Below are positions 1-64,000 of a DNA stretch of 64,000 bases, piece after piece. Under the pieces are notes generated by a model. It did no database searches and was not told the DNA's origin. It saw only the letters and a list, made by a program, of their open reading frames with translations. The position numbers were made by a program, and so were the translations under genes. The DNA comes from Stenomitos rutilans HA7619-LM2 (GTDB lineage Bacteria; Cyanobacteriota; Cyanobacteriia; Leptolyngbyales; Leptolyngbyaceae), in contig JAHHIE010000035.1 in NCBI GenBank assembly GCA_019358945.1, positions 1 to 64,000 of the forward strand. Reading direction: 5' to 3'. Numbering within the stretch: the first letter of the stretch is position 1; each line of letters opens with the position of its first letter.

Positions 1-122
1 AAAATTTCACGTTGTTCCTTACTCACGCTAATTTTGATGTTAGAAGTACGTCCACGCATAAGCTATCCAGAGTCTTTAGGATGATCCTATCGATTTCCGA
101 CCCCCTTCAACAACGAGTTGTA

Positions 123-265
123 CTAAGGATCGTGGATTTAATAAAACCGCATTTTGTAGGATGTGTTAAGCGATAGCCGTAACGCATCAATCCCTGAAAC
201 GATGGTTACGCTGCGCTAACACATCCTACTTAAGCAATCGGAGTTATTAAATCCACCATCCTTAG
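123..265. mobile_element. Nested inverted-repeat (MITE-like) element
   Basis: Two inverted repeats sit one inside the other. The outer arms (123-143 and 245-265) are 21 bp and match at 20 of 21 positions. The inner arms (156-168, GTAGGATGTGTTA, and 217-229) are a perfect 13-bp inverted repeat around a short core rich in GTTACG/CGTAAC. There is no coding sequence inside. The layout suggests a small non-autonomous element inserted into another one, or one compound element. I see no clear target-site duplication. The rest of 1-320 shows no gene and nothing else I can name. Confidence 0.6.
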
Positions 266-320
266 CAGGCAGTGGCCAGCCTTTCTTCTTATCCCTCATC
301 CTTTAGCCCTACTCCCCATC

Positions 321-1187
321 ATGCAAACCCAATGGCAGTTTCTTTTGCAAAACTTGGGCGATTGGCGAGGGTCATTTACTCGCCTTTCCTTCACTGGAGA
401 GCTACGGGAAGAAATACCCACGATCGTGTCGTTAGAGGGCTTAAACGACAATCAAACCATTCGCCAAATTATCCGGCGCTATGCTGCGAACGTCAACACG
501 AAGGAAGATGCGTCTCTTCAAACTAGTGACCCAATCGACGAAAAAGTTCTGATTTACAGTTCGCTAGGGCGAGGGACACTGTTTTTTGACGATGGAGCCT
601 TTTCTCAAGGGTCTATCCAGTTCGCGCCTTTTTCAGACTTTGGTGCTGAGTTGGGGCTAATTGCAGGCGACCGCCGTTTGCGGCTAGTGCAACTGTTCGA
701 TCGCGAGAGCACCCTTCATCAACTAACGCTCATTCGGGAGCAGCGGGCCGGAAGCGATGCAGCCGAACGTCCGCCCTTAACGCTGGATGATCTTCTTGGT
801 GAATGGCAGGGAGAAGCTGTAACGCTGTATCCTGATTGGCAATCGCCCACAACCTATCTGACGCACTTAAAGCTCAGCCGCAGCGATGAAAACCAGGTAG
901 AGCAACAATTAACTTTTGGTGAGGGTGCAGGAACGACCCTGCGATCGACCGCGATCGTGAATGGTTCTCGCCTCCAATTTGAGCAAGGGACTTTACCTGT
1001 GCAAGTGCTGCTTCTACCAGACGGAGCGTCTGCAACCAGCCCTGTTCGCATTCAAACCAAGCAGCCCTTTTTTCTGGAGGTTGGATGGCTCCTCCAGCCG
1101 GGTCTCCGTCAACGCATGATTCGCCGCTACGACCAGCAGGGAGCTTGGAGCAGCCTCACTCTAGTGACAGAGCGAAAGCTAGTCTGA
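321..1187 (+). CDS. DUF3598 family protein (lipocalin-like fold)
   Basis: This 288-aa protein begins with the pattern typical of cyanobacterial DUF3598 proteins: a tryptophan-rich opening (QWQFLLQNLGDWRGSFTR), then a block of short beta-strand-like segments. The family is predicted to have a lipocalin-like barrel related to the CpcS/CpeS bilin lyases, but its members have no agreed biochemical function. No signal peptide or membrane segment is visible, so it is probably cytosolic. Its second half (about 150-288) repeats the layout of the first, with another WxG motif (LLGEWQGEA), which suggests two barrel-like halves. The ATG start is the first one that includes the conserved N-terminal tryptophan region. 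It stands alone on this strand. The family call is from memory of its pattern; the function is unknown. Confidence 0.8.
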   Translation: MQTQWQFLLQNLGDWRGSFTRLSFTGELREEIPTIVSLEGLNDNQTIRQIIRRYAANVNTKEDASLQTSDPIDEKVLIYSSLGRGTLFFDDGAFSQGSIQFAPFSDFGAELGLIAGDRRLRLVQLFDRESTLHQLTLIREQRAGSDAAERPPLTLDDLLGEWQGEAVTLYPDWQSPTTYLTHLKLSRSDENQVEQQLTFGEGAGTTLRSTAIVNGSRLQFEQGTLPVQVLLLPDGASATSPVRIQTKQPFFLEVGWLLQPGLRQRMIRRYDQQGAWSSLTLVTERKLV

Positions 1188-1220
1188 TAGCAACCGTCAT
1201 CAATTGAGATGTCCACGGGC

Positions 1221-1316
1221 TTAAGACTTGCTGCGAGGAAAGAGATAGCTCAGGGTCAAAACGCCTGATCCAACGAGAGCAGCAATCACGAACAGTGCCA
1301 GCGGTAAAGAAAGCAT
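1221..1316 (-). CDS. Candidate 31-aa single-span membrane micro-protein
   Basis: A very short ATG-to-TAA frame encodes MLSLPLALFVIAALVGSGVL followed by TLSYLFPRSKS. That is one hydrophobic helix of about 20 residues with a short basic tail, the same architecture as the small single-helix subunits of photosynthetic complexes. I cannot match it to PetL, PetM, PetN, PsaM, PsbM, PsbT or Ycf12 by sequence. No convincing Shine-Dalgarno site precedes the ATG, which is not decisive in cyanobacteria. It lies convergent to the DUF3598 gene, 33 bp away. It could be chance, but the composition is unusually clean for a random frame. Confidence 0.4.
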   Translation of the reverse strand: MLSLPLALFVIAALVGSGVLTLSYLFPRSKS

Positions 1317-1422
1317 AGCGAATTACGGTGTTGCAACTAGCTATCACATTATCGGCAGGATTTGACAGACTTGTGACTGCCCTATCTCAGCCTGTTGACA
1401 AAAATTTGCTAGCCCGTTTGGC

Positions 1423-1719
1423 GTGAGTACAAACAGAAAGCGTGTTGCTGAAACACTGAAACAGCGCAGGCAACAGGGTGCGATCGAGGTTGCGGTGGGT
1501 GTGTTTCCGCATCCACCCCAGCAAACTCAGTACAAGCCACTGTTTGAAGAGCGCTTTGTCGGTATTGCCCGTCAAGCGCATCCAGCGTTAGAGCAGAGCA
1601 CCATAAGCCTGGAAAGCTTTACAAAGCTGTCTCACGCGCTGACAACCTTGCGTCGAGATCGTGTGGGAGCGATTGATCGGGTCTTACACGAGCAGCATCT
1701 AGAGCAACGCATTGCTTAA
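1423..1719 (+). pseudogene. LysR-type regulator remnant (effector domain only)
   Basis: The translation contains a recognisable piece of a LysR-family effector-binding domain. It runs through IEVAVGVFP, a block ending in FVGIARQAHPAL and a SHALTTLRRDRVGAIDRVL segment, which match the family's conserved D-x-A-I-G, R-x-x-H-P and H-x-x-x-x-x-x-G-x-x-x-D stretches. The N-terminal winged-helix DNA-binding domain is missing. I found no helix-turn-helix coding in the roughly 100 bp upstream in any frame. The C-terminal half of the effector domain is also gone, because the frame stops soon after the first lobe. A protein like this cannot bind DNA as a normal LysR regulator, so I call it a decayed gene. 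It may once have controlled a neighbour such as the MFS exporter; that is inference. Confidence 0.7.
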
Positions 1720-1730
1720 TAAAGCGTGAC

Positions 1731-1997
1731 TCAGTCGTCACGGCATGGCTGCATCGCCTTCATTGAACGATGGATGAGGCGACAGGGCCAGAGACAGGCC
1801 CCGCAAAGGCTGACGGCAGCGATCGCGGTAAATGTTTGCCACTGTTCTCCCGGTTGATCGGTTGCATCTGGAGTGCAGGATTCGGTGCGATCAGTCGAGT
1901 TTAACGACGAGTGCGAGAGTTGACTGGCTGCATGCACTCCTTCGATTGCGGCTCCGATCGCATAAGCCGCCGCGGCAATGCCTAACCAGTGATGCAT
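1731..1997 (-). CDS. Small hypothetical membrane protein
   Basis: This 88-aa frame has two hydrophobic stretches, near residues 4-20 (WLGIAAAAYAIGAAIEGV) and 57-73 (FTAIAAVSLCGACLWP), joined by a polar linker. That suggests a two-span inner-membrane protein or a signal anchor plus one span. I do not recognise the family. It runs convergent to the LysR remnant with 11 bp between the stops, and it lies downstream of the small protein at 2061-2297 on the same strand, so the two could share a transcript. Codon use and composition look coding, but the evidence is moderate. Confidence 0.5.
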   Translation of the reverse strand: MHHWLGIAAAAYAIGAAIEGVHAASQLSHSSLNSTDRTESCTPDATDQPGEQWQTFTAIAAVSLCGACLWPCRLIHRSMKAMQPCRDD

Positions 1998-2060
1998 AGT
2001 GTTGTGCCCTTAAGCTGCAATGTGTGAAGCGTGTTAGGAGGGCTGAACTGATACTTAGAG

Positions 2061-2297
2061 TTAATGGCTACCCTGATTAACAGAGTTTCTGTCTTCAGCA
2101 AGATCACGAATGAGCGGCAGTTTAGATTGAATGTAGGTGTCGAGGCTGCTGGTGTCTTGAGCATCGATCAACTGCTGGGCTTTGAACCGCTTAAGGAGAA
2201 ACTGCACGAGGTCAGAGTCTTCAAATTGCAGCAATGTGCTGACTTGAGTTGACTCCACTAAAGCCCAAAGCTGTCGCATCATGTTGGGAGTGACCAT
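2061..2297 (-). CDS. Small conserved cyanobacterial protein of unknown function
   Basis: The 78-aa acidic, mostly helical protein contains MRQLWALVESTQVSTLLQ and ends its conserved part with YIQSKLPLIRDLAEDR. I recognise this pattern from small conserved hypothetical proteins in many cyanobacteria; no function is known. No signal or membrane segment is visible. A GTG directly precedes the chosen ATG (GTGATG), and an AGAGG sequence lies a few bases upstream, so either start would work. A palindrome about 75 bp upstream (2373-2386) may be an operator for it. Confidence 0.75.
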   Translation of the reverse strand: MVTPNMMRQLWALVESTQVSTLLQFEDSDLVQFLLKRFKAQQLIDAQDTSSLDTYIQSKLPLIRDLAEDRNSVNQGSH

Positions 2298-2818
2298 CAC
2301 CGTGAACCTCTTAAGCTTTTCTTTATATTTACATGGTTTTTTGGCTTGCGCCTGCTTCTTTCCTCAAACTTTATGTATCGATACATCGCAAGAATGTATC
2401 CAGAGATACTTTGATAAAGGAAGCGTACCTGTCGTAGTTAGTTGTAGAGCGCATACAGCTCTTTCGCTTCGCCACAAGATGAGCCTCTTGTAACAGTCAG
2501 GCGATTGCGCAAGCCTCTTTTCAGTTCTAACGTTTCTCTGCGGGCTGGACTGCTGCGCTCGCTACAGATGGCAAGCCTCGTTCGAGTTGAGTCAATGCGG
2601 CAAATCCTCTGAAGGTCTGTACGATTTGGCCTGACTTTGAGTAAATAGCATCGGGTTTGGTCATTAATTTAGGCGCTATTCTTTTGTCAGCTCAAAGAGT
2701 CGCGTTCGATTTAGCTCAGGGGACAGATACGACAACAAGTCTTTGATGTTTAAGATGCGCTTTGCTAATCTCTATTCGACGGTGAAACCAGGATATTAGA
2801 TCGGGTCTGAGGATTGGT
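2298..2818. other. Intergenic region with a palindromic candidate operator
   Basis: This stretch of about 520 bp contains no convincing gene. The frames in it are short and look like chance. The one structure I see is a perfect 14-bp palindrome, ATGTATCGATACAT, at 2373-2386. Its right half pairs again with ATGTATC at 2394-2400, giving two overlapping inverted repeats. The site is upstream of the minus-strand small protein (start 2297) and about 430 bp before the MFS gene. Confidence 0.5.
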
Positions 2819-3961
2819 ATGCGCCCTTATCTTGTTTGGCTTTTGGCGATCGCGTGTGGTACGACGGTTGCCAACCTTTACTATAACCAGCCCTTGCTCG
2901 CGTTAATTGCCCGCAACTTTCAAGTTACGGATCAAGCCGCAGGATTTATTCCTATGGCAACGCAGGTGGGTTACGCACTGGGTATTTTGCTGTTTGTACC
3001 GCTGGGTGATCTCCTGGAGCGGCGCAAACTCATTGTTACCATGCTGGGCCTCACGGCATTAGCGTTGGGACTGGCGGCAATATCGCTCAATTTAACGTCG
3101 CTGACTATAGCAAGCTTTGCAATCGGAATGAGTACGATCGCGTCTCACGTCATGATTCCCTTCGCGGCTCAACTAACCGATCCTAAGGAGCGCGGCAGAG
3201 TCATTGGCACAATCATGGGCGGTCTGCTGATTGGCATTTTAGCAGCGCGAGTGGTGAGCGGCTTCATCGGTGCGGCTCTGGATTGGAGAGCGATGTACTG
3301 GATCGCCAGTGGACTGACCCTGGCGCTAGCGGTTCTGCTCTGGCGGGTGTTACCTCAAAGTCAACCCGCGTTGCATCTCTCGTATGCAAAGTTGATGCAG
3401 TCTCTATTCCACATTGTGCGAGAGCAACCTGTTTTGCGAGACGTAGCCGCGATCGGAGCCTTGTCATTTGGTGCCTTCAGCGCCTTTTGGAGTACCCTGG
3501 TCTTCCTGCTGGAGCAGCCGCCTTACCATTACGGCAGCGCGCTTACAGGACTCTTTGGGCTAGTGGGGATCGTTGGAGCTGCTGCTGCACCTGTTGTTGG
3601 TCGAATGGCCGATCGCAAAAGTCCGAAGCTCACAGCAACCATTGGCGTAATCATCACAACATTATCTTTTGTGCTCTTTTGGGTATGGGGGCACGTGCTT
3701 TGGGGCTTGATTGTGGGGGTCATACTGCTAGATTTGGGCGTGCAAACGACTCAAATTTCTAATCAGGCCCAAGTTTACAGCCTGCCAGAAGACATTCACA
3801 GTCGCTTAAATGCCCTTTACATCATGTTTTACTTCGTTGGAGGGGCGATCGGATCGCTTTTGGGTGCTTACAGTTGGAGTTACGGGCAATGGCAGGGCGT
3901 TTGTGCCGTTAGTTTACTGTTACTAACAGGTGCTCTAGCCGTGTCTTGGAAAGGGCAATAG
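2819..3961 (+). CDS. MFS transporter (drug/metabolite exporter-like)
   Basis: This 380-aa, strongly hydrophobic protein has about 12 predicted membrane helices. It starts with the pattern NLYYNQPLLA in helix 1, seen in a group of MFS transporters of the YfiS/YgaY kind, and carries MFS motif A (GDLLERRK, residues 63-70) in the loop between helices 2 and 3. It should use the proton gradient to move a small molecule across the inner membrane, probably outward, but the substrate cannot be read from sequence. The ATG at 2819 places helix 1 at the very N-terminus, as is normal for the group. The dehydrogenase gene follows on the same strand after 131 bp and has its own ribosome binding site, so co-transcription is possible but not certain. 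Confidence 0.85.
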   Translation: MRPYLVWLLAIACGTTVANLYYNQPLLALIARNFQVTDQAAGFIPMATQVGYALGILLFVPLGDLLERRKLIVTMLGLTALALGLAAISLNLTSLTIASFAIGMSTIASHVMIPFAAQLTDPKERGRVIGTIMGGLLIGILAARVVSGFIGAALDWRAMYWIASGLTLALAVLLWRVLPQSQPALHLSYAKLMQSLFHIVREQPVLRDVAAIGALSFGAFSAFWSTLVFLLEQPPYHYGSALTGLFGLVGIVGAAAAPVVGRMADRKSPKLTATIGVIITTLSFVLFWVWGHVLWGLIVGVILLDLGVQTTQISNQAQVYSLPEDIHSRLNALYIMFYFVGGAIGSLLGAYSWSYGQWQGVCAVSLLLLTGALAVSWKGQ

Positions 3962-4092
3962 TAACGCCGCCTTCGCACGCAGCCAACAAAGTGAACACCC
4001 ACAAAGATGCTTTTACGAAACTGGCTTTTTTACAAAACTGACTTTGATGAATCTGGGTTTGATGAATCTAGCAAGCAAAAGGAGATCGATCG

Positions 4093-4998
4093 ATGAGTGA
4101 CACGATTGGCTTTGTAGGATTAGGCAGCATGGGCTTGCCTCTGGCGATCAACTTGCTGGAATCAGGCTATGAGCTACGGGTTTACAACCGCACAGCAGCC
4201 AAAGCACAGTCGCTAGTGGAGAAGGGCGCGATCGCGGTTGATGCTCCAGCCGATGTAGTAGAACCTGGAGGCGTTGTCATCAGCATTCTGTCAAATGACC
4301 AGGCGTTAGAAGAGGTTGTACTGGGTGAACAGGGACTTTTAAGCCGTTTGGCAGCCGACAGTATCCACCTTTCTATGAGTACAGTGGCACCCACAACGGC
4401 GCAGAAGCTGGCGGCACAGCACACTCAGCAAGGTGCACATTACCTCGCAGCACCCGTCTTTGGTCGCCCCGATGCGGTCGCTGCTAGAAAACTGTGGATC
4501 ACCTTAGCAGGAAACGACGTTGCCAAAGCGCGAGTCCGTCCGCTGCTAGAAACGGTGGGGCAAGGGGTTTTTGACTTTGGAAACGAGGCGGGTGCTGCCA
4601 ATGTGGTCAAGCTGGCAGGCAACTTTCTCATCATTTCAGCGATCGAAGCAATGGCAGAAGCCTTTACCCTGGCAGAAAAGAATGGGGTCGATCGCACTCA
4701 GATCGCTAATCTTTTTGGGCAAACCCTCTTCGCCTGCCCCATCTACCAAAACTACGGACGCATGATTGCCCAGCAGCAATACGAACCCGCAGGCTTCAAA
4801 CTCGCTTTAGGTTTAAAAGATGTCACCCTGGCATTGCAGACTGCCAACGCTAGCCAAATGCCCCTGCCCCTTGCCAGCCTGTTGCACGATCGCTTAATTG
4901 CCGCAGTGGCAAACGGCAAAGGCGACATTGACTGGACAGGGCTTGCGCTCACAATCTCTGAAGAAGCAGGGTTGAAAAGGGGGAGCGGCGAGGGATGA
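4093..4998 (+). CDS. NAD(P)-dependent beta-hydroxyacid dehydrogenase (GLYR1/HIBADH family)
   Basis: The 301-aa enzyme opens with a Rossmann dinucleotide fold, GFVGLGSMG at residues 6-14, followed by VYNRT at the end of strand 2. An arginine there favours NADPH over NADH. The second conserved block, STVAP (96-100), the substrate loop APVFGRPDA (120-128) and the catalytic lysine K173 in NVVKLAGNF are all present. The family reduces or oxidises short beta-hydroxyacids such as glyoxylate, succinic semialdehyde, tartronate semialdehyde and 3-hydroxyisobutyrate. In bacteria and plants GLYR-type members detoxify aldehydes. Which substrate is used here cannot be told. An AAGGAG ribosome binding site precedes the ATG. 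Length is normal for the family. Confidence 0.85.
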   Translation: MSDTIGFVGLGSMGLPLAINLLESGYELRVYNRTAAKAQSLVEKGAIAVDAPADVVEPGGVVISILSNDQALEEVVLGEQGLLSRLAADSIHLSMSTVAPTTAQKLAAQHTQQGAHYLAAPVFGRPDAVAARKLWITLAGNDVAKARVRPLLETVGQGVFDFGNEAGAANVVKLAGNFLIISAIEAMAEAFTLAEKNGVDRTQIANLFGQTLFACPIYQNYGRMIAQQQYEPAGFKLALGLKDVTLALQTANASQMPLPLASLLHDRLIAAVANGKGDIDWTGLALTISEEAGLKRGSGEG

Positions 4999-5339
4999 GT
5001 TTTCAACAGTCGCGAAGTGTTTTCGTATCAGCCTCAGATTGTTCCCGGAAATCGGGTTGCAGTCTCGGCACCATAACGGCACGTAGCCTCATTAGCAAGG
5101 TTGAACAACGGCTTCTCTCATGTCTCGCGCATAGGAGGAGTTGTTTTAAGCATGGAACGTGGGAAAGGACAAGCGGTGTCTTCCCACAGTTAGACTATGA
5201 CGCTGATGGGAATCGCCCTTCTAATAGAGATAACTAGACGCTTGATTTTTTAACGTGAGTCATGAATGAGGGCTGGCTACTGCAGCGATCGCCAATGGCA
5301 CTGCGTCAGTAGACTACGCCTGTAAGAAGGAGCATTAAC
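4999..5339. other. Intergenic region, no gene recognised
   Basis: About 340 bp between the dehydrogenase and the DJ-1 family gene. The longest frame (to 5237) overlaps the preceding stop and has no recognisable protein features. A strong AGGAGG at about 5131-5136 is followed by an ATG that opens a frame of only 13 codons. I see no tRNA, no mobile element and no clear terminator here. Confidence 0.5.
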
Positions 5340-5915
5340 ATGACTCAAGCACTCAACCATAAGAAAATTGCCATCCTCATTGCTGATGGCTTTGAGCAAG
5401 TGGAAATGACTGAACCCAGGAAAGCGCTGGATGAAGCAGGCGCACAGACTTTCATCATCTCACCTAACGACGACACTGTTCAGGGCTGGAATCACTTCGA
5501 TAAGGGCGACACATTCCCTGTAGATGTACCAGTAAACAGTGCCAATCCGGCTGAGTATGATGCGCTGCTGCTACCAGGCGGTGTTGCAAATCCTGACCAG
5601 CTTCGCGTGAATGAGAAAGCCGTTCAGTTTATCCAGTCCTTCTTTAAGGCTGGTAAGCCAGTCGCCGCTATCTGTCACGCGCCCTGGACGTTGATTGAGG
5701 CGGAAATCGTGAAAGGTCGCCAAATCACATCCTGGCCCTCGCTCCAAACTGACTTGAGAAATGCAGGTGCCCAATGGGTGGATCAAGAAGTCGTGACAGA
5801 CAACGGGTTGGTTACTAGCCGCAAACCCCAGGATATTCCAGCATTTAACCGCGCGATCGTGGCAGCCTTTGCTGTCGATCGTCAGCAAGAACAACAGCTC
5901 TCCTCTGTACGTTAG
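5340..5915 (+). CDS. DJ-1/PfpI family protein (YhbO-type)
   Basis: This 191-aa protein has the flavodoxin-like DJ-1/PfpI fold. The conserved glutamate is E19 in ADGFEQVE, and the nucleophile elbow AICHAPW supplies C112 and H113. The length and the pattern PW after the Cys-His pair fit the YhbO/PfpI subgroup, whose members have been described as stress-protective proteins with glyoxalase, deglycase or peptidase activity; the main physiological role is debated. It is expected in the cytosol. An AAGGAG sequence lies 6 bp before the ATG. The gene stands alone and is convergent with hflX. Confidence 0.9.
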   Translation: MTQALNHKKIAILIADGFEQVEMTEPRKALDEAGAQTFIISPNDDTVQGWNHFDKGDTFPVDVPVNSANPAEYDALLLPGGVANPDQLRVNEKAVQFIQSFFKAGKPVAAICHAPWTLIEAEIVKGRQITSWPSLQTDLRNAGAQWVDQEVVTDNGLVTSRKPQDIPAFNRAIVAAFAVDRQQEQQLSSVR

Positions 5916-6046
5916 CGACAGCTTACTTTTCCCATACAGTGCGCCGCTTTATGAGGAAACGGTCTAGGATAAAGGGTCTAACGTCTTCCTACACCCCAAA
6001 CCCTACACCCTAACTCCGCTCAAACAGGCTACATCACTCATTGAGG

Positions 6047-7678
6047 CTAAGACGAAACCGCGTAATGCACTAATTGAGCCAGCTTGCGGCGCATCGTTTC
6101 CAGCCCTAACCCCTCGCTGGCAGAAATAAAGATTGCCTGGGGATACTCTTCTCGCGCCAGTTCCAGGCGATCGCCGTCCACCTGATCAATCTTGTTAAAC
6201 GCCAGCAGTGCTGGCCCCGGCGAAACAGGCATCGCCGACAAAATCTTCATTACCGATCGAATCTGGCTTTGCCATGCAGGATGGGAAAGATCCACCACAT
6301 GCAATAGCGCTTCAGCTTCCGTGACTTCTTCAAGCGTGGCGCGAAAGGCATCCATCAACGAAGGCGGCAAATCGTGGATAAAGCCTACGGTGTCAGTCAG
6401 CAGAAGGGTAATTGGTTCTTCGGTCACGGCATCTGGCACCACCAAACGTCGTGTGGTTGGGTCTAGCGTGGCAAACAGTTGGTCGGCGGCATAGACTTCG
6501 GCACTCGTCAAAACGTTCAGTAACGTAGACTTACCTGCATTCGTGTACCCCACCACGGCGACCGACGGCACCTCTTCATGCTGTCGCCGTTGCCGCATCC
6601 GCGATCGGTGGGCTTGGAGTTGATCTACTTCCTGCTGCAAGCGCGTAATGCGTCGCTGAATGGCTCGCCGCTCGGTTTCTAGCTTTGTTTCCCCTGGGCC
6701 CCGCGTTCCAATACCACCCCCTAACCGAGACATGGCCTGTCCACGTCCTGCCAGTCGCGGCAGCATGTATTCCAACTGAGCCAGTTCGACTTGAAGCTTC
6801 CCAGCTCCTGATTGCGCGCGCTGAGCAAAGATATCGAGAATCACCTCGGTGCGATCAACAACTCGAATGCCAATCAGCGTCTCCAAATTTCTCACCTGGG
6901 CTGGCGAAAGGTCGCGATCAAACACAACCAGATTCGCTCCCACCGACTGTGCCGCCAGCGCAATTTCTTGCACTTTCCCTTCGCCAACTACGGTTTGATG
7001 GTGAGGCTGGGGACGCTTTTGCTGAAGCGTTTGCAGCACGGTACCACCTGCTGCCTCAACCAGTCGCTCTAATTCCGTTAATCCATCTTGGAAGTGTTGA
7101 GAGGCTCGGTTATCCGTAATCAAGCCGACCAATAACACTTGATCATGGTCGCGATCGACCTGCCGCGCGGTATAGTCTCGTCGGAACTCCTCTTCAAGTC
7201 CTTCGACAAGATTCAGGAAGTCCTGATTAGTCAGCACATCCAGGCTTAGTGGCGGCGTTACTGTCCACGCAGTTTCAGGATGCGGCACCAAATGCGCCAG
7301 GTAAGTTTCTTTCACATACCCGGTTGCGCCCCCCCCACGACGCTCAAAACCACCACCAGTTAGGGTCAAAGTTACTAAAGCATCTAGCCGTTGCATTGCC
7401 ATCGCGGTCAACGCAGAATCACTCGGCGGTTCGAATTTTAGCTGGGTTGAAAGACAGCGAATTCCACAAAGCCGCTCAGCACCATAGCGAGGTAGTTCTA
7501 GTGGCGGAATTTGGGTTTGACGTGGAGTACCCACCCCAACCCGCATCACTTGACCACGTCGGTTGATGTAGGCGCAAACAGGCTGACTTAACTCAGTGCT
7601 AACCGCTGCTAAACGCTGAGCAAATTCGGGCGTTGTAATGCGATCGCCTGGCAACCGCTGGTGATATAACCGCTGCAA
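6047..7678 (-). CDS. hflX: Ribosome-associated GTPase HflX
   Basis: HflX binds the large ribosomal subunit and uses GTP to rescue stalled ribosomes during stress. The HflX nucleotide-binding domain (about 175-320) is followed by the linker GGIGTRGPGETKLE (321-334), a coiled coil and the G domain: G1 GYTNAGKS (377-384), G3 DTVG (429-432) and G4 NKID (495-498). A 160-residue N-terminal extension (ICAYINRRGQ-like region) is common in cyanobacterial HflX. The first usable start codon in frame is TTG at 7678, but homologous-looking sequence (ETVYGNLQGLKASQ) continues upstream in frame to a stop at 7766-7768 without ATG, GTG or TTG. The true start may therefore be a rare codon. It follows ssb on the same strand. 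Confidence 0.9.
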   Translation of the reverse strand: MQRLYHQRLPGDRITTPEFAQRLAAVSTELSQPVCAYINRRGQVMRVGVGTPRQTQIPPLELPRYGAERLCGIRCLSTQLKFEPPSDSALTAMAMQRLDALVTLTLTGGGFERRGGGATGYVKETYLAHLVPHPETAWTVTPPLSLDVLTNQDFLNLVEGLEEEFRRDYTARQVDRDHDQVLLVGLITDNRASQHFQDGLTELERLVEAAGGTVLQTLQQKRPQPHHQTVVGEGKVQEIALAAQSVGANLVVFDRDLSPAQVRNLETLIGIRVVDRTEVILDIFAQRAQSGAGKLQVELAQLEYMLPRLAGRGQAMSRLGGGIGTRGPGETKLETERRAIQRRITRLQQEVDQLQAHRSRMRQRRQHEEVPSVAVVGYTNAGKSTLLNVLTSAEVYAADQLFATLDPTTRRLVVPDAVTEEPITLLLTDTVGFIHDLPPSLMDAFRATLEEVTEAEALLHVVDLSHPAWQSQIRSVMKILSAMPVSPGPALLAFNKIDQVDGDRLELAREEYPQAIFISASEGLGLETMRRKLAQLVHYAVSS

Positions 7679-7830
7679 CTGCTTGATCTGACTGGCTTTT
7701 AAGCCCTGGAGATTTCCGTAAACCGTTTCGATAGAGGCAACTAGCCAAACGCAACTACATCCATTTTAGTCAATTGCGTGACCGTCGGGATCTTCCCTTG
7801 AACGTCCCGACAGATGCAATATTCCGATAC

Positions 7831-8277
7831 CTAAGCTGTAACAGGTGTTTTACCTTTTCGCTTCTGGGTTGTGGTCTCCGTTGTACCCGGTTCAGAGGCA
7901 GAGGCACTGTCCTCAGACGGCCCCTCTTCATCATCAAGACCACGGACAATATCCAAATCAATATCCAGAACAGACATTTCCAGGCCAGCGCGGGGCTTGT
8001 TGTCGCTGTTAGAAATGTAGGGTGTCGGCTCAACGCTTCCTGTGCAGATGATCAGCGATCCTTTTTTAAGAAATGACAGCTTCCGCCAGGCAGCGGAGCT
8101 TTCCCAGATGTTTAACGAAACTGTAAACGAATCATCACGATTCCGTGTTTTGCGGATATACAGCGTTGCTTTAGCAACCTTTGCCTTTTCGCCATTGCGC
8201 AGATCAACCGTCTTAATCTCTGCGTCTGCTGCTAAATTACCACTAACAATCCATTTGTTTAAGCCCACACTCGACAT
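7831..8277 (-). CDS. ssb: Accessory single-stranded DNA-binding protein (OB fold)
   Basis: The 148-aa protein has one OB-fold region of about 100 residues, opening with NKWIVSGNLAADAEIK and containing FTVSLNIWE and KKGSLIICTGSVE. These match the strand pattern of SSB proteins, which coat single-stranded DNA. The C-terminal 45 residues are acidic and Ser/Thr-rich, then basic, ending KRKGKTPVTA. The acidic DDDIPF-like tip that recruits repair proteins in canonical SSB is absent, so this is probably an accessory SSB and not the essential replicative one. I chose the ATG at 8277 because GGGAGAG precedes it and the OB fold starts directly after; longer frames upstream are not SSB-like. It lies between lptF and hflX on the same strand. 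Confidence 0.8.
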   Translation of the reverse strand: MSSVGLNKWIVSGNLAADAEIKTVDLRNGEKAKVAKATLYIRKTRNRDDSFTVSLNIWESSAAWRKLSFLKKGSLIICTGSVEPTPYISNSDNKPRAGLEMSVLDIDLDIVRGLDDEEGPSEDSASASEPGTTETTTQKRKGKTPVTA

Positions 8278-8402
8278 ATTTCTCTCCCAAGGATGCCGTT
8301 TTCTAAAGAATTCCCCGCTCAATAAAAAATAGAACAGGACGTCAACAAAAAATAGAACAGGAATCCTCAAGACGACATGGCTGATACTCCTTCTCACTTC
8401 CC

Positions 8403-9590
8403 CTATCGACTGATTCGTACTAGCAAAATACCGCCAAACACCAAACCGATGAGTGTTGGTAGCCAGCCTGCCAAAAAAGACGACAGGATATCGAATTGGT
8501 AGAGCGCTTCGCAAATGCTGATAAAGAGGTAGTAGGACACAATCAGCACCAGACTGATGCCAAAGCTGGTGCCCCTGCCAACCCCGCGACGGGGCTGGGT
8601 GCCTAATGTTGCTCCCACTAGCCCAAACACCAGACAGGCGAAGGGAAACGCCATTTTTTGATCAACGCGCAGAGTGAGTTTGCGAATTTCCTTCTGATTC
8701 CCTGTCTGGTTAATGAGGCTCAAGTATTCCTGAATTTGGGCGATATTCATTTCGCCAGGATCGAGAGAGGTTTGAGCAATGTCGAGGGGAGTACGTGGCA
8801 GTTGAATCTGTTGCTGCTCAAAGCGGATGATATTACGATAGGAGCCGTCCGGTGCAACGACGTAGATGGTGCCGTTGAAGAAATCCCAGGTCTTTTGGTC
8901 GGTGTTCCAGAGCGCTGCTTCGGATGCCACGATCTGGTTTAAGCCATCCTGTGAGAAATCAAGAATGGTCAGCCCTTTCATCCGCTTGCCATCGAACTGT
9001 TTGGCATAAAAAATGCGAGAGAGGGCTTTATCGCGGCTGCCGTCTGGCTGCTTGAAATCCCGAAATTCCTGATACAGGATATTCTTTTCTCGAAACGATG
9101 GCTCTTTTTTGTTGAGGGCTGCATCCAGCGTTTGTGATGCCTGCCGATTGGCAGCAGGTACGATCGCTTCGTTAAACGCAAAGGTAATGCCTGTGACCAG
9201 TAACCCCATCAGAATCGCCGGAGTAATCAGCCGATAAATGCTAACCCCACAGCTCCGGAGTGCAATAAGTTCGCTGTCACTCGAAAGCCGTCCATACACA
9301 GTTAAGCAGGACAGCAACATCGACATGGGAAACGACAATCCCACGAAGTAGGGCAACTTGAGGAAAAAGACCTGAGCCGCGATCGAGACTGGCAAACCTG
9401 CTTCCGTCACCCGTCGCACTAGATCGAACAACACGCCGATCGCCACCCCAATTGACGAAAACGCCACCACCCCAAACAAAAAGGGCATCACTAACTCATT
9501 AGCGATATAGCGATCCATCACCGAAATCCCAGGTATGGGCAAACCAAAAGATTTTAAGGGCGGTGGATTTGCTGGAGTGATTGAAGCCAT
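8403..9590 (-). CDS. lptF: LptF/LptG-type lipopolysaccharide export permease
   Basis: This 395-aa YjgP/YjgQ family protein has three N-terminal membrane helices, a periplasmic beta-jellyroll domain (about 140-290) and three C-terminal helices. The helix-1 block (MDRYIANELVMPFLFGV) and the C-terminal PFACLVFGLVGATLG segment are typical. With LptB it forms the inner-membrane ABC transporter that lifts lipopolysaccharide from the membrane and feeds it to the LptA bridge. Cyanobacteria commonly carry a single LptF/G-like gene, so it probably works as a homodimer. It lies downstream of lptA and lptB on the same strand; the 185-bp gap before it is filled with a low-complexity direct repeat. Confidence 0.88.
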   Translation of the reverse strand: MASITPANPPPLKSFGLPIPGISVMDRYIANELVMPFLFGVVAFSSIGVAIGVLFDLVRRVTEAGLPVSIAAQVFFLKLPYFVGLSFPMSMLLSCLTVYGRLSSDSELIALRSCGVSIYRLITPAILMGLLVTGITFAFNEAIVPAANRQASQTLDAALNKKEPSFREKNILYQEFRDFKQPDGSRDKALSRIFYAKQFDGKRMKGLTILDFSQDGLNQIVASEAALWNTDQKTWDFFNGTIYVVAPDGSYRNIIRFEQQQIQLPRTPLDIAQTSLDPGEMNIAQIQEYLSLINQTGNQKEIRKLTLRVDQKMAFPFACLVFGLVGATLGTQPRRGVGRGTSFGISLVLIVSYYLFISICEALYQFDILSSFLAGWLPTLIGLVFGGILLVRISR

Positions 9591-9775
9591 AGAGGGAAGG
9601 CAGAAGGTAAAAGGTAAAAGTGGGGAGTGGAGTGGAGAGTGAAAATCAAAAGCTGAAGGCTGAAGGTAGAAGGTAAAAGTGGGGAGTAGGGAGTAGGGTG
9701 AAAATCAAAGGCTGAACGCTGAACGCTTCATCAACTCAAAACTCAAAACTCTCCTTCCCCCCTCACACCTCACCT
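9591..9775. repeat. G/A-rich low-complexity direct repeat between lptB and lptF
   Basis: Two tandem imperfect copies, about 9602-9664 and 9668-9727, each contain AGAAGGTAAAA, GTGGGGAGT runs, GTGAAAATCAAA and GCTGAA motifs. This kind of GGGAGTAGGGAGTAGGG sequence is common between cyanobacterial genes. It carries no open frame. It lies within the probable lptA-lptB-lptF transcript. Confidence 0.7.
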
Positions 9776-10504
9776 CTAAGGCTGAAAGGCATCACCCAGA
9801 TAATACTGCCGCACTAACGGGTTGCTGTAGAGTTCTTCGGAACTGCCAGACGCCAAGATTTGTCCATCGCGCATGATGTAAGCACGATCGGTGATTGCCA
9901 GTGTTTCCCGGACGTTGTGATCGGTAATCAGAATGCCAATCTGACGATCGCGCAAGGTAGCAACAATCTGCTGAATTTCGGCAACAGCGATCGGGTCAAC
10001 TCCCGCAAACGGTTCATCCAGGAGCAAAAACTTTGGGCCATTGCGTCCCGCCGCCAGCGCTCTTGCTAGCTCAGTCCGCCGCCGCTCACCCCCCGATACT
10101 TGGGCACCTAGCGTATGAGCAACTTTTTCGAGTCGGAATTCCTTGAGCAAATAGCCCAAGCGATCGCGCCATTCATGCCGAGGCACGTGGGATTGCTCCA
10201 TGACCAGCAAAATATTTTCCTGCACGGTCAAATAGCGAAAAATGCTGGCTTCTTGCGCTAAATAGCCAATCCCTAACCGTGCGCGTCGATGCAAAGGCAG
10301 TGTTGTGATTTCGCTATCGTTCAACCAAACGCGCCCTTGATTGGGTTTCTCTAACCCTGTAGCGATATAAAACGTCGTCGTTTTGCCAGCGCCATTTGGC
10401 CCCAACAGTCCAACGACTTCGCCCTGAGACACCGAAAGACTGACGCGGCTGACGACAACCCGCGCTCCGTAGGATTTATGAACGTTTTCAAGCGCGATCT
10501 TCAA
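9776..10504 (-). CDS. lptB: Lipopolysaccharide export ATPase LptB
   Basis: This 242-aa ABC ATPase powers lipopolysaccharide transport with LptF. Walker A is GPNGAGKT (35-42), the signature is VSGGERRR and Walker B is FLLLDEPFAGVDP; the ITDHNVRETL H-loop region is the version typical of LptB. I chose a TTG start at 10504. An AGGAG lies 7 bp before it and the protein then begins LKIALENVHKSYG, the usual LptB start. A longer frame from a TTG at 10540 has no such site. It is 75 bp after lptA. Confidence 0.92.
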   Translation of the reverse strand: MKIALENVHKSYGARVVVSRVSLSVSQGEVVGLLGPNGAGKTTTFYIATGLEKPNQGRVWLNDSEITTLPLHRRARLGIGYLAQEASIFRYLTVQENILLVMEQSHVPRHEWRDRLGYLLKEFRLEKVAHTLGAQVSGGERRRTELARALAAGRNGPKFLLLDEPFAGVDPIAVAEIQQIVATLRDRQIGILITDHNVRETLAITDRAYIMRDGQILASGSSEELYSNPLVRQYYLGDAFQP

Positions 10505-10579
10505 CCGTCCACTCCTGGCTGTGCTGAGCAAAAAACACAAAGCTGACGACGATCTTATCGTGTATCAGCAGTTGCTGTC

Positions 10580-11167
10580 TCAGCGCGAACCGGGAGACGA
10601 TGGGTTAGAAAGCGGTGGAGCCAAATCTGTCTGCGAGCGCGGCAACGGAGGAACCGCAGGCGTAAACTCTGACTGAGGGTTAAAGGGCGCAGCATTAGGG
10701 GTTGGCGTTGGGGTTGGCGTCGCATCTGGAACAAGGTAGATAGACTCGACTTGCTTAGGCGCGTCTGGCAGTGCCACAAATTTACCTTCGTCAATCAGAT
10801 ACGTGACGGTTTCGCCTCGGAGACTATTACCTTGTTGCAAAACGTACACATTCCCACTCAGCACAATCCGGCGCTCCCGGCTGAAGTATTGCGCCTGAGC
10901 AGACGTTGCCTGGATTTGGCGAGCGGGGTAGTTGATTTGCACATTGCCGCGTGCTGTAATGACACCCGTTTTAGAGTTTGCTTCCTGGATGTCCGATCGC
11001 AGAGTGAGCGATCGGCCCGCTTCGGTTTGGGCATTCGCAGGACGATGGAACAGGAGAAACGACGCAGGGCCCTCTAACAGCAGAAGGGTCGTTAGAATGG
11101 ATGGAACGATCGCGGCTAATTTCAGTCGCTTTAAAGTGATATGAGGTGGGCGGAGAGAAGACATCAT
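10580..11167 (-). CDS. lptA: LptA/OstA-like periplasmic lipopolysaccharide bridge protein
   Basis: The 195-aa protein has an N-terminal signal sequence of about 46 residues ending at ANA before QTEAG. It is followed by an OstA/LptA beta-jellyroll of about 105 residues with ITARGNVQINY and RRIVLSGNVYVLQQGNSLRGE, the repeated G-N-V motif of the family. It is expected in the periplasm, linking the LptB/LptF pump to the outer-membrane LptD. The C-terminal 45 residues are rich in proline, threonine and serine (PTPTPTPN) and look disordered. No LptC-like gene is adjacent. ATGATG doublets give two possible starts; either leaves the signal intact. Confidence 0.87.
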   Translation of the reverse strand: MMSSLRPPHITLKRLKLAAIVPSILTTLLLLEGPASFLLFHRPANAQTEAGRSLTLRSDIQEANSKTGVITARGNVQINYPARQIQATSAQAQYFSRERRIVLSGNVYVLQQGNSLRGETVTYLIDEGKFVALPDAPKQVESIYLVPDATPTPTPTPNAAPFNPQSEFTPAVPPLPRSQTDLAPPLSNPSSPGSR

Positions 11168-11236
11168 GGGGCGGGTAACTCAGCGTGATGGCAAAAATGA
11201 CGATGAACGAGACATGACAGCGCTGACAGATGCTTT

Positions 11237-11379
11237 AGAGGATGTCTGAGAAGTGTCAGAGACGCTGCCTTCGCCCCCTTAATCCCCCAATTCTGGGGGA
11301 CTTCCACCTCAGAACCCCTCAAATTTGGGGGCAAGGGGGGCGGTTCGGGTAGGCATTCATACCTTTTAAGACATCCTCT
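11237..11379. mobile_element. MITE-like element, AGAGGATGTCT ends
   Basis: An 11-bp perfect inverted repeat, AGAGGATGTCT at 11237-11247 and its complement at 11369-11379, encloses about 120 bp. The inside is dominated by C-runs and G-runs (CCCCCTTAATCCCCC, GGGGGCAAGGGGGG) that can fold into a long hairpin. There is no coding sequence. The core resembles those of the elements at 11637 and 17560, but the ends differ. It lies upstream of lptA. The rest of 11168-11969 holds no gene that I can support. Confidence 0.6.
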
Positions 11380-11636
11380 TAGGTAGTTTACCCAATCCTA
11401 CTGAGCCTAAAGCCAATCCTGTAGAGTGGCAAGCTTGCATCCAGATGGGGCACTCAATGCAGCTTTCATTTAAGCATTGAATTGAACAATCCTCTTGATT
11501 TTATGACTGCTATTAGCGCGCGAAGTTGCCGTCCGATCGCGGTTCTAACCCGACAAACTGGCTCACGCTAGCTCCGCGCAGCTACAACGAAGTTCGACCG
11601 CTGTTAAATGAATACGATCGCCCATCTTGTAGCATT

Positions 11637-11748
11637 TAGGACTTACGCAAAAGCGGTCATCTTTCGCCCCCTAGCCCCCAATTTTGGGGGAACCGTCTCA
11701 ATCAAAGCCCCCAAGATTGGGGGTTTGGGGGCAAATGCGTAAGTCCTA
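11637..11748. mobile_element. MITE-like element, TAGGACTTACGCA ends
   Basis: A perfect 13-bp inverted repeat, TAGGACTTACGCA at 11637-11649 and TGCGTAAGTCCTA at 11736-11748, bounds a 112-bp C-rich/G-rich element with AGCCCCCAATTTTGGGGG in its core. It has no frame of its own. A second, decayed relative lies at about 17560-17660. This looks like a non-autonomous element moved by a transposase encoded elsewhere. Confidence 0.7.
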
Positions 11749-11969
11749 GCATTATTGCTGCACAGTAGCTCTCGTCGGGTTGCAGCAACGTACCGTTTTG
11801 TTGAGCATGCTTGATATACCTCCCGCTCAAGAAGTATTTAACGACTAAAGGCCCAGCAATTCTTAGCGTCTGTTTGGCGGGGAAGTTTGTAGGGTATACC
11901 ATGAGAGCCTATAACCGTTGAGCTGCGATCGTTAAAGGCAGCTTCTATCAGCATTGAAGGCATAGATTC

Positions 11970-13028
11970 ATGACAAAACGACGCGTCGGGCTATTGTTTG
12001 GGGGCTGTTCCGGTGAGCATGAGGTTTCGATCGCTTCAGCACGCGCCATCGCTCAGGCATTCAGCACCAGCCCAAACGAAACAGATTACACCCTGTTATC
12101 GTTTTATATTCAAAAAAATGGTCAGTGGTGCGATGGCGCGATCGCCCAACAGGTGTTGTCATCAGGCCAGCCGCTTCTATCAAATCACCAGCCTGGTGCC
12201 TCATCTACGCGCTGGCTTTTGCCTCCAACGGTTGCCGATGTAGACGTTTGGTTTCCGATCCTGCATGGCCCCAACGGTGAAGATGGTACGGTTCAGGGGC
12301 TCCTACAGCTGATGCAGGTGCCCTTCGTTGGTTCTGGCATTCTGGGGTCAGCGATTGGGATGGACAAACTCGCCATGAAAATGGTGTTTGCCCAAGCTGG
12401 ATTACCTCAGGTCAACTACAGAGCCGTCAGCCGCGCACAGGTGCAGTTAGCCTCTATCAATCCAAAGCTGTGTGATGAGCTTGAAGCCGCACTCGCTTAC
12501 CCCTGTTTTGTCAAACCTGCTAATCTAGGCTCCTCCGTTGGCATCTCTAAGGTGAGAACGCGTGCCCAACTTGAAGCCGCTCTAGACAGTGCTGCTAGCT
12601 ACGATCGCCGCCTCATTGTCGAAGCAGGTGTGGCTGCCCGCGAGTTAGAGTGTGCCGTTCTCGGTAACGATCAACCCGCCGCTTCGGTTGTGGGTGAAAT
12701 CACATACCAAAGCGATTTTTATGACTACGAAACCAAATACACCGAAGGTAAAGCGGCTTGGATTATCCCTGCCGACTTACCAGAGTCAATCGCTACTCAA
12801 ATACAAGCAATGGCAGTCCAAGCATTTAGCGCGATCGATGCGGCTGGCATTGCACGAGTAGACTTCTTCTACGTTGAAGCAACCGGAGACATCTTTATCA
12901 ACGAAATCAACACTATGCCAGGATTTACCGCTACCAGCATGTATCCCCAACTTTGGGCGGCAAGCGGCATCACCTTTCCCGCGCTCGTCGATCGCCTGGT
13001 TCAACTTGCCTTTGATCGCCACGCCTAG
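11970..13028 (+). CDS. ddl: D-alanine--D-alanine ligase
   Basis: This 352-aa ATP-grasp enzyme joins two D-alanines for the peptidoglycan stem peptide in the cytosol. It opens with [19 protein letters not shown], the family's first signature, followed by [18 protein letters not shown] and [18 protein letters not shown]. The ATP-grasp part contains [15 protein letters not shown], and the metal-binding [17 protein letters not shown] motif is near the C-terminus. Length is normal. A TTGAAGGCATAG stretch precedes the ATG but no strong ribosome site is seen. It is convergent with the sulfur-carrier gene. Whether this is the only ddl of the genome cannot be judged from the window. Confidence 0.95.
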
Positions 13029-13094
13029 TATCCTATTGCAGCTTGCTCGCTTGAACCAGCAAAATGGTGGCGGATCGCCCCTCTACTTCAGTCC

Positions 13095-13352
13095 TCAACC
13101 ACCGCTTACTGGGGGAATGAGGACGACCTCGTCTCCATCATGCATCACCGTATCGGATGCTACAAACTGAAAATTAATGCCAAATCGCGTTAAGTCGTGC
13201 CATTGTGCTAATTGTGGATGCTCAGCAATGAGGCGATCGCGCACTGTAGCAACCGTTGCGCCGTAATCAACATCCATTTGCAGTTCTGAACCGCAAGCTT
13301 CTTGATACGCCGCGAAGAGCTTGACGGTGATCGTAATGGTAGGCATAGGCAT
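13095..13352 (-). CDS. MoaD/ThiS-family sulfur carrier protein
   Basis: The 85-aa protein has the ubiquitin-like beta-grasp pattern: ITVKLFAAYQEACGSE at the start, VRDRLIAEHP in the helix and DGDEVVLIPPVSGG at the end. The C-terminal Gly-Gly, which is adenylated and thiocarboxylated in this family, is present. The LFA start and IPPVSGG end fit MoaD (molybdopterin synthase small subunit) better than ThiS. No other molybdopterin gene is nearby and thiC is 2 kb away, so the context does not decide. ATG codons one and three of the frame are both possible starts. Confidence 0.85.
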   Translation of the reverse strand: MPMPTITITVKLFAAYQEACGSELQMDVDYGATVATVRDRLIAEHPQLAQWHDLTRFGINFQFVASDTVMHDGDEVVLIPPVSGG

Positions 13353-14084
13353 GAAGCTAGAGAAAAAACGTATAGCAGTGAGCAGTCTGATGAAGGGTAC
13401 TCTAAACCCTCTTTACAATCTACAACTTTACTTGCCCAGCACCTTTTCAAGCTACCTGAGATGGTCATCTAGTCAAGCAGCAAAGCAGTGTGTCGCAATA
13501 GGCACAAACTTTAGCTCTTCAAGTGAGTAAAGCATCCTCATAAAGGTGTATATTTCTCACCCAAACGGGCGACTTCAAAGAAAAGAATAAATCTTTTGTA
13601 AAGACAAGCACATGAGCTGATAGTCGTTATTGGCTAATCTACTATTGGAGCTAAGCATTCTGAGCAAACAGGGAGCAACATCGGTATGTACCGATCGCTC
13701 TTTTAATTCATCTGACGATCAAAAATTGGTACAGGGCTTAATATTGCTCTGCTTCAAATGATTTTTCTGTAAAGCCGTTCAGCGATGACCGTTCAGCCTT
13801 GGTGCCTCATTCTATATTGTATTTGTCACAGCTTACTCTGAGACAAGCATCTTACTGGTAGAAAAAGTCTCAAACACAAAATCGTCTTACGGATTTTACA
13901 TACGTTTTACGTTTTTAACAGTCTTCAAGCGCATTTTGAGATTTGAGAATGTTCTGTTTTTAATCATCAACGTTTCTGTAAAGTAAATGTTTTTTGATTT
14001 AGAAATTTAGTTGAACGCGTTGAACAACTTCATTTCAATAAGCTGACAAGCAGGCTTAGGCTCCATCTATTAAATCCGAAGAAC
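13353..14084. other. AT-rich intergenic region upstream of the glycosyltransferase
   Basis: About 730 bp without a convincing gene. The sequence is clearly more AT-rich than its neighbours, especially 13900-14060, with TTTTTGATTT-like runs. It holds the promoters of the divergently oriented sulfur carrier and glycosyltransferase genes, but I cannot assign -35/-10 boxes with confidence. No tRNA or inverted-repeat element is seen. Confidence 0.5.
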
Positions 14085-15146
14085 ATGACTGGAAATTCTT
14101 TAGGCTCTATTCTTCTGAAAAAACGCTTGATTACTCAGAGCCAGCTCGAACAAGCCCTGCGGAAGCAGCGCCAGCAAGCCAAAGCGTGCGGCTGGCAGTT
14201 ATTAGGAGAAATTCTCGTGGACGATCGAGTCATTAGCAGACGCGCTTTGGAGAACGCACTTGCGACGCAAGCACAGCTTAACGAAGTTCACAGTTTGCAG
14301 GCTGATTTTGAGCCTAGTCAGATTGATATTCTCAACGTTTCGATCGATAATATGTCGATGCATGAACTGCTCGATCAGCTTCATAACGGTGTCGTACTAA
14401 CCCCAAACGTTGACCATGTTATGAAGCTACAAAAAGATCCAGACTTTCTCAGAGCTTATGCCCTTGCTGACTATAGAGTTTGTGATAGCCAGGTCTTGAT
14501 GTACGCATCTAAATTCTTAGGCACTCCATTCAAAGAGAAGGTTTCAGGCTCCGATCTCTTCCCAAGATTCTGTGAGTTTCATCAATACAACGACGGCATA
14601 ACCGTCTTCTTGCTTGGTGGCGCTAAGGGCGTTGCAGCACAGGCGAAGAATAATATTAATGAGAGGCTTGATCGAGAAATCGTGATCGGCGCTCATTCGC
14701 CGTCTTTTGGTTTTGAGAAAGACGAACAGGAATGCCTGGAAATCGTTGAAATGATTAATCAATCTAAAGCGACCGTTTTAGCGGTTGGCGTCGGTGCGCC
14801 AAAGCAAGAAAAGTGGATTTATAAGTACAAGCACAAGCTGCCCCACGTCAAAATTTTCATGGCAGTCGGAGCGACGCTCGATTTTGAGGCGGGTGTTCTT
14901 AAGCGTTCGCCAAAATGGATGAGTGACTTGGGCATCGAGTGGCTGTTCCGCATTTATTGTGATCCACAGCGACTTTGGAAGCGCTATCTTGTTGAGGATT
15001 TGCCATTTTTCTGGCTACTGTTACAGCAAAAGTTTGGCCTCTACACGCCACCTCGCTTTGAAACGCTCGATCGACGGCATGTACCAGTGAATGTGAAGGT
15101 CACTGTTAATCGTTTGCTGAGAAAGCGTGCCACGACGAAAGTGTAA
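14085..15146 (+). CDS. WecG/TagA/CpsF glycosyltransferase with N-terminal MshEN-like domain
   Basis: Two modules are visible in 353 aa. Residues 1-70 hold two helical repeats, LGSILLKKRLITQSQLEQAL and LLGEILVDDRVISRRALENAL. These match the type II secretion ATPase N-terminal (GspE-N/MshEN) pattern, which in some proteins binds cyclic di-GMP. Residues about 95-330 form a GT26 WecG/TagA/CpsF transferase: LTPNVDHVMKL, an aspartate in VCDSQVLM, GVGAPKQEKWI, VGATLDFEAG and a C-terminal EWLFRIYCDPQRLWKRYL. GT26 enzymes add N-acetylmannosamine-type sugars to lipid-linked precursors on the inner face of the membrane. The usual active-site DG is CDS here. The gene stands alone. It probably takes part in exopolysaccharide or cell-wall glycan synthesis. 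Confidence 0.85.
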   Translation: MTGNSLGSILLKKRLITQSQLEQALRKQRQQAKACGWQLLGEILVDDRVISRRALENALATQAQLNEVHSLQADFEPSQIDILNVSIDNMSMHELLDQLHNGVVLTPNVDHVMKLQKDPDFLRAYALADYRVCDSQVLMYASKFLGTPFKEKVSGSDLFPRFCEFHQYNDGITVFLLGGAKGVAAQAKNNINERLDREIVIGAHSPSFGFEKDEQECLEIVEMINQSKATVLAVGVGAPKQEKWIYKYKHKLPHVKIFMAVGATLDFEAGVLKRSPKWMSDLGIEWLFRIYCDPQRLWKRYLVEDLPFFWLLLQQKFGLYTPPRFETLDRRHVPVNVKVTVNRLLRKRATTKV

Positions 15147-15327
15147 ACGACAACCCCTCACAGCAGCCTTATTTCACCCTTCTCTAAGGAAGGTCGCTGC
15201 TTAAAGCCAGCTATGGGCTGCGGTTGTCCTTTTTGAGAGTCAGATTGTTAGATATACAGCGCTTTTGCCCATGTGCATACTTTTTGGTACGTGCCGACTC
15301 ATATCTGCATAGGGTGATAGAATCACA

Positions 15328-15409
15328 GTCAAGCTAGGGGTGTTTGCTGCGGCAGGCTGAGATAGTCCCTTAGAACCTGAGCTTGGGTAATGCCAGCGGA
15401 GGGAAGCTG
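15328..15409 (+). promoter_or_regulatory. TPP riboswitch (THI element)
   Basis: The thi-box landmarks are all present in order: GGGGTG (15337-15342), GGCTGAGAT (15355-15363), CCCTTAGAACCTGA (15367-15380), TGGGTAATGCCAGCG (15384-15398) and GAGGGAAGCTG. They should fold into the two-arm TPP aptamer that lowers expression of thiC when thiamin pyrophosphate is plentiful. It ends 19 bp before the thiC start, leaving no room for a separate terminator, so control by sequestering the ribosome site is more likely. Confidence 0.95.
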
Positions 15410-15428
15410 TTTATCTGAGGAATCGAAT

Positions 15429-16802
15429 ATGCGGACAGAATGGGTCGCCAAGCGTCGTGGACAAAGCAATGTGTCCCAGATGTACTTTGCTCGTCAGGGC
15501 TTGCTTACAGAAGAGATGCAGTACGTGACGCAGCGGGAGCAGTTGCCACCAGCGCTAATTCTAGATGAGGTGGCGCGAGGGCGTATGATTATCCCTGCCA
15601 ATATTAACCATCCTAATTTGGAGCCAATGGCGATCGGCATCGCCTCAAAATGCAAAGTCAATGCGAACATTGGCGCTTCTCCTAATTCGTCTAATCTGCA
15701 AGAAGAGGTAGACAAACTGCTTCTAGCCGTGAAATATGGTGCCGATACGGTGATGGACTTATCAACAGGTGGCGGCGATCTCGATGAAATTCGCACAGCC
15801 ATCATCCGGGCTTCATCGGTACCGATCGGAACGGTGCCTATTTATCAGGCACTAGAGAGCGTACATGGCACGATCGAAAAACTAACGCCCGACGACTTCC
15901 TGCACATCATCGAAAAGCATGCTCAGCAGGGCGTTGATTACATGACCATTCATGCGGGAATTTTGATTGAGCACTTACCCTTAGTGCGTGATCGCATTAC
16001 AGGCATTGTGTCTCGCGGGGGTGGCATTATTGCTCGTTGGATGCTGCACCATCACAAACAGAATCCTCTTTATACCCACTTCCAGGACATCATCGAAATT
16101 TTCAAGCGTTATGATGTCTCCTTTAGCCTGGGCGACTCGCTCCGTCCTGGTTGCACGCATGATGCGTCTGATGCTGCACAGTTGGCAGAGCTTAAAACAC
16201 TGGGACAACTCACCCGCAAAGCCTGGGAGCATGATGTGCAGGTAATGGTAGAAGGCCCTGGTCACGTGCCAATGGATCAGATTGAGTTCAATGTGCGAAA
16301 GCAGATGGAGGAATGCTCAGAAGCGCCCTTTTACGTTCTGGGGCCACTTGTGACGGACATTGCGCCTGGGTATGACCACATTACGTCGGCGATCGGTGCA
16401 GCAATGGCTGGTTGGTACGGTACAGCAATGCTGTGCTACGTCACACCAAAAGAGCATTTGGGTCTGCCCAATGCCGAAGATGTTCGCAATGGCTTGATTG
16501 CTTACAAGATTGCGGCTCATGCGGCAGATATTGCACGACATCGACCAGGCGCACGCGATCGCGATGATGAACTTTCCCAAGCCCGCTACAACTTTGATTG
16601 GAATCGCCAGTTTGAGCTATCGCTCGATCCTGAGCGTGCGAAGGAGTATCACGACGAAACTCTGCCAGCCGATATTTATAAAACGGCTGAGTTCTGCTCG
16701 ATGTGTGGCCCAAAGTTCTGCCCAATGCAGACAAAGGTCGATGCTGACGCTCTTACAGAACTGGAGAAGTTCTTAGCAAAGGACTCTATTGTCTCTGTTT
16801 AA
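15429..16802 (+). CDS. thiC: Phosphomethylpyrimidine synthase ThiC
   Basis: This 457-aa radical-SAM enzyme converts aminoimidazole ribotide to the pyrimidine half of thiamin. The radical-SAM Fe-S motif lies near the C-terminus, CSMCGPKFC, with C423, C426 and C431 in the CX2CX4C spacing special to ThiC. Core blocks such as [22 protein letters not shown] and [12 protein letters not shown] are intact. The short length without the extra N-terminal domain of the E. coli enzyme is normal for cyanobacteria. I chose the ATG at 15429 because it follows the TPP riboswitch directly; upstream in-frame codons fall inside the aptamer. Confidence 0.97.
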
Positions 16803-16962
16803 CCTTGGGTGCAGTCAGTAGGGGTTTCCTGATCATACTGAGGCTCTCTCAAAGCAGTCAGCGGTCAGCTTTTAGCCCATTAAGCAGGCTCAGTTTCATG
16901 CCGTTCGGTTACTTAGCACGTTAATTTTTAAGTACTGTAGTGGTTTAATGCATCCCTACAAC

Positions 16963-16998
16963 CAAGAGCAGGGATTCAGATGTGAACCCCTGCTCTTG
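16963..16998. terminator. Hairpin between convergent thiC and DUF1232 genes
   Basis: An 11-bp perfect stem, CAAGAGCAGGG at 16963-16973 and its complement at 16988-16998, sits between two genes that converge. It could end both transcripts, although no clear T-run follows on either side, so it may be a mRNA 3' stabiliser and not a classic intrinsic terminator. Confidence 0.45.
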
Positions 16999-17062
16999 AG
17001 TGTTAATAGAAGCGGTTTTTGTAGAAGAAGGCGATCGCTGATGAGCGTCATTGCCGGCCTGC

Positions 17063-17374
17063 TTAGTCTGCTGATACAGCATTGACATCAACCGTTTTTG
17101 CCTCTGGTTTGAACCCTGGCTCTGCTGTGCTAGCTGTTTGAACAGGGCCTTCATCTTTTTGACCTTTTAGCCGCTCTAGTGCCCAGGTAGACAACTCAGC
17201 AACTAAAAGAGTGGCAATCAAGCCATCATCAATCCACCCAATGATGGGAATAAAGTCTGGGGAAATATCAAAGGGGCTGATGAGGTAAAGCAATGAACCG
17301 CCAATAATCCACCAGCGGTACTTAGGGTTCCGAATAACATTACGATACCAGTCTGTGATCGAGTCTTTCATCAA
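17063..17374 (-). CDS. DUF1232 (YkvA-like) membrane protein
   Basis: The 103-aa protein has the DUF1232 core YLISPFDISPDFIPIIGWIDDG (about 30-51) in a hydrophobic context, with one or two membrane helices before it and one after. The C-terminal 35 residues are polar and look disordered. DUF1232 proteins are widespread, small and membrane-bound, and their function is unknown. ATG codons one and two are both possible starts; an AGGAGACACG stretch upstream supports them. It is convergent with thiC. Confidence 0.85.
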   Translation of the reverse strand: MMKDSITDWYRNVIRNPKYRWWIIGGSLLYLISPFDISPDFIPIIGWIDDGLIATLLVAELSTWALERLKGQKDEGPVQTASTAEPGFKPEAKTVDVNAVSAD

Positions 17375-17875
17375 CGTGTCTCCTCTCGTTACATTTAAAT
17401 CTTGGCAGATTGCTCACGATAGTTCCGGTGTGGATAACCTCCCGTATGTGGGAGGGCATCAGTACGGTGTCTTAAAGAAGGAATGGTAAGGGACAGAAAT
17501 GTACCTTTAGATAGTTGCTTGTGTGAGTCGAAAGATCGTTGACCCTTTAGGGCTCGCGCAGTTGTCCCCTTAAATCCCCCCATCCTGGGGGACTTTGAGT
17601 TCTTGCTCCCTCAAAGTTGGGGGCCAGGGGGCAGTTTTGCAAGAATTTGCGTAAGTTCTAACCCTTTTTAGAGCCAGTAGGGGCATTCGTTCGATCGCCT
17701 TTTGTCAACTTGAAGCGTAGCTCCAAAAAGTGCAACATTTCGCATCATTTTGACTGAAGTTTCATCTGTCTGCTTGAATGAGGTTCTAAATCTCTAAAAT
17801 TAAGTAGCTCTAGCTTAAGAGGCAGGACTGGGCAGAAATCCTAAGATCGGGAACGTAAGGGGAGTAGAACACACT
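17375..17875. other. Intergenic region with a decayed C-rich repeat element
   Basis: About 500 bp without a gene. From about 17560 to 17660 lies a C-rich/G-rich block (CCCCCCATCCTGGGGGAC and GGGGGCCAGGGGGCAG) ending in TGCGTAAGTTCTA at 17648-17660. That differs by one base from the right end of the element at 11637-11748. The matching left end is missing, so this looks like a truncated copy. The part just before 17876 should hold the exbB promoter. Confidence 0.5.
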
Positions 17876-18517
17876 GTGAATGTTGCGGAAATCTTTCAAA
17901 AGGGTGGGGTAACGATTTTGCCCTTGCTTTTTCTCTCAATTTTGGCCCTCAGCGTCATTATTGAGCGGGTTTGGTTTTGGACGAATGTGCTGCTTAAGGA
18001 GCGTGAGATTGTCAATCGGGTGCTGGATGCAGCCAGAAGAGACTGGGCCACCGCTAAAGAAATTGCTCGGCAAGCGCACGAACAGCCGATCGGTCGCTTT
18101 CTTTACAGCCCCTTGCAGCTTGAGAATGCAGATCCGGAGATGTTTCGTCTAGCGCTTGAGGCAACAGCCGATGACGAATTAGCGGCAATGCGTCGAGGCG
18201 ATAAAGTGTTGGAGGCTGTGATTGCGTTGGCCCCGCTGTTAGGTTTGTTGGGCACAGTCATCGGCTTGATTATTTCCCTAGGATCAATCCGCCTGGGTGA
18301 TTTGGGCACGGCTTCAACCTCAGGAGTGACAGCTGGGATTGGGGAAGCACTGATTGCAACTGCTAGTGGATTAGTCGTGGCGATTTTTAGCTTGGCGTTT
18401 TATCGACTGTTTCAAGGCTTTCTATTTAACCAAGTTAGAGTTTTCCGCAAAGCTGGTAATGATCTGGAGCTTCTGTATCGGCAGCATTGGTCGCAGAAAA
18501 CTGGTAGTCAGCTCTAA
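17876..18517 (+). CDS. exbB: MotA/TolQ/ExbB family proton channel subunit
   Basis: The 213-aa inner-membrane protein has an N-terminal helix ([20 protein letters not shown]), a cytoplasmic loop and two C-terminal helices. These contain the family signature [14 protein letters not shown] and the segment [23 protein letters not shown]. With an ExbD-type partner, such proteins make a proton-driven motor that energises outer-membrane uptake (Ton) or envelope constriction (Tol). The start is GTG, which places the first helix close to the N-terminus. exbD follows after about 120 bp on the same strand. No tonB or tolA/tolB gene is seen nearby, so which system it serves is open. Confidence 0.9.
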
Positions 18518-18638
18518 TGCGATCGTGCGTAGTACTGCACCCAGGCATAAAGTCCAACACCGTGCGTAGTCATGGTTAAGATGTCACGACATTAATGATG
18601 GTGATGAATAGTGTTGATGCGTTTTGAGGGCTGGAGTA

Positions 18639-19256
18639 ATGAAAATTAATCTTGATTCGCCTCCTGAAGATGTCCAGATTCAGATCATTCCGCTGATTGA
18701 CGTCATCTTTTGCATTCTGACGTTTTTTATTCTGGCGGCACTGCAACTGACTCGACAGCAGGGCATTGAAATCGATCTGCCAAAAGCAAGTACGGGCGCA
18801 ACTCAGATGCGGCAAATGTTAGTTGTGACTGTGAGCGCCACTGGTCAGACGTTTGTGAACAAACAGTTTGTCGATCGCGCCCAGCTTTTTCAACAGCTTC
18901 AGGATTATCACCAAAAAAATCCCGATGGTTTGCTGGTACTCAATGCTTCACAGACCGCGTTTTATAACGATGTGGTGCAAATTTTGGATGTGATGCGGCA
19001 GGTCGGGGGCGATCGGGTGGCGCTGGCAACTCAACCAATCGAGACGAACCAAACGCCTGGCTTGGCTCCGAATCCGACCATTAGCCCCACGCTTAGCCCC
19101 ACGATCATGCCTCCTGCGTCCGATCCCTTTAACATTTTTGGTGCACCCAGTCCTAGCCAAACGTCTAACCCAGGACTTTTGCAGTCTCCACCAGCATCAG
19201 GTCAACCGTCTAATGTTGTTCCCTCTAATTCCTCTGGGCCGAAAACTAGCCCTTAA
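18639..19256 (+). CDS. exbD: ExbD/TolR family protein with long Pro/Ser-rich tail
   Basis: The 205-aa protein has one N-terminal membrane helix containing the family's essential aspartate in PLIDVIFCILTFFIL, then the periplasmic ExbD/TolR domain to about residue 130 (IDLPKAST, VTVSATGQTFVNKQ, DGLLVLNAS). The last 70 residues are low in complexity and rich in Pro, Ser, Thr and Asn. That tail is longer than in ordinary ExbD and probably disordered in the periplasm. GGAG lies 7 bp before the chosen ATG at 18639; a TTG fifteen bases upstream is less likely. It pairs with the upstream exbB. Confidence 0.9.
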   Translation: MKINLDSPPEDVQIQIIPLIDVIFCILTFFILAALQLTRQQGIEIDLPKASTGATQMRQMLVVTVSATGQTFVNKQFVDRAQLFQQLQDYHQKNPDGLLVLNASQTAFYNDVVQILDVMRQVGGDRVALATQPIETNQTPGLAPNPTISPTLSPTIMPPASDPFNIFGAPSPSQTSNPGLLQSPPASGQPSNVVPSNSSGPKTSP

Positions 19257-19460
19257 CTAGGCACAGCTATTCTTACTGAATGACCAGAACGCAATAATAC
19301 TAAATATGAGCGTCTGATCATCTTGCCCTCAATCTGTACCTTTGTGCCGAATACTGAATCTTACTCTTGGCACAAGAGTTAATTAGGTTGCCTTCAGTAC
19401 TGTTAGGTATCGGTAAGTCAACAAGCCTTGCCGTGCAAGACGAACTGAGAGGTAATGCTA

Positions 19461-19979
19461 ATGAGTAACGATGTTAGACGAACCCATGATCCCGACGCAA
19501 ATCCTGATCCGATTACAGGTCAACCAGGTGCCCATCCTGTTGGTACTGGGGTTGGTGCTGGCGCAGCGGGCGCGGCTGGTGCTGCGATCGGTGGTGCCGT
19601 TGGTGGCCCAGTCGGTGCTGTCGTTGGCGCTGTCGTTGGTGCAGTTGGCGGTGGCTTAGCCGGGAAGAGCGCTGCTGAACGTGTGAACCCTACGTTTGAA
19701 GATGAATACTGGCGTGGAAATTACGCTTCACGCCCTTATGTAGAGCCAGACTACGATTACACCGATTATGAGCCAGCTTACCGCACCGGGTATGAGGGTT
19801 ACTCATCCCATTATGACCAGGGTGTGACCTATGATCAGGCTGAACCCGCCTTGCGCCAACGCTACGAATCGCAGCATGGTGGCCGTCTGGCTTGGGAGAA
19901 AGCTAAGCATGCCACTCGTGATGCGTGGGATCGCGTCGAGCGTGCTTTGCCAGGTGATGCAGACCATGATGGCAAGTAG
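19461..19979 (+). CDS. Glycine-zipper protein of unknown function
   Basis: The 172-aa protein begins with an Asp/Asn/Pro-rich stretch (DPDANPDPITGQPGAHPVG) and continues with an alanine/glycine zipper of about 45 residues (GVGAGAAGAAGAAIGGAVGG), a helix that could span or insert into a membrane. The rest is tyrosine- and acid-rich: YWRGNYASRPYVEPDYDY, then a C-terminal helix KHATRDAWDRVERALPGD. This architecture is found in many bacteria as a conserved hypothetical and is often linked to general stress proteins; I cannot give a biochemical role. ATG at 19461 and an ATG six bases upstream are both possible starts, and GAGGTAATG precedes them. Confidence 0.75.
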   Translation: MSNDVRRTHDPDANPDPITGQPGAHPVGTGVGAGAAGAAGAAIGGAVGGPVGAVVGAVVGAVGGGLAGKSAAERVNPTFEDEYWRGNYASRPYVEPDYDYTDYEPAYRTGYEGYSSHYDQGVTYDQAEPALRQRYESQHGGRLAWEKAKHATRDAWDRVERALPGDADHDGK

Positions 19980-20022
19980 CAAGTGACGGCACTGCTATCA
20001 CTTCTAGAATCCTTTTGAAGAT

Positions 20023-20051
20023 GACCAAGCCCAAGTGGCTTGGTCATTTTT
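20023..20051 (+). terminator. Rho-independent terminator
   Basis: A perfect 9-bp stem, GACCAAGCC and GGCTTGGTC, with a 5-base loop is followed directly by ATTTTT. It lies 43 bp after the stop of the glycine-zipper gene and should end that transcript. Confidence 0.85.
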
Positions 20052-20330
20052 AATGGATGTGTGAGGCGATCGTTGTGGTAGGTCCATCGTTAGACACTTT
20101 GTGAACTGCCTACCCCAAACATCCAAATACAGGTCTCGCTCGTATTCTCAGTTAGCGCAACTGAAAACCGCTTGTTGTTACAGGCATGCCTCATTGTGAA
20201 CCTCGTGGCGATATAGTTTCTGAACGGTCGCATTACTATGGACAGTGCACGAGTAGACGAAATTTTATAATTTCTTTATCCTGTGTTGTGTCGATGCATT
20301 ACTCTTTCGAGTCTGGTGGAGAACCAACTG

Positions 20331-22817
20331 ATGGCGATTTCTCAAGTCAAGCGTCAAACTCTTAAGGGCTTCAATTGGCAAACATTTCGTCCTCGCGTCG
20401 CAACACTGGTGCTTTTAGGAATACTTGCGTGTACGGCTGGCGTTTGTGCGGCCTGGTTTGTACAGGAGGGAAGCATTAACCATCTTTTTGCTCGCCTTAA
20501 CTGGCTGCAAGAGTCTCCCCCACTGTGGTTGGCCGTGCCGATGGTGGCTGTGCAGTATCTCCTAGCACCAACGGTCATTCTGTTGCTGGTAGCGCTGGTG
20601 GTGATGAAGGTTTCTCCAGAACCGCGTCGCTGGTCACGAACGATCGTGGTCGGTATTTTGCTGGCGTTAACCATTCGCTATATTGCTTGGCGATCGCTGG
20701 CAACGTTGAATTTGGCCGATCCGTTGAACGGTGTGTTCAGCTTGGGACTTTTTGGGCTGGAAATGTTGATGCTCGCCAGCGGGATTATTCAGCTTTTTTT
20801 GATGCTGCGGGTGAAGGATCGCCGCCGAGAAGCGAACCGTAATGCTGATGCCGTGCTGGAAGGGGCATTCATCCCTTCGGTAGCTATTTTTGTGCCGACT
20901 TACAATGAACCTGTCTTTATTCTGCGACGGACAATTATTGGCTGTCAGGCATTGGATTATCCTCATAAGCAAGTCTATCTGCTGGATGATACTTGCCGAC
21001 CGGAGGTTCAAATGCTGGCAGCAGAGTTGGGCTGTGACTACGTTGCGCGTCCAGACAACCGCTACGCCAAAGCTGGTAATTTGAATCACGCGATCGCGCT
21101 AACCGCTGGCTCTGAAGCAACGAAAAGTGACCTGATCGTCGTGTTTGATGCTGACTTTGTGCCTACTCGCAACTTCCTAACGCGCACTGTTGGTTTTTTC
21201 CAGAATGAGCAGGTTGCTCTGGTGCAAACGCCTCAGAGCTTTTACAACCCCGATCCGATCGCCCGTAATTTGGGTTTAGAAGACATCCTGACACCTGAAG
21301 AAGAAGTTTTTTATCGGCAGATTCAGCCGATTCGAGACGGGGCTGGGAGCGTAATTTGCTCGGGCACGTCGTTTGTGGTGCGGCGGAGTGCGCTGGAAGC
21401 CACAGGTGGTTTTGTCACCGATTCGCTTAGCGAAGATTACTTTACGGGCATTCGACTTGCAGCGCAGGGCTATAAGTTGCTGTACTTGGATGAGAAATTG
21501 AGTGCAGGCTTAGCCGCCGACAATATGTCTGCTCATGCAACGCAGCGATTACGGTGGGCGCGCGGTACACTTCAGGCATTTTTTATCGAAGCAAATCCGC
21601 TGACCATTCCCGGACTTAGCCCATTACAGCGTCTGGCTCATTTGGAAGGCTTGCTGCACTGGTTTACCAGCCTTTCTCGCGTGGGTTATTTGATTGCGCC
21701 CTTGGCCTTTTCCTTTTTAGGGGTCATCCCCATACGGGCAACGCCTGAAGAATTGATGTATTTCTTCCTGCCTTACTACGTGGTGCAGTTGACGTTTTTC
21801 TCCTGGCTAAACCATCATTCTCGATCGGCCCTGCTATCGGATATCTATTCACTGGTGCTGACTTTTCCGCTAGCGTTCACCGTTATTCAAGTGATGCTGA
21901 GTCCCTTTTCCAAGGGCTTTAGCGTCACGCCGAAGGGCACTGCTAGCGATCGCTACTCCTTCAACTGGCACCTGGCGCTACCGCTGATTGGGCTGTTTAT
22001 CCTCACGGCTGTCAGCCTATGGCGCAATCTAGGTTTATGCATGTTCACGGGCTGGTCGGCTGATTTAACGCCCGAATTGAAAGGCTTGGGGCTTGGCTGG
22101 CTCTGGAGCAGCTACAACCTGATGATGATTGGTATCGCGCTTTTGATTTTATTGGATGTTCCCAAACCCGATGCTAATGACTGGTTTGACCTTCGACGCA
22201 CCGTGCGCTTGTGTTTTGCCCCCACGATCGGGCTAACGCGACTGCCCCGACCTCAAAATCATCACGCTATAAGTGAGGATGTCAGCGCAAAAAACTCCGC
22301 TGCGATCACCGGGGAGACAACAGAGGCATGGTGGCAACAGCGAGAACGAAGCACAGCTAGTACCTTATTTGCACCCTCTGCCCGTGCGTTGCTAAGCACA
22401 TCACCAAAGCGAGAGGGGCCGCCCGTGTCGCTCACTCTATGGGGTGTGACGACCATGATGTCTGAAGGGGGAGCCGAAGTAGCGCTTACACAGGCGAGCT
22501 TTCCCACACTGGCTCCAGGGGAAACATTACCCGTGTCGCTGGAGTTCATGGAAGTTGACTTAAAGCTGCAAGGTGTGGCTGTGCGCAGTGGGGTGAGAGA
22601 CGAGTTTCCAACCGTGAGAATTCTGTTTGAGCGGTTGAACCTGCAACAGCAACGCTGTTTAGTGGAGATGCTGTACTGCCGTCCGGGGCAATGGAAGCGC
22701 CGCAAAACACCGGGAGAATTGCAGTCGTTGCTGCTGCTGTTTCGGATTCTGCTGAAGCCAAGAGTACTGTTCGATCGCGCGATAGATGTGCGGGCGATCG
22801 CAGTCGCTAAAGGCTAG
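20331..22817 (+). CDS. Cellulose-synthase-like GT2 glycosyltransferase with PilZ-like C-terminus
   Basis: This 828-aa inner-membrane enzyme resembles BcsA. Helices span about 22-160, and the GT2 catalytic domain (about 180-420) carries every expected motif: VPTYNEP, the first Asp pair DD 219-220, DAD 273-275, the general-base region SEDY 367-370 and QRLRW 405-409. A gating-loop-like KGFSVTPKG (528-536) lies between later helices. Residues 615 onward resemble a PilZ domain, with RRTVR (622-626) in the place of RxxxR and MMSEGGAE (709-716) in the place of DxSxxG. The first aspartate of the second motif is replaced and about 80 residues are inserted between the two, so cyclic di-GMP control is uncertain. 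The product is probably a beta-glucan. No bcsB is adjacent. The start at 20331 follows GGAG. Confidence 0.88.
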   Translation: MAISQVKRQTLKGFNWQTFRPRVATLVLLGILACTAGVCAAWFVQEGSINHLFARLNWLQESPPLWLAVPMVAVQYLLAPTVILLLVALVVMKVSPEPRRWSRTIVVGILLALTIRYIAWRSLATLNLADPLNGVFSLGLFGLEMLMLASGIIQLFLMLRVKDRRREANRNADAVLEGAFIPSVAIFVPTYNEPVFILRRTIIGCQALDYPHKQVYLLDDTCRPEVQMLAAELGCDYVARPDNRYAKAGNLNHAIALTAGSEATKSDLIVVFDADFVPTRNFLTRTVGFFQNEQVALVQTPQSFYNPDPIARNLGLEDILTPEEEVFYRQIQPIRDGAGSVICSGTSFVVRRSALEATGGFVTDSLSEDYFTGIRLAAQGYKLLYLDEKLSAGLAADNMSAHATQRLRWARGTLQAFFIEANPLTIPGLSPLQRLAHLEGLLHWFTSLSRVGYLIAPLAFSFLGVIPIRATPEELMYFFLPYYVVQLTFFSWLNHHSRSALLSDIYSLVLTFPLAFTVIQVMLSPFSKGFSVTPKGTASDRYSFNWHLALPLIGLFILTAVSLWRNLGLCMFTGWSADLTPELKGLGLGWLWSSYNLMMIGIALLILLDVPKPDANDWFDLRRTVRLCFAPTIGLTRLPRPQNHHAISEDVSAKNSAAITGETTEAWWQQRERSTASTLFAPSARALLSTSPKREGPPVSLTLWGVTTMMSEGGAEVALTQASFPTLAPGETLPVSLEFMEVDLKLQGVAVRSGVRDEFPTVRILFERLNLQQQRCLVEMLYCRPGQWKRRKTPGELQSLLLLFRILLKPRVLFDRAIDVRAIAVAKG

Positions 22818-23002
22818 AGTGTAATCAATCGCACAAGCATAACCGTGTTTTCGATGAGCATTTGGTAGGCTTTAACGAAACCATTTTGATTCTATATGGC
22901 GATCGAAGCAGCGGCAAATCAGTGATCCCGCTTATCCTGGTTGAGACAGTATGGCAGTAGAATAATTGCCGTTGTGTAAAATCAGGTCAAATCGAAAACT
23001 TC

Positions 23003-24076
23003 GTGCCACATACTTTCATCGCTCTGAGTGAGTCTGCTGAGATAGACTCAACGCTTCACGTCACAGATCTGCCATTTACCTTACAAGATCTCAAAGCAAG
23101 TATTCCTGCTTATTGTTTTGAACCCTCTCTTGGTCGATCGCTTGCTTACTTTTTTTGGGATGTTGGTGTTATTGCAGCACTTTATGCGATCGCTCACGCC
23201 ATCAATGCCTGGTGGTTTTTTCCACTTTTCTGGCTGATGCAAGGCACCATGTTTTGGGCGCTTTTTGTCGTTGGGCATGATTGTGGTCATGGCTCTTTTT
23301 CACGGCACAGATGGTTAAATAGTCTCGTCGGGCACCTTTGCCACACGCCGATTCTAGTGCCTTACCACGGCTGGCGCATTAGCCACCGGACGCATCACAG
23401 CAACACGGGCAATCTGGACACAGACGAAAGCTGGTACCCCGTATCGCAGTCCAAGTATGTTCAAATGCCCTGGTATGAGAAGCTCTTTCGCTTTTATGTG
23501 CCGTTGTTGGCCTATCCGGTGTACTTATTCCGTCGCTCAACCGATCGCAAAGGTTCGCACTTTCACCCAGCCAGCGCGCTTTTTCGTCCGTCCGAAAAGT
23601 GGGATGTGTTGACCAGTACCGCCCTTTGGCTCCTCATGATCGGCTTCTTGGGTGAACTAGCCTACGTTTACGGCTGGCTATTTTTGGTGCAGTACTATCT
23701 CGTGCCTTATCTTGTCTTTGTGGTCTGGCTCGATCTGGTGACGTTTTTGCACCATACAGAGCAGGAGATTCCTTGGTATCGCGGGAAGGATTGGTTTTTC
23801 TTGAAGGGTGCGCTTTCGACCATCGATCGCGACTACGGCTTCTTCAATCCCATTCACCATAATATCGGGACGCATGTAGCTCACCACATCTTCCTCTCCA
23901 TGCCTCATTACCATCTCAAAGCAGCGACAACTGCGCTCAAACCTGTTTTGGGAGCCTACTACCGCACATCAGATGAACCAATTTGGAAAAGCTTCATCCG
24001 GTCTTACCAGATGTGCCGCTTTGTGCCAAATACGGGATCGCAGGTTTACTACCAACCCTCGAAACAACAGCTTTAA
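23003..24076 (+). CDS. desB: Omega-3 acyl-lipid fatty acid desaturase DesB
   Basis: The 357-aa membrane di-iron enzyme introduces the omega-3 (delta-15) double bond into membrane lipids, using ferredoxin. The three histidine boxes are HDCGH (92-96), HRTHH (128-132) and HVAHH near residue 298. Wording such as GHGSFSRHRWLN, HGWRISHRTHHSNTGN, YWLDLVTFLHHTE-like text and GALSTIDRDYGF matches cyanobacterial DesB more closely than the delta-12 enzyme DesA. Four membrane helices lie between the boxes. A GTG start fits the family's N-terminus. Genes of this type are usually cold-induced; nothing in the upstream sequence proves that here. Confidence 0.93.
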   Translation: MPHTFIALSESAEIDSTLHVTDLPFTLQDLKASIPAYCFEPSLGRSLAYFFWDVGVIAALYAIAHAINAWWFFPLFWLMQGTMFWALFVVGHDCGHGSFSRHRWLNSLVGHLCHTPILVPYHGWRISHRTHHSNTGNLDTDESWYPVSQSKYVQMPWYEKLFRFYVPLLAYPVYLFRRSTDRKGSHFHPASALFRPSEKWDVLTSTALWLLMIGFLGELAYVYGWLFLVQYYLVPYLVFVVWLDLVTFLHHTEQEIPWYRGKDWFFLKGALSTIDRDYGFFNPIHHNIGTHVAHHIFLSMPHYHLKAATTALKPVLGAYYRTSDEPIWKSFIRSYQMCRFVPNTGSQVYYQPSKQQL

Positions 24077-24189
24077 GGTTGAATAATCGAGGTCAGCGAT
24101 CGCGCAGTGCTATTCAGTAGGGCGCGATCGCTGATACAAAGCAGAAATATGCGGTTGGTGTAAACTTTCCATAGCGCAAGCGTTGAAAT

Positions 24190-24702
24190 ATGACGAGTCA
24201 TCAACCAGAACCCACTACCCAACAGTTGCTTACGGCCCTCTTGCAATCAGGGGTACAGCAACAACACAGTCTTGAAGTTTTGACAGATCAGATCGGACAT
24301 CTGACAGAACAACAGCAACACAGCCTGGATAGGCTCACCACACGCATCGAGCAACAGGGGGAACAACAGCAACACAGCCTGGATAGGCTCACCACACGCA
24401 TCGAGCAACAGGGGGAACAACAGCAGCGCAGCCTGGATAGGCTCACCACTCACATTGAGCAACAGGGAGAGCAACAGCAACACAGCCTAGATAGGCTCAC
24501 CATGCGCATTGAGCATCTGGGGGAAAAGATTGATACGCTAGCCGAGGTTGTCACCAGCGGTTTTTCGGAACTAAAAGCCATTACTCGAGAACAGTCAGAA
24601 GCTGCAAAACAGCAGGCGGAGAGTATTTCACGTCTTGCTGCTACTGTGGAGCGGCAGGCCCAGATTGTAGAGCGTTTATTACCACGCGAACCTGAACAAT
24701 AA
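24190..24702 (+). CDS. Coiled-coil protein with 18-aa tandem repeats
   Basis: The 170-aa protein is almost entirely predicted coiled coil. Residues 23-112 form five 18-residue units of the type EQQQHSLDRLTTRIEQQG; the first is diverged and units two to four are almost identical also at the DNA level (54-bp period). The C-terminal part (about 113-165) is a heptad-patterned helix (VTSGFSELKAITREQSEAAKQQ) of the kind seen in small cyanobacterial DUF-type coiled coils. No membrane segment is seen. It is probably a homo-oligomeric rod. The function is unknown. The repeats may expand and contract by slippage. Confidence 0.75.
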   Translation: MTSHQPEPTTQQLLTALLQSGVQQQHSLEVLTDQIGHLTEQQQHSLDRLTTRIEQQGEQQQHSLDRLTTRIEQQGEQQQRSLDRLTTHIEQQGEQQQHSLDRLTMRIEHLGEKIDTLAEVVTSGFSELKAITREQSEAAKQQAESISRLAATVERQAQIVERLLPREPEQ

Positions 24703-24718
24703 TTGTTTGCTATTTACG

Positions 24719-24816
24719 CTAGTGGTCTGTCAAGACTTATTTTGTGAGTTTCTCACTTACAAAATAACAACCTTCACTAAACCCAAAGCACAAAATCAAA
24801 ACTGACGAACCACTAG
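24719..24816. mobile_element. MITE-like element, CTAGTGGT ends
   Basis: A 14-bp inverted repeat at 24719-24732 (CTAGTGGTCTGTCA) and 24803-24816 matches at 12 of 14 positions. It encloses a second inverted repeat, TTATTTTGT and ACAAAATAA, so the 98-bp unit folds on itself twice. It carries no gene and sits in the gap between the coiled-coil gene and the hydrolase gene, ending 10 bp before the hydrolase start. Confidence 0.55.
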
Positions 24817-24826
24817 GGAGCTACGC

Positions 24827-25564
24827 GTGCAAATTATTAAACGCAACGCCGAACTGAGAGTAGACGATAGCCTGATGCGGCTGTATATAGCGACTCCCAA
24901 GCCAGCAGGTCATTATCCAGGCATTGTGTTCTATAGCGATATTTACCAGCTTGGTGGTGCTATGACGCGGCTGGTCGATCGCTTGGCCGGGTATGGGTAC
25001 GTCGTGGCGGCCCCCGAAATTTTTCATCGGCTTGAACCTGTAGGAACAGTGATTGAACCAGATGATTTAGGCCGTATGCGCGGGAACGATGCCGCACGAC
25101 GCACGGCGATCGCTGAATATGATGCCGATGCGTGTGCGGTGATTGACTTTCTCAAGCAAGATCCTACCGTTTTGCCAGACTACATCGGCACGATGGGCTT
25201 TTGCATTGGGGGACATCTCGCGTTTCGGACGGCCTTTCAGCCAGAGATCAAAGCAGCGGCGTGTTGCTACCCGACGGGCATTCACAGCGGCAAACTGGGT
25301 AAAGGCGTTGCGGATACCCTTCAACGCATGAAGGAAATCAGTGGGTCGGTGCTGCTGATCTTTGGGACGCTGGATTCACATGTGCCAGAAGACGGGCGAC
25401 AGACGATCGCCGAAGCGCTCAACCAGACAACGATCGCTCACACAACACGACTATACGAAGCCGAGCATACATTCATGCGTGACGATGGGTATCGCTACGA
25501 TCCCGTTGCGGCTGATGCTGCCTGGTCAGAGGTGACAGCTTTTTTCAAACAAAGCTTTGGCTAG
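24827..25564 (+). CDS. Dienelactone hydrolase family enzyme
   Basis: The 245-aa alpha/beta-hydrolase has the dienelactone-hydrolase triad: nucleophile C126 in GFCIGGH, D183 in TLDSHVP and H214 in EHTFMRDD. The cysteine nucleophile in G-F-C-I-G-G separates the family from serine esterases. The protein begins without a signal sequence, so it should be cytosolic. Members hydrolyse lactones and related esters, often with unknown natural substrates; the glutamate that assists the cysteine in the classic enzyme appears as part of YSDIYQ here. The start is a GTG at 24827. The gene is convergent with the following small gene (stops 7 bp apart). Confidence 0.88.
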   Translation: MQIIKRNAELRVDDSLMRLYIATPKPAGHYPGIVFYSDIYQLGGAMTRLVDRLAGYGYVVAAPEIFHRLEPVGTVIEPDDLGRMRGNDAARRTAIAEYDADACAVIDFLKQDPTVLPDYIGTMGFCIGGHLAFRTAFQPEIKAAACCYPTGIHSGKLGKGVADTLQRMKEISGSVLLIFGTLDSHVPEDGRQTIAEALNQTTIAHTTRLYEAEHTFMRDDGYRYDPVAADAAWSEVTAFFKQSFG

Positions 25565-25570
25565 ATTGCA

Positions 25571-25951
25571 TTACCGAATTTTGGCTTCAAACGATCGACA
25601 GAAATCTTGCACACCCGTTTTAACCACAAAAATTGCCACAGGCGTAGCGAGTTTAAGTGGCAGCATAGTGTGTTCAGTCAGGGTTAATAGTAAGTTACCC
25701 GTCAACCCATCTTCCAGGCTCTCCTTCAGGTCAGCACGACAAAGAATGTGCCGCCACTGCTTTGCGACCCCTTCGATCCAACGATCGTTCGTGTCGGGTT
25801 CCTGCCCTACTTGAATTGCTAGCGCGATCGACGCATCTTCCAAATCACCTTCGCAGTCTTCAATTTCGTTAAGAGCAGCCAGCGCATCAGGGTAAGCTGC
25901 CAAATCTACCCGGAATTGCTCAATTTCGTCGGGTGTTACAGTAATACTCAT
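25571..25951 (-). CDS. Conserved cyanobacterial hypothetical protein
   Basis: The 126-aa acidic protein starts MSITVTPDEIEQFRVDLAAY and contains EDCEGDLEDASIALAIQVGQ and a C-terminal LATPVAIFVVKTGVQDFC. I recognise this overall pattern from cyanobacterial conserved hypothetical proteins; no function is known to me. No signal peptide is visible. I chose the ATG at 25951 because the family start MSIT is there; codons upstream (MASVPCCC) look like extension beyond the real start. It is convergent with the hydrolase gene. Confidence 0.7.
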   Translation of the reverse strand: MSITVTPDEIEQFRVDLAAYPDALAALNEIEDCEGDLEDASIALAIQVGQEPDTNDRWIEGVAKQWRHILCRADLKESLEDGLTGNLLLTLTEHTMLPLKLATPVAIFVVKTGVQDFCRSFEAKIR

Positions 25952-26057
25952 ACAGCAGCAAGGTACAGAAGCCACGATCGTATCACTTCGTAGTCTTCTA
26001 GGTGTACCTTGCAGACGCTTACACGATCGCCTACAACAAATCGCCTACAACAAACCA

Positions 26058-26432
26058 CTACAACCCAACGAGTTCACGCGACTCTAAGCCAGTAAGCTTT
26101 TGGGCGATCGTCAACCGGGTTTCAAGCTTGGCAACGCTGAATTCATTGCGTAGATGCTCTAGCCGCGCTAGGGCGTTTGCCTTTTCGGTAGAAAGACGGT
26201 TCAGCGCATCCAGGGCGCGTTGATACTCCTGATTCACTTGCAGCACTTCAAAACGGCGTGCCTTACGCTGATTGTCATTTTTGAGTCCGGTTTCAAAAGC
26301 GACCACCATTTCGGCATTACCTTCCAGCCGAGCAAGGTGCTGACGAACCTCGCCAATCTGATATTCAAATTCATTCACAGCTTGGGCCGCTTGTGCGATC
26401 GCACTGGGATATTGACTGAGACTAAGTTTCAT
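26058..26432 (-). CDS. Small coiled-coil protein, hypothetical
   Basis: The 124-aa protein is mostly helical and charged, with a heptad pattern from about residue 15 to 100 (VNEFEYQIGEVRQHLARLEG, RALDALNRLSTEKANALARL). It has no membrane segment or known motif. The ATG at 26432 is preceded by GAGGAT 8 bp upstream, which supports this start over the longer frame that begins at 26477. It is followed upstream on the same strand by another small gene (26571-26840), so the two may be one transcript. I do not recognise the family. Confidence 0.65.
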   Translation of the reverse strand: MKLSLSQYPSAIAQAAQAVNEFEYQIGEVRQHLARLEGNAEMVVAFETGLKNDNQRKARRFEVLQVNQEYQRALDALNRLSTEKANALARLEHLRNEFSVAKLETRLTIAQKLTGLESRELVGL

Positions 26433-26570
26433 AAAATAATCCTCAAAAAAGCATAAAGAGCAATGGGTGTTAATCACCCTGTTTCATCGTCATCAGTCTT
26501 GCTTATGACTTCATTCCTCAGCGTGCACGTACTGCCCAGGCAAACCGCTTTAACGGTAAACCTTGATGCC

Positions 26571-26840
26571 TCAAGCAACCAGTTCTGCACGCTGGGGTAG
26601 CTGAGTACGAGGGGATACGGCTGGAGCAGAAGCCTGCTTCATCGGCTCGGCTGCAACCTTTTCTAACACTTTGACTTCGATACTGACGGCAATGAGGTAA
26701 GAGCCAGGATCTCCCCCTACTTCCTGGGCAATGAGATCAGCTAAAGCGGGGTGATCAGCCGTGATGGGGTCACGCAGTGTGCGTCGATCCCAGTCGTATT
26801 TGGCATTTGGATCAAGGCTGAGAATGTAGTGCTTAGTCAT
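26571..26840 (-). CDS. Small hypothetical protein
   Basis: This 89-aa protein begins MTKHYILSLDPNAKYDWDRR and continues DHPALADLIAQEVGGDPGSY. The second half (IAVSIEVKVLEKVAAEP, then a Pro/Ala/Gln-rich tail) looks disordered. The first 60 residues have a clear mixed alpha/beta pattern and look coding, but I do not recognise the family. It lies 138 bp from the coiled-coil gene on the same strand. Confidence 0.55.
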   Translation of the reverse strand: MTKHYILSLDPNAKYDWDRRTLRDPITADHPALADLIAQEVGGDPGSYLIAVSIEVKVLEKVAAEPMKQASAPAVSPRTQLPQRAELVA

Positions 26841-26906
26841 GGGCGTAAGTGTTGATAGTATATATGTACTATTTTAGTGGGTTTATCCCTATGCCGCAAG
26901 TGTCCT

Positions 26907-27362
26907 CTAAGCGGCGATCGCGCTTCTCTCAATCCTTTGATGGGAAGGCGTTTGACTATTGGATGAACGCCGAGTTCTGTCGCTCTGCCGCTCCCAATAC
27001 GCTAATGTCCTTGCCAGGTCACTGTGTCCGCGCAACCGAATTTCGTAAGCTTGCGGCATAATACGGCTGCGACGGATTTGAAAGCTGGCACCTATGCTGG
27101 CAAGCTTTTGGGCAAACGTTTGCGCTTGCTTGAGGTGATCAAACCCGAAGTAGCAGACTGTAGGAGAAAACGCTCGAAAGGGCGATCGCACAACCAGCAC
27201 TCTAGGCGCTAAATACTGCCCCACTCGACCCTGCTGCAAGGAAAAGAAACGACCAATTTGCATCACATACCCCCGCGCTTGCTTACTACGATCGTAGTGA
27301 AAAAGCACTACAGTTGGGTGCTGCGATCGTGGGGGAAAACCGTCTCCCCACGGCTTAAACAC
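26907..27362 (-). CDS. Hypothetical protein translationally coupled to an ABC permease
   Basis: The frame of 151 aa begins with GTG at 27362 inside the last codons of the permease gene; its first eight bases overlap the permease stop region (GTGTTTAA). This is the arrangement of coupled translation. The protein is basic and contains PTVVLFHYDRSKQARGYVMQ, FLAPRVLVVRSPFR-like text and SRIMPQAYEIRLRG, with a Ser/Arg-rich tail. It has no signal or membrane segment. I have a weak memory of similar conserved hypothetical proteins in cyanobacteria but cannot give a function. Its place at the end of the transport operon makes a link to the transported substrate possible. Confidence 0.6.
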   Translation of the reverse strand: MFKPWGDGFPPRSQHPTVVLFHYDRSKQARGYVMQIGRFFSLQQGRVGQYLAPRVLVVRSPFRAFSPTVCYFGFDHLKQAQTFAQKLASIGASFQIRRSRIMPQAYEIRLRGHSDLARTLAYWERQSDRTRRSSNSQTPSHQRIERSAIAA

Positions 27363-28299
27363 CGTTGCGGCGCACCTTATCCAGCACTACAGCAATCACA
27401 ATGACTAGCCCAATCACCAGCGTTTGCATAAAGGACGACACCCCGACCATATTGAGCGAATTTGACAGCATTCCTAGAATGAGTACGCCATAAAACGCAT
27501 TCAACATGCTGCCCATGCCTCCTGTGAGCGCCACGCCACCAACCACGACGGCTGCAAGAGATTGTAATTCCAGTCCAGTTGCCGCTAAGGGTTGTGCAGC
27601 ACTCACCCAGGCTGTCAGCACAACGGCAGCAACACCTGCTGTGGTACCTGTGAAGGTGTAGATCAGCAGCGTTTGAACTCGAACATTGATGCCGGAGTTG
27701 AAAGCCGCTCTGGTATTGGAGCCGATCGCATAGACATAGCGTCCAAACACGGTATGCCGTAGCAGCACGTGACCCAGAAGGAGCGTTGCGATCGCAATCA
27801 GCGCGGGCGTAGGGATGCCAAACACATTGCTGAAGCCGAAAATATCGCTCAGTGCGCTTGGCACATCATAAAGCGGCAAACCACCTGTAGCAATGAGCGC
27901 CAACCCTCTAGCCACCGACAGCATCCCCAGCGTGACAATGAAGGGAGACACGCCAAAGACAGTAATGATACAGCCATTTATAAAGCCAAAACCCGCCCCG
28001 GTGAGCAGCATCATCAGAACGCCGATCGCTAAACCTGCTTTGTTCATGACGATGACCCCATACACCCCGCTAAGTGCCAGCACCGCCGCCAAAGACAGAT
28101 CCAGCCCGCCGCTTATCACTGCCAACGCTTGACCCACCGAAATAACCATCAGCGTTGCCAGTTGCCGACTCAAATTCACCAGGTTATCGCTCGACCAAAA
28201 CCGAGGTTCAATCAACCCAGTGGCGATCGCCAAAACAAGAATGAAGAGGGGTAAAGCAAATTCGTTGAGCTTGAACCGGAAGCGTTGCGTAAGATTCAT
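27355..28299 (-). CDS. Sugar-type ABC transporter permease (RbsC family)
   Basis: This 314-aa protein has about 8-10 membrane helices and the RbsC/BPD_transp_2 pattern: SGGLDLSLAAVLALSGVYG near residue 63, FIVTLGMLSVARGLALI, the long ATP-binding-contact loop around GSNTRAAFNSGINV, and AAVVVGGVALTGGMGS. The last block is diagnostic for the ribose-type importer permeases. It should pair with itself and with the RbsA-type ATPase just upstream on the strand, 79 bp away. It is the permease for the substrate caught by the TorT-like lipoprotein. Start ATG 28299. Confidence 0.92.
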   Translation of the reverse strand: MNLTQRFRFKLNEFALPLFILVLAIATGLIEPRFWSSDNLVNLSRQLATLMVISVGQALAVISGGLDLSLAAVLALSGVYGVIVMNKAGLAIGVLMMLLTGAGFGFINGCIITVFGVSPFIVTLGMLSVARGLALIATGGLPLYDVPSALSDIFGFSNVFGIPTPALIAIATLLLGHVLLRHTVFGRYVYAIGSNTRAAFNSGINVRVQTLLIYTFTGTTAGVAAVVLTAWVSAAQPLAATGLELQSLAAVVVGGVALTGGMGSMLNAFYGVLILGMLSNSLNMVGVSSFMQTLVIGLVIVIAVVLDKVRRNGV

Positions 28300-28378
28300 G
28301 GTCAGAACGGACAGATACGTTACTACACGCCGTGAGCACGATGAAAGAGCGTTTGAGGTACCCTAAGACATAGAAGCT

Positions 28379-29905
28379 TTATTCCTTCATGCTTTTGCCT
28401 AAAACGTTGGCTAGGACTCGTTCTTCATCGTTAAGGGTAGGGTTAATGACTTCATCGACGATCGCCCCTTCATACATCGAATACACACGGTTGCAGAGCA
28501 GGAGGGTTTCGACGAGATCGCTGGAGAGAAGCAGGAAACTGGCACCACGATCGGCAAGATCTTTCATCTGGCGATACAGTTCAAGGCGGGTGCCCATATC
28601 AATGCCTGCGGTGGGATCTTCCATCACCAGAAGACGTGAGGCGCGGACGATCGCGCGTCCAAACAAGATTTTTTGCTGATTGCCACCGCTGAGATGGGTA
28701 ATTGGCTCTTCGATCGAAGTGTAGCGAACCTGTAGCTGCTCTAGCTGTTGGGTCGTATGCAAGCGCTCTTGAGCGGTAGACAAAAGCCCCCGTTTGGCAA
28801 AGGCTTCTAGATTAGAAAGGTTGAGGTTTTCGCAGATGGAACGTTCTGCGAGGATGCCTGCTTCTTTACGATCGGCGGGTAGAAAGCCCACGCCTTGAGC
28901 TAAAGCGGCTCCCGGATGGCGAGGTGCGTAGTGTTGCCCTGCTAGCGTCATGGTGCCGTGCAAAGGTTTAGCTAGTCCGGCGATCGTGCGTCCTACACTT
29001 TCTCGTCCGCAGCCCACGATGCCGTAGATGCCGGCAATTTCGCCTGGTGCGATTTGCAGGTGAATGTTCTGACAGGTTTTGGTTGCTAAATTTTCGACCG
29101 TTAAAAGCGGTTGATCTGCTGCGTAGGACGCTCGCGCCACCACCATTGACAACTGTCGTCCTGTCAGCATTTCCAGCAAGACGGACTCTGTTAAAGCTGG
29201 AGTGACAGCAGCTGTGGTTTTAACGGCACCATCGAGCATGGCGCTCACACGGGTGCCGATTTCCAACACTTCGCGCAGATGGTGAGTGACATAGAGGATA
29301 GACACCCCGCGCTGTTTCAGAGTTTGCAGCGTTTGGAATAGAAAGCGTTTTTCGCGATCGGTTAGCGTAGCAGTGGGTTCGTCCATAATGACCAGACGCG
29401 GTTGCTGTACCAGCGCTTTGGCAATTTCCAGCAATTGCTTTTGGGCAATAGTGAGCGATCGCACGGGTGCCTCTAGCGGCAGATCAAGCGCCAGCGTTTC
29501 AAACACTGCCTGACAGCGCTGCCGTTCCTGCGATCGACGGAGCCACGCTAGGGGATGGCTGCCTTCCTGCCCTAAAAACAGGTTGTCGAGGACGGTAAGA
29601 TCAGGTGCTAGCGACAATTCCTGAAACACCATTGCGATGCCCAGATGTCGAGCGGCTTGCACAGTGCGGCTGTGGATTGGTTTGCCATTTAGCTGCATTG
29701 TGCCTGCATCCAATCTATGCACACCCGCGATGATTTTTGCTAGGGTGGATTTTCCAGCGCCGTTCTCACCCAGCAGGACGTGAATTTCGCCAGCCTGAAG
29801 GGTGAGTGTTGCGCCGTTGAGCGCCTGCGTGGTGCCAAACCATTTTGAAACCCCTTCAACCTGGAGGAGTGCGGGTTTTGATGGATGGTCTGGGGCGATC
29901 GTCAT
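28379..29905 (-). CDS. Sugar-type ABC transporter ATP-binding protein (RbsA/MglA family)
   Basis: The 508-aa protein has two fused ABC domains. The first has Walker A GENGAGKST and a Walker B ending in MDEPTATLTDREK, while the second has a degenerate Walker A (GIVGCGRES), LSGGNQQK and DPTAGIDMGT, as usual for RbsA. It powers the RbsC-type permease next to it. I chose ATG at 29905 because it overlaps the stop of the binding-protein gene by four bases (ATGA), a sign of one operon, and because the domain begins soon after; the longer frame (to 29941) lies inside the binding-protein gene. Confidence 0.92.
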   Translation of the reverse strand: MTIAPDHPSKPALLQVEGVSKWFGTTQALNGATLTLQAGEIHVLLGENGAGKSTLAKIIAGVHRLDAGTMQLNGKPIHSRTVQAARHLGIAMVFQELSLAPDLTVLDNLFLGQEGSHPLAWLRRSQERQRCQAVFETLALDLPLEAPVRSLTIAQKQLLEIAKALVQQPRLVIMDEPTATLTDREKRFLFQTLQTLKQRGVSILYVTHHLREVLEIGTRVSAMLDGAVKTTAAVTPALTESVLLEMLTGRQLSMVVARASYAADQPLLTVENLATKTCQNIHLQIAPGEIAGIYGIVGCGRESVGRTIAGLAKPLHGTMTLAGQHYAPRHPGAALAQGVGFLPADRKEAGILAERSICENLNLSNLEAFAKRGLLSTAQERLHTTQQLEQLQVRYTSIEEPITHLSGGNQQKILFGRAIVRASRLLVMEDPTAGIDMGTRLELYRQMKDLADRGASFLLLSSDLVETLLLCNRVYSMYEGAIVDEVINPTLNDEERVLANVLGKSMKE

Positions 29906-31041
29906 TGGGCGGCGGCTTGGGCAGAGGCAGGAGGTTGCCATCCTGTAGGCGGCTGGTCGTAGGTGCTCAGGTTATAGGAGGGCAGTTTGTCTGCCGTGAG
30001 TTCAAACATGGGAATCAAGAACTGCGGGTAGGGGATGGGGTCGCCTTTTTTTAGATTGGGCATGGGGTCGCCATTGAGTAGCCGGATCGTGTATTGAACG
30101 AGCGATCGTCCAATCAAAATGCCTGGCTCTGAAACCACCATTGCAATGTGCCCATCCTTAATCAAGTCAACGGTTTTAGCCGTTACCGCAGAGGTGACAA
30201 CTTTTGTTTCGCGATTCATGCGCTTGGTTGCCAGCCCTGCTCCTGTGCCCAATCCGCCTGCTGCGGCGTAGATGTACTTGGCTTCGGGATATTTGATCAT
30301 CATGTCCGATGCTTGGGATTGCCCATCTTCAATAGTGATGTCGCCTGCGAAAGTATTGCCCACAAGCTTCATACCGGGACAGTCCTTCGCACCAGCCTGC
30401 ACGCCATCAAAGCGCAGTTTGTTCCAGGCAGGGCCTTTGGGGCCGGGCAGTGCAATCACTTCTGCTTTGGCATCTTGCTTGCAGATATAGCTGGCGATCG
30501 TTTTGCCAATCTCAATCTCGTCCATCGTGACACCCAGCGAAACCAGCTTGCTGTTCACTGGCACCCCAGCAGCAATGACTTTAATACCCTTATCCGTCAG
30601 CCGTTTGACCACCTGATCGTAGCCATCAAAATCAGCAGCACCCAAAATAATGGCATCCACCTTCAGCGCTTCCAGTGCCTCCAGTTGAGCGATTTGCTCC
30701 GACGTTTTGCCATAGCCACCAGCCGCTAAAACTCGTACAATCTCGACTTTAGACTGTTTAGCTTCATCAACTAGCCCATAGACCATGCCTTTCCAGTAGT
30801 CGTCTGCCAGTTGCACCACAGCGATACCGATGCGGTAGGGTTTCTTTGCCGTTGCGGGTTCGACGACTCCACGCAGGCGATCGACCGTTTCGGCGCTGGG
30901 TGAGGCGATCGACCGGTCTGTTTTAGTGGCGTCTGTCGTCGTGGCAGACGGTTTTTGAGTACAACCTGCCGCCAGGAGCGTACTCACCAGGGCAACAGGA
31001 AGTGCCGTCTTCAAAAGTGCCGTCTTCAAGCGGTACTGCAT
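29902..31041 (-). CDS. TorT-like periplasmic substrate-binding lipoprotein
   Basis: After a signal sequence with lipobox LLAAGC (about residues 20-26), this 379-aa protein has a type I periplasmic-binding fold. It starts PYRIGIAVVQLADDYWKGMV and includes EALKVDAIILGAADFDGYD, IALPGPKGPAWNKLRFDG and AAAGGLGTGAGLA. The P-G-P-x-G-x-x-W-N stretch is typical of TorT-like binding proteins, relatives of the TMAO sensor accessory TorT and of sugar-binding proteins. It should be anchored to the outer face of the plasma membrane and deliver substrate to the RbsC-type permease. A GTG at 31068 is an alternative start. The substrate is not evident; the neighbouring hydrolase hints at an amide. Confidence 0.85.
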   Translation of the reverse strand: MQYRLKTALLKTALPVALVSTLLAAGCTQKPSATTTDATKTDRSIASPSAETVDRLRGVVEPATAKKPYRIGIAVVQLADDYWKGMVYGLVDEAKQSKVEIVRVLAAGGYGKTSEQIAQLEALEALKVDAIILGAADFDGYDQVVKRLTDKGIKVIAAGVPVNSKLVSLGVTMDEIEIGKTIASYICKQDAKAEVIALPGPKGPAWNKLRFDGVQAGAKDCPGMKLVGNTFAGDITIEDGQSQASDMMIKYPEAKYIYAAAGGLGTGAGLATKRMNRETKVVTSAVTAKTVDLIKDGHIAMVVSEPGILIGRSLVQYTIRLLNGDPMPNLKKGDPIPYPQFLIPMFELTADKLPSYNLSTYDQPPTGWQPPASAQAAAQ

Positions 31042-31112
31042 TTGTTTGCTCACAACACGTTTTCTCACAACAATAGGTTCAAAGCGGACAGGCCCACGTC
31101 ATGCTTCTGACG

Positions 31113-31835
31113 TTAGCCAACAGTCGTCATCTCCAATTTTTGGCGGGTGTGCCACTCCTGTAGTAGCGCCTCTGAATCAACCACCAGCCCTAAATGCAAC
31201 GAAATAACCAGTAGCGCACCGTGTTCCGCCTCCTCGGAAAAGCCTGCCACGATGTCACGAGGCACCAGCACACGAAAATCTCGATTGGCAGCATCAAAAG
31301 CGGTGCTCAAGACACAAGCATCCGTGAAGGTGCCCGTTAGCACGACATTATCGACATCTAAATTGCGAAGTAGAAACTCCAAATCGGTAGGGTAGAAGCC
31401 ACTGAGCCGTTTTTTAGTCCGAATGTAGTAATCAGTTGGCGCAGTTTCTACCATCAAATCCAACCAGGGGGTACCTTCCCAACTGTGCTGATCCATCAAC
31501 GGATTAGGCGGTAGATACAGTTCATAGAGGTAGCGCCAGTTTGCTTTGCCCGTTTTTTTGCGCGAAGCGACGTCATCAATGCCGCCGTGTCGCTGCCAGT
31601 GCTGCACCATGATTAATGGAATGTTGAGGTCACGGACGCGGCGATGAAACGCGTTGTGTGCTTCGATTTTGGCGATCGCGCGTGGGGCTGGACAGGTAGA
31701 CTCTAACTCTAAATGACCCCGATGCATGTCGATACAGAGCACGGCTGTCCGCTCTGGGTTGAGCCATGAGTCAAAGGCAGAGGTCAACGGTGTGCGATCG
31801 CGATTGTGGGTATAGCAATACATTTCAGTCTTCAT
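31113..31835 (-). CDS. Isochorismatase-family cysteine hydrolase
   Basis: The 240-aa enzyme has the family's catalytic triad pattern: D36 in LCIDMHRGH, a lysine at 141/142 in YYIRTKKRLSGF and the nucleophile C174 in GTFTDACVLSTAFDAANRDF. Family members cleave amide or vinyl-ether bonds: nicotinamidase, N-carbamoylsarcosine amidase, ureidoacrylate or biuret hydrolase, isochorismatase. The pattern T-D-A-C-V plus A-x-x-x-x-F fits amidases more than isochorismatase itself. Lying between a histidine kinase and an ABC importer on one strand, it probably hydrolyses the imported compound. The start ATG at 31835 has GAGAG a few bases upstream; a TTG precedes it. Confidence 0.88.
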   Translation of the reverse strand: MKTEMYCYTHNRDRTPLTSAFDSWLNPERTAVLCIDMHRGHLELESTCPAPRAIAKIEAHNAFHRRVRDLNIPLIMVQHWQRHGGIDDVASRKKTGKANWRYLYELYLPPNPLMDQHSWEGTPWLDLMVETAPTDYYIRTKKRLSGFYPTDLEFLLRNLDVDNVVLTGTFTDACVLSTAFDAANRDFRVLVPRDIVAGFSEEAEHGALLVISLHLGLVVDSEALLQEWHTRQKLEMTTVG

Positions 31836-31881
31836 CAAAGCGCTCTCTTATGATTCGGTACTAACAAACTGGCACTGGAGC

Positions 31882-33975
31882 TTACTCCTTCTGCCGCACT
31901 GGAATTCTGATGGTAAATTTTGTGCCTTGTCCGGGTGTGGAACTGCACTCCAGTTGACCACAGTGTTTGTCCACCACAATTTGATAGCTAATGGCTAAAC
32001 CCATCCCCGTGCCTTTGCCAATCGGTTTTGTCGTGAAAAAGGGGTCGAAAAGTCGCGATCGTATCGTCTCAGTCATACCCACACCATTATCGGCAATGTG
32101 AATTTCAACCCAGTCCGGGTCTGCCATTGTCGTCTGTAGATGAATGTTTGGCGATAGATGACAGGTTGCGAAGGATGGGTTTGCCATCCCGGAGGCAAGA
32201 GGTTTTGACTCCTCATCTAACGCATCGATCGCGTTTGCCAGAATATTCATAAACACCTGATTGAGTTGACCAGCATAGCAGGCGATCGGAGGCAGGTCGC
32301 CATAGTCCTTAATGACCTGAATACCGGGTTTGCCTGCTCTCACTTTCAAGCGGCTTTGCAAAATTAGGAGTGTGTTGTCAATGCCTTCATGAATGTCAAC
32401 CAATTTCATCTCTGCTTCGTCCAGGCGAGAGAAGTTGCGTAACGACAGCACAATCTGGCGAATCCGCTCAGACCCCATTCTTATGGAGGATACCACTTTG
32501 GGCAAATCTTCCATCAAAAAGTCCAAATCGATTTCATCGCTCGCTGCTTCCACTGCCGCCGTTGGGTGAGGATACTGCTGCTGATAGACCTGAATCAGTT
32601 TTAAGATGTCGTGAATATAATCGCTGACATGATTAAGGTTGCCGTGAATAAAGTTGACGGGGTTGTTGACTTCATGAGCAATGCCCGCTACTAACTGCCC
32701 CAGGCTGGACATTTTTTCACTGTGTACCAGTTGTGCCTGGGTTCGCCGCAGCGATCGCAGGGTTTCCTCCAATGCTTGCGTTTGCGCCCTCAACTGAGCT
32801 TCTGATTCACGCAATGCGTCCTCTGCCAGTTTGCGCTCGGTAATATCCTGCATCAGCGCGACAGTGTAGTCAACGCTACCATCTGGTTTACGCACACAAC
32901 CCACTCCCAGGTGGGTACAAAGTGTCGTGCCATCCTTGCAGATGTAACGCTTATCCATGTCGTATTGCTCAATCTGCCCGGAGAGCATCTCGTTGAACAA
33001 CTTACTGTCAAGCACGAGATCTTCTGCATTCGTTAACTCAGCCCAGGTTAAGCGAATCAGTTCGTCGCGCGAGTAGCCCAGCATTGCACACGCTTTATCG
33101 TTGACATCCAGCCAACCTTTTTCTGGTGACGTGATGGCAATGCCCAGTAGCGGCAGGTTGAAATAGCTGCGAAAGCGTTCTTCGCTCTTTTTCAGTAAGT
33201 CTGCTGCTTGCTGACGCTCCGTGATATCTGTGTGAACACCAATCCACTCTCGAATACGGCCATCTGGCTCCAGGACGGCTAACGCGCAAACGCTCATCTC
33301 TCGGTACTCACCGTCATATCGACGGAGGCGATATTCAGCTCTGTACAGCGATCGAGTCGCAATAGCCCGCGTCCAGGCGTGAGCAATTTGGGCGCGATCG
33401 TCTGGGTGAATTGCGCTCAGCCAGCCCCATCCTTGAAGTTCCTCGAACGACTGCCCTGTAAAAGCACTCCAACCGGGTTGTTCTGTAACAAACTCACCCT
33501 CTGCTTTCGTGTCCCAAATGATTTGAGACGTTGCCTCAAGCAGCGATCGATAGCGTTCTTCCCCCCGTTGCAGCACGTCTTGAGTCTGCTTACGTTCAGT
33601 AATGTTGCGCCCTCTCCAGAGGACAGAGTTGTTTGCGTAGGGCGTAATGTGCGCTTCAAAAAAAAGCTCTGCTGTGTCAAACGGCAGGCTGTAGATCAAA
33701 CTAACCGTTTCACCTGTCCTTAACACCTGACGGATAGCATCGAGAAACGGAGCGGTATGCGCGGGCGGCAAAAACCTGTAGTGAGAGCGGTCTTCTACGC
33801 TTGAGTTTGACTGCTGTGAAAGGACGAGGCGCGTTGGCAAGATTCGCAAAGGGTGACCTTGTGCGTCGAAGACAAAGAGAAAATCGTCGATCGCTGCAAA
33901 GAGTGCCTGAAATTCTGCCGTTGAAGTCGGCAGGCCGATCTCCAGGTGCTCCAATGCAGTCTTCTGCTGCTCCAT
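31882..33975 (-). CDS. Multi-PAS sensor histidine kinase
   Basis: This 697-aa protein has no membrane helix and is presumably cytosolic. It has three PAS-type sensor modules, about 1-125, 138-258 (ending DITERQQA) and 264-385 (DITERKLA), then a coiled coil and a kinase core. The phospho-acceptor is H434 in [12 protein letters not shown], and the ATPase domain includes an N-box with NAIDALDE, the G1 box DNGVGM and [11 protein letters not shown]. It should autophosphorylate and pass phosphate to a response regulator, but no such regulator is encoded near it. ATG at 33975 follows AAGG; a TTG lies nine bases upstream. The next gene on the strand starts 46 bp after its stop. Confidence 0.92.
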
Positions 33976-34140
33976 CTCGGTCAACCTTGTTTGAATCGAA
34001 CAGTATGCCGGGGCATGTCACAGCCCATATTTACCACACCCTACTGATGAAGACCTCTGTCTATTCATCCCCACTTTGACTGAATGGCAACAGCCGCCGC
34101 ACTAAGAATTTAGATGACTAAAGCACTCTGCAAGAACGTC

Positions 34141-34242
34141 ATACCGATTTAAAGAATGACGGCTACAGATCAATCGGTGGGTAGGGGCAAGGCATTGCCT
34201 TGCCCCTAAAGGATGTGTCGCATTTTCAATTCAAATTGGTAT
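34141..34242. mobile_element. 102-bp MITE-like element, copy A
   Basis: This is one of three nearly identical 102-bp units in the window (others at 37963 and 45081). The ends read ATACCGATTT and, inverted, ATACCAATTT; the centre is a palindrome, GGGGCAAGGCA then TGCCTTGCCCC around one base. It has no coding sequence. The remainder of 33976-34383 holds no gene. Confidence 0.8.
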
Positions 34243-34298
34243 CACATGCAATGTCCCTAGAGAGTCCGAACACGTCCAGTAGTGGCAATTTCAAGACA

Positions 34299-34331
34299 AA
34301 AGGCAGGAGAGATTTAACGCCTCCTGCCTTT
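34299..34331 (-). terminator. Intrinsic-type terminator of the large hypothetical gene
   Basis: Read on the minus strand this is an 11-bp perfect stem, AAAGGCAGGAG pairing with CTCCTGCCTTT, around an 11-base loop, followed by TGTCTTG. It lies 53 bp beyond the stop of the gene at 34384-36009 and should end its transcript. The T-run is formed by the stem end and is short. Confidence 0.7.
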
Positions 34332-34383
34332 CCGTCTACGGTGTCAGTTGTTTGACTTTCAGTTGTTTGACGCGGCCAATGCG

Positions 34384-36009
34384 CTATGGGTTGCCTCGGA
34401 TCACACCGCGAGCGACAAGAGCACCCACTGTTTCCAGCTTAAAGCCCCACCCTTGCGGCAAATTATTGTCGCCGTCGTTTTGGCCCAAATCGACGTAGAT
34501 GCGAGGTGGTACAAAATATGCGCGATCGCCCGCGCCAACCAGCATTTCATCGGCTTTTTGCATCACGGCGTCGATGGCGGCGTCGAACGCTGCTGCTGAG
34601 CTGTAGGACTGATCAAGCTGCTGGCTCACCAGAGCAACGAACTGACTTACCCCAATCACTTTTGGGTCGCTTGACGGTAAATCTTGCAGCCCTAATTGTT
34701 GCAGAAGGGCAGGCTCCATAAACTTAAAGAGCCTTGCCTGTGCGTCAATTAACTTTTCATTCCCAAACTTATCGCGGGGTAAAAGTGTGTGGTATGCACG
34801 ACGGATCACCTGCGAAATCTTAAAGGGTGGGAAGGGTAAGCTATTGGGTGCGATCGTCTGTCCATTTCGCGTCATTAGCTCATCCAGTGGGGGTAAATCT
34901 TCTGGGACTGGCGGCATGGAGATGCTGAAGGCTTTGAACTCGGGATTTCCAGTTTTCGTGCTCAGTAGGTTTGCCTTCTTGTTATTTTGCAGTTCCTTGA
35001 GTTCCAAAATTTGCTTCGCCTTAAAGCTATCGCCATCCAGCAAACTGGTAATGGTCTTTAAGTTGAAGGGGTAGACTGGCGTATTCAAGCCAATAAACAT
35101 GAACTCGGCACAATAGGTCTTATTGGCTGGATCGTTGAAAAAGGTTAGTGCGCGTGGATCGCCGACAGCCGCAAGTAAACCATTCTTCAAAAATTCCTTC
35201 AGAGTGGCGCGATCGGACACCCGTGTGGGATCACCACCGTTATAGTCTTTTGGAAACTGAGCAAAGGGATTAAGCAGTGCAAACCAGTTGATGATGGAGT
35301 TGGTGTAACCGCGTGCTTGTTCTGGCGTGACAAAGGCTGGGAAGACGAGGCGCTGTGCCACTGCCACATACCCATCTTTACCGTACAGGCCGCGATGGTA
35401 GTCATTTGGTTCATTGAAGGTGCCAAACGAATCAATCAGCTTGCCGGTCTTATCCAACCGCTGAGCGGGAACAATCGCGCCAGCATGATGGCCTTCATTT
35501 TTCATAAATGCTTCTTGAAAAAGTTCTGCACTTAGCGGGCTGCGGGTGTCGATCGGGGTGCCGTAGCGCTCTTTGTGCCACTGATAAGTACAGATCAACA
35601 ACCCATCTCTTGCTAAAAATTTAGCAATATCGGCGTGACCAGAGACGGTATTGCCTGCTGGATCAGTCACGCTCACGGCATCTGTAATGCCGATATAACC
35701 AGGAACCGCGATCGTTGGCACGTCAATGGTGGTCGTGTCGTCGAGGATGACTTGCTTGGTAAACAGTCGCTTCAAATCTTCGACGGGCTTGCCCTTCCAA
35801 TCACCTGTGAGCGCGTTGAAGCGGCTGATGTCGATCGCTTTTGGCTCTCGCAACGGCACAGTCGCAGTGCTCGTGGCGTTGGCTGGTCGTGTTGGTGTGG
35901 CTGCACTGGACGCGCTCGTAGAAGACCTTGCTCCAGCTGTGGTGGTGCTAGCAGAAGCGCTGGCAGGAGCAGCGGGCACTTGTTCCAATGGTTTTTGATC
36001 TGAAGGCAT
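34384..36009 (-). CDS. Large protein of unknown function
   Basis: The 541-aa protein starts with about 50 residues rich in Ala, Ser and Thr (SASASTTTAGARSSTSASS) that look disordered, followed by a folded region from about residue 55. It has no signal peptide or membrane helix. I do not recognise the family. Two features stand out: GHHAGAIVPA (173-182) and KTYCAEFMF (297-305). A histidine block followed by a C-x-E-F block is the order found in permuted papain-like enzymes, but the spacing is long and I would not name it so. I chose ATG at 36009, with AAGG upstream, over the longer frame to 36114. A terminator follows the gene. Confidence 0.7.
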   Translation of the reverse strand: MPSDQKPLEQVPAAPASASASTTTAGARSSTSASSAATPTRPANATSTATVPLREPKAIDISRFNALTGDWKGKPVEDLKRLFTKQVILDDTTTIDVPTIAVPGYIGITDAVSVTDPAGNTVSGHADIAKFLARDGLLICTYQWHKERYGTPIDTRSPLSAELFQEAFMKNEGHHAGAIVPAQRLDKTGKLIDSFGTFNEPNDYHRGLYGKDGYVAVAQRLVFPAFVTPEQARGYTNSIINWFALLNPFAQFPKDYNGGDPTRVSDRATLKEFLKNGLLAAVGDPRALTFFNDPANKTYCAEFMFIGLNTPVYPFNLKTITSLLDGDSFKAKQILELKELQNNKKANLLSTKTGNPEFKAFSISMPPVPEDLPPLDELMTRNGQTIAPNSLPFPPFKISQVIRRAYHTLLPRDKFGNEKLIDAQARLFKFMEPALLQQLGLQDLPSSDPKVIGVSQFVALVSQQLDQSYSSAAAFDAAIDAVMQKADEMLVGAGDRAYFVPPRIYVDLGQNDGDNNLPQGWGFKLETVGALVARGVIRGNP

Positions 36010-36143
36010 ACGATAGACCTTGTGTAGTGGGCTGTAGAGAGCAGACTGCTGTGAGGCTAGCGGTTGCGCAACCCTTGACAGCAGTCTATTCTTTGCTAGA
36101 AGTATTTCTATCAATCTCTACAACAACGATCGCCACATTCCGG

Positions 36144-36860
36144 TCAACGGACTCCGCCAAAGACTGCAAGTTCAAAAAACTTGAAGAAACAGTCTACTTG
36201 TTGAAAGCCGATCGTTCGCAGCCATTCGCACTGCACCTCAACAGGGGCAAGGATATTCGCCTTTTTATCTTCTCGATAGACAAACGTTTGCCCAATTTCC
36301 TCGCGCGATCGTCGATCGCCCTGCGTTTGATGCCATTGGTAAATCGCATCAACCAGCGTGTCGTTAAACAACGCCTCAACCCAGGGGTCTGCTGAGGCCA
36401 CGTGTTCGAGATTGAGGAAGCTGCCGCCTGAGCGCAAGTGGTGAAAGATCTCGCGGTATAGAGACTGCTTGCGATCGTCCGGCAAATGGTGAATGCAGTA
36501 GCCGGACACGATCGCGTCAAAGCTCCCTAGACCCGTTTGCCAGTCAGGCGTGTACAAGTCGGCCTGCATCAGGGTTACTCGATCGCCAAAGGGCTGCAAG
36601 CGCTGCTTTGCCTGTTCCAGCATTGGCTCTGAAAAGTCGATCGCGGTGATGTGTGCTGTGGGGTAGCGGGTGAGAACAGCCTGGGCGATCGCCCCATCAC
36701 CGCAGCCCAAATCGGCAACCTGTGTGATGGGCATATGCAGCTGATCGAGTACACGCAGAGCAATGTTGATCTGCTCCGTTGCAAACGGAATAGCACCGCG
36801 TACACCCGTCAAAAAGCTTTCTGCCACGGCGCGGTTTTGCCAGATTTGATCAGTTCTCAT
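36144..36860 (-). CDS. Class I SAM-dependent methyltransferase
   Basis: The 238-aa protein has the Rossmann-like methyltransferase motif I VADLGCGDGAIAQAV (about 42-56), motif Post-I ITAIDFSEPMLEQA, LMQADLYT and motif DAIVSGYCIHHLPD. Motif order and length fit small class I enzymes of the UbiE/Methyltransf_11/25 type. It methylates a small molecule that I cannot identify. The ribbon-helix-helix gene ends just 2 bp before its start, so both are probably one operon. Confidence 0.87.
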   Translation of the reverse strand: MRTDQIWQNRAVAESFLTGVRGAIPFATEQINIALRVLDQLHMPITQVADLGCGDGAIAQAVLTRYPTAHITAIDFSEPMLEQAKQRLQPFGDRVTLMQADLYTPDWQTGLGSFDAIVSGYCIHHLPDDRKQSLYREIFHHLRSGGSFLNLEHVASADPWVEALFNDTLVDAIYQWHQTQGDRRSREEIGQTFVYREDKKANILAPVEVQCEWLRTIGFQQVDCFFKFFELAVFGGVR

Positions 36861-36862
36861 GC

Positions 36863-37198
36863 TTAAGCGTCCTGCAAACTGGTAGCACTGAGGGGCACCA
36901 TGCCTCCCGTCGTCGTCAGCCCTAACAGCATCGGTTCATTGGGTTGGATGAGTTTGCCTGTGAGCATACAGCGTTCTTCTTGACGTGCGGTGGCAGGAAC
37001 CGTGACGCGAATTTCGGGCAGAGCTTGCAGCGGGTAGTCTCCCGATTTTTGCTGTACGTACTGCCAGAGGACATCACGAATAAGTGCCTGGTAGCCTTGA
37101 TTGCCGGAGAGTTCTTTGAGTTTTTCTTTTAACTCCCGCTCCAGACGAATACTGGTGACTTCCATGTCAGTGGTGGCGGTGCGGGTAAGTGTATGCAT
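36863..37198 (-). CDS. Ribbon-helix-helix-like protein, hypothetical
   Basis: The 111-aa protein has an N-terminal ribbon-helix-helix pattern, MEVTSIRLERELKEKLKELS followed by GYQALIRDVLWQYV. This is the shape of CopG/Arc-type DNA-binding proteins or antitoxins. The second half has TARQEERCMLTGKLI and is probably a small separate domain. Its downstream partner on the strand is a methyltransferase and not a toxin, so I read it as a regulator or an unknown cyanobacterial protein. ATG at 37198 has AAGGAG upstream, better than the longer frame from 37237. Confidence 0.7.
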   Translation of the reverse strand: MHTLTRTATTDMEVTSIRLERELKEKLKELSGNQGYQALIRDVLWQYVQQKSGDYPLQALPEIRVTVPATARQEERCMLTGKLIQPNEPMLLGLTTTGGMVPLSATSLQDA

Positions 37199-37317
37199 TA
37201 CGGGACTCCTTCTAATGGTGGACAGTTCGTAATACAAGTGTAGTATGTTGAGTCAGTTATGCAACCGATCGCTCAGACTACCCGCCCTAATTTGTGCCAC
37301 TTACAGTATCAACCAGA

Positions 37318-37797
37318 TCACGAAAACAGTTTGCGTAGCTTTTTGAGCGCCTGTTCAATCTCCGTTAACTCTTGCTCGTTTAGCTTGCCAAAGCGTTCTT
37401 TCAAGTAGGCAATGTGAGCCGGAAAAACCTTTTCAAACACGCGATCGCCCTCGGTCGTCAGCACAATCATGAAGCAGCGTCGGTTTTCGGGTGGCACTTC
37501 GCGGCGTACCAGTCCTTTGCGCTCCAGGCGATCAATGATGCCCGTTAACGTTCCTTTGGTGACGAGCGTTTTTTCGGCAAGCTGCCCCATCGTCATGCCT
37601 GCTGTGTTGCCCAGTGTACAGATCACGTCAAACTGAGGAGACGTTAAGTTTAGCTGACGAATATGATCTTCGTCATAAGCGCTAAAGGCTTGAAACGTCC
37701 GGGCAAGCTCCCGCATGACTGGCAGAAAGGGTTCCTGTGCAGCTTGTCGGGTGGCTGATTGTCGCGCTGCTGTGTCTTGAACGTCTGTCTGCGTCAC
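37318..37797 (-). CDS. MarR-family transcriptional regulator
   Basis: The 159-aa protein has a MarR winged-helix domain: NLTSPQFDVICTLGN, MTMGQLAEKTLVTKGTLTGI (helix-turn-helix) and IDRLERKGLVRREVPPENRR (wing). It should be a homodimeric repressor or activator that responds to small phenolic or redox signals. The N-terminal 20 residues are Ala/Gln/Thr-rich and likely disordered. Its target is unknown; the nearest genes on the strand are the ribbon-helix-helix gene and the methyltransferase 120 bp downstream. Confidence 0.92.
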   Translation of the reverse strand: MTQTDVQDTAARQSATRQAAQEPFLPVMRELARTFQAFSAYDEDHIRQLNLTSPQFDVICTLGNTAGMTMGQLAEKTLVTKGTLTGIIDRLERKGLVRREVPPENRRCFMIVLTTEGDRVFEKVFPAHIAYLKERFGKLNEQELTEIEQALKKLRKLFS

Positions 37798-37962
37798 TGG
37801 TCACCTCTAAAAACATGCTTTTCAGTGAGATTCATTAAACGATGTGCAGTTGAATACCTCGGCCCATTCAATATAGCTTATAGACAGTACTAGTGCAAAC
37901 AAAAGGGCGAGACATCACTGCTTGAATCGCTTCTAGGTTCTCGTCTATTAAGGATAGAGCTG

Positions 37963-38064
37963 ATACCAATTTGAATTGAAAATGCGACACATCCTGTAGG
38001 GGCAAGGCAATGCCTTGCCCCTACCCACCGATTGATCTGTAGCCGTCATTCTTTAAATCGGTAT
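37963..38064. mobile_element. 102-bp MITE-like element, copy B (inverted)
   Basis: This is the same 102-bp unit as at 34141 but in the opposite orientation, reading ATACCAATTTGAATTG first and ending AAATCGGTAT. The central palindrome GGGGCAAGGCA/TGCCTTGCCCC is intact. It lies between the MarR gene and the following small gene. Nothing else of note is seen in 37798-38166. Confidence 0.8.
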
Positions 38065-38166
38065 GAGCACCGAAGCTAGACAAGGCGGATTTCTTCAGCT
38101 AACTCATCTGCTTCAAAGAGCAGCGATCGCCTCCCGATTAGAAAGACGATCGCGCAATTACGAAGA

Positions 38167-38532
38167 CTACGCGGCTTTCTTCTGGCGCATGGGGCGCTTG
38201 TAGGCGGATTTTTTCTTGCGTCCGACCGTTTGGGCTTCGCTGCTATCGGCTCCAAACTGGGCAATGACGGCATTTTTGGCTTCCAAAATGGTGTTATGAA
38301 ACGCCCACTCAGCTAAACGAGCGGCATCCAGCGCTGCACGATACTGAGCCTTGAGCTGAGCTTCAAGCTGTTGTGATTGCCGCATCTCTGCCTGAGCCTG
38401 CTCAATCTGTGGGATAGAGGCTTCCTGGCGCTGAGGGGTATAGTCTGTGATGGTCTGCAAGCCCTGAAAGATGTCTTGATCGGCGTTCAGGATGCTGAGG
38501 CTGAGACGATTATTGGTGTTTTGCGTGAACAT
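38167..38532 (-). CDS. Small helical protein with basic C-terminus, hypothetical
   Basis: The 121-aa protein has an N-terminal part with DQDIFQGLQTITDYTP, a long helix (AEMRQSQQLEAQLKAQYRAA) and a basic tail SAYKRPMRQKKAA. The pattern AVIAQFGADSSEAQ before the basic tail reminds me of a group of cyanobacterial hypothetical proteins, but I have no function for it. The start ATG at 38532 sits 12 bases after a GGGAA sequence. It stands alone on this strand. Confidence 0.65.
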   Translation of the reverse strand: MFTQNTNNRLSLSILNADQDIFQGLQTITDYTPQRQEASIPQIEQAQAEMRQSQQLEAQLKAQYRAALDAARLAEWAFHNTILEAKNAVIAQFGADSSEAQTVGRKKKSAYKRPMRQKKAA

Positions 38533-38829
38533 AATTGGGATTCCCTGATGATGGACGTGGAGAGGGTCAAGCTTCCCTTAACCCCAGACAAATTGGGTAG
38601 GGGAGCCAGGAGTTAGAAGTCAGGAGTTAGAAGGATGGCGACTTTTGGCTTCTGGCTCCCTTCTGCCCGCAGTGGGCTGGCGTTAAGTTGGTCGCGATAG
38701 GCTGAAGGTGCCCTGATCGCACTCTCGAACGCATCACTGTGGCGCTGGCTTTAAGGACTCTTCAAGCAAGTGCCAGAAAGAGGGGCGATCGAGTCACGAG
38801 ATTTACCAGTACTTCATCTCGACGGGTCG

Positions 38830-38934
38830 ATTCGTGCGATCGTCGGGGCAATTCAATTGATCGACGAGTCAATTCGTTCAATCGACGAGCCGATTGGTGC
38901 GATCGACGAGCCGATTGGTGCGATCGACAGGGCA
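38830..38934. repeat. Five 21-bp tandem repeats
   Basis: Five direct copies of a 21-bp unit lie head to tail at 38830, 38851, 38872, 38893 and 38914. The best copies contain ATTGGTGCGATCGACGAG. Each has a CGATCG or related core, the HIP1-type hexamer. An extra degenerate half unit precedes the array and one follows it. Confidence 0.8.
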
Positions 38935-38946
38935 ATTCGTTCTCTT

Positions 38947-38979
38947 AGACCTCGGAGGTTTTGAAAACCTCCGAGGTCT
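38947..38979. repeat. Perfect palindrome AGACCTCGGAGGTTT
   Basis: The arms AGACCTCGGAGGTTT and its complement meet around TGA, so the unit can form a strong hairpin on either strand. The outer AGACCTC motif recurs in the hairpin at 51682-51714. It could be an interspersed repeat or end transcription into the NTPase gene from upstream. Confidence 0.75.
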
Positions 38980-39169
38980 GGGTGATTCGAGGGACACCTT
39001 GGAGATGTACAGGACAGCTAAGGTTGCCAGGGCTGGGCTTGGAGCGATAGGAAAGGGCAAGACGACTGACGTTCTCTCACAGCCACGGTTGCGGTTGGCA
39101 AGGGAACCGTACCCTGTAGGATAGAGGAAGCGTACTTGATCGGCTGAGCCTGATCTCGATTGGAACTCT

Positions 39170-40504
39170 ATGACTGATTATCGTGCCAAAACGTTGAAGG
39201 AAGCCTTTCAACTCTGCGATGTCGATCCCCTGGTGGGTGCAGGGTTAGAGCGGTACTACGTCGATCTGGCACCCGTGCGTAAAACTGAAGCGATCGAAGG
39301 GATCAACACGAATTTAGAGTTTCAAGAAGCAGGAGATTTTTGCACGCTTCTCTTCACGGGACATCGAGGCTGCGGCAAAAGTACCGAGCTTCAACGCATT
39401 CGCCGCCAATGGGAACAAAATTACCGGGTGATTTACCTGGAAGCGAATGAAGAAACCGATATCAACGATGCCGAATATACCGACTTTTATTTGATTGTGA
39501 TTAAGCAAGTCGAATTTGCCCTGCGAGAGATGGGGCTGAGTTTTGATGCGGGGTTGCTCACAAGCTTTGAAAAGTGGTTTATGGACGTGACTCAAGAAAA
39601 TGAACAAACGATTGAGAGTTCCATTAATGTTCAGGCTGAGGCGAGTTTAGCAGGTGGCGCTCCTCTGATTGCCAAGCTACTCGTTAAGCTGCTGGCGCAA
39701 ATCAAGGGATCGGATAAGCGAAAAACGGTGATTCGGCAAGTTTTGCAACAGGATATTTCGCGATTAAAAGCGGATGTCAACCTGCTGCTACGAGATGCGT
39801 ATCAAAAAATTAAAGATCGCTATCCCAAAGGGTTTCTCGTTATTTTTGATAACCTCGATCGCGTTCCGCCTCAGGTTGGTAATCATTTATTTTTTGACTA
39901 CGCGGCTCAGCTTCAAGAGTTAAATTGCACCATTATTTACACAGTGCCAATTTCCGTGTTGTGTTCGCCTAAAAACATCTTCAATACCTTTGGTGAACCC
40001 CATATCGTTTCGATGGTGAATGTCTATCAGTTGGTGCGCGATCGCTATGAGCTTGACGACAAGCTTGATGGACTGACGTGCCTAGCACGGATTATTGAGA
40101 AGCGGGTGGATGCTGCCCAGGTATTTGAGTCAGAAATTGAGATGATGAGCCTGGTGCAGGCAAGCGGGGGGCACGTGAGGCAGTTGATGCAAATGATGCG
40201 GAGCGCGTGTCAAACAGCCAGCACTCGTAAACACGCCAAAATTCAGGCAGAGGATGTGGAGTATGCTGCCAAGCAGCAGCAGTTTAACTTTGAGCGGTTT
40301 ATTCCCGACGACCACTATCCGCTGCTGGCAAAGGTTTGTTTGACGAAGAATATTACCAAAGATGAGACGGGTCAGTTAATGCTGTTCAACACGTCTGTTT
40401 TGGAATACAACGGGCTGGATCGCTGGAATTTTCCCAATCCAGCCGTGCGCCGCAGCGAACTGTTTCAACGAGCACTGAGGGACATCTTGCCATCAAATGC
40501 CTGA
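39170..40504 (+). CDS. P-loop NTPase, first gene of NTPase-TPR pair
   Basis: This 444-aa protein has a P-loop GHRGCGKS (64-71) and a Walker B FLVIFDNLD (222-230) with a downstream sensor-like segment TIIYTVPISVL. This is the plan of STAND/AAA-type signalling ATPases. The C-terminal 120 residues contain GGHVRQLMQMMRSACQTA, a helical block, and a probable winged-helix-like end. There is no signal or membrane segment. The last eight bases overlap the start of the TPR gene, so the two proteins are made together. I infer a conformational switch that uses ATP or GTP and is controlled by the TPR partner. No nuclease or protease motif is visible. Confidence 0.85.
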   Translation: MTDYRAKTLKEAFQLCDVDPLVGAGLERYYVDLAPVRKTEAIEGINTNLEFQEAGDFCTLLFTGHRGCGKSTELQRIRRQWEQNYRVIYLEANEETDINDAEYTDFYLIVIKQVEFALREMGLSFDAGLLTSFEKWFMDVTQENEQTIESSINVQAEASLAGGAPLIAKLLVKLLAQIKGSDKRKTVIRQVLQQDISRLKADVNLLLRDAYQKIKDRYPKGFLVIFDNLDRVPPQVGNHLFFDYAAQLQELNCTIIYTVPISVLCSPKNIFNTFGEPHIVSMVNVYQLVRDRYELDDKLDGLTCLARIIEKRVDAAQVFESEIEMMSLVQASGGHVRQLMQMMRSACQTASTRKHAKIQAEDVEYAAKQQQFNFERFIPDDHYPLLAKVCLTKNITKDETGQLMLFNTSVLEYNGLDRWNFPNPAVRRSELFQRALRDILPSNA

Positions 40505-42407
40505 GCTTTCCACGATCGATCGTCGTTCATTTCTGGAGCAGAATCAGCAGGAGTTTGCTGAACTGCTGACGTTTATTGATTTTGCTGAGGGACTGACGAT
40601 CGGCTTCGTCGAGGTGAATCAAGAGCAGGAGAAAGGTATTTTAGTCGAGGCGTTGCGGGAGCATCTTGCCGATACAGCGATTCGTTTAGAGGTGTTGAAT
40701 TTTTCTCAGGAGCGGGACTTGCGATTTTTGCGCGATGCCTTGATCCAGCGGCTGACGCGCACCGAAACGGGTAAAAAGTTGGTGCTGCTGATTCAAGGGT
40801 TGGAAGTGGCGATCGGCATGGATGGCGTGGGGGCATATCCGCCGCTTTTACAAGATTTGAACTTTGTGCGGGATGCCTATCGCCAGAGTGTGCCGCATCC
40901 CCTGCTGTTTGTGCTGCCCGATTATGCCATTACCCGGATTAGCCAGTACGCGCCTGATTTTTATGCCTGGCAGTCGGGCACCTTTCGGTTTAAGACCTCA
41001 ACGCAGAATATTGAGCAGTTGCGGGTTGAGGCAGTTGAGCAGCCGTTACGCAGAATAGCATCGAGTGAGAATCAAGCCCAGATTCAGCAGCTACAGACGC
41101 TGTTGATGGAGCTTCGTCCGTCTGGGAAAGCGATCGCAACCCAGGACGTACACCTCTGTAGCGAGGTTTATTACAAGATTGGGTCGGCATACCTGACGCA
41201 GCAACAGCCAGAGAAGGCAAAAGATTATTTTCTAGAAGGTTTGAAGGTGATGGACAAGCATCCTGATCCAGTACTGATTCAAAGTCTGCACCGTAGGCTA
41301 GGCAATGCATACAAGCAGATGCGGCAATTTGAGAAGGCTGTTGCCACCTACGAAACAGCGCTGAAGCTTGCTCAAGCGCTAAATCAATCTGAACGGATTT
41401 CAATCGGCTTTGCCGATCTGGGGGATATCGCACTAGAGCAGCGGCAATTTGAGCAGGCGAGAGCGTTCTATCACCAAAGCTTAGCCATCAATGAAAGCCT
41501 GGGCGATCGCTACTCCCAAGCCAGCACCTACCACCAATTAGGCATCGTGGCACAGGAACTGCGCGAGTTTGAGGAGGCACGCCGCCACTACCAGCAGGCA
41601 CTGCAACTCTACGCCGAGTTCAACGATCGCTACCGCCAAGCCAGCACCTACCACCAATTAGGCATCGTGGCACAGGAACTGCGCGAGTTTGAGGAGGCAC
41701 GCCGCCACTACCAGCAGGCACTGCAACTCTACGCCGAGTTCAACGATCGCTACGAGCAAGCGGGTACCTACCACCAATTAGGCATCGTGGCAGAGGAACT
41801 GCGCGAGTTTGAGGAGGCACGCCGCCACTACCAGCAGGCACTGCAACTCTACGCCGAGTTCAACGATCGCTACGAACAAGCAGGCACTTACCACAACTTA
41901 GGCAGCGTGGCACAGGAGTTGCGCGAGTTTGAGGAGGCACGCCGCCACTACCAGCAGGCATTGCAACTCAAAATCGAGTTCAACGATCGCTACGAACAAG
42001 CAGGCACTTACCACAACTTAGGCAGCGTGGCACAGGAGTTGCGCGAGTTTGAGGAGGCACGCCGCCACTACCAGCAGGCATTGCAACTCAAAATCGAGTT
42101 CAACGATCGCTACTCCCAAGCCAGCACCTACCACCAACTAGGCATTGTGGCGCAGGAGTTGCGCGAGTTTGAGGAGGCACGCCGCCACTACCAGCAGGCA
42201 CTGCAACTCTACGTCGAGTTCAACGATCGCTACAGCCAAGCAAGTACGTTTAATCAGCTAGGGTTGTTGACAGAGGCAGAAGGCGACCCGGCAGACGCGA
42301 GAACCTGGTTACAGCAGGCGTTGGAACTCTTTGTGGAATTTGGCGATGAATACCGTGCAGCGATCGTTCAGCGGAATCTCGATCGGCTTGAAGGGTCGGG
42401 GGAGTAG
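40497..42407 (+). CDS. TPR protein with degenerate NTPase-like N-terminus
   Basis: Residues 1-190 of this 636-aa protein look like an NTPase relative that has lost its active site. A GLTIGFVEV strand leads to NQEQEKG, where a P-loop would be; KKLVLLIQGLEV stands where a Walker B aspartate would be, with Q in its place. From about 215 the rest is tetratricopeptide repeats. Six 40-residue units (DNA 41521-42240) of the type YHQLGIVAQELREFEEARRH are nearly identical, with more diverged units on both sides. TPRs bind other proteins or peptides. The start overlaps the NTPase gene. I read it as the sensor or scaffold half of the pair; the function is inferred. Confidence 0.8.
   Translation: MPELSTIDRRSFLEQNQQEFAELLTFIDFAEGLTIGFVEVNQEQEKGILVEALREHLADTAIRLEVLNFSQERDLRFLRDALIQRLTRTETGKKLVLLIQGLEVAIGMDGVGAYPPLLQDLNFVRDAYRQSVPHPLLFVLPDYAITRISQYAPDFYAWQSGTFRFKTSTQNIEQLRVEAVEQPLRRIASSENQAQIQQLQTLLMELRPSGKAIATQDVHLCSEVYYKIGSAYLTQQQPEKAKDYFLEGLKVMDKHPDPVLIQSLHRRLGNAYKQMRQFEKAVATYETALKLAQALNQSERISIGFADLGDIALEQRQFEQARAFYHQSLAINESLGDRYSQASTYHQLGIVAQELREFEEARRHYQQALQLYAEFNDRYRQASTYHQLGIVAQELREFEEARRHYQQALQLYAEFNDRYEQAGTYHQLGIVAEELREFEEARRHYQQALQLYAEFNDRYEQAGTYHNLGSVAQELREFEEARRHYQQALQLKIEFNDRYEQAGTYHNLGSVAQELREFEEARRHYQQALQLKIEFNDRYSQASTYHQLGIVAQELREFEEARRHYQQALQLYVEFNDRYSQASTFNQLGLLTEAEGDPADARTWLQQALELFVEFGDEYRAAIVQRNLDRLEGSGE
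41521..42240 (+). repeat. Six nearly identical 120-bp tandem repeats in a TPR gene
   Basis: Units begin at 41521, 41641, 41761, 41881, 42001 and 42121, each 120 bp with no insertions. Long stretches such as GAGTTTGAGGAGGCACGCCG are the same in all six, including synonymous sites. Differences cluster at the unit edges (YHQLGIVAQ or YHNLGSVAQ; LYAEF or LKIEF). Confidence 0.95.
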
Positions 42408-42609
42408 GGAATAGGGAATAGGGTGCCAAGCGGTGCGGGATGAAGGGCGATCGCCCCTGCTGTGACGCTGCAATTGAAGGGAGAGCGATCGGTGTGCGGG
42501 ACGGACGAGTAGTGGGGTAGAGGGGCGATCGTGCCAGGATTTGCTAAGATTGACGCACCCAGTTTTCCACCCTGACAGCGTTACAGCAGCGTTTCTGGAG
42601 CTTCCTGCC

Positions 42610-43200
42610 ATGACTCAAACTGCACCCAGTGCCCCCAAGTTAATGACCATGACGGAATATCTTGCCTATGACGATGGCACCGACACGCGCTACGAATTGG
42701 TGGATGGAGCATTAGTCGAGATGCCTACAGAATCTTTTGGAAATAGTAATATTGCCAAGTTTTTGCTGTTTGAGTTAGCTAAATATGTACCGCTATTGTT
42801 GGTTGCTTACAATACCGAGGTGGAAGTTTCGGGCAGAAGGGCGACCTGTCGTATTCCCGACCTTTTGTTACATACGGAAGAATCTGCTGCCGCTTTAGCT
42901 GAAACAACTCGTAATGTGATCACAAAGGATATGCCTCCACTCGCTTTAGTGGTTGAGGTCGTGTCACCTGGTACAGAAAATCGGGACGGAGACTACCGCT
43001 TCAAACACACAGAATATGCCGCACGAGGGATTGCGGAATACTGGATTATTGACCCCGAACAGCAGCAAGTAACCCTGTGCCTGTGGGTGAAGGGGCAATA
43101 CGAAGACACAGTTTATACGGGCGATACGCCTCTGGCTTCAACAGTCATTCCTGGTTTTAAGCTGAGCGCTGCTCAAATGCTGGCGTTTGGACAAAATTAA
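42610..43200 (+). CDS. Uma2 family (DUF820) putative endonuclease
   Basis: The 196-aa protein has a PD-(D/E)XK-like restriction fold: YELVDG (E29), CRIPDLLL (D84), VVEVVSPG (E116) and K132 in YRFKHTEYAARG, then EYWIIDPEQQ. These are the conserved Uma2 positions. Cyanobacteria carry many copies, and the cellular role is not settled. The ATG at 42610 follows GCTTCCTGCC; a longer frame to 42541 has no family similarity. It lies 203 bp after the NTPase-TPR pair on the same strand, so a functional link is possible but spacing is too large to prove an operon. Confidence 0.88.
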   Translation: MTQTAPSAPKLMTMTEYLAYDDGTDTRYELVDGALVEMPTESFGNSNIAKFLLFELAKYVPLLLVAYNTEVEVSGRRATCRIPDLLLHTEESAAALAETTRNVITKDMPPLALVVEVVSPGTENRDGDYRFKHTEYAARGIAEYWIIDPEQQQVTLCLWVKGQYEDTVYTGDTPLASTVIPGFKLSAAQMLAFGQN

Positions 43201-43234
43201 GTATCCATTTGCAAACAACTGTAATTCACGAGCC

Positions 43235-44767
43235 TCAGCACTCGTTAGTAGGAGACAGCAGGGAGGTTTCCAACGCCTGCCCGATCGTCTTTATTTCTTC
43301 TAACAAGCTTTTGAGATGGGCGATCGTGGTGCGAGGATTCAGCAACGTGACCTTCAGATAGACAAAATCGCCAATCTGCGTTTGAGCAATGATGGCTTGT
43401 CCTGTTTGTATTAACTTCAGACGAATGGCTTGATTAATTTGATTGGATAACGCCGCTGTTGCCTGGTTTGAGGGCTGGCTTTGAGGAACGTAGCGAAACA
43501 CAACTGCGTTGATAGTCGGCATTGTGACAAGCTCAAAGGCTGGGTCAACCTTTAATAAAGCAGCCATTTCTCGCGCGGTGTCGATCGTTGTCTCAATCAT
43601 ATCTGCAAAGGTTTTGCGACCCAGGCATTGCATTGACATAAAGAGTTTGAGTGCATCAAATCGCCGCGTCGTTTGTACCGATTTGACCACTAAATCGAGA
43701 ATGTCCAACTGCTCATTTGTTTCGGGATTTAAATAATCAGCATGTAATTTCAGTAGATCAAAGTTGGTGCGTTCTTTAGTCAGAAAAGCGCCACAGCTAA
43801 TGGGTTGGTAAAACAGCTTGTGGAAGTCGATCGTCAGTGAATCAGCCGCTGCAATGCCATCCAACAGATGACGATACGTATCACTCATGATTAAGGCTCC
43901 ACCATAGGCTGCATCCACATGCAACCACAAATCATAGGCTTGAGCCAGTTGAGCGATGCCTGGTAGTGGGTCAATGCTGCCAAAATCAGTCGTGCCCGCT
44001 GTTGCCACAATCGCGATCGGACATAACCCTTCCTGCTGAAGTGCGATGATCTGCTGTTCCAGGTGGGATGGCGATAAGCGATAGTCGGCATCGGTTGGCA
44101 CTGTAACAACAGCTTGATGCCCCAACCCTAGCAAAGCTGCCGATTGCCGCACCGTGAAGTGCGCCACATCAGAACACAAGATCCGAAACTGGGCGGCTTG
44201 AGGCGGTAATCCCTGTTCTTGAATTGACCATTGCAAGTGCTTTTTGGCATAGCGATCGCGGGCTAACAGCAATCCCATAAAGTTTGACTGGGTACCACCA
44301 CTGGTAAACACCCCATCCGCTTGATGGTTAAACCCAAAGAGTTGACACAAGCCTTCGATGACAGATTGTTCTAAAAATGTGGCCGCCGGACTCTGATCCC
44401 ACGAATCCATTGATTGGTTGGTGGCGCTAATCAACAGCTCTGCTGCCAGAGACGGTACCAGAGACGGGCAGTGCAAGTGTGCAATACAGGTTGGATGCGA
44501 AACATTGGCAGAATGTTGAATGACCAGTTCTCCAACTTGCTGCAACACATCGGACAAGGGATTGCCTTGTTCAGGACATAGCTCAAAATCAAATTCAGGA
44601 AACTTATACTGTTGCGGCATCAAGCCGCTGTAGGCTTGAGTGGATGACGCAAAATGTTGAATTAGGATCTCAGCAGCGTCTGCGATTGCAGCCTTGTAGC
44701 TGCTAATGCCATCGGCAGATTGATTCAGAAAAAAGTGGTCGAAACGGCGATCATGATCGAAGGTCAT
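43235..44767 (-). CDS. ddc: L-2,4-diaminobutyrate decarboxylase
   Basis: This 510-aa PLP enzyme of the group II decarboxylases makes 1,3-diaminopropane from diaminobutyrate. The cofactor lysine is K317 in IDFHKLFYQP; HVDAAYGG (283-290) binds the pyridine ring, and TSGGTQSNFMGLLLARD is the phosphate-binding region. The N-terminal blocks SHPTCIAHLHCPSL and NQSMDSWDQSPAATFLE are typical of the diaminobutyrate enzymes. I chose ATG at 44767, where the family start MTFDHDRRFD is; a longer frame runs into a MITE-like element. The aminotransferase that supplies diaminobutyrate lies upstream on the same strand. 1,3-diaminopropane is a common siderophore building block. Confidence 0.88.
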   Translation of the reverse strand: MTFDHDRRFDHFFLNQSADGISSYKAAIADAAEILIQHFASSTQAYSGLMPQQYKFPEFDFELCPEQGNPLSDVLQQVGELVIQHSANVSHPTCIAHLHCPSLVPSLAAELLISATNQSMDSWDQSPAATFLEQSVIEGLCQLFGFNHQADGVFTSGGTQSNFMGLLLARDRYAKKHLQWSIQEQGLPPQAAQFRILCSDVAHFTVRQSAALLGLGHQAVVTVPTDADYRLSPSHLEQQIIALQQEGLCPIAIVATAGTTDFGSIDPLPGIAQLAQAYDLWLHVDAAYGGALIMSDTYRHLLDGIAAADSLTIDFHKLFYQPISCGAFLTKERTNFDLLKLHADYLNPETNEQLDILDLVVKSVQTTRRFDALKLFMSMQCLGRKTFADMIETTIDTAREMAALLKVDPAFELVTMPTINAVVFRYVPQSQPSNQATAALSNQINQAIRLKLIQTGQAIIAQTQIGDFVYLKVTLLNPRTTIAHLKSLLEEIKTIGQALETSLLSPTNEC

Positions 44768-44834
44768 AGCACAGTAAATAAGACTGGTTAACAGACAAAT
44801 TTCTAGTAGAGATGCGTTGCACAAACGTTTGATC

Positions 44835-44972
44835 GGGAGCATGTCACCTTTGCGCCCTCGCCCTACATCCCTCTCCCAGAGGAGAGAGACTTTGAGTCTT
44901 GCTCCCTTCTCCTTGAGGAGAAGGGCTGGGGATGAGGGCAGAAGCAGCAACTTGCGAAAGTGACATGCTCCC
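44835..44972. mobile_element. MITE-like element with 9-bp target duplication
   Basis: The ends are a perfect 13-bp inverted repeat, GGGAGCATGTCAC and GTGACATGCTCCC. The element is flanked on both sides by CGTTTGATC (44826-44834 and 44973-44981), a clear 9-bp target-site duplication. Inside is a long hairpin-like sequence with CTCCCTTCTCCTTGAGGAG. It is non-coding and lies just upstream of the decarboxylase. Confidence 0.85.
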
Positions 44973-45080
44973 CGTTTGATCAAGTAAGAGAGCTAATAAG
45001 CTAAAACTTGGTGAAGCAACAAATAAGCCTGGTTGATGGAGAAATTGTTGCTTGGGTGGGCAGCAGCATAGATGGAAATA

Positions 45081-45182
45081 ATACCGATTTAGAGAATGAC
45101 AGCTACAGATCAATCGGTGGGTAGGGGCAAGGCAATGCCTTGCCCCTACAGGATGTGTCGCATTTTCAATTCAAATTGGTAT
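45081..45182. mobile_element. 102-bp MITE-like element, copy C
   Basis: This is the third copy of the 102-bp unit (others 34141 and 37963), in the same orientation as the first and differing from it at only a few positions. The outer ATACCGATTT/AAATTGGTAT ends and central palindrome are intact. Together with the element at 44835 it fills most of the gap between the aminotransferase and decarboxylase genes (44768-45231). Confidence 0.8.
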
Positions 45183-45231
45183 AAGTTAAGAGCTGCCTTG
45201 TAGCGGAATGTATTTTAGAGACATCTAGCGC

Positions 45232-46560
45232 CTAAGCAGAGGCTTTGACAGCAGCATGAAAAATCTCAGCAATACTGTCAATTTGTTCAGGTGTCACGAT
45301 GAGAGGTGATAGGAACCGAATGACGCTGCCATAACGGCCCCCAAGCTCTAAAATTAAGCCTCGATCGAAACAAGCCCGCTGAATTTCACGTGCAATCTGT
45401 GGATCGTTGGGGTACACACCTCGCCCACTGCATGGTTTGTCAGGATTAACCATTTCCACACCCAGCATTAATCCACGCCCACGCACATCTCCAATGCAAT
45501 TATGTTCAGTTTGAATGTTTTGCAAGTGGGCTAAAAGGCGATCGCCCATAGTTTGTGCATGTGCGGCCAGTTTTTGCTCACGGATGTAGCGGATGCTTGC
45601 CAGCCCTGTAGCCATCGCTAATTGGTTGCCGCGAAACGTACCCGCATGAGCGCCAGCTTGCCAAACATCCAGAGATTTGTGGTAAACGATAACTGATAGG
45701 GGCAAGCCACCACCGATCGCTTTGGAAAGCAACAAGACATCGGGAATAATGTCACTATGCTCAAAGGCAAAGAGCTTTCCAGTTCTGCCCCACCCAGTCT
45801 GAATTTCATCCACAATCAGTGGAATCATGTGCTCTTGCGTGATTCGTCTAATTTCTCTCACCCACTCATCCGGTGCAGGAATGACACCGCCTTCTCCCTG
45901 CACCAACTCTAGAATCATGCCTGCGGGCTTCCCAACGCCACTTTCAGGATCACCAAGGATTGATTTAATATAGTGGCTACTGACCCAGCTTCCTTTTTCA
46001 CCTCCCAAACCAAAAGGGCAGCGGTAGAGATAGGGGTACGGTAGAAACTGAACCTCTGGCATGAGAGCAGCGACATCGTGTTTCGGAGCTAAATTGCCCA
46101 TCAGGCTTAACGCTCCATTGGTCATGCCGTGGTAAGCTCCATCAAACGACAGCATAGTACGCCGACCTGTTGCTGTTTTCACTAATTTAATAGCGGCTTC
46201 TGTAGCATCAGCACCGCTCGGTCCACAAAATTGAATTTTTGCGTTGTGAGCAAATTCGGCTGGTAAGCTCTGCCAAATTTCCTCAACAAATGCATCTTTG
46301 ATAGGAGTAGTGATATCTAGTGTTTGCCAGGGTAAATTGCTGCTCAGTGCTACTTGCAGTGCTTCTATCACGATCGGGTGATTGTGTCCTAATGCCATTG
46401 TGCCTGCGGCGGACAAACAATCGAAATAAGACTTACCGTTTGTATCAGTGATGTAAATGCCCTTTGCTTCTTTGATTGCAATTGGAATGCGTCTGGGATA
46501 GCTGCGTGCATTCGATTCTCTTTCTTGCTGACGGTTCAGGTAATCAAGCGGCTCTTTCAT
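45232..46560 (-). CDS. dat: Diaminobutyrate--2-oxoglutarate aminotransferase
   Basis: This 442-aa class III aminotransferase makes L-2,4-diaminobutyrate from aspartate semialdehyde, using glutamate. The cofactor lysine is K280 in LLLSKAIGGGLPLSV, with VDEIQTGWGRTG (250-261) binding PLP and CGPSGADATEAAIKLVKTAT the family block seen in the EctB/diaminobutyrate group. It pairs with the decarboxylase further along the strand to give 1,3-diaminopropane. Two MITE-like elements separate the two genes. The start ATG 46560 is the first in the frame. No siderophore synthetase is in view. Confidence 0.88.
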   Translation of the reverse strand: MKEPLDYLNRQQERESNARSYPRRIPIAIKEAKGIYITDTNGKSYFDCLSAAGTMALGHNHPIVIEALQVALSSNLPWQTLDITTPIKDAFVEEIWQSLPAEFAHNAKIQFCGPSGADATEAAIKLVKTATGRRTMLSFDGAYHGMTNGALSLMGNLAPKHDVAALMPEVQFLPYPYLYRCPFGLGGEKGSWVSSHYIKSILGDPESGVGKPAGMILELVQGEGGVIPAPDEWVREIRRITQEHMIPLIVDEIQTGWGRTGKLFAFEHSDIIPDVLLLSKAIGGGLPLSVIVYHKSLDVWQAGAHAGTFRGNQLAMATGLASIRYIREQKLAAHAQTMGDRLLAHLQNIQTEHNCIGDVRGRGLMLGVEMVNPDKPCSGRGVYPNDPQIAREIQRACFDRGLILELGGRYGSVIRFLSPLIVTPEQIDSIAEIFHAAVKASA

Positions 46561-47539
46561 TGCTTTGAAATGACGTAAAGATGCTGGATTAAATTAATGA
46601 GCAGATCTTCTCGAGCCTCTTTCATAAGCCACTGAAAGCTATATGCAAGTGATCAAGCTTTGGCTGATGACTTGCTTCTACAGCGATAGTGTCAAAGATG
46701 AAAACGGCTTATGTTGAATCATGTGCACCCCTAGAACTCACTCGAACTAACACTAAAATAGTTACCAAGCCTGAGCTTGGACTGTTACTAAGAAATCCTT
46801 TTTTAAAGGAAATTAAGGGTAGGATAATAGTTTAGTTGTGAGTAAAATTGCTGCGAATACGAAAATGCTTCAGCGGATGGTTAACGTTCTAAAAGCCCGC
46901 TTATTAATACAATCAGTACAGCAAGCAGAAAAATGGCTGGAGTTGAGAGTGGTCTATGATGCCTATTGATCACATACCAGTGCCAGTTGGCTATTGGCGG
47001 TTGAAATAAGTAGGAAAAAACCATTAATAGCGAGAGGCAATCATTTCCTTTTCTTCAAATTAAAGCTAAAGCGTCTAGAACGTCTGTAGATGCACTGCGA
47101 GGTACGTAATCTCGATGTCTCTGATGTCGGCGTTTAATCCTCTTACGACAAAATTACATGTTTTACAGCGTTTGACAACAGTGTTTGAGTTCTTCTAAGA
47201 AAGCTTTACAGTCTGGAATTGTTTACAGACAAATCTTTTTAATATGAGTAAGTAGAAACCACTAGATATGAGTAAGTGAGTTTCACCTGGTTGACTGACA
47301 AATCTTTTCGCGATCGCTGCCCCCTGCACTGAAAGGGCAGTCTCATAGAACAAAGCCCTTTCGGGAGGGCTATGAGAGTCTTGTAACCCGTTACCCGTTG
47401 GGAAGGCAAAGTCTACAATGGCTTGCATGGCGTTAGCCCAGCTTTTTAATTACGGACAGGTGAGCACCGAAGCCAGCAACCTTTCAGGGCTTTGGTCAGT
47501 CAATCAGGGTTTTCACTGTACGAGAATCGGTGAAAACTG
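46561..47539. other. Intergenic region, AT-rich, no gene supported
   Basis: About 980 bp between the flavoprotein and the aminotransferase. It includes a 43-codon GTG frame at 46838-46969 that I do not accept without other support, AAATCCTTTTTTAAAGGAAATT-like dyads near 46793-46813, and no recognisable promoter box. No tRNA or inverted-repeat element was found. Confidence 0.5.
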
Positions 47540-48823
47540 CTATGAACCCAGGAGGAATTCGTTGATGGTGCTCCAATCGTTTCGTTGGGCAACTTTCTTG
47601 CGCATGGCGATCGTGTCAGCGAGATAGCTTGCATCGCGTGCAACGCCTGAAAATCTGCCGGAACCCCAAGTATACAGCCAGGGTAAGCCCAGAAAGTAGA
47701 AACCAGGTACGTCTGTAACGCCACGATCGTGTCCCGGATAGCCCTTGCCATCGAAAACGGGAATCTCGATCCAGCTAAAGTCTGAATGGTAACCAGTAGA
47801 CCAGACAACGGCACTAATGCTGGCTCGCTCAAAGTCAAAGCTTAATGCAAGCTCCTTCGGCTCCCAAACAGGCGTATAGGGTGGTTCGATCGGGGCTTGA
47901 ATGTTGGTTTTCTCGATGTAGTTGTCAATGCCTTTCTTGATGTTTTCGGCCACGGCATCGGCTTGATCAAGGTGTTGCTTGAGGTTATCGGCAAATTCGA
48001 GTTTGCCATTGCGAATGCTCTTCAGCCTGCCATATAGCTGCATCCCTTCCAGCGCAAACTGGCGCAGATCGATTTCACGTCCGCCGCCACGCCCTGTAAC
48101 GTAGTGATTGGTGTTGGTGCGCGCTTTTTCTTTTTGAGGATGTTCGTCGATCGGTAGGTCGTAGTAGCCCATTTGATCGAGCCAATCAACGACATCTTTG
48201 CCCCGATAGCGACGGGGCGATCGGGGCGCACTGCCCACACACAAATGCACTTGTCTGCCTGCAAGGTGAAGATCTTCAGCAATTTGACAGCCCGATTGCC
48301 CTGTGCCGACCACTAGCACGGCTCCATCGGGTAACGATTCTGGGTTGCGGTATTCGGATGAGTGCAACTGGACGATGTGCTCCGGAAGTCGCTCTGAAAG
48401 CGTTGGCAGTTTGGGAATGTGATAACCACCAACAGCGATGACCACTTGTTCGGCAGTGTAATTGCCGATCGTGGTTGCAACCTCAAACACGCTCTCCGCT
48501 TCATTGCAGCGAATGGTTGAAACGGCAACACCTTCCTTCACCGGAGGGTCAAACGACGCCGCATACGCCTCAATGTACTGCACGATTTCATCCCGTTGCA
48601 TAAACCCATGCGGATCATCGCCGGGGTAGTGGAAACCAGGAAGTTTGCACTGCCAGTTGGGTGTCACCAGACAAAAGGAATCCCAACGCTTAGAACGCCA
48701 TGAGTAACCGATCGTATTTTTCTCGAAAACGATGTGATCAATACCTCGTTCTTTCAGGCAGTAGCTCATCGATAGACCTGCTTGACCACCGCCAACGATA
48801 ACGACAGGATAGTGCGTTTGCAT
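47540..48823 (-). CDS. Flavin-dependent monooxygenase, MSMEG_0569-like
   Basis: This 427-aa flavoprotein starts VVIVGGGQAGLSMSYCLKER, an FAD-binding Rossmann fold. A second dinucleotide motif VVGTGQSGCQIAEDL (about 172-186) binds NADPH. The C-terminal half includes WSTGYHSDFSW, the ATG-like motif of flavin monooxygenases. The text SWRSKRWDSFCLVTPNWQCK and RGGGREIDLRQFALEGMQLYG matches the MSMEG_0569 family, which is usually encoded near a nitrilase; no nitrilase is in the window. It is not of the lysine/ornithine N-hydroxylase type, so I do not tie it to the diaminopropane genes. It should be cytosolic. Confidence 0.82.
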   Translation of the reverse strand: MQTHYPVVIVGGGQAGLSMSYCLKERGIDHIVFEKNTIGYSWRSKRWDSFCLVTPNWQCKLPGFHYPGDDPHGFMQRDEIVQYIEAYAASFDPPVKEGVAVSTIRCNEAESVFEVATTIGNYTAEQVVIAVGGYHIPKLPTLSERLPEHIVQLHSSEYRNPESLPDGAVLVVGTGQSGCQIAEDLHLAGRQVHLCVGSAPRSPRRYRGKDVVDWLDQMGYYDLPIDEHPQKEKARTNTNHYVTGRGGGREIDLRQFALEGMQLYGRLKSIRNGKLEFADNLKQHLDQADAVAENIKKGIDNYIEKTNIQAPIEPPYTPVWEPKELALSFDFERASISAVVWSTGYHSDFSWIEIPVFDGKGYPGHDRGVTDVPGFYFLGLPWLYTWGSGRFSGVARDASYLADTIAMRKKVAQRNDWSTINEFLLGS

Positions 48824-49067
48824 TTGGGTTCTACTCGCTTACTGGGTCAGATTACTCGCCAGAGTACGGGCAGCTACAGAAGGTAATTTGTATCTTTGAA
48901 TACGGAAAGTTGAAGTCTAGTAGTCCAGCGAGGGAAGGCGATCATAGCTTTCCCAAATACTCTACGCAAACAGCAATGATCTGTTTAAATCGACAGGGTT
49001 AGTGTCAGTTGGTGTTAGTCTCAATACCTTGTTTGTAACCTGTAGAGACATACAGACAACGTCCCTA

Positions 49068-50735
49068 TTAAAAGGAAAACGTAGTGCGAATCACGCCTAA
49101 AACAATGTCGTCATTGTCACTATTGTGATTAGGTGCAGTGAGCCAAACAATACCAGGCGTGATTGAAATGTTTTCGGAGACGGAGTAGCGGTAAAACGCC
49201 TCAATGTGAAGCCCAGTGTCTTTGTCGCTGCGGCGCGTTAAACCACTTAACAAGGCATCGGTGCCAGTCAGTCTTGGTTCCATCCCTACAATGATGCCAC
49301 CTAGATTTCCTTTCTTGCCCAGGTCGGGAAACGCTAGCGTCAGCGCATAGCTCCACACATTACCCTTCCCTCGGACGGCTCCTGTCCTAGCATCGGCATC
49401 CATATAACTCACCCAACCGCCCGCTTGAAAGCCTTTGCTAAGCTTGAAGTTGGCTTCCACACCATACGAGTTGGAAGACACAGCGCGTCCGCTCAAATTT
49501 GACAGGGTGCTGCCAGTGCCGTGATTTAGCCCATTATCACTATAGGCATTGACATAGGTGAAGGCGATCGTCGCAAACTGAGGTGCATAAACCAACTGTG
49601 CCAGCGCTGCATAGTTGCCATTGAACAAGCCACTGCCCGCTGCCGGGTTACTGGCTTCACTGGCTAGGTAGCCCGCCTGGAGCTTGAAATCGCCTCCCAA
49701 TTTGATATTTACTGCACCGCCAGTATCAAAGCCCAGGCGATAAATGGGACTGTAGCGACCAAACCGCGAAATGGCAGCCTGCGCGTCGTTGGCGAGGGGA
49801 TTCACAATATCATCGATGACATCAATAAAGCCGATGTTGAACCCGGTGCCTACGTAGATTTTGACGCGATCGCCGATGGGAAACGCATACTTCAATAAGC
49901 TTAGAAACGCTGCGTTGGATGTATCGCTACCGGATTGAAAACTGAGCCGCGCTTCGTTGCCAGGAGCCGTGTTTGTGGCAGGACGTGGATCAATGACATT
50001 AGAGGCTTGAATCCGGGTGGTGAGCAAATCTTTGCCCGTAAAGCTGGTGTTGAAGTTGAGGCGGATGCGATCGCTAAACGTCGTGTTGTAATTATCATTC
50101 TGACCGTTGCGACTGGCACCGCCAAATGCATCGGTAATCGCAAAGATCACCTGTCCATTGAGCTTGGTAGTGGTGGAAAACTGCTGTTTTTCAAGAGTGG
50201 CAGTCCGTACTTCTAAAGCATCTACCCGCCCACGCAATGTTACCAGTTCCGCCGCAAACTCTTCTTGTAGCTTTTGTACAGCGAGTAAGTCTTCTCTTTT
50301 CACCAAATCGGCTGTGCCTGCCGCAATTAATTCATTGATGCGATCCATACAGGCATTCAAACCAGCGGCAAATTCATAGCGCGTCAAGGCGCGGTTGCCA
50401 CGATAGGTTTTGTCGGGATAGCCCACAATGCAACCGTAGCGCTCTACAAGCGACTGTAACGCTTGAAACGCCCAGTCGGTTGGCTTTACATCTGAGAGCT
50501 GAGAAACAGAGGTCACTTGATCGATCGCAGCATCGGCGCTAGTAAGGCGATCGACAGCAAGCTGACTTACGGCTGAGATTGGTATCGCTACCTGAGAAGG
50601 CACGACAGCAGGTTCAGCTTGTTTCTCAAGCGTTGGGTTTGCAATCGCGACTGGTACAGCGACCCCTAAAAGCATTGGCAGAACCAATCCCACCTGCCAC
50701 CAACTGTTTAACCCAATCAGTTTCAACATCGCCAT
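49068..50735 (-). CDS. SLH-domain OprB-type outer-membrane porin (iron uptake porin)
   Basis: The 555-aa protein has a signal sequence of about 32 residues, an SLH domain (about 78-142: SVSQLSDVKPTDWAFQALQS, YPDKTYRGNRALTRYEFAAG) that anchors it to peptidoglycan-linked polymer, then a coiled coil (LAVQKLQEEFAAELVTLRGR). The C-terminal 350 residues are a beta-barrel of the carbohydrate-selective OprB kind, ending in GVIRTTFSF with the terminal aromatic residue typical of barrels. Cyanobacterial porins of this kind carry small ions and have been linked to iron. It lies 131 bp downstream of the amino acid ABC transporter genes on the same strand. Confidence 0.93.
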   Translation of the reverse strand: MAMLKLIGLNSWWQVGLVLPMLLGVAVPVAIANPTLEKQAEPAVVPSQVAIPISAVSQLAVDRLTSADAAIDQVTSVSQLSDVKPTDWAFQALQSLVERYGCIVGYPDKTYRGNRALTRYEFAAGLNACMDRINELIAAGTADLVKREDLLAVQKLQEEFAAELVTLRGRVDALEVRTATLEKQQFSTTTKLNGQVIFAITDAFGGASRNGQNDNYNTTFSDRIRLNFNTSFTGKDLLTTRIQASNVIDPRPATNTAPGNEARLSFQSGSDTSNAAFLSLLKYAFPIGDRVKIYVGTGFNIGFIDVIDDIVNPLANDAQAAISRFGRYSPIYRLGFDTGGAVNIKLGGDFKLQAGYLASEASNPAAGSGLFNGNYAALAQLVYAPQFATIAFTYVNAYSDNGLNHGTGSTLSNLSGRAVSSNSYGVEANFKLSKGFQAGGWVSYMDADARTGAVRGKGNVWSYALTLAFPDLGKKGNLGGIIVGMEPRLTGTDALLSGLTRRSDKDTGLHIEAFYRYSVSENISITPGIVWLTAPNHNSDNDDIVLGVIRTTFSF

Positions 50736-50824
50736 GACTCCTCACATCTAAAATCAGCAAATCAAAACTTGCAGGAAAGAGCCTCTGCCCCTTCTGCAAC
50801 CACTCAACTGTGGATGAAACGTTG

Positions 50825-50852
50825 GTAGGGGCGTTACTTGTAACGTCCCTAC
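50825..50852. repeat. Intercistronic hairpin GTAGGGGCGTTAC (copy 1)
   Basis: The arms GTAGGGGCGTTAC and GTAACGTCCCTAC are 13 bp with a G:T-type mismatch and a 2-base loop. It lies between the ABC ATPase gene and the porin gene. A near-perfect relative is at 52706-52733. Confidence 0.8.
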
Positions 50853-50866
50853 AGATAGAAACCGTC

Positions 50867-51652
50867 TTAATGCAAAATCTGCGACAGAAATTTCTTCGTG
50901 CGCTCGTTGGTGGGATTATTGAAAAACTCTGCTGGCGTCGTGTCTTCTACAAGCAACCCATCAGCCAGAAAGATGATGCGATCGGCAACTTCGCGGGCAA
51001 ACCCAACTTCATGCGTTACGCAAACCATCGTCATTCCCGATTCTGCCAAGCTGCGCATTACCTGCAACACTTCCTGCACCATTTCGGGGTCAAGGGCAGA
51101 CGTGGGTTCATCAAAGAGCATCACTTTTGGACGCATTGCCAGAGCACGCGCGATCGCCACCCGCTGCTGCTGCCCACCAGAAAGTTGCCCGGGATACTTG
51201 CTTGCCTGATGGGCAATGCCCACGCGCTCTAGCAGTTCCATCCCCAATTTGTCAGCATCTGCTTTAGACATACCGCGCAGATGAATCGGTGCCAGCGTTA
51301 CGTTGCCCAAAATCGTCAGATGGGGAAACAGGTTGAACTGTTGAAACACCATGCCCACTTCCCGTCGAACCAACTCAATATTCTTTGCATTGTGCGAAAT
51401 CAGGGTGCCATCAATTTCAATGCTGCCTTTCTGATAGGGTTCCAGAGCATTAAACGTGCGAATAAAGGTCGATTTGCCAGAGCCAGAGGGGCCCATCAAC
51501 ACCACTACTTCGCCCTTATGTACCGTCAAGCTCACGCCTTTCAACACATGAAAGCCATTGTCATAGGTTTTCTCTACATCTTTGGCAACAATGATTGGCT
51601 CCAGACCTGTCATTGTCTCGTTGGCTTGAGCGGTTCCGGGCTGAGTAGACAT
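50867..51652 (-). CDS. Polar amino acid ABC transporter ATP-binding protein
   Basis: This 261-aa ABC ATPase has Walker [10 protein letters not shown], the Q-loop [11 protein letters not shown], the signature LSGGQQQR and Walker [15 protein letters not shown]. The pattern [11 protein letters not shown] and [13 protein letters not shown] is that of the GlnQ/ArtP/HisP group. It powers the two permeases and receives substrate from the lipoprotein encoded just before it on the strand. An N-terminal extension of about 18 residues ([18 protein letters not shown]) precedes the domain. The substrate class, amino acids, follows from family. Confidence 0.94.
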
Positions 51653-51681
51653 TTTTAACAGTCTCCTTGCGGTAATAAATC

Positions 51682-51714
51682 AGACCTCCGATTTCTTTAA
51701 GAAATCGGAGGTCT
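51682..51714. repeat. Intercistronic hairpin AGACCTCCGATTTCTT
   Basis: Two 16-bp arms, AGACCTCCGATTTCTT and its complement, pair perfectly around one base. The element fills the short gap between the binding-protein stop and the ATPase start. Its outer AGACCTC recalls the palindrome at 38947. Confidence 0.85.
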
Positions 51715-51718
51715 AGAG

Positions 51719-52630
51719 CTAACTTGCAGGCGGCGGTGTGAGATCGGGTAACGGTTCACCAAACCATTTCAGCGAGAGTGCATTCAGTTTGCCTGATTGC
51801 TTGATGTCATCAATAATGCTGTCTAGCTTCGCTACCAGCGCCGCATCGCCCTTTCGCACCCCTACATAGCAAGGAGAGTTTTTCATGATGAATTTGTTAT
51901 CAATCTTGCTATTGGGGTTGTCTTTAATCACTTTGGCGGCGACCACATTTCCAGTCGCAATCAGCTCAACCTGACCAGAAAGCAACGCCGAAGCCGTCAA
52001 GCTATTGCTCGAAAAGCGCTTCACTACAGGCACTTTTTCGGGTGGCAGTTTGGAAATTTCCAGATCTTCTAACGAGCCTTGCGCGACTCCCAGCGTGTGC
52101 CCCTTTAGATCATCCAGTGAGGAAACCTTCAAGTTGGGGCCACCATAAACACCCGAAAAGAACGGGGCGTAGGGCTTGGAGAAATCGATAATCTTTGCAC
52201 GCGCTTTGTTTTTGCCCAGGCTAGAAATCACAATATCGACGCGATCGGTCTGGAGAAAGGGAATCCGGTAATTACCGACGACTGGCACTAACTCCAGCTT
52301 TACACCGATGCCTTTGGCAATCTCGCCAGCCACATCAATGTCATAACCCTGCGGTGTCATATCAGGAGCCACCGATCCAAAGGGCGTGAAATCATTAGGT
52401 ACCGCAACCCTAATTTTGCCCGCTGCCATGATCTTGTCTAGCGTTTTACCCGGTTCACCGTTGGGCGGCGCAACTACAGAGGTGTTAATCACTGCCATTG
52501 AGGTGATGGATGAGTTGCTGCTGGAGCAAGAGGCAACGCCAACGGTCAACAACAGGCTAGCGACAAACAGAGCGATCGCCCGATGCCATTGTTTTGGAAT
52601 CAATGCTTTCCATAATCTGATCATCGGCAA
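51719..52630 (-). CDS. Polar amino acid ABC transporter substrate-binding lipoprotein
   Basis: The 303-aa protein has a signal sequence ending in the lipobox-like GVASC (about 31-35) and then a Ser/Asn-rich linker. The SBP_bac_3 domain follows: GKIRVAVPNDFTPFGSVAPD, GYDIDVAGEIAKGIG, DIVISSLGKNKARAKIIDFS and ATGNVVAAKVIKDNP. It should bind an amino acid in the periplasm and pass it to the two permeases. The exact amino acid cannot be read. The start ATG gives MPMIRLWKAL, a normal basic signal N-terminus. Confidence 0.92.
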   Translation of the reverse strand: MPMIRLWKALIPKQWHRAIALFVASLLLTVGVASCSSSNSSITSMAVINTSVVAPPNGEPGKTLDKIMAAGKIRVAVPNDFTPFGSVAPDMTPQGYDIDVAGEIAKGIGVKLELVPVVGNYRIPFLQTDRVDIVISSLGKNKARAKIIDFSKPYAPFFSGVYGGPNLKVSSLDDLKGHTLGVAQGSLEDLEISKLPPEKVPVVKRFSSNSLTASALLSGQVELIATGNVVAAKVIKDNPNSKIDNKFIMKNSPCYVGVRKGDAALVAKLDSIIDDIKQSGKLNALSLKWFGEPLPDLTPPPAS

Positions 52631-52705
52631 TGCTCCACTATTATGAGAAAAGAATAAGAAACTGAGAATTATAAGGTGGGGTATTGGTTCAAACCGATTG
52701 TTTTA

Positions 52706-52733
52706 GTAGGGACGTTACCTGTAACGTCCCTAC
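52706..52733. repeat. Intercistronic hairpin GTAGGGACGTTAC (copy 2)
   Basis: The 13-bp perfect arms GTAGGGACGTTAC and GTAACGTCCCTAC close around CT. It lies between the second permease gene and the binding-protein gene. A related half-site (ACAACGTCCCTA) occurs just after the porin gene near 49050. Confidence 0.85.
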
Positions 52734-52762
52734 AGACATTAATGACTTTGATTTTTAACGGC

Positions 52763-53416
52763 TTACGACTTATACGTTAATTGCTTCTCTAATCGCTGAC
52801 TCCACGTAGAAAGGGGATAGCAAATAAGGAAATAGATCAGACCCGCGATCGAAAACACCAGCAGCGAATTCAACGTCACGTTGTTAATCTCGGCAGCAAC
52901 GCGTGAGATTTCCGAAAAGCCAATCACCGATGCTAATGACGTACCTTTAATGACCTGAACTAAAAAGCCAACGGTGGGGGCGATCGACAGCTTCAACGCT
53001 TGAGGCAAAATGATGAGCCGAAGCTGTTGAAAGTACCCAAACCCCATTGCAGACCCGGCTTCCCACTGACCTTTGGGGATGGCTTCTACTGAACCACGCC
53101 AGATGTCGGCTAGAAACGAACTGGTGAAGGCAGTAAGGGCGATTGTGGCGGCAACCAATGGTGAGAAATTAATCCCAAAAACAACGGAAACACCAAAAAA
53201 GGCAAGGAATAGTTGTAGCAGCAAGGGCGTTCCCTGAAAAAATTCGATATAGATTAAGCTCAAGCCTCGAATCCATTTATTAGGATAAATCCGCATCAGC
53301 ATGAGCAAGAATCCAACAACACCGCCGACTACAAACGCAATGAGGGAAAGGATAATCGTCCATTTCGCCGCAATGATCAAATTAAGGGCGATCTGCGGTA
53401 CGGTGAATCCATTCAT
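52763..53416 (-). CDS. Polar amino acid ABC transporter permease
   Basis: The 217-aa protein of the HisM/GlnP family has about five membrane helices and the cytoplasmic EAA loop EAIPKGQWEAGSAMGFGYFQ that contacts the ATPase. Segments YIEFFQGTPLLLQLFLAFFG and ISRVAAEINNVT are typical. With the permease encoded next to it (46 bp away) it forms a heterodimeric channel. It lies second in the operon. Confidence 0.92.
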   Translation of the reverse strand: MNGFTVPQIALNLIIAAKWTIILSLIAFVVGGVVGFLLMLMRIYPNKWIRGLSLIYIEFFQGTPLLLQLFLAFFGVSVVFGINFSPLVAATIALTAFTSSFLADIWRGSVEAIPKGQWEAGSAMGFGYFQQLRLIILPQALKLSIAPTVGFLVQVIKGTSLASVIGFSEISRVAAEINNVTLNSLLVFSIAGLIYFLICYPLSTWSQRLEKQLTYKS

Positions 53417-53462
53417 TTTATTTACCAGCTAACTTAATATCCAGCTATAACCATCGGTTTCA

Positions 53463-54143
53463 CTAACGTCGATACTTCGCAAACTCAAAGAACCGTCGTT
53501 CAATGAAATAAGACATCCCTTTGATAATCCAGACGATCGCCAAATAAATGAGCGAGATAGCGAAATAAATTTCAAAGCTACGGAAGCTGCGCGCATTGAG
53601 AAAATCACCCACAAAGGTCAAGTCTTCCGTTGCAATTTGCGAGACAACGCTGGTAAATAACACGGCTAAAATCACCTGACCAATCAAGGCAGGATAGATA
53701 TTTGATAACGCGGGTAGAAGAATAATGTGGCGAAAAATTGACAAAGGCTTAAAGCCTAGAGCCATTCCGGCTTCTACTTGACCTTTAGCAATACTTTCTA
53801 CTCCAGCCCGCACGATTTCAGTAGAATAGGCACCAAAATTAACTGCTAATGACAGAATGGCTGCCTGTTCAGCAGTGAGTTTGATGCCTAAATTTGGCAT
53901 TCCGAAAAAGATAAAAAAGAGCTGGATGAGATAGGGCGTATTCCGAATGACTTCGACATAGGCTAACGCGATCGCGTCCAGGATTTTGTTGCCAGAGGTG
54001 CGACAAATCGCGCCAATAATGCCAATGATTAGGCCAACGGCGATCGCCAGCAACGAGATTCTAAATGTTGTCAATGCGCCTGCGAACAGTAGCGCCAGAT
54101 TATCCCAAACAATTGAAAACTGAAACTGATAACCCATATACAC
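53463..54143 (-). CDS. Polar amino acid ABC transporter permease
   Basis: The 226-aa protein is the partner of the preceding permease: YVEVIRNTPYLIQLFFIFFG, the EAA loop ESIAKGQVEAGMALGFKPLS and a C-terminal helix ending in FIERRFFEFAKYR. It is the first gene of the transporter operon. ATG codons one and three (MYMGYQ) are both possible starts. Its upstream region (54144-54373) shows no clear operator, and no regulator gene is adjacent. Confidence 0.92.
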   Translation of the reverse strand: MYMGYQFQFSIVWDNLALLFAGALTTFRISLLAIAVGLIIGIIGAICRTSGNKILDAIALAYVEVIRNTPYLIQLFFIFFGMPNLGIKLTAEQAAILSLAVNFGAYSTEIVRAGVESIAKGQVEAGMALGFKPLSIFRHIILLPALSNIYPALIGQVILAVLFTSVVSQIATEDLTFVGDFLNARSFRSFEIYFAISLIYLAIVWIIKGMSYFIERRFFEFAKYRR

Positions 54144-54373
54144 CTACCGGGCAGAGCCTGACTGTACACATCCCTCTACGGCACTGGCTAAATTCGCCTA
54201 CAGCAGTCCTGAGCATCCATGTAATGAAAAGACTTTGAAGCACTCCAAATAAATCTCTCATGATCCAGATTCGGATCACGATCTCTGCAACAGCAATGCA
54301 TATGGTATACAGTGGCTATCAAACCCGTTTTGTCACTTGCAGCACATTCCCTGCAAATGAATGAATTGAAGCA

Positions 54374-55744
54374 TTAGACTTCTATATCGAACGTCATTAG
54401 CTTGAGATGATCGGGGTTGGAAATAATTTCTTTGGCTAATAGATAGCCTGTAATCGTCCAGGTTTGGTATTTGCGAGATTCTTTCCCAATCAAACGTCCG
54501 TCGGGGCCATCGTAGTATTCAGGCCACTGATCCTGTATTAAGCGGCGTTCTGCAACGGCGATCGCGTGGTGTGCCAGTTCGCCACGATTCATTTTTTTAG
54601 CGGCTGCGGCTAGCATCCATAGCAAAACAGGCCAGCTACCGCCGTTGTGGTACGACCAGGGGCGATTTTTGGGATCGGCTCCAGTGACAATGCGCCAATC
54701 ATTATCTTCCAAGGCGGGATAACACAACTTCATCGGCATGTGGCCGATCAAGTCCTTCCAGCGCAGCTCAATCAGATTCAGGATCTTATGGGATTGCCGC
54801 TCTGTGGTGAGTGCTGCAATCACTGCCATCAAGTTACCCAAAGAGAAGAAGCGACAATCTAGTTGTGATGGTCCCAAATTACCTGCCAGGTAGCCGCCTG
54901 CTTCGGGTACCCATTTGGCTAAGCGGTAAAACGGAATGGAATCCGAATAAATATTGAACTGGTTCAGGGCTTCTTCGCCGTACTCTTCGACCTGATAGCG
55001 GTAAATAACATTTAAGCGTTCTGGATCGAGCCAGTAATCTTCGCGGAGTTGTTTCAGCAAGAGGGGAAGGCGGTTGCAAACGGCTTGAATGACAACCTGG
55101 TTGGTGGGATTAGGTACCAACAGTTCTAAACTGGCACGCAGTGCCGCATAGAAGAGGGATTGAATGTCAAGTGGGTGCCCGTAAAGCCCCATGCGGCGAT
55201 CGATCATGCTGGCTCCATCAGGCACCAATACCATCGGGTACATATCAAACCGCGTTACCAGGCAAAGTTCGAGACTAACGCGAATGCCTTCCTGAAAATC
55301 AGCACGCTGCACCAGCTCAAAATCTTGCGTTGCAATGACATACGCGCGTAAGAGAATGATCCACCAGAGACACGCATCGGCAGGCGCGACTCGACCGATC
55401 GCGTGATTGCCAAAGTCCGCCTTGAGATATTCTTGCCCGTTCAACAACACAATTTTGAAACTTGCTGGCATTAGCCCACGGCTGGGTTTAGAGCAATCAA
55501 GCTGACCCGTTTTGGGCTGTAGCTGGAGAGTTGCTTCCAAAAAATTACGCACAATCTCCGGTTTGCCTTTGATGAGAAACAGCAAACCTGACGAAATAAA
55601 ATCGCGCACAAAGCACTGGTCGTAGTTTAGTGACGCAAGATCTGGGTCACTAGCGGCGATCGTGCCCACTGGTTGACCTTGATAATAGATAACGGACTTT
55701 TCAAGGGCTTCCCACGCTTGTTCGACAATCGTCTGCTCGCTCAA
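54374..55744 (-). CDS. invA: GH100 alkaline/neutral invertase
   Basis: This 456-aa enzyme hydrolyses sucrose to glucose and fructose in the cytosol. It has no signal peptide and shows the GH100 blocks DQCFVRDFISSGL and IDRRMGLYGHPLDIQSLFY; D182 in IDRRM and E409 in PEYYDGPDG are at the places of the two catalytic residues known for the Anabaena enzyme (D188 and E414). KYQTWTITGYL is the usual C-terminal block. The start is TTG with AGAGGA upstream. Sucrose is a compatible solute and carbon source in cyanobacteria, so it serves carbon turnover. It stands alone. Confidence 0.93.
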   Translation of the reverse strand: MSEQTIVEQAWEALEKSVIYYQGQPVGTIAASDPDLASLNYDQCFVRDFISSGLLFLIKGKPEIVRNFLEATLQLQPKTGQLDCSKPSRGLMPASFKIVLLNGQEYLKADFGNHAIGRVAPADACLWWIILLRAYVIATQDFELVQRADFQEGIRVSLELCLVTRFDMYPMVLVPDGASMIDRRMGLYGHPLDIQSLFYAALRASLELLVPNPTNQVVIQAVCNRLPLLLKQLREDYWLDPERLNVIYRYQVEEYGEEALNQFNIYSDSIPFYRLAKWVPEAGGYLAGNLGPSQLDCRFFSLGNLMAVIAALTTERQSHKILNLIELRWKDLIGHMPMKLCYPALEDNDWRIVTGADPKNRPWSYHNGGSWPVLLWMLAAAAKKMNRGELAHHAIAVAERRLIQDQWPEYYDGPDGRLIGKESRKYQTWTITGYLLAKEIISNPDHLKLMTFDIEV

Positions 55745-55959
55745 TCCCTGGTTCCTCTGATGACGACTATGATCAATATAGAGTGCATCCCTCAGCGATC
55801 GCTGCTGCTAATGGTGCAATCTCAGTCAAAATTGTGACAGTCTGCTTGATCGTTAGGCTGTTGCACTTAAAAAAGCTGCACATTAGAGTTTGGCTTCATC
55901 CGTCGCCGCCTTTGAGCCATGTGTAGCTATTATTGAGAGCTTTTCCAGGAACTACCTTT

Positions 55960-56727
55960 ATGAAACCGAATGCTTCTGTGCTGGCTGTGGCAGGTGCCTT
56001 TTCGTTAGCAGCACTTGCTGGACTAGCCGTTGCGTGTTCCCAGTCTTCTGTAACCGAGCCATCGGGAGCATCACCCAGCGCAGCGCCGATTGCATCCCCC
56101 GCCAATCGGCCGTCTCCTAACCCTTCTCCTGCCGCTTCTACCCCGACGACGACACAAAAGCAACCCACTGAGGCTGCCCCCAACTCAGCGCCTACCGCAA
56201 ATCGCACCGTTGAGTCATGCGTGGTAAAGATGGCTTTAGTGAATGACCCAAAGCCACCGCTTAATGTCCGTTCGACCCCCACAACTGATGGTGAGAACGT
56301 TGTCGGTCAATTGAAAAACAATACCCTTGTCACTGTCGCAGACGATCAAAACGGCTGGCTTCAGATTAAATCACCGCTCAAGGGCTGGATCTTTAAGGCA
56401 CAAACCGTCAATAGCTGCAACGAGAAAGTGGAACGCCTCAGCCTGAGTGCTGATGGAGCCACGCTGCCGATCGCTGATCGCTTTGTTGGTACGGGCAGCC
56501 ATCGCTACGTTTTTCCTGCCACGAAGGGGCAAACATTGACCATCACCCACGATCGAGGCCCTTTCCCCATGCTCATTGCTCCCGATGGAACCGTTCTGCT
56601 AGCACATGAGAAAGACGAAAAGCGAACCGACTGGAGCGGCACAATTGAGCAAACGGGCGATTACACCCTTCAGCTAGAGTCAAACTTTAGGGGATATCGC
56701 TACGGGTTTTCGATGCAGGTGAAGTAG
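55960..56727 (+). CDS. SH3-domain lipoprotein
   Basis: The 255-aa protein begins with a signal sequence (MKPNASVLAVAGAFSLAALA) ending in a lipobox-like AVAC, then a Pro/Ser/Thr-rich linker of about 60 residues. A bacterial SH3 domain (about 108-150) follows: PPLNVRSTPTTDGENVVGQL, NGWLQIKSPLKGWIF. The remaining 100 residues form a beta-rich domain with GTGSHRYVFPATKGQTLT and GDYTLQLESNFRGYRY, like a pre-peptidase C-terminal or similar stalk module. It should sit at the membrane outer face or in the periplasm. I do not know its role. Confidence 0.82.
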   Translation: MKPNASVLAVAGAFSLAALAGLAVACSQSSVTEPSGASPSAAPIASPANRPSPNPSPAASTPTTTQKQPTEAAPNSAPTANRTVESCVVKMALVNDPKPPLNVRSTPTTDGENVVGQLKNNTLVTVADDQNGWLQIKSPLKGWIFKAQTVNSCNEKVERLSLSADGATLPIADRFVGTGSHRYVFPATKGQTLTITHDRGPFPMLIAPDGTVLLAHEKDEKRTDWSGTIEQTGDYTLQLESNFRGYRYGFSMQVK

Positions 56728-56816
56728 GGGATCGGAAGCAGCGAGGGACGCTAGGGAAGCAGGGGAGTTTTGCATTCTCAACGGTTGCCAGTGAGCAGTG
56801 TATGTAATGCCTCCCT

Positions 56817-58169
56817 TCACCCCTGATACTGAATCCGATAAATGCGTCCGTTCGCCTCTTCCGTTACCAGGAGACTCCCATCGGGAAGGGTGAGTAACCC
56901 GACGGGTCTGCCCCACGTATCGGGGCCAGATGGATTGACCAGAAAGCCCGTGAAAAAGTCTTCGTAATAGCCTTGGGGTCGTCCATCGGCTGTAAACGGC
57001 ACATAAACAACCTTATAGCCAGTGCCCCGATCGCGGTTCCAGGAACCTCGGAAGGCGACAAAGGCTCCGTTGCGATACTTAGCCGGAAAGGTTTGCCCCG
57101 TGTAGAACTGTACACCTAAAGCCGCTGAGTGCGCTTGAAAGAGAACATCTGGCGTGCGCGTTTGAGCGGCTAAATCAGGGCGAATGCTGCGCCCATTTTG
57201 AATATGGGTGGGATCGAGGCGATCGGGCGTCATATAGGCGTAAGGCCAGCCGTAAAACTGCCCTGCCTGAATGCGTGTGAAATAGTCTGGTACCAAGTCA
57301 TCACCCAAGCCATCACGTTCATTGACGGTGGCATACAAGTCGCGGGTAGTGGGATGGAAGGCTAACCCGACGGGATTTCGCAGACCAGATGCAAAGGTTT
57401 GACGGTCGGAGCCATCCAGGTTCATGATCTGCACAGATGCACGCGGTAGGGGTTCTTCGTCAGCATTTGACTGAGAGCCGATCGAGACGTAAAGTTTGGT
57501 GCGATCGGGCGAGACGAGTACATTCCTCGTCCAGTGCTGGTTGTAACCACCACCTGGGAGATCGGTAATTTTGGTGCCAACCCCCGTCAATTGCTCCTGT
57601 CCTTTTTGATAGGGAAAGCGCAAAACAGCAGCCGTATTGCCCAAGAAAAAAGCATCATGGCTAAACGACATCCCAAAGGGGATGTTTAAGCCGTTTTGCG
57701 ACGTTGCAAACGTTTTTTTGACTTCAGCAACGCCGTCTTGATTAGCATCACGCAAAAGTTGGATGCGGTTCTGGCGAGTTTCCGTCACCAGCACATCGCC
57801 TGTAGGAGTGAGCGCCAACCAGCGGGGACGATCCAATCCTTCCGCAAAGACGCTGACCACAAAGCCAGCGGGAACCTTCAACGTTGGCGTTGACGGAATC
57901 GGAATGACATTCGGCGATTTGGAAGCGCTGTTGCTGGCATACGGCTTTGGCAAACTCGCAGGCGTGATTTTAATGGGCTGGGGCGACAGTGCTTGCGTTT
58001 GAATCAAGCTTGCAGGTGCAGGGGCTGCTTTGGCGTTATCTGGTGTAGCAGATGGAGCTGAACTGGCAGATGATGCGGGTGCTACAGTTGGTGCCGCTCT
58101 GGATGTGTCGGCCGTCTGGCAAGCGACCAGAAGAAGACCCAGTGGTGCTAGAAGGGATAAACGGTGCAT
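56817..58169 (-). CDS. PQQ-type sugar/sorbosone dehydrogenase-like lipoprotein
   Basis: The 450-aa protein has a signal sequence with lipobox LLLVAC (about 12-17), a Ser/Ala/Pro-rich linker of 80 residues and a six-bladed propeller of the soluble glucose/sorbosone dehydrogenase type. Recognised blocks are VPAGFVVSVFAEGLDRPRWL, VTETRQNRIQLLRD, HWTRNVLVSPDRTKLYVSIG and PVGLAFHPTTRDLYATVNER. Such proteins oxidise sugars or related compounds with PQQ as cofactor in the periplasm; whether PQQ is really used here is not shown. I chose ATG at 58169; longer frames to 58268 have no signal-like start. Confidence 0.85.
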   Translation of the reverse strand: MHRLSLLAPLGLLLVACQTADTSRAAPTVAPASSASSAPSATPDNAKAAPAPASLIQTQALSPQPIKITPASLPKPYASNSASKSPNVIPIPSTPTLKVPAGFVVSVFAEGLDRPRWLALTPTGDVLVTETRQNRIQLLRDANQDGVAEVKKTFATSQNGLNIPFGMSFSHDAFFLGNTAAVLRFPYQKGQEQLTGVGTKITDLPGGGYNQHWTRNVLVSPDRTKLYVSIGSQSNADEEPLPRASVQIMNLDGSDRQTFASGLRNPVGLAFHPTTRDLYATVNERDGLGDDLVPDYFTRIQAGQFYGWPYAYMTPDRLDPTHIQNGRSIRPDLAAQTRTPDVLFQAHSAALGVQFYTGQTFPAKYRNGAFVAFRGSWNRDRGTGYKVVYVPFTADGRPQGYYEDFFTGFLVNPSGPDTWGRPVGLLTLPDGSLLVTEEANGRIYRIQYQG

Positions 58170-58419
58170 GGCAGACTGTGGGCAACGACTGCCTATCACG
58201 CTAGCGGATCTTGCTAGCGATTGGCATAGTGCCCAAGAGAGATTCTTTCTCTTAAGTCGAAAGGGCACCGACTAGCGATGCCCTCTGGTGAACTGTTACA
58301 GCGGTTGTTGATTAACCAAGCCACAGCCCTTTAAGGACGGGTGTGTGGTTTAGAGTGTTGAGTGCGGTGAATGCAACTGAAAATGGCTGTCAGTGTTACC
58401 GCCGTTTTGCTGGCCTTAC

Positions 58420-60771
58420 TTAAGGCTTGCTTCGATTGTCCAGTACCTGCTGGACGGCTGGGCTTGGGGTATAGCCGTAGCCGAAGGTCGCTTGCTGCCC
58501 ATCATCCAAAATGCGAGGGGTGACGATGACAATCACTTCTTGTCGTGTATTGGTGCGGTTTGTTCTGCGGAACAGCGCCCCTAAGATGGGGATATCACCC
58601 AGAATTGGCACTTTTGTCACCGTTGCTCGATCTTGATCTTGAATAATGCCTGTAAGCAGGAGGGTTTGTCCATCACGCAGACGTACCTGCCCAGATTCAA
58701 GACGGCGCTCGGTCAGCAGGTTAATCGTGTTGACGCTACCCTGAACGTTTACGTCTTGTGTGCCACCGATGCGTGAAACGGAGGGAGCAACTGACAGCGA
58801 AATGAAGCCATTATCGTCAATGCGATCGACTTTAATAGGCAGAATCAAGCCAGCCCGTCCTTTTTCAACCGTAATGGTCGTTTGAGTAGAGTTCGTGGAA
58901 GCGGTCGTTTGCTGAGTCAGGTTTGTGACCACTTCCTGGGTGACGTTGACAGTTGCCGTTTGTCCTTCTTGTACCAGCAGCGTGGGGTCAGTCAAAATTT
59001 TGGCATTGCCGCTGGTAATGGATGCCTGCAATTGGAGCAGGAAGTTCCTGGCAAAACTGAAGGCTCCCCCAGTGCTGGCACCTAACGCTGAACCAATCGT
59101 GCTTAGTCCGCTGCCAAGGCCAGTCGAGGCCGGCCCAGTGCGACCAAAGTTAATGACAGCCGTCCCGGCATCCAATACCGCGCGGGTGTTGTCTACAATC
59201 CCAAAGGATGAGTTGGCGGAGAATTGATCAATGCTCTGGAGATCGACATCCACAACCCGCACATTGACGGTGACTTGGCGACGACGGATATCGAGCTGAG
59301 CTAACTGAGCGATCGCAATGCCCACTTTCTTCGGTTCACCGACGAGTGTGACCTGGTTGGTGCGCTCATCCCCAGAAATTTGCAAACCGCGCAACAGCGG
59401 TGTGGAGTCTAGATAGTTGACGCGTTGGTTTTCAATGCGAGATTCGGTGGCAGTTTGCGTCTGCGTAATGGCTGAACCTGTGCCACCTGCTAACTGTCCA
59501 ACTGGCACTGCTGTCGCGTTGGTCACGAGACGATCGCGGCTCACAGCACTTTCAGCACCCAGCGTCACCAAAAAGTTAATAGCACTGGTAATGGATGCCT
59601 GATTCAAACGGACACTTCGCACCACCAGATTACGGGCCGAGTTAGGGAGCTTTGGGCCAACAAAGACGGTACGACCCACCCGGTTGGCCTCTAAGCCAGT
59701 AATTTGCAGGACATAGTTAAACACATTCTGCACAGGCTCATTTTCAATATCGAGCGTGACTCTGGGGCCATCGCTGCTGGCAGCCTGACCTGCTTGTGCT
59801 GGCTGACCTGCTGCTTGCCCTCCCTGCCCTTGTGCGAGCAGATCACTCACAAAGGCAAGGTTAAGCCCTGCTGCTCGTGTTAACAATCCCAACACTTCTC
59901 GTGCTGGGGCATCGCGTAAGACCAGACGGGGCACTCGCTCTGCCGAACCCAAGTCGATCGTGGTACCGCTAGCATCCACCTGCGCCGTCGAAATATCGCC
60001 TACTGGAGGCGGCACGGCTCGTGGAGAGACGCCTTGCACACCGGGGGGGACAGGTAGACCACCTGGTCCTTGAATTTGGATTTCTGGATTTGGCAGTAAG
60101 GGAGCCGTTTGATTGGTGGGAACAGAGGGCTGTCTTGCAGGGGTTGTTGCTGGACTGGTTGGCGCAGGGGAGGGGCTGACGGATGGAGCGGGCTGGGGCG
60201 TTTGAGCCAACGTCAACGGTTTTTCTGGCAGCGGCACGGCGATCGGTGCCACTCTAGGCGCTGTAGAAGCCGCTGGTGGAGATGGAGGCTGGGCAATCAT
60301 TGAGAGCGATCGAGCAGGAGATGCCAGTGCTGCCACCGAGGCTGGAGCCGCTGCTTGCTTGGTGCCAAACGGACTCACGCTCAGCTTTACTCCGCCTTGC
60401 TCTGGTCGAAGCACCTGACCAACAGGAGCTCCGGCCTTGCCCACAACCGTCACTCGCACACTGGTTGCATCCAGCGGCGCAACTGTCACTAGCGCAATGC
60501 CTGGAGCTGGATTCTCTTTACGAAAGGGCTTACCACCGGGCAGGCGAAGCTGGCTGCTGGGAAGATCTGCCGTCCAACTGTTACCGCGATTGACGGCAAA
60601 CACCTGGGGTCGCCCACCCGACTGTGTTTGCAGCATGACATCAACGCCCGACGACGTTTGATTTAACTGTACTCCTGTCACCTGGTTAGGTGCGGCTAGC
60701 GTCGGCTGGACTGCCATGAGTACGGCTACCCCACCCAGCATGATGCTATTCAATCCTAGACACTGTTTCAC
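58420..60771 (-). CDS. pilQ: Type IV pilus secretin PilQ
   Basis: The 783-aa outer-membrane secretin forms the pore for type IV pili. It has a signal region, an AMIN domain (about 28-125: VTGVQLNQTSSGVDVMLQTQ), a Pro-rich linker, secretin N-domains (LVLRDAPAREVLGLLTRAAG, DIENEPVQNVFNYVLQITGL) and the C-terminal secretin domain (VNVRVVDVDLQSIDQFSANS, TDPTLLVQEGQTATVNV, VPILGDIPILGALFRRT). I chose a GTG start at 60771 because GGAAGGA is 5 bp upstream and the signal follows; a GTG at 60789 is less good. It is the last gene of the pilMNOQ operon, 94 bp after pilO. Confidence 0.95.
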   Translation of the reverse strand: MKQCLGLNSIMLGGVAVLMAVQPTLAAPNQVTGVQLNQTSSGVDVMLQTQSGGRPQVFAVNRGNSWTADLPSSQLRLPGGKPFRKENPAPGIALVTVAPLDATSVRVTVVGKAGAPVGQVLRPEQGGVKLSVSPFGTKQAAAPASVAALASPARSLSMIAQPPSPPAASTAPRVAPIAVPLPEKPLTLAQTPQPAPSVSPSPAPTSPATTPARQPSVPTNQTAPLLPNPEIQIQGPGGLPVPPGVQGVSPRAVPPPVGDISTAQVDASGTTIDLGSAERVPRLVLRDAPAREVLGLLTRAAGLNLAFVSDLLAQGQGGQAAGQPAQAGQAASSDGPRVTLDIENEPVQNVFNYVLQITGLEANRVGRTVFVGPKLPNSARNLVVRSVRLNQASITSAINFLVTLGAESAVSRDRLVTNATAVPVGQLAGGTGSAITQTQTATESRIENQRVNYLDSTPLLRGLQISGDERTNQVTLVGEPKKVGIAIAQLAQLDIRRRQVTVNVRVVDVDLQSIDQFSANSSFGIVDNTRAVLDAGTAVINFGRTGPASTGLGSGLSTIGSALGASTGGAFSFARNFLLQLQASITSGNAKILTDPTLLVQEGQTATVNVTQEVVTNLTQQTTASTNSTQTTITVEKGRAGLILPIKVDRIDDNGFISLSVAPSVSRIGGTQDVNVQGSVNTINLLTERRLESGQVRLRDGQTLLLTGIIQDQDRATVTKVPILGDIPILGALFRRTNRTNTRQEVIVIVTPRILDDGQQATFGYGYTPSPAVQQVLDNRSKP

Positions 60772-60865
60772 AATTCCTTCCTCACTCAAATCGTTAGATT
60801 ACTGCTCAAAGGCTGGGTTTAGGGGCATGTCCGCAACGCCATACGCGGGACACAGACGGACTGCA

Positions 60866-61729
60866 CTATTTCGCTGGGGGCGTAGCAGCTTTAGCTTCTT
60901 CAGGCGTTAGGGGCGATAAGGCTTCTAGCTTGAATGATGTGGTTAATTTGGGTTCAGGCTGGCAGTTTGCCAAGAACTGAATCGTACTGCCTCGAGTTTC
61001 AAACAAGCGAGTGTTGCTGGCTGTGGTTTGAGTCCCGTCTCCAATGACGATTTTTACGTCCTTAAAGACCAGAAACGGCTGTAGACGCTCGATGTTGCGG
61101 AAAATCGCTTGCGTCTGATTCACATTGCCTTCAAAATTGACGGTAGCAACCTGACGTTTCAACTTGTTGTTAACCAGTGAGCCATAAGCATTGTCCGTAA
61201 TCACACCAGAGGCTTTGGCATCGGGTGTAAAATCTTTCAACGCAGCTTTGCGCGCCAATTCAACGCCACCTTTACGCAGTTCCTCGGCATTGTTGCGAAC
61301 CCATGCAGGACAAGCAGCCAAACGCTGTTGCTCCAGTCTGGCAACGCCTGCATTGCGTGTTTCAATCTGGCGATTGAGATCAAGCAGCAGCGTATTGAGA
61401 GTTGATTCATTAGAGAAGAGATTTAATACCTCTGAGCGTTGCTTTTTAGCGGCTTCAAGGTTGGCATTGGCATCGGCAATTTGCTTGGCGATCGCGGCTG
61501 CCTGCTGTACCTGCTCTTCTTTGGTTTGCACCTTTTGCTTCAGGTCGTTGTACTTCTCCAGGGCGGGCTGTACCAGGCTGAGAAACAGGTATGTTGCAAG
61601 CGCAATCCCACCCACTGCCAGCAAAATACCCAGAATGGTTGGAGTCAGCGCGATCCCAAAAACAACTGGATAGCTTGGTTCTGCATCCAGAGTCGGATCA
61701 TTGGGAAGAAAATCACCGCCAGCGGTCAT
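60866..61729 (-). CDS. pilO: Type IV pilus assembly protein PilO
   Basis: This 287-aa inner-membrane protein has one N-terminal helix (ILGILLAVGGIALATYLFLS, about 33-52), a long coiled coil (YNDLKQKVQTKEEQVQQAAA) and a periplasmic ferredoxin-like domain (about 170-260: VATVNFEGNVNQTQAIFRNI). It dimerises with PilN and holds the PilM ring to the secretin. Its ATG overlaps the pilN stop by four bases (ATGA). The C-terminal tail is Pro/Ala/Lys-rich. Confidence 0.9.
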   Translation of the reverse strand: MTAGGDFLPNDPTLDAEPSYPVVFGIALTPTILGILLAVGGIALATYLFLSLVQPALEKYNDLKQKVQTKEEQVQQAAAIAKQIADANANLEAAKKQRSEVLNLFSNESTLNTLLLDLNRQIETRNAGVARLEQQRLAACPAWVRNNAEELRKGGVELARKAALKDFTPDAKASGVITDNAYGSLVNNKLKRQVATVNFEGNVNQTQAIFRNIERLQPFLVFKDVKIVIGDGTQTTASNTRLFETRGSTIQFLANCQPEPKLTTSFKLEALSPLTPEEAKAATPPAK

Positions 61730-62556
61730 GGTTGAATTACTCCCTTACGTTGCAAATCTTCAATGCGGGTGACCAGTCCCACAGCCCCTTTGCGGTCAAG
61801 TTCGCGTAGCAAATCAGAGGCGGGTACATCACTTAACGCCGTTTCAATCTGAAATTCCACTTGCTTGGGCAACTGGGGCAGTCGATCGGCGGGTAGCCCC
61901 TGCTGTTGAGTGTTTTGTAGCCTCACTGGCTCGATTTTGGCGGCTTCTTTTTGAAGGGTAGCTTTGACCAATTTGGTATTTTCTGCTTTCAAAAAGTTTG
62001 ATTTTTGCAGCACCAGCAGAAAGTCGTTGACATCATTAAAAGAATTGGCAAGACCCGTAATTTGCAAAACGGAGGCGGGTGGGGGCACGGCTGGCGCGGC
62101 GGCGCCTGGTGCGGGACTGGGAGGAGGAGCCGCTGCTTGAGTACTTTGAGTCGATTGGGTGATGCTTAAAAGCTGAACCCCTGGAGGAATGCGATCGCGC
62201 ATTTCTTGCATCATGGCAGACCAGGGTTTGACCAGATTAAACACCCCAGCTAACGCCCCCGTTTCATCCTTGATTTGCTTGGTTTGACCGTTGATGTCTG
62301 CAATCTGCTTTTGTTTGGTGGTTAAATCACCAAGCTGAGTGTCAAGCTCTGACTGCCGCTGCTCCAGACTGGCATTCTGAGCTTGCAGGAATAGCAATGA
62401 GCCAACGGCTGCACCGATTAAACCCACTGCCACCGCAGCACCAATAAACAACGGTCGCTTACTATCGGTTGCTACTACCGTGCGGGTCTTTTGACGTGCG
62501 CCTTCCGGTCTGTATTCTGGCCGATCGTTGAGAAAATTGATATCTAGACTGTACAT
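61726..62556 (-). CDS. pilN: Type IV pilus assembly protein PilN
   Basis: This 276-aa bitopic protein has a short cytoplasmic start with the PilM-binding motif INFLNDRPEYRP (about 6-17), where most PilN proteins have INLLPWR. A membrane helix (FIGAAVAVGLIGAAVGSLLF) and a coiled coil (LEQRQSELDTQLGDLTTKQK) follow, then a periplasmic domain with PPGVQLLSITQS and a Pro/Ala linker. It starts 1 bp after pilM and overlaps pilO. Confidence 0.9.
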   Translation of the reverse strand: MYSLDINFLNDRPEYRPEGARQKTRTVVATDSKRPLFIGAAVAVGLIGAAVGSLLFLQAQNASLEQRQSELDTQLGDLTTKQKQIADINGQTKQIKDETGALAGVFNLVKPWSAMMQEMRDRIPPGVQLLSITQSTQSTQAAAPPPSPAPGAAAPAVPPPASVLQITGLANSFNDVNDFLLVLQKSNFLKAENTKLVKATLQKEAAKIEPVRLQNTQQQGLPADRLPQLPKQVEFQIETALSDVPASDLLRELDRKGAVGLVTRIEDLQRKGVIQP

Positions 62557-62557
62557 C

Positions 62558-63670
62558 TTAGCGAGCCTCCCGTAATCCTAAGCCCAGCACCACTCCTAAC
62601 CCCGGTCGTTGTGCTTGCGGCACATCTTGCGTGACTTCTAACCCCAGTGCCGAGATCGGATCAATCTGACTGCTGGGCAGGCTAAGACGCTGTGTGAAGA
62701 ACTCGTCTAACTGCCCGATCGAACCACCAGGGCCAGCCAGCAACAGTTGAGCTACTTCCAGGTTGTCGCCCTGATTGAGGTAGAAGTCAATCGACCGCCG
62801 TAGCTCATCTGCTAGTTCACCAATAATTCGCAGCATGGCCGTTGCACCGGGATTGCTGCCCCCCATCTTGCCTGCACTCATCCCGTCAGAAGGATTGACG
62901 GGAATCGTCATACTCTGAAGCAGTTCGGTACTCCGTGAAGGAGGAAGATTCATCGCCCGCGACAGCCCACTTTGAATTTGATAGGTGCCGATCGGGACGG
63001 TACGCGAAAACTGAGGCACGCCATCGACCGCGATCGAAATCTCCGTGCTTTCAAACTCAATATCGACGATCGCAACCGCTTCTTGCGGCGAAAACTGCCG
63101 TAATTGCTCTCGGATGGTACGAATGAGCGAGAAGCTACTGATTTCGAGGACGTCGATCTGCAAACCTGCTTGCTGAAAGGTACGAACGTAGGAATCGGTA
63201 ATTTCTTTGCGCGTTGCTACCAACAAAACCTGAAACTTCTCGATGCCGTCCTCGTCAACAAATAGCCCTAATTTTTGATAGTCAACGTCTGCCTCTTCAC
63301 GAGGAAATGGCAGATAAAGACCAGCCTCCTGATTGAGCACCATCTCCCTCAGTTCCTGGTCGTTTAGCTCTGCTGGAATGGGAATAATTCGAGTCACCGT
63401 GTCTCGCCCACCCGCTACCGCAGTAGCAACCCGTTTGACTTTAAGCTTATTTTCAGCCAGGGTTGACTGAATGAGCTCAGCCATTCCCGCAATATCCGTT
63501 ATTTGTCCTTCATGAAATAGACCCTCTGGCACTGGCACTGTTGCCAACGTTACCAGCTTAAACCCCTGACCTTGCTTACGTAGCTGTGCAACGCTGATCC
63601 GATCGGGAGCTAACTCGATACCAATGCCCTTAGGCTTTCCAGGAAGCAGATTTTTTAGAGAGTTAACCAC
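62558..63670 (-). CDS. pilM: Type IV pilus assembly protein PilM
   Basis: This 370-aa actin-like ATPase has the pattern GIGIELAPDRISVAQLRKQG (phosphate 1), AVAGGRDTVTRIIPIPAELN and AVAIVDIEFESTEISIAVDG (phosphate 2), then LLAGPGGSIGQLDEFF (adenosine). It assembles on the cytoplasmic face of the membrane and binds the N-terminus of PilN. A GTG start gives MVNSLKNLLPGKPK. It is the first gene of the operon; the upstream region holds the promoter. Confidence 0.92.
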   Translation of the reverse strand: MVNSLKNLLPGKPKGIGIELAPDRISVAQLRKQGQGFKLVTLATVPVPEGLFHEGQITDIAGMAELIQSTLAENKLKVKRVATAVAGGRDTVTRIIPIPAELNDQELREMVLNQEAGLYLPFPREEADVDYQKLGLFVDEDGIEKFQVLLVATRKEITDSYVRTFQQAGLQIDVLEISSFSLIRTIREQLRQFSPQEAVAIVDIEFESTEISIAVDGVPQFSRTVPIGTYQIQSGLSRAMNLPPSRSTELLQSMTIPVNPSDGMSAGKMGGSNPGATAMLRIIGELADELRRSIDFYLNQGDNLEVAQLLLAGPGGSIGQLDEFFTQRLSLPSSQIDPISALGLEVTQDVPQAQRPGLGVVLGLGLREAR

Positions 63671-64000
63671 AATGCTGTCTACTCACTTAAACAGTTGAAG
63701 ACGGGTTTATTGACACGGATCGAGTAAGGTCTACATGCCAGAACATAATACCCAATTGAGCCTAGATCTAGCACTTATCGCCAAGAATACGAATCTTAAA
63801 CAGTATCATTGACTGTAGCTTTTTGACAAAGAAAAACAATCAAAGGTTTATACAGAGTTGCAACGCTCTAAAGCTAAAAACGTTTGCGTTAAACAATCAC
63901 TTTTTTAACGATCGATCGCATCCTTAGTCACAGGCTAGCAGACAATGATTCATTGCACTTACACTGTGGTAATCGAGGCCGCGATCGTCAGAAAAAAGAC
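63671..64000. other. Upstream region of the pilM operon, window edge
   Basis: About 330 bp of AT-rich sequence. On the minus strand a TATTAT hexamer near 63745-63755 could be a -10 box for pilM, but I see no convincing -35 partner. No gene, tRNA or repeat element is recognisable before the window ends. Confidence 0.4.

Follow-up and report, generated by a model that had tools for sequence, protein, structure and literature searches.

The closest described systems to the gene pair considered here are the nSTAND2 pairs, the iSTAND systems and the BrxB/BrxC proteins of BREX, and they are compared below as far as the available parts of the cited papers describe them. The nSTAND2 two-gene systems consist of adjacent STAND-type genes, one of which shows degraded NTP-binding motifs and is fused to varying domains; GT4 or HEPN effectors are the most common fusions of the inactive protein, and the nearest relatives of the family are CR-ATPases, S29/Dap3 and RNA12 (Kaur et al., 2021, PMC8195603). 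In the iSTAND MoxR-vWA ternary systems, which occur in cyanobacteria, proteobacteria and bacteroidetes and are enriched in multicellular forms, an inactive STAND/AAA+ component has been proposed as the sensor (Kaur et al., 2020, PMC7159879). BREX combines in one defence system a short inactive STAND/ORC-like protein, BrxB, with an active ORC/Cdc6-clade ATPase, BrxC, of 1200-1300 residues (PMC12839542). In addition, fungal NLRs with internally conserved TPR, WD or ANK repeats join a STAND switch to near-identical repeats (Dyrka et al., 2014, PMC4986451), and the putative antigen sensors of multicellular bacteria that are diversified by diversity-generating retroelements (DGRs) are tied to nSTAND1, KAP, TIR, CHAT and ternary systems (PMC10907252).

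Here we describe a pair of overlapping genes in a 64,000-nt stretch of the genome of the cyanobacterium Stenomitos rutilans HA7619-LM2 (the window, contig JAHHIE010000035.1), the first encoding an ATPase and the second a TPR protein with a predicted dead AAA+ domain at its N-terminus. Similarly to nSTAND2, an active and an inactive STAND-type protein are encoded by adjacent genes. However, no GT4 or HEPN fusion was found, the second protein having TPRs only in the window and TPR, CHAT, nSTAND1 or WD40 domains, the last two also together, in the Pfam-scanned relatives; moreover, the commonest weak Pfam matches of the ATPase are to ATPase_2, AAA_22, AAA_16 and KAP, a distinction drawn from the published descriptions of nSTAND2 (PMC8195603). 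Pfam revealed no MoxR, vWA, PglZ or BrxX gene among the eight ORFs flanking the pair, which thus differs from both the MoxR-vWA and the BREX systems. It also differs from the former in having two components and a dead domain N-terminal to the repeats, and from the latter in the size of the ATPase (444 aa), while the available parts of the BREX paper describe no TPR sensor in BrxB (PMC12839542). Unlike in the fungal NLRs, where one protein includes the NOD switch (PMC4986451), the switch ATPase is encoded separately and the N-terminal AAA+ domain of the putative receptor appears to be dead. Diversity appears to come from TPR duplication rather than from retroelements acting on C-type lectin domains, as in the DGR sensors (PMC10907252). 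In a literature search, with most subscription papers and supplements outside its scope, no paper was recognised as describing the pair of ATPase and dead domain.

The gene pair and its two ATPase-type domains

The features of the locus, all on the forward strand, are the following.

39170..40504, +, ORC/Cdc6/STAND-like ATPase, 444 aa (ORF, AF2 model, VIA fold matches)
39359..39382, +, Walker A GHRGCGKS, ATPase residues 64-71; G64, H65, G67, G69 and K70 identical in 130/130 aligned relatives
39833..39859, +, Walker B FLVIFDNLD, ATPase residues 222-230; D227 in 130/130, D230 in 128/130
40166..40180, +, GGHVR motif, ATPase residues 333-337, presumably a sensor-2-like position; G334 and R337 identical in 130/130
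40497..40504, +, 8-nt overlap of the ATPase and TPR-protein genes (ORF positions)
40497..42407, +, TPR protein, 636 aa (ORF)
40497..41111, +, N-terminal AAA+ domain (iSTAND-like), predicted to be dead, approximately residues 1-205 (AF2 model, PDB matches)
40794..40805, +, QGLE, dead-domain residues 100-103, at the Walker B place (column counts; correspondence by motif)
40860..40871, +, NFVR, dead-domain residues 122-125; N122 in 122/130, R125 in 128/130
40950..40970, +, APDFYAW signature, dead-domain residues 152-158; D154 in 130/130, W158 in 124/130
41160..42338, +, TPR array, putative sensor (Pfam TPR_12 and others)
41504..42241, +, TPR-array core that was amplified recently (6.2 copies of a 120-bp unit, 93% matches)

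The gene overlap suggests translational coupling. An ORF check confirmed the coordinates, the overlap, the P-loop GHRGCGKS and the Walker B FLVIFDNLD, all of which had been reported in the initial annotation. The AF2 model of the first protein (pLDDT 93.0, pTM 0.91) gave VIA Z scores of 15.0 to ORC/Cdc6 (7jgr_G, 2qby_A), 14.2 to SSO1545 and 13.6 to CED-4, where the VIA and Foldseek lists name folds and not functions, and a family missing from them is not thereby excluded. Judged by the model, the protein is probably an AAA+ ATPase of the ORC/Cdc6/STAND class with Walker A and B intact. Its earlier description as STAND-type is borne out by the fold only in part, ORC/Cdc6 being equally close (VIA). 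Pfam matches of the ATPase are weak and all below their cut-offs (ATPase_2 at 8.5e-5, AAA_14, AAA_22, Cdc6_lid and others), and the commonest weak matches of its relatives are ATPase_2, AAA_22, AAA_16 and KAP, with DAP3 in 1/61. Column 273, located before strand 5, is Arg in 65/95 distant members and Q, L or T in 21/35 members of the window's subfamily; that this is the finger is a guess.

In the second protein the TPRs begin at approximately residue 222 (Pfam), and residues 1-208 matched no Pfam family at E 0.1. In the AF2 model of these residues (pLDDT 88.9, pTM 0.80) helices alternate with five strands, and the top PDB matches of the model are AAA+ proteins of the ORC/Cdc6, TnsC, RFC and Pex1/6 type (lowest Foldseek E 1.6e-5; VIA Z 12.2 to TnsC 7ufi, at 3.5 A over 159 residues, and 10.7 to Cdc6/Orc1 2qby). 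Residues 1 to about 170 are accordingly modelled as an AAA+ fold without catalytic motifs, and the protein appears to be iSTAND-like, with an AAA+ core that has lost Walker A and B. An N-terminus of 190 residues with the strand order of an NTPase but no GK[ST] had been proposed from the sequence; the structure searches (AF2, Foldseek, VIA) find it AAA+-like. The contrast in motifs is not a matter of chance: among 130 aligned pairs G....GK[ST] and Asp227 are present in 130/130 ATPases and GK[ST] in 0/130 dead domains. The column counts show that QGLE has lost the first acidic residue and retained the second: in the strand-3 motif xGLE position 100 is unconserved and position 103 is E or D in 125/130. 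Placing xGLE opposite the DNLD of the ATPase is a probable reading of motifs and not an alignment. No other basic residue of the domain is as conserved as Arg125.

The ATPase and dead-domain profiles displayed no significant similarity to each other (hhalign p 0.087 and 0.022), so it is by fold only that the two domains are taken to be akin. A sequence search of the PDB gave P-loop-level and chance matches for the ATPase and none for the dead domain, and against PADLOC and NCBIfam the window proteins had TPR or weak matches only. The dead domain is without a Pfam family: 18 families were matched, each by one or two of 58 members, with a best E of 0.0031. AAA+ domains of ORC type are among its best fold matches, and eukaryotic ORC subunits, Sir3 and Rif2 may be compared with it, Sir3 and Rif2 being inactive AAA+ proteins. 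All of these are replication, silencing or telomere proteins, and the likeness is in fold only.

Pairing, distribution and co-evolution

The ATPase and its dead-domain partner form a conserved family. The dead domain lies directly downstream of 108/126 listed full-length ATPases of the phylum and in the same place in 70 of the best 80 GTDB loci, which include individual MAG contigs bearing the labels Ca. Parabeggiatoa, Chloroflexi, Ca. Anammoximicrobium and Acidobacteria. The homologous genes are thus adjacent in most relatives, and the original proposal that an active ATPase adjoins a dead ATPase-like partner bearing a putative repeat sensor is supported. The ATPase was found in 44/146 genomes, six of these weak, with five copies in the window's genome, and up to nine dead-domain matches (standalone ones included) occur in one genome. 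Plasmid copies were found in 8 of 72,556 records; a search of 50,697 phage records for the ATPase gave nothing, and viral contigs scanned with one narrow motif gave no relative.

The partners co-evolve, even among paralogues within one genome. For 130 pairs, chosen to have an ATPase ORF between 381 and 559 aa and a dead-domain match no shorter than 141 aa, the distances of ATPases and dead domains are correlated with r 0.92, and for paralogues of one genome with r 0.78 (60 comparisons in 18 genomes), a value reached by 0/2000 partner shuffles. A strict one-to-one rule was dropped, since two dead-domain genes accompany one ATPase at L107, L110, G022:C1:3749645-3753273 and L006 (by eye). Two tandem full ATPases occur at two loci only, L064 and L123, the latter on a plasmid of Calothrix sp. 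NIES-4101, and it is at these two that a single protein contains two dead domains.

Among the 150 listed dead domains, 43 have no assigned full-length ATPase within 3 kb upstream, at least six of which adjoin a partial ATPase or are the second domain of a tandem (by eye). Open frames of no more than 220 aa contain 25/150, and 19 of these 25 are without an assigned ATPase within 3 kb. Some standalone dead domains recur with like neighbours across genomes (L086/L090/L094 and L088/L089, by eye). The 852-aa Planctomycete ATPase of L156 was not accepted as a fusion, its extension being an out-of-frame reading of the upstream MoxR-like gene (by eye).

Diversification of the TPR arrays

In pooled relatives, amino acid change gathers on the predicted ligand-contact positions of the TPRs. 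Pooled over 18 recently duplicated arrays, pN/pS is 1.73 at positions 2, 5, 9, 12 and 13 vs. 0.50 elsewhere (bootstrap over arrays 1.10-3.04 and 0.43-0.61, respectively), with unit pairs within one array not independent and no housekeeping control. The pattern was seen first in 9 arrays, after which these five positions were tested. The arrays were found by regular expressions for 34-, 40- and 42-residue units, others being missed, and all runs but one excluded positions 33 and 34, for which the 40- and 42-residue units offer no sure register. By a looser per-array measure, 15/18 arrays exceed 1 at the contact positions and three are below 1, one of the three being the window's own array with 0.83. 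Among 17 other TPR regions of the window's genome no qualifying array was found, hence they provide no real control.

According to the available text of an earlier paper on TPRs, the five positions are among the seven most variable ones, on the concave face (PMC1261162). A similar regime has been described for the repeats of fungal NLRs, in which positively selected sites lie on the concave face of the modelled or known TPR structure (PMC4986451, in the parts available). The pattern could be ordinary, reflecting relaxed surface constraint and recent duplication with no role in recognition, as the same positions vary most in TPRs generally (PMC1261162), three of the 18 arrays are below 1 and the one other array that qualified, that of L147, encoded just downstream of a dead-domain gene, shows the pattern less strongly (0.28 of the changes vs. 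0.12 expected). However, relaxed constraint alone gives a pN/pS of 1 at most, and the pooled lower bound is above that value. We consider this explanation rather unlikely.

Effector links, gene neighbourhood and proposed role

In some relatives there are links to effector domains. The second ATPase carries a TIR domain at L064 and L123 (E 1.2e-31 and 1.5e-33). At L140 the dead domain and TPRs are followed by a CHAT domain (E 2.4e-51), which has Gly at what we take to be the place of the catalytic Cys and may therefore be inactive. The dead domain is followed by nSTAND1 at L006 and L064 and occurs with both nSTAND1 and WD40 at L114 and L055, and at L122 the ATPase domain is at the end of a SAV_2336-type protein of the VMAP-MoxR system.

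The neighbourhood of the window pair, scanned with Pfam over eight ORFs between 34384 and 46560, comprises MarR, methyltransferase, Uma2, PLP decarboxylase and aminotransferase genes or genes without a family, and no defence island is visible among them. For the related pairs, one gene on each side was taken (118 called, 116 scanned), both neighbours of L156 being left out because overlapping frames made the gene calls doubtful. No conserved third gene was found among the 116 neighbours, the commonest family, FtsQ-type POTRA, accounting for 14 of them (Pfam). PADLOC matched 93 families in the same genes at E 1e-10, with no control set; the 25 listed, among them type II restriction-modification and Cas12f/TnpB-like models, match one to three genes each. 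Support for a defence role is indirect only, coming from the TIR, CHAT and STAND fusions of some relatives and from the TPR diversification.

We propose, with about even confidence, that the two genes constitute a split, NLR-like recognition switch in which the dead AAA+ domain is the adaptor for the separately encoded ATPase. The second protein would be the receptor, its TPR array binding the target and its N-terminal domain docking on the ATPase like an inactive subunit in ORC. Bound target would expose or cluster the dead domains; these would then seed the formation of an ATP-bound complex of the ATPase, and the complex would trigger the output, possibly in non-self recognition or cell death. 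In some relatives the output module would be built in, as TIR on the second ATPase or CHAT after the TPRs, and in some the receptor tail would be nSTAND1-WD40 rather than TPRs alone; for the window pair the output would come from the ATPase itself or from a protein encoded elsewhere.

More tentatively, the pairs may represent a new split bacterial NLR family, in which a rapidly diversifying TPR or STAND-WD40 receptor has a dead ORC-type AAA+ domain as its N-terminal adaptor. This domain would recruit the dedicated active ORC-type ATPase of the preceding gene, large-genome cyanobacteria would hold a receptor repertoire and standalone dead domains would be trans-acting regulators. If so, recruitment through dead AAA+ subunits would be a principle of immune switches with a parallel in the inactive ORC subunits, and tractable cyanobacteria would allow the study of bacterial receptors whose TPR faces diversify in an NLR-like manner. 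The analysis provides a domain without a Pfam family, together with predictions of its partner gene and of the residues in contact with the target, which makes both halves of the proposal testable.

It is rather unlikely that the pair is instead a housekeeping signalling or assembly machine, with an ORC-like remodeller ATPase, the dead-domain protein as substrate adaptor and the TPRs binding cellular clients. TPRs often bind cellular proteins, and the five ATPase copies in the window's genome, the absence of a visible island and the frequency of the POTRA neighbour, which suggests a stable chromosomal place, are in line with such a role; for a housekeeping machine, however, the TIR and CHAT fusions of a few relatives, the plasmid copies, the patchy spread and the pooled pN/pS above 1 would all be unusual. 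A nucleic-acid sensor is unlikely; in this reading invading DNA or RNA would be bound by the dead ORC-like domain, alone or together with the ATPase, and the TPRs would pass the signal on to an effector. The fold is indeed ORC/TnsC-like and inactive STAND domains have been proposed to sense nucleic acid (PMC8195603 and PMC12839542, in the parts available), but column 125 is the one near-invariant basic column of the dead domain, two more (129 and 150) reaching 60% R or K, and it is on the TPR face that diversification was found, the test having covered TPR units. Quite improbable is an inhibitor or cap that keeps the ATPase inactive, with standalone dead-domain genes as trans-acting regulators: the short frames, their recurrent neighbours and the doubled dead-domain genes of L107 and L110 would fit, but by itself it leaves unexplained the sensor arrays and the two loci where dead domains and ATPases are both doubled. 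At several loci, e.g., L068, L147, L149, L154, L157, L158 and L159, ATPases or dead domains are shortened or split.

Genetic pairing and co-evolution of the two proteins

The data fit a two-protein switch, in which the receptor would be composed of a catalytically dead AAA+ adaptor and a diversifying TPR sensor, and its counterpart would be a dedicated active AAA+ partner. By analogy, the pair may work like an NLR split over two proteins, or like ORC with inactive subunits. In the window the two reading frames share 8 nt:

39170-40504, + strand, ATPase ORF (444 aa)
40497-42407, + strand, TPR protein ORF (636 aa), dead domain at its N-terminus
41504-42241, amplified TPR core (6.2 copies of a 120-bp unit, 93% matches)

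Across the phylum (146 genomes surveyed), 37 genomes have a match to the dead domain and 44 to the ATPase; in six of these 44 the match is only weak (E 2.2e-4 to 2.6e-6). Among the matches listed, 108 of the 126 full-length ATPases have a dead domain at most 3 kb downstream on the same strand (median gap between match ends 44 nt, 108 pairings), and 107 of 150 dead domains were assigned to a full-length ATPase. When the 43 unassigned ones were inspected by eye, five adjoined a partial ATPase (G064, G078:C46, G133:C233, G133:C185 and G022:C1:655990), one was the second dead domain in a tandem (G024:C20), and another three were in loci ordered dead-TPR gene, ATPase gene, second dead-domain gene (genomes G022, G030 and G074). 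Five full copies of the ATPase, that of the window included, are present in the window's own genome (G000, 7.28 Mb). Those on contigs C93 and C76 are each followed by a dead-TPR protein, that on C42 by a 1083-aa protein comprising the dead domain, a helical region and nSTAND1, and that on C16 has no adjoining dead domain. Contig C15 carries one more dead-domain frame and, apart from it, an ATPase fragment (55913-56587; 120-242), which are possibly remnants.

A wider scan of genome contigs confirmed 537 places, of which the best 80 were analysed, so that the set is skewed to close relatives; 70 of these 80 loci have a dead domain, always downstream and on the same strand. As to the other ten, the sequence stops within approximately 900 bases of the ATPase in L152, L153, L158, L175 and L181 and within 1.5 kb in L192, and in L160, L176, L185 and L203 flanking sequence is present and no dead-domain partner was found in it. 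Four of the 70 paired loci come from MAG contigs, with the labels Ca. Parabeggiatoa (L140), Chloroflexi (L155), Ca. Anammoximicrobium (L156) and Acidobacteria (L157), which are open to misbinning, above all that of L140 (56% identity to the window). Among 72,556 plasmid records the ATPase occurs in eight and the dead domain in seven. The ATPase was found in none of 50,697 phage records, and a motif scan of viral contigs gave 18 matches with no relative among them.

For 130 pairs, the distances between ATPases were compared with those between their dead domains, giving a correlation of r 0.92; the pairs were drawn from two genome collections, and near-duplicates possibly among them inflate this value. 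When partners were shuffled within genomes, r fell to a mean of 0.52 (maximum 0.67, 500 shuffles). Within genomes, where species history cannot contribute, r is 0.78 (60 comparisons, 18 genomes), which was reached by none of 2000 shuffles.

Catalytic motifs and predicted folds

GHRGCGKS and FLVIFDNLD are present in the window ATPase. In the 130 aligned pairs, G....GK[ST] and D227 are kept in all ATPases, and GK[ST] is found in none of the dead domains. These have xGLE at the Walker B place, with position 100 variable and an acidic residue (E or D) at position 103 in 125 of 130; their most conserved polar or aromatic residues are N122 (122 of 130), R125 (128), D154 (130) and W158 (124). At ATPase column 273, which precedes strand 5, 65 of 95 distant members have Arg, whereas most members of the window's subfamily (21 of 35) have Q, L or T; it can be speculated that R125 of the partner compensates where this column is not Arg.

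For residues 1-208 of the TPR protein, AF2 gave a model with pLDDT 88.9 (58 sequences), and AAA+ proteins came up when the model was compared with the PDB. Archaeal ORC2 was the best Foldseek match (E 1.6e-5), with Sir3, Rif2 and ORC subunits within the first 50, and VIA gave Z 12.2 for TnsC (7ufi; 3.5 A, 159 residues) and 10.7 for Cdc6/Orc1 (2qby). The ATPase model (pLDDT 93.0, 61 sequences) had VIA Z scores of 15.0 with ORC/Cdc6, 14.2 with SSO1545, 13.8 with NRC4 and 13.6 with CED-4, and the commonest Pfam matches of the 61 ATPases at E 0.01 were ATPase_2 (60), AAA_22 (58), AAA_16 (55) and KAP_NTPase (52). By fold and motifs, the ATPase belongs to the ORC/STAND assemblage. The dead domain is without a Pfam family: among 58 members, each of 18 families is matched by no more than two (best E 0.0031). 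Similarity between the two family profiles was not significant in hhalign, and the relatedness of ATPase and dead domain is therefore proposed from the modelled fold.

Diversification of the putative TPR sensor

TPRs of the second window protein start at approximately residue 222 and run onward (Pfam). Comparing units at least 75% identical within one protein, we found 18 qualifying arrays in 156 dead-domain ORFs (86 in a first set, 70 in a second) and one among the other ORFs examined. One TPR study places the most variable positions, 2, 5, 9, 12, 13, 33 and 34, on the concave face (Magliery and Regan, PMC1261162). At positions 2, 5, 9, 12 and 13, here called contact positions, the share of amino-acid changes is above expectation in all 18 arrays (0.27-0.80 vs. 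0.12-0.15). The synonymous share exceeds expectation in three arrays, L041 (0.14), L047 (0.16) and the window's (0.22), and does not in the other 15. Pooling the arrays gives a pN/pS of 1.73 for contact positions (1.10-3.04 when arrays are bootstrapped) against 0.50 for the remaining positions (0.43-0.61). When each array is taken by itself, with pS calculated from all sites, the contact positions have the higher value in all 18 and a value above 1 in 15, the values below 1 being those of L132 (0.88), the window (0.83) and L134 (0.75). These pN/pS figures stand without a housekeeping control, because none of 17 other TPR regions of the own genome has a qualifying array. A similar regime is described for fungal NLR TPRs by Dyrka et al. 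(PMC4986451).

Architectures, neighbours and known systems

Among dead-domain proteins of 221-1000 aa, TPR-like repeats follow the dead domain in 42 of 46 inspected by eye; the other four (L045, L050, L066 and L072) resemble shortened long forms.

Table. Open frames of 150 dead domains among the matches listed
Frame length: assigned + unassigned to an ATPase
Up to 220 aa: 6 + 19
221-1000 aa: 51 + 11
1001-1500 aa: 12 + 5
Above 1500 aa: 38 + 8

Standalone dead domains of 160-212 aa (L006:1625-2188, L084-L095) have no ATPase within the stretch inspected, and some have neighbours recurring across genomes (L086/L090/L094 and L088/L089, by eye). Two dead-domain genes per one ATPase are found in L107, L110, G022:C1:3749645-3753273 and L006, which speaks against a strict ratio. 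In L107:2303-7382 and L110:2885-6650, one strand carries in succession a dead-TPR gene, the ATPase gene and another gene with a dead domain. Tandem dead domains in one protein occur in one of the 86 first-set ORFs (L064), in none of the 70 second-set ORFs, and in L123 (Calothrix sp. NIES-4101 plasmid). Among the matches listed, L064 and L123 are also the only loci with two tandem full ATPases, the second being fused to TIR in both.

nSTAND1 stands behind the dead domain in L006 and L064 (TPRs weak in the former, not found in the latter) and together with WD40 in L114 and L055; in L081 a standalone dead domain precedes a kinase-AAA_16-GAF-PAS gene. L140:4272-7562 is a dead-TPR-CHAT protein with Gly at what we take to be the place of the catalytic Cys. 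In L122:4099-9272 (Nostoc sp. C057 plasmid), VMAP-C and MoxR genes are followed by the gene of a SAV_2336-type protein, presumably vWA, with the ATPase domain (E 3.4e-48) at its end, so the ATPase family is employed in a conflict system of a kind already described, the VMAP-MoxR type ternary system. At the window itself the pair does not belong to the MoxR-vWA ternary systems or to BREX, and it is like nSTAND2 in plan but unlike it in effectors. A defence role of the pair is a plausible hypothesis.

The Pfam family matched most often by the 116 neighbour genes of related pairs is FtsQ-type POTRA (14 genes), and PADLOC matched 93 families, with one to three genes each among the 25 families listed and no control set. 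Three AAA_35-like STAND genes (by Pfam for the first two) stand in tandem in L006:8476-13685, the first with a TIR fusion; they adjoin the paralogous pair of contig C42, with integrase-like and Uma2-like genes nearby (by eye). The window pair has methyltransferase, MarR, Uma2, PLP decarboxylase and class-III aminotransferase genes and three family-less ORFs as neighbours (Pfam). A 21-bp tandem repeat (38819-38940, 5.8 copies, 76% matches) lies upstream of the ATPase gene. The PLP decarboxylase and class-III aminotransferase genes adjoin each other (43235-46560) and presumably resemble a diaminobutyrate pathway.
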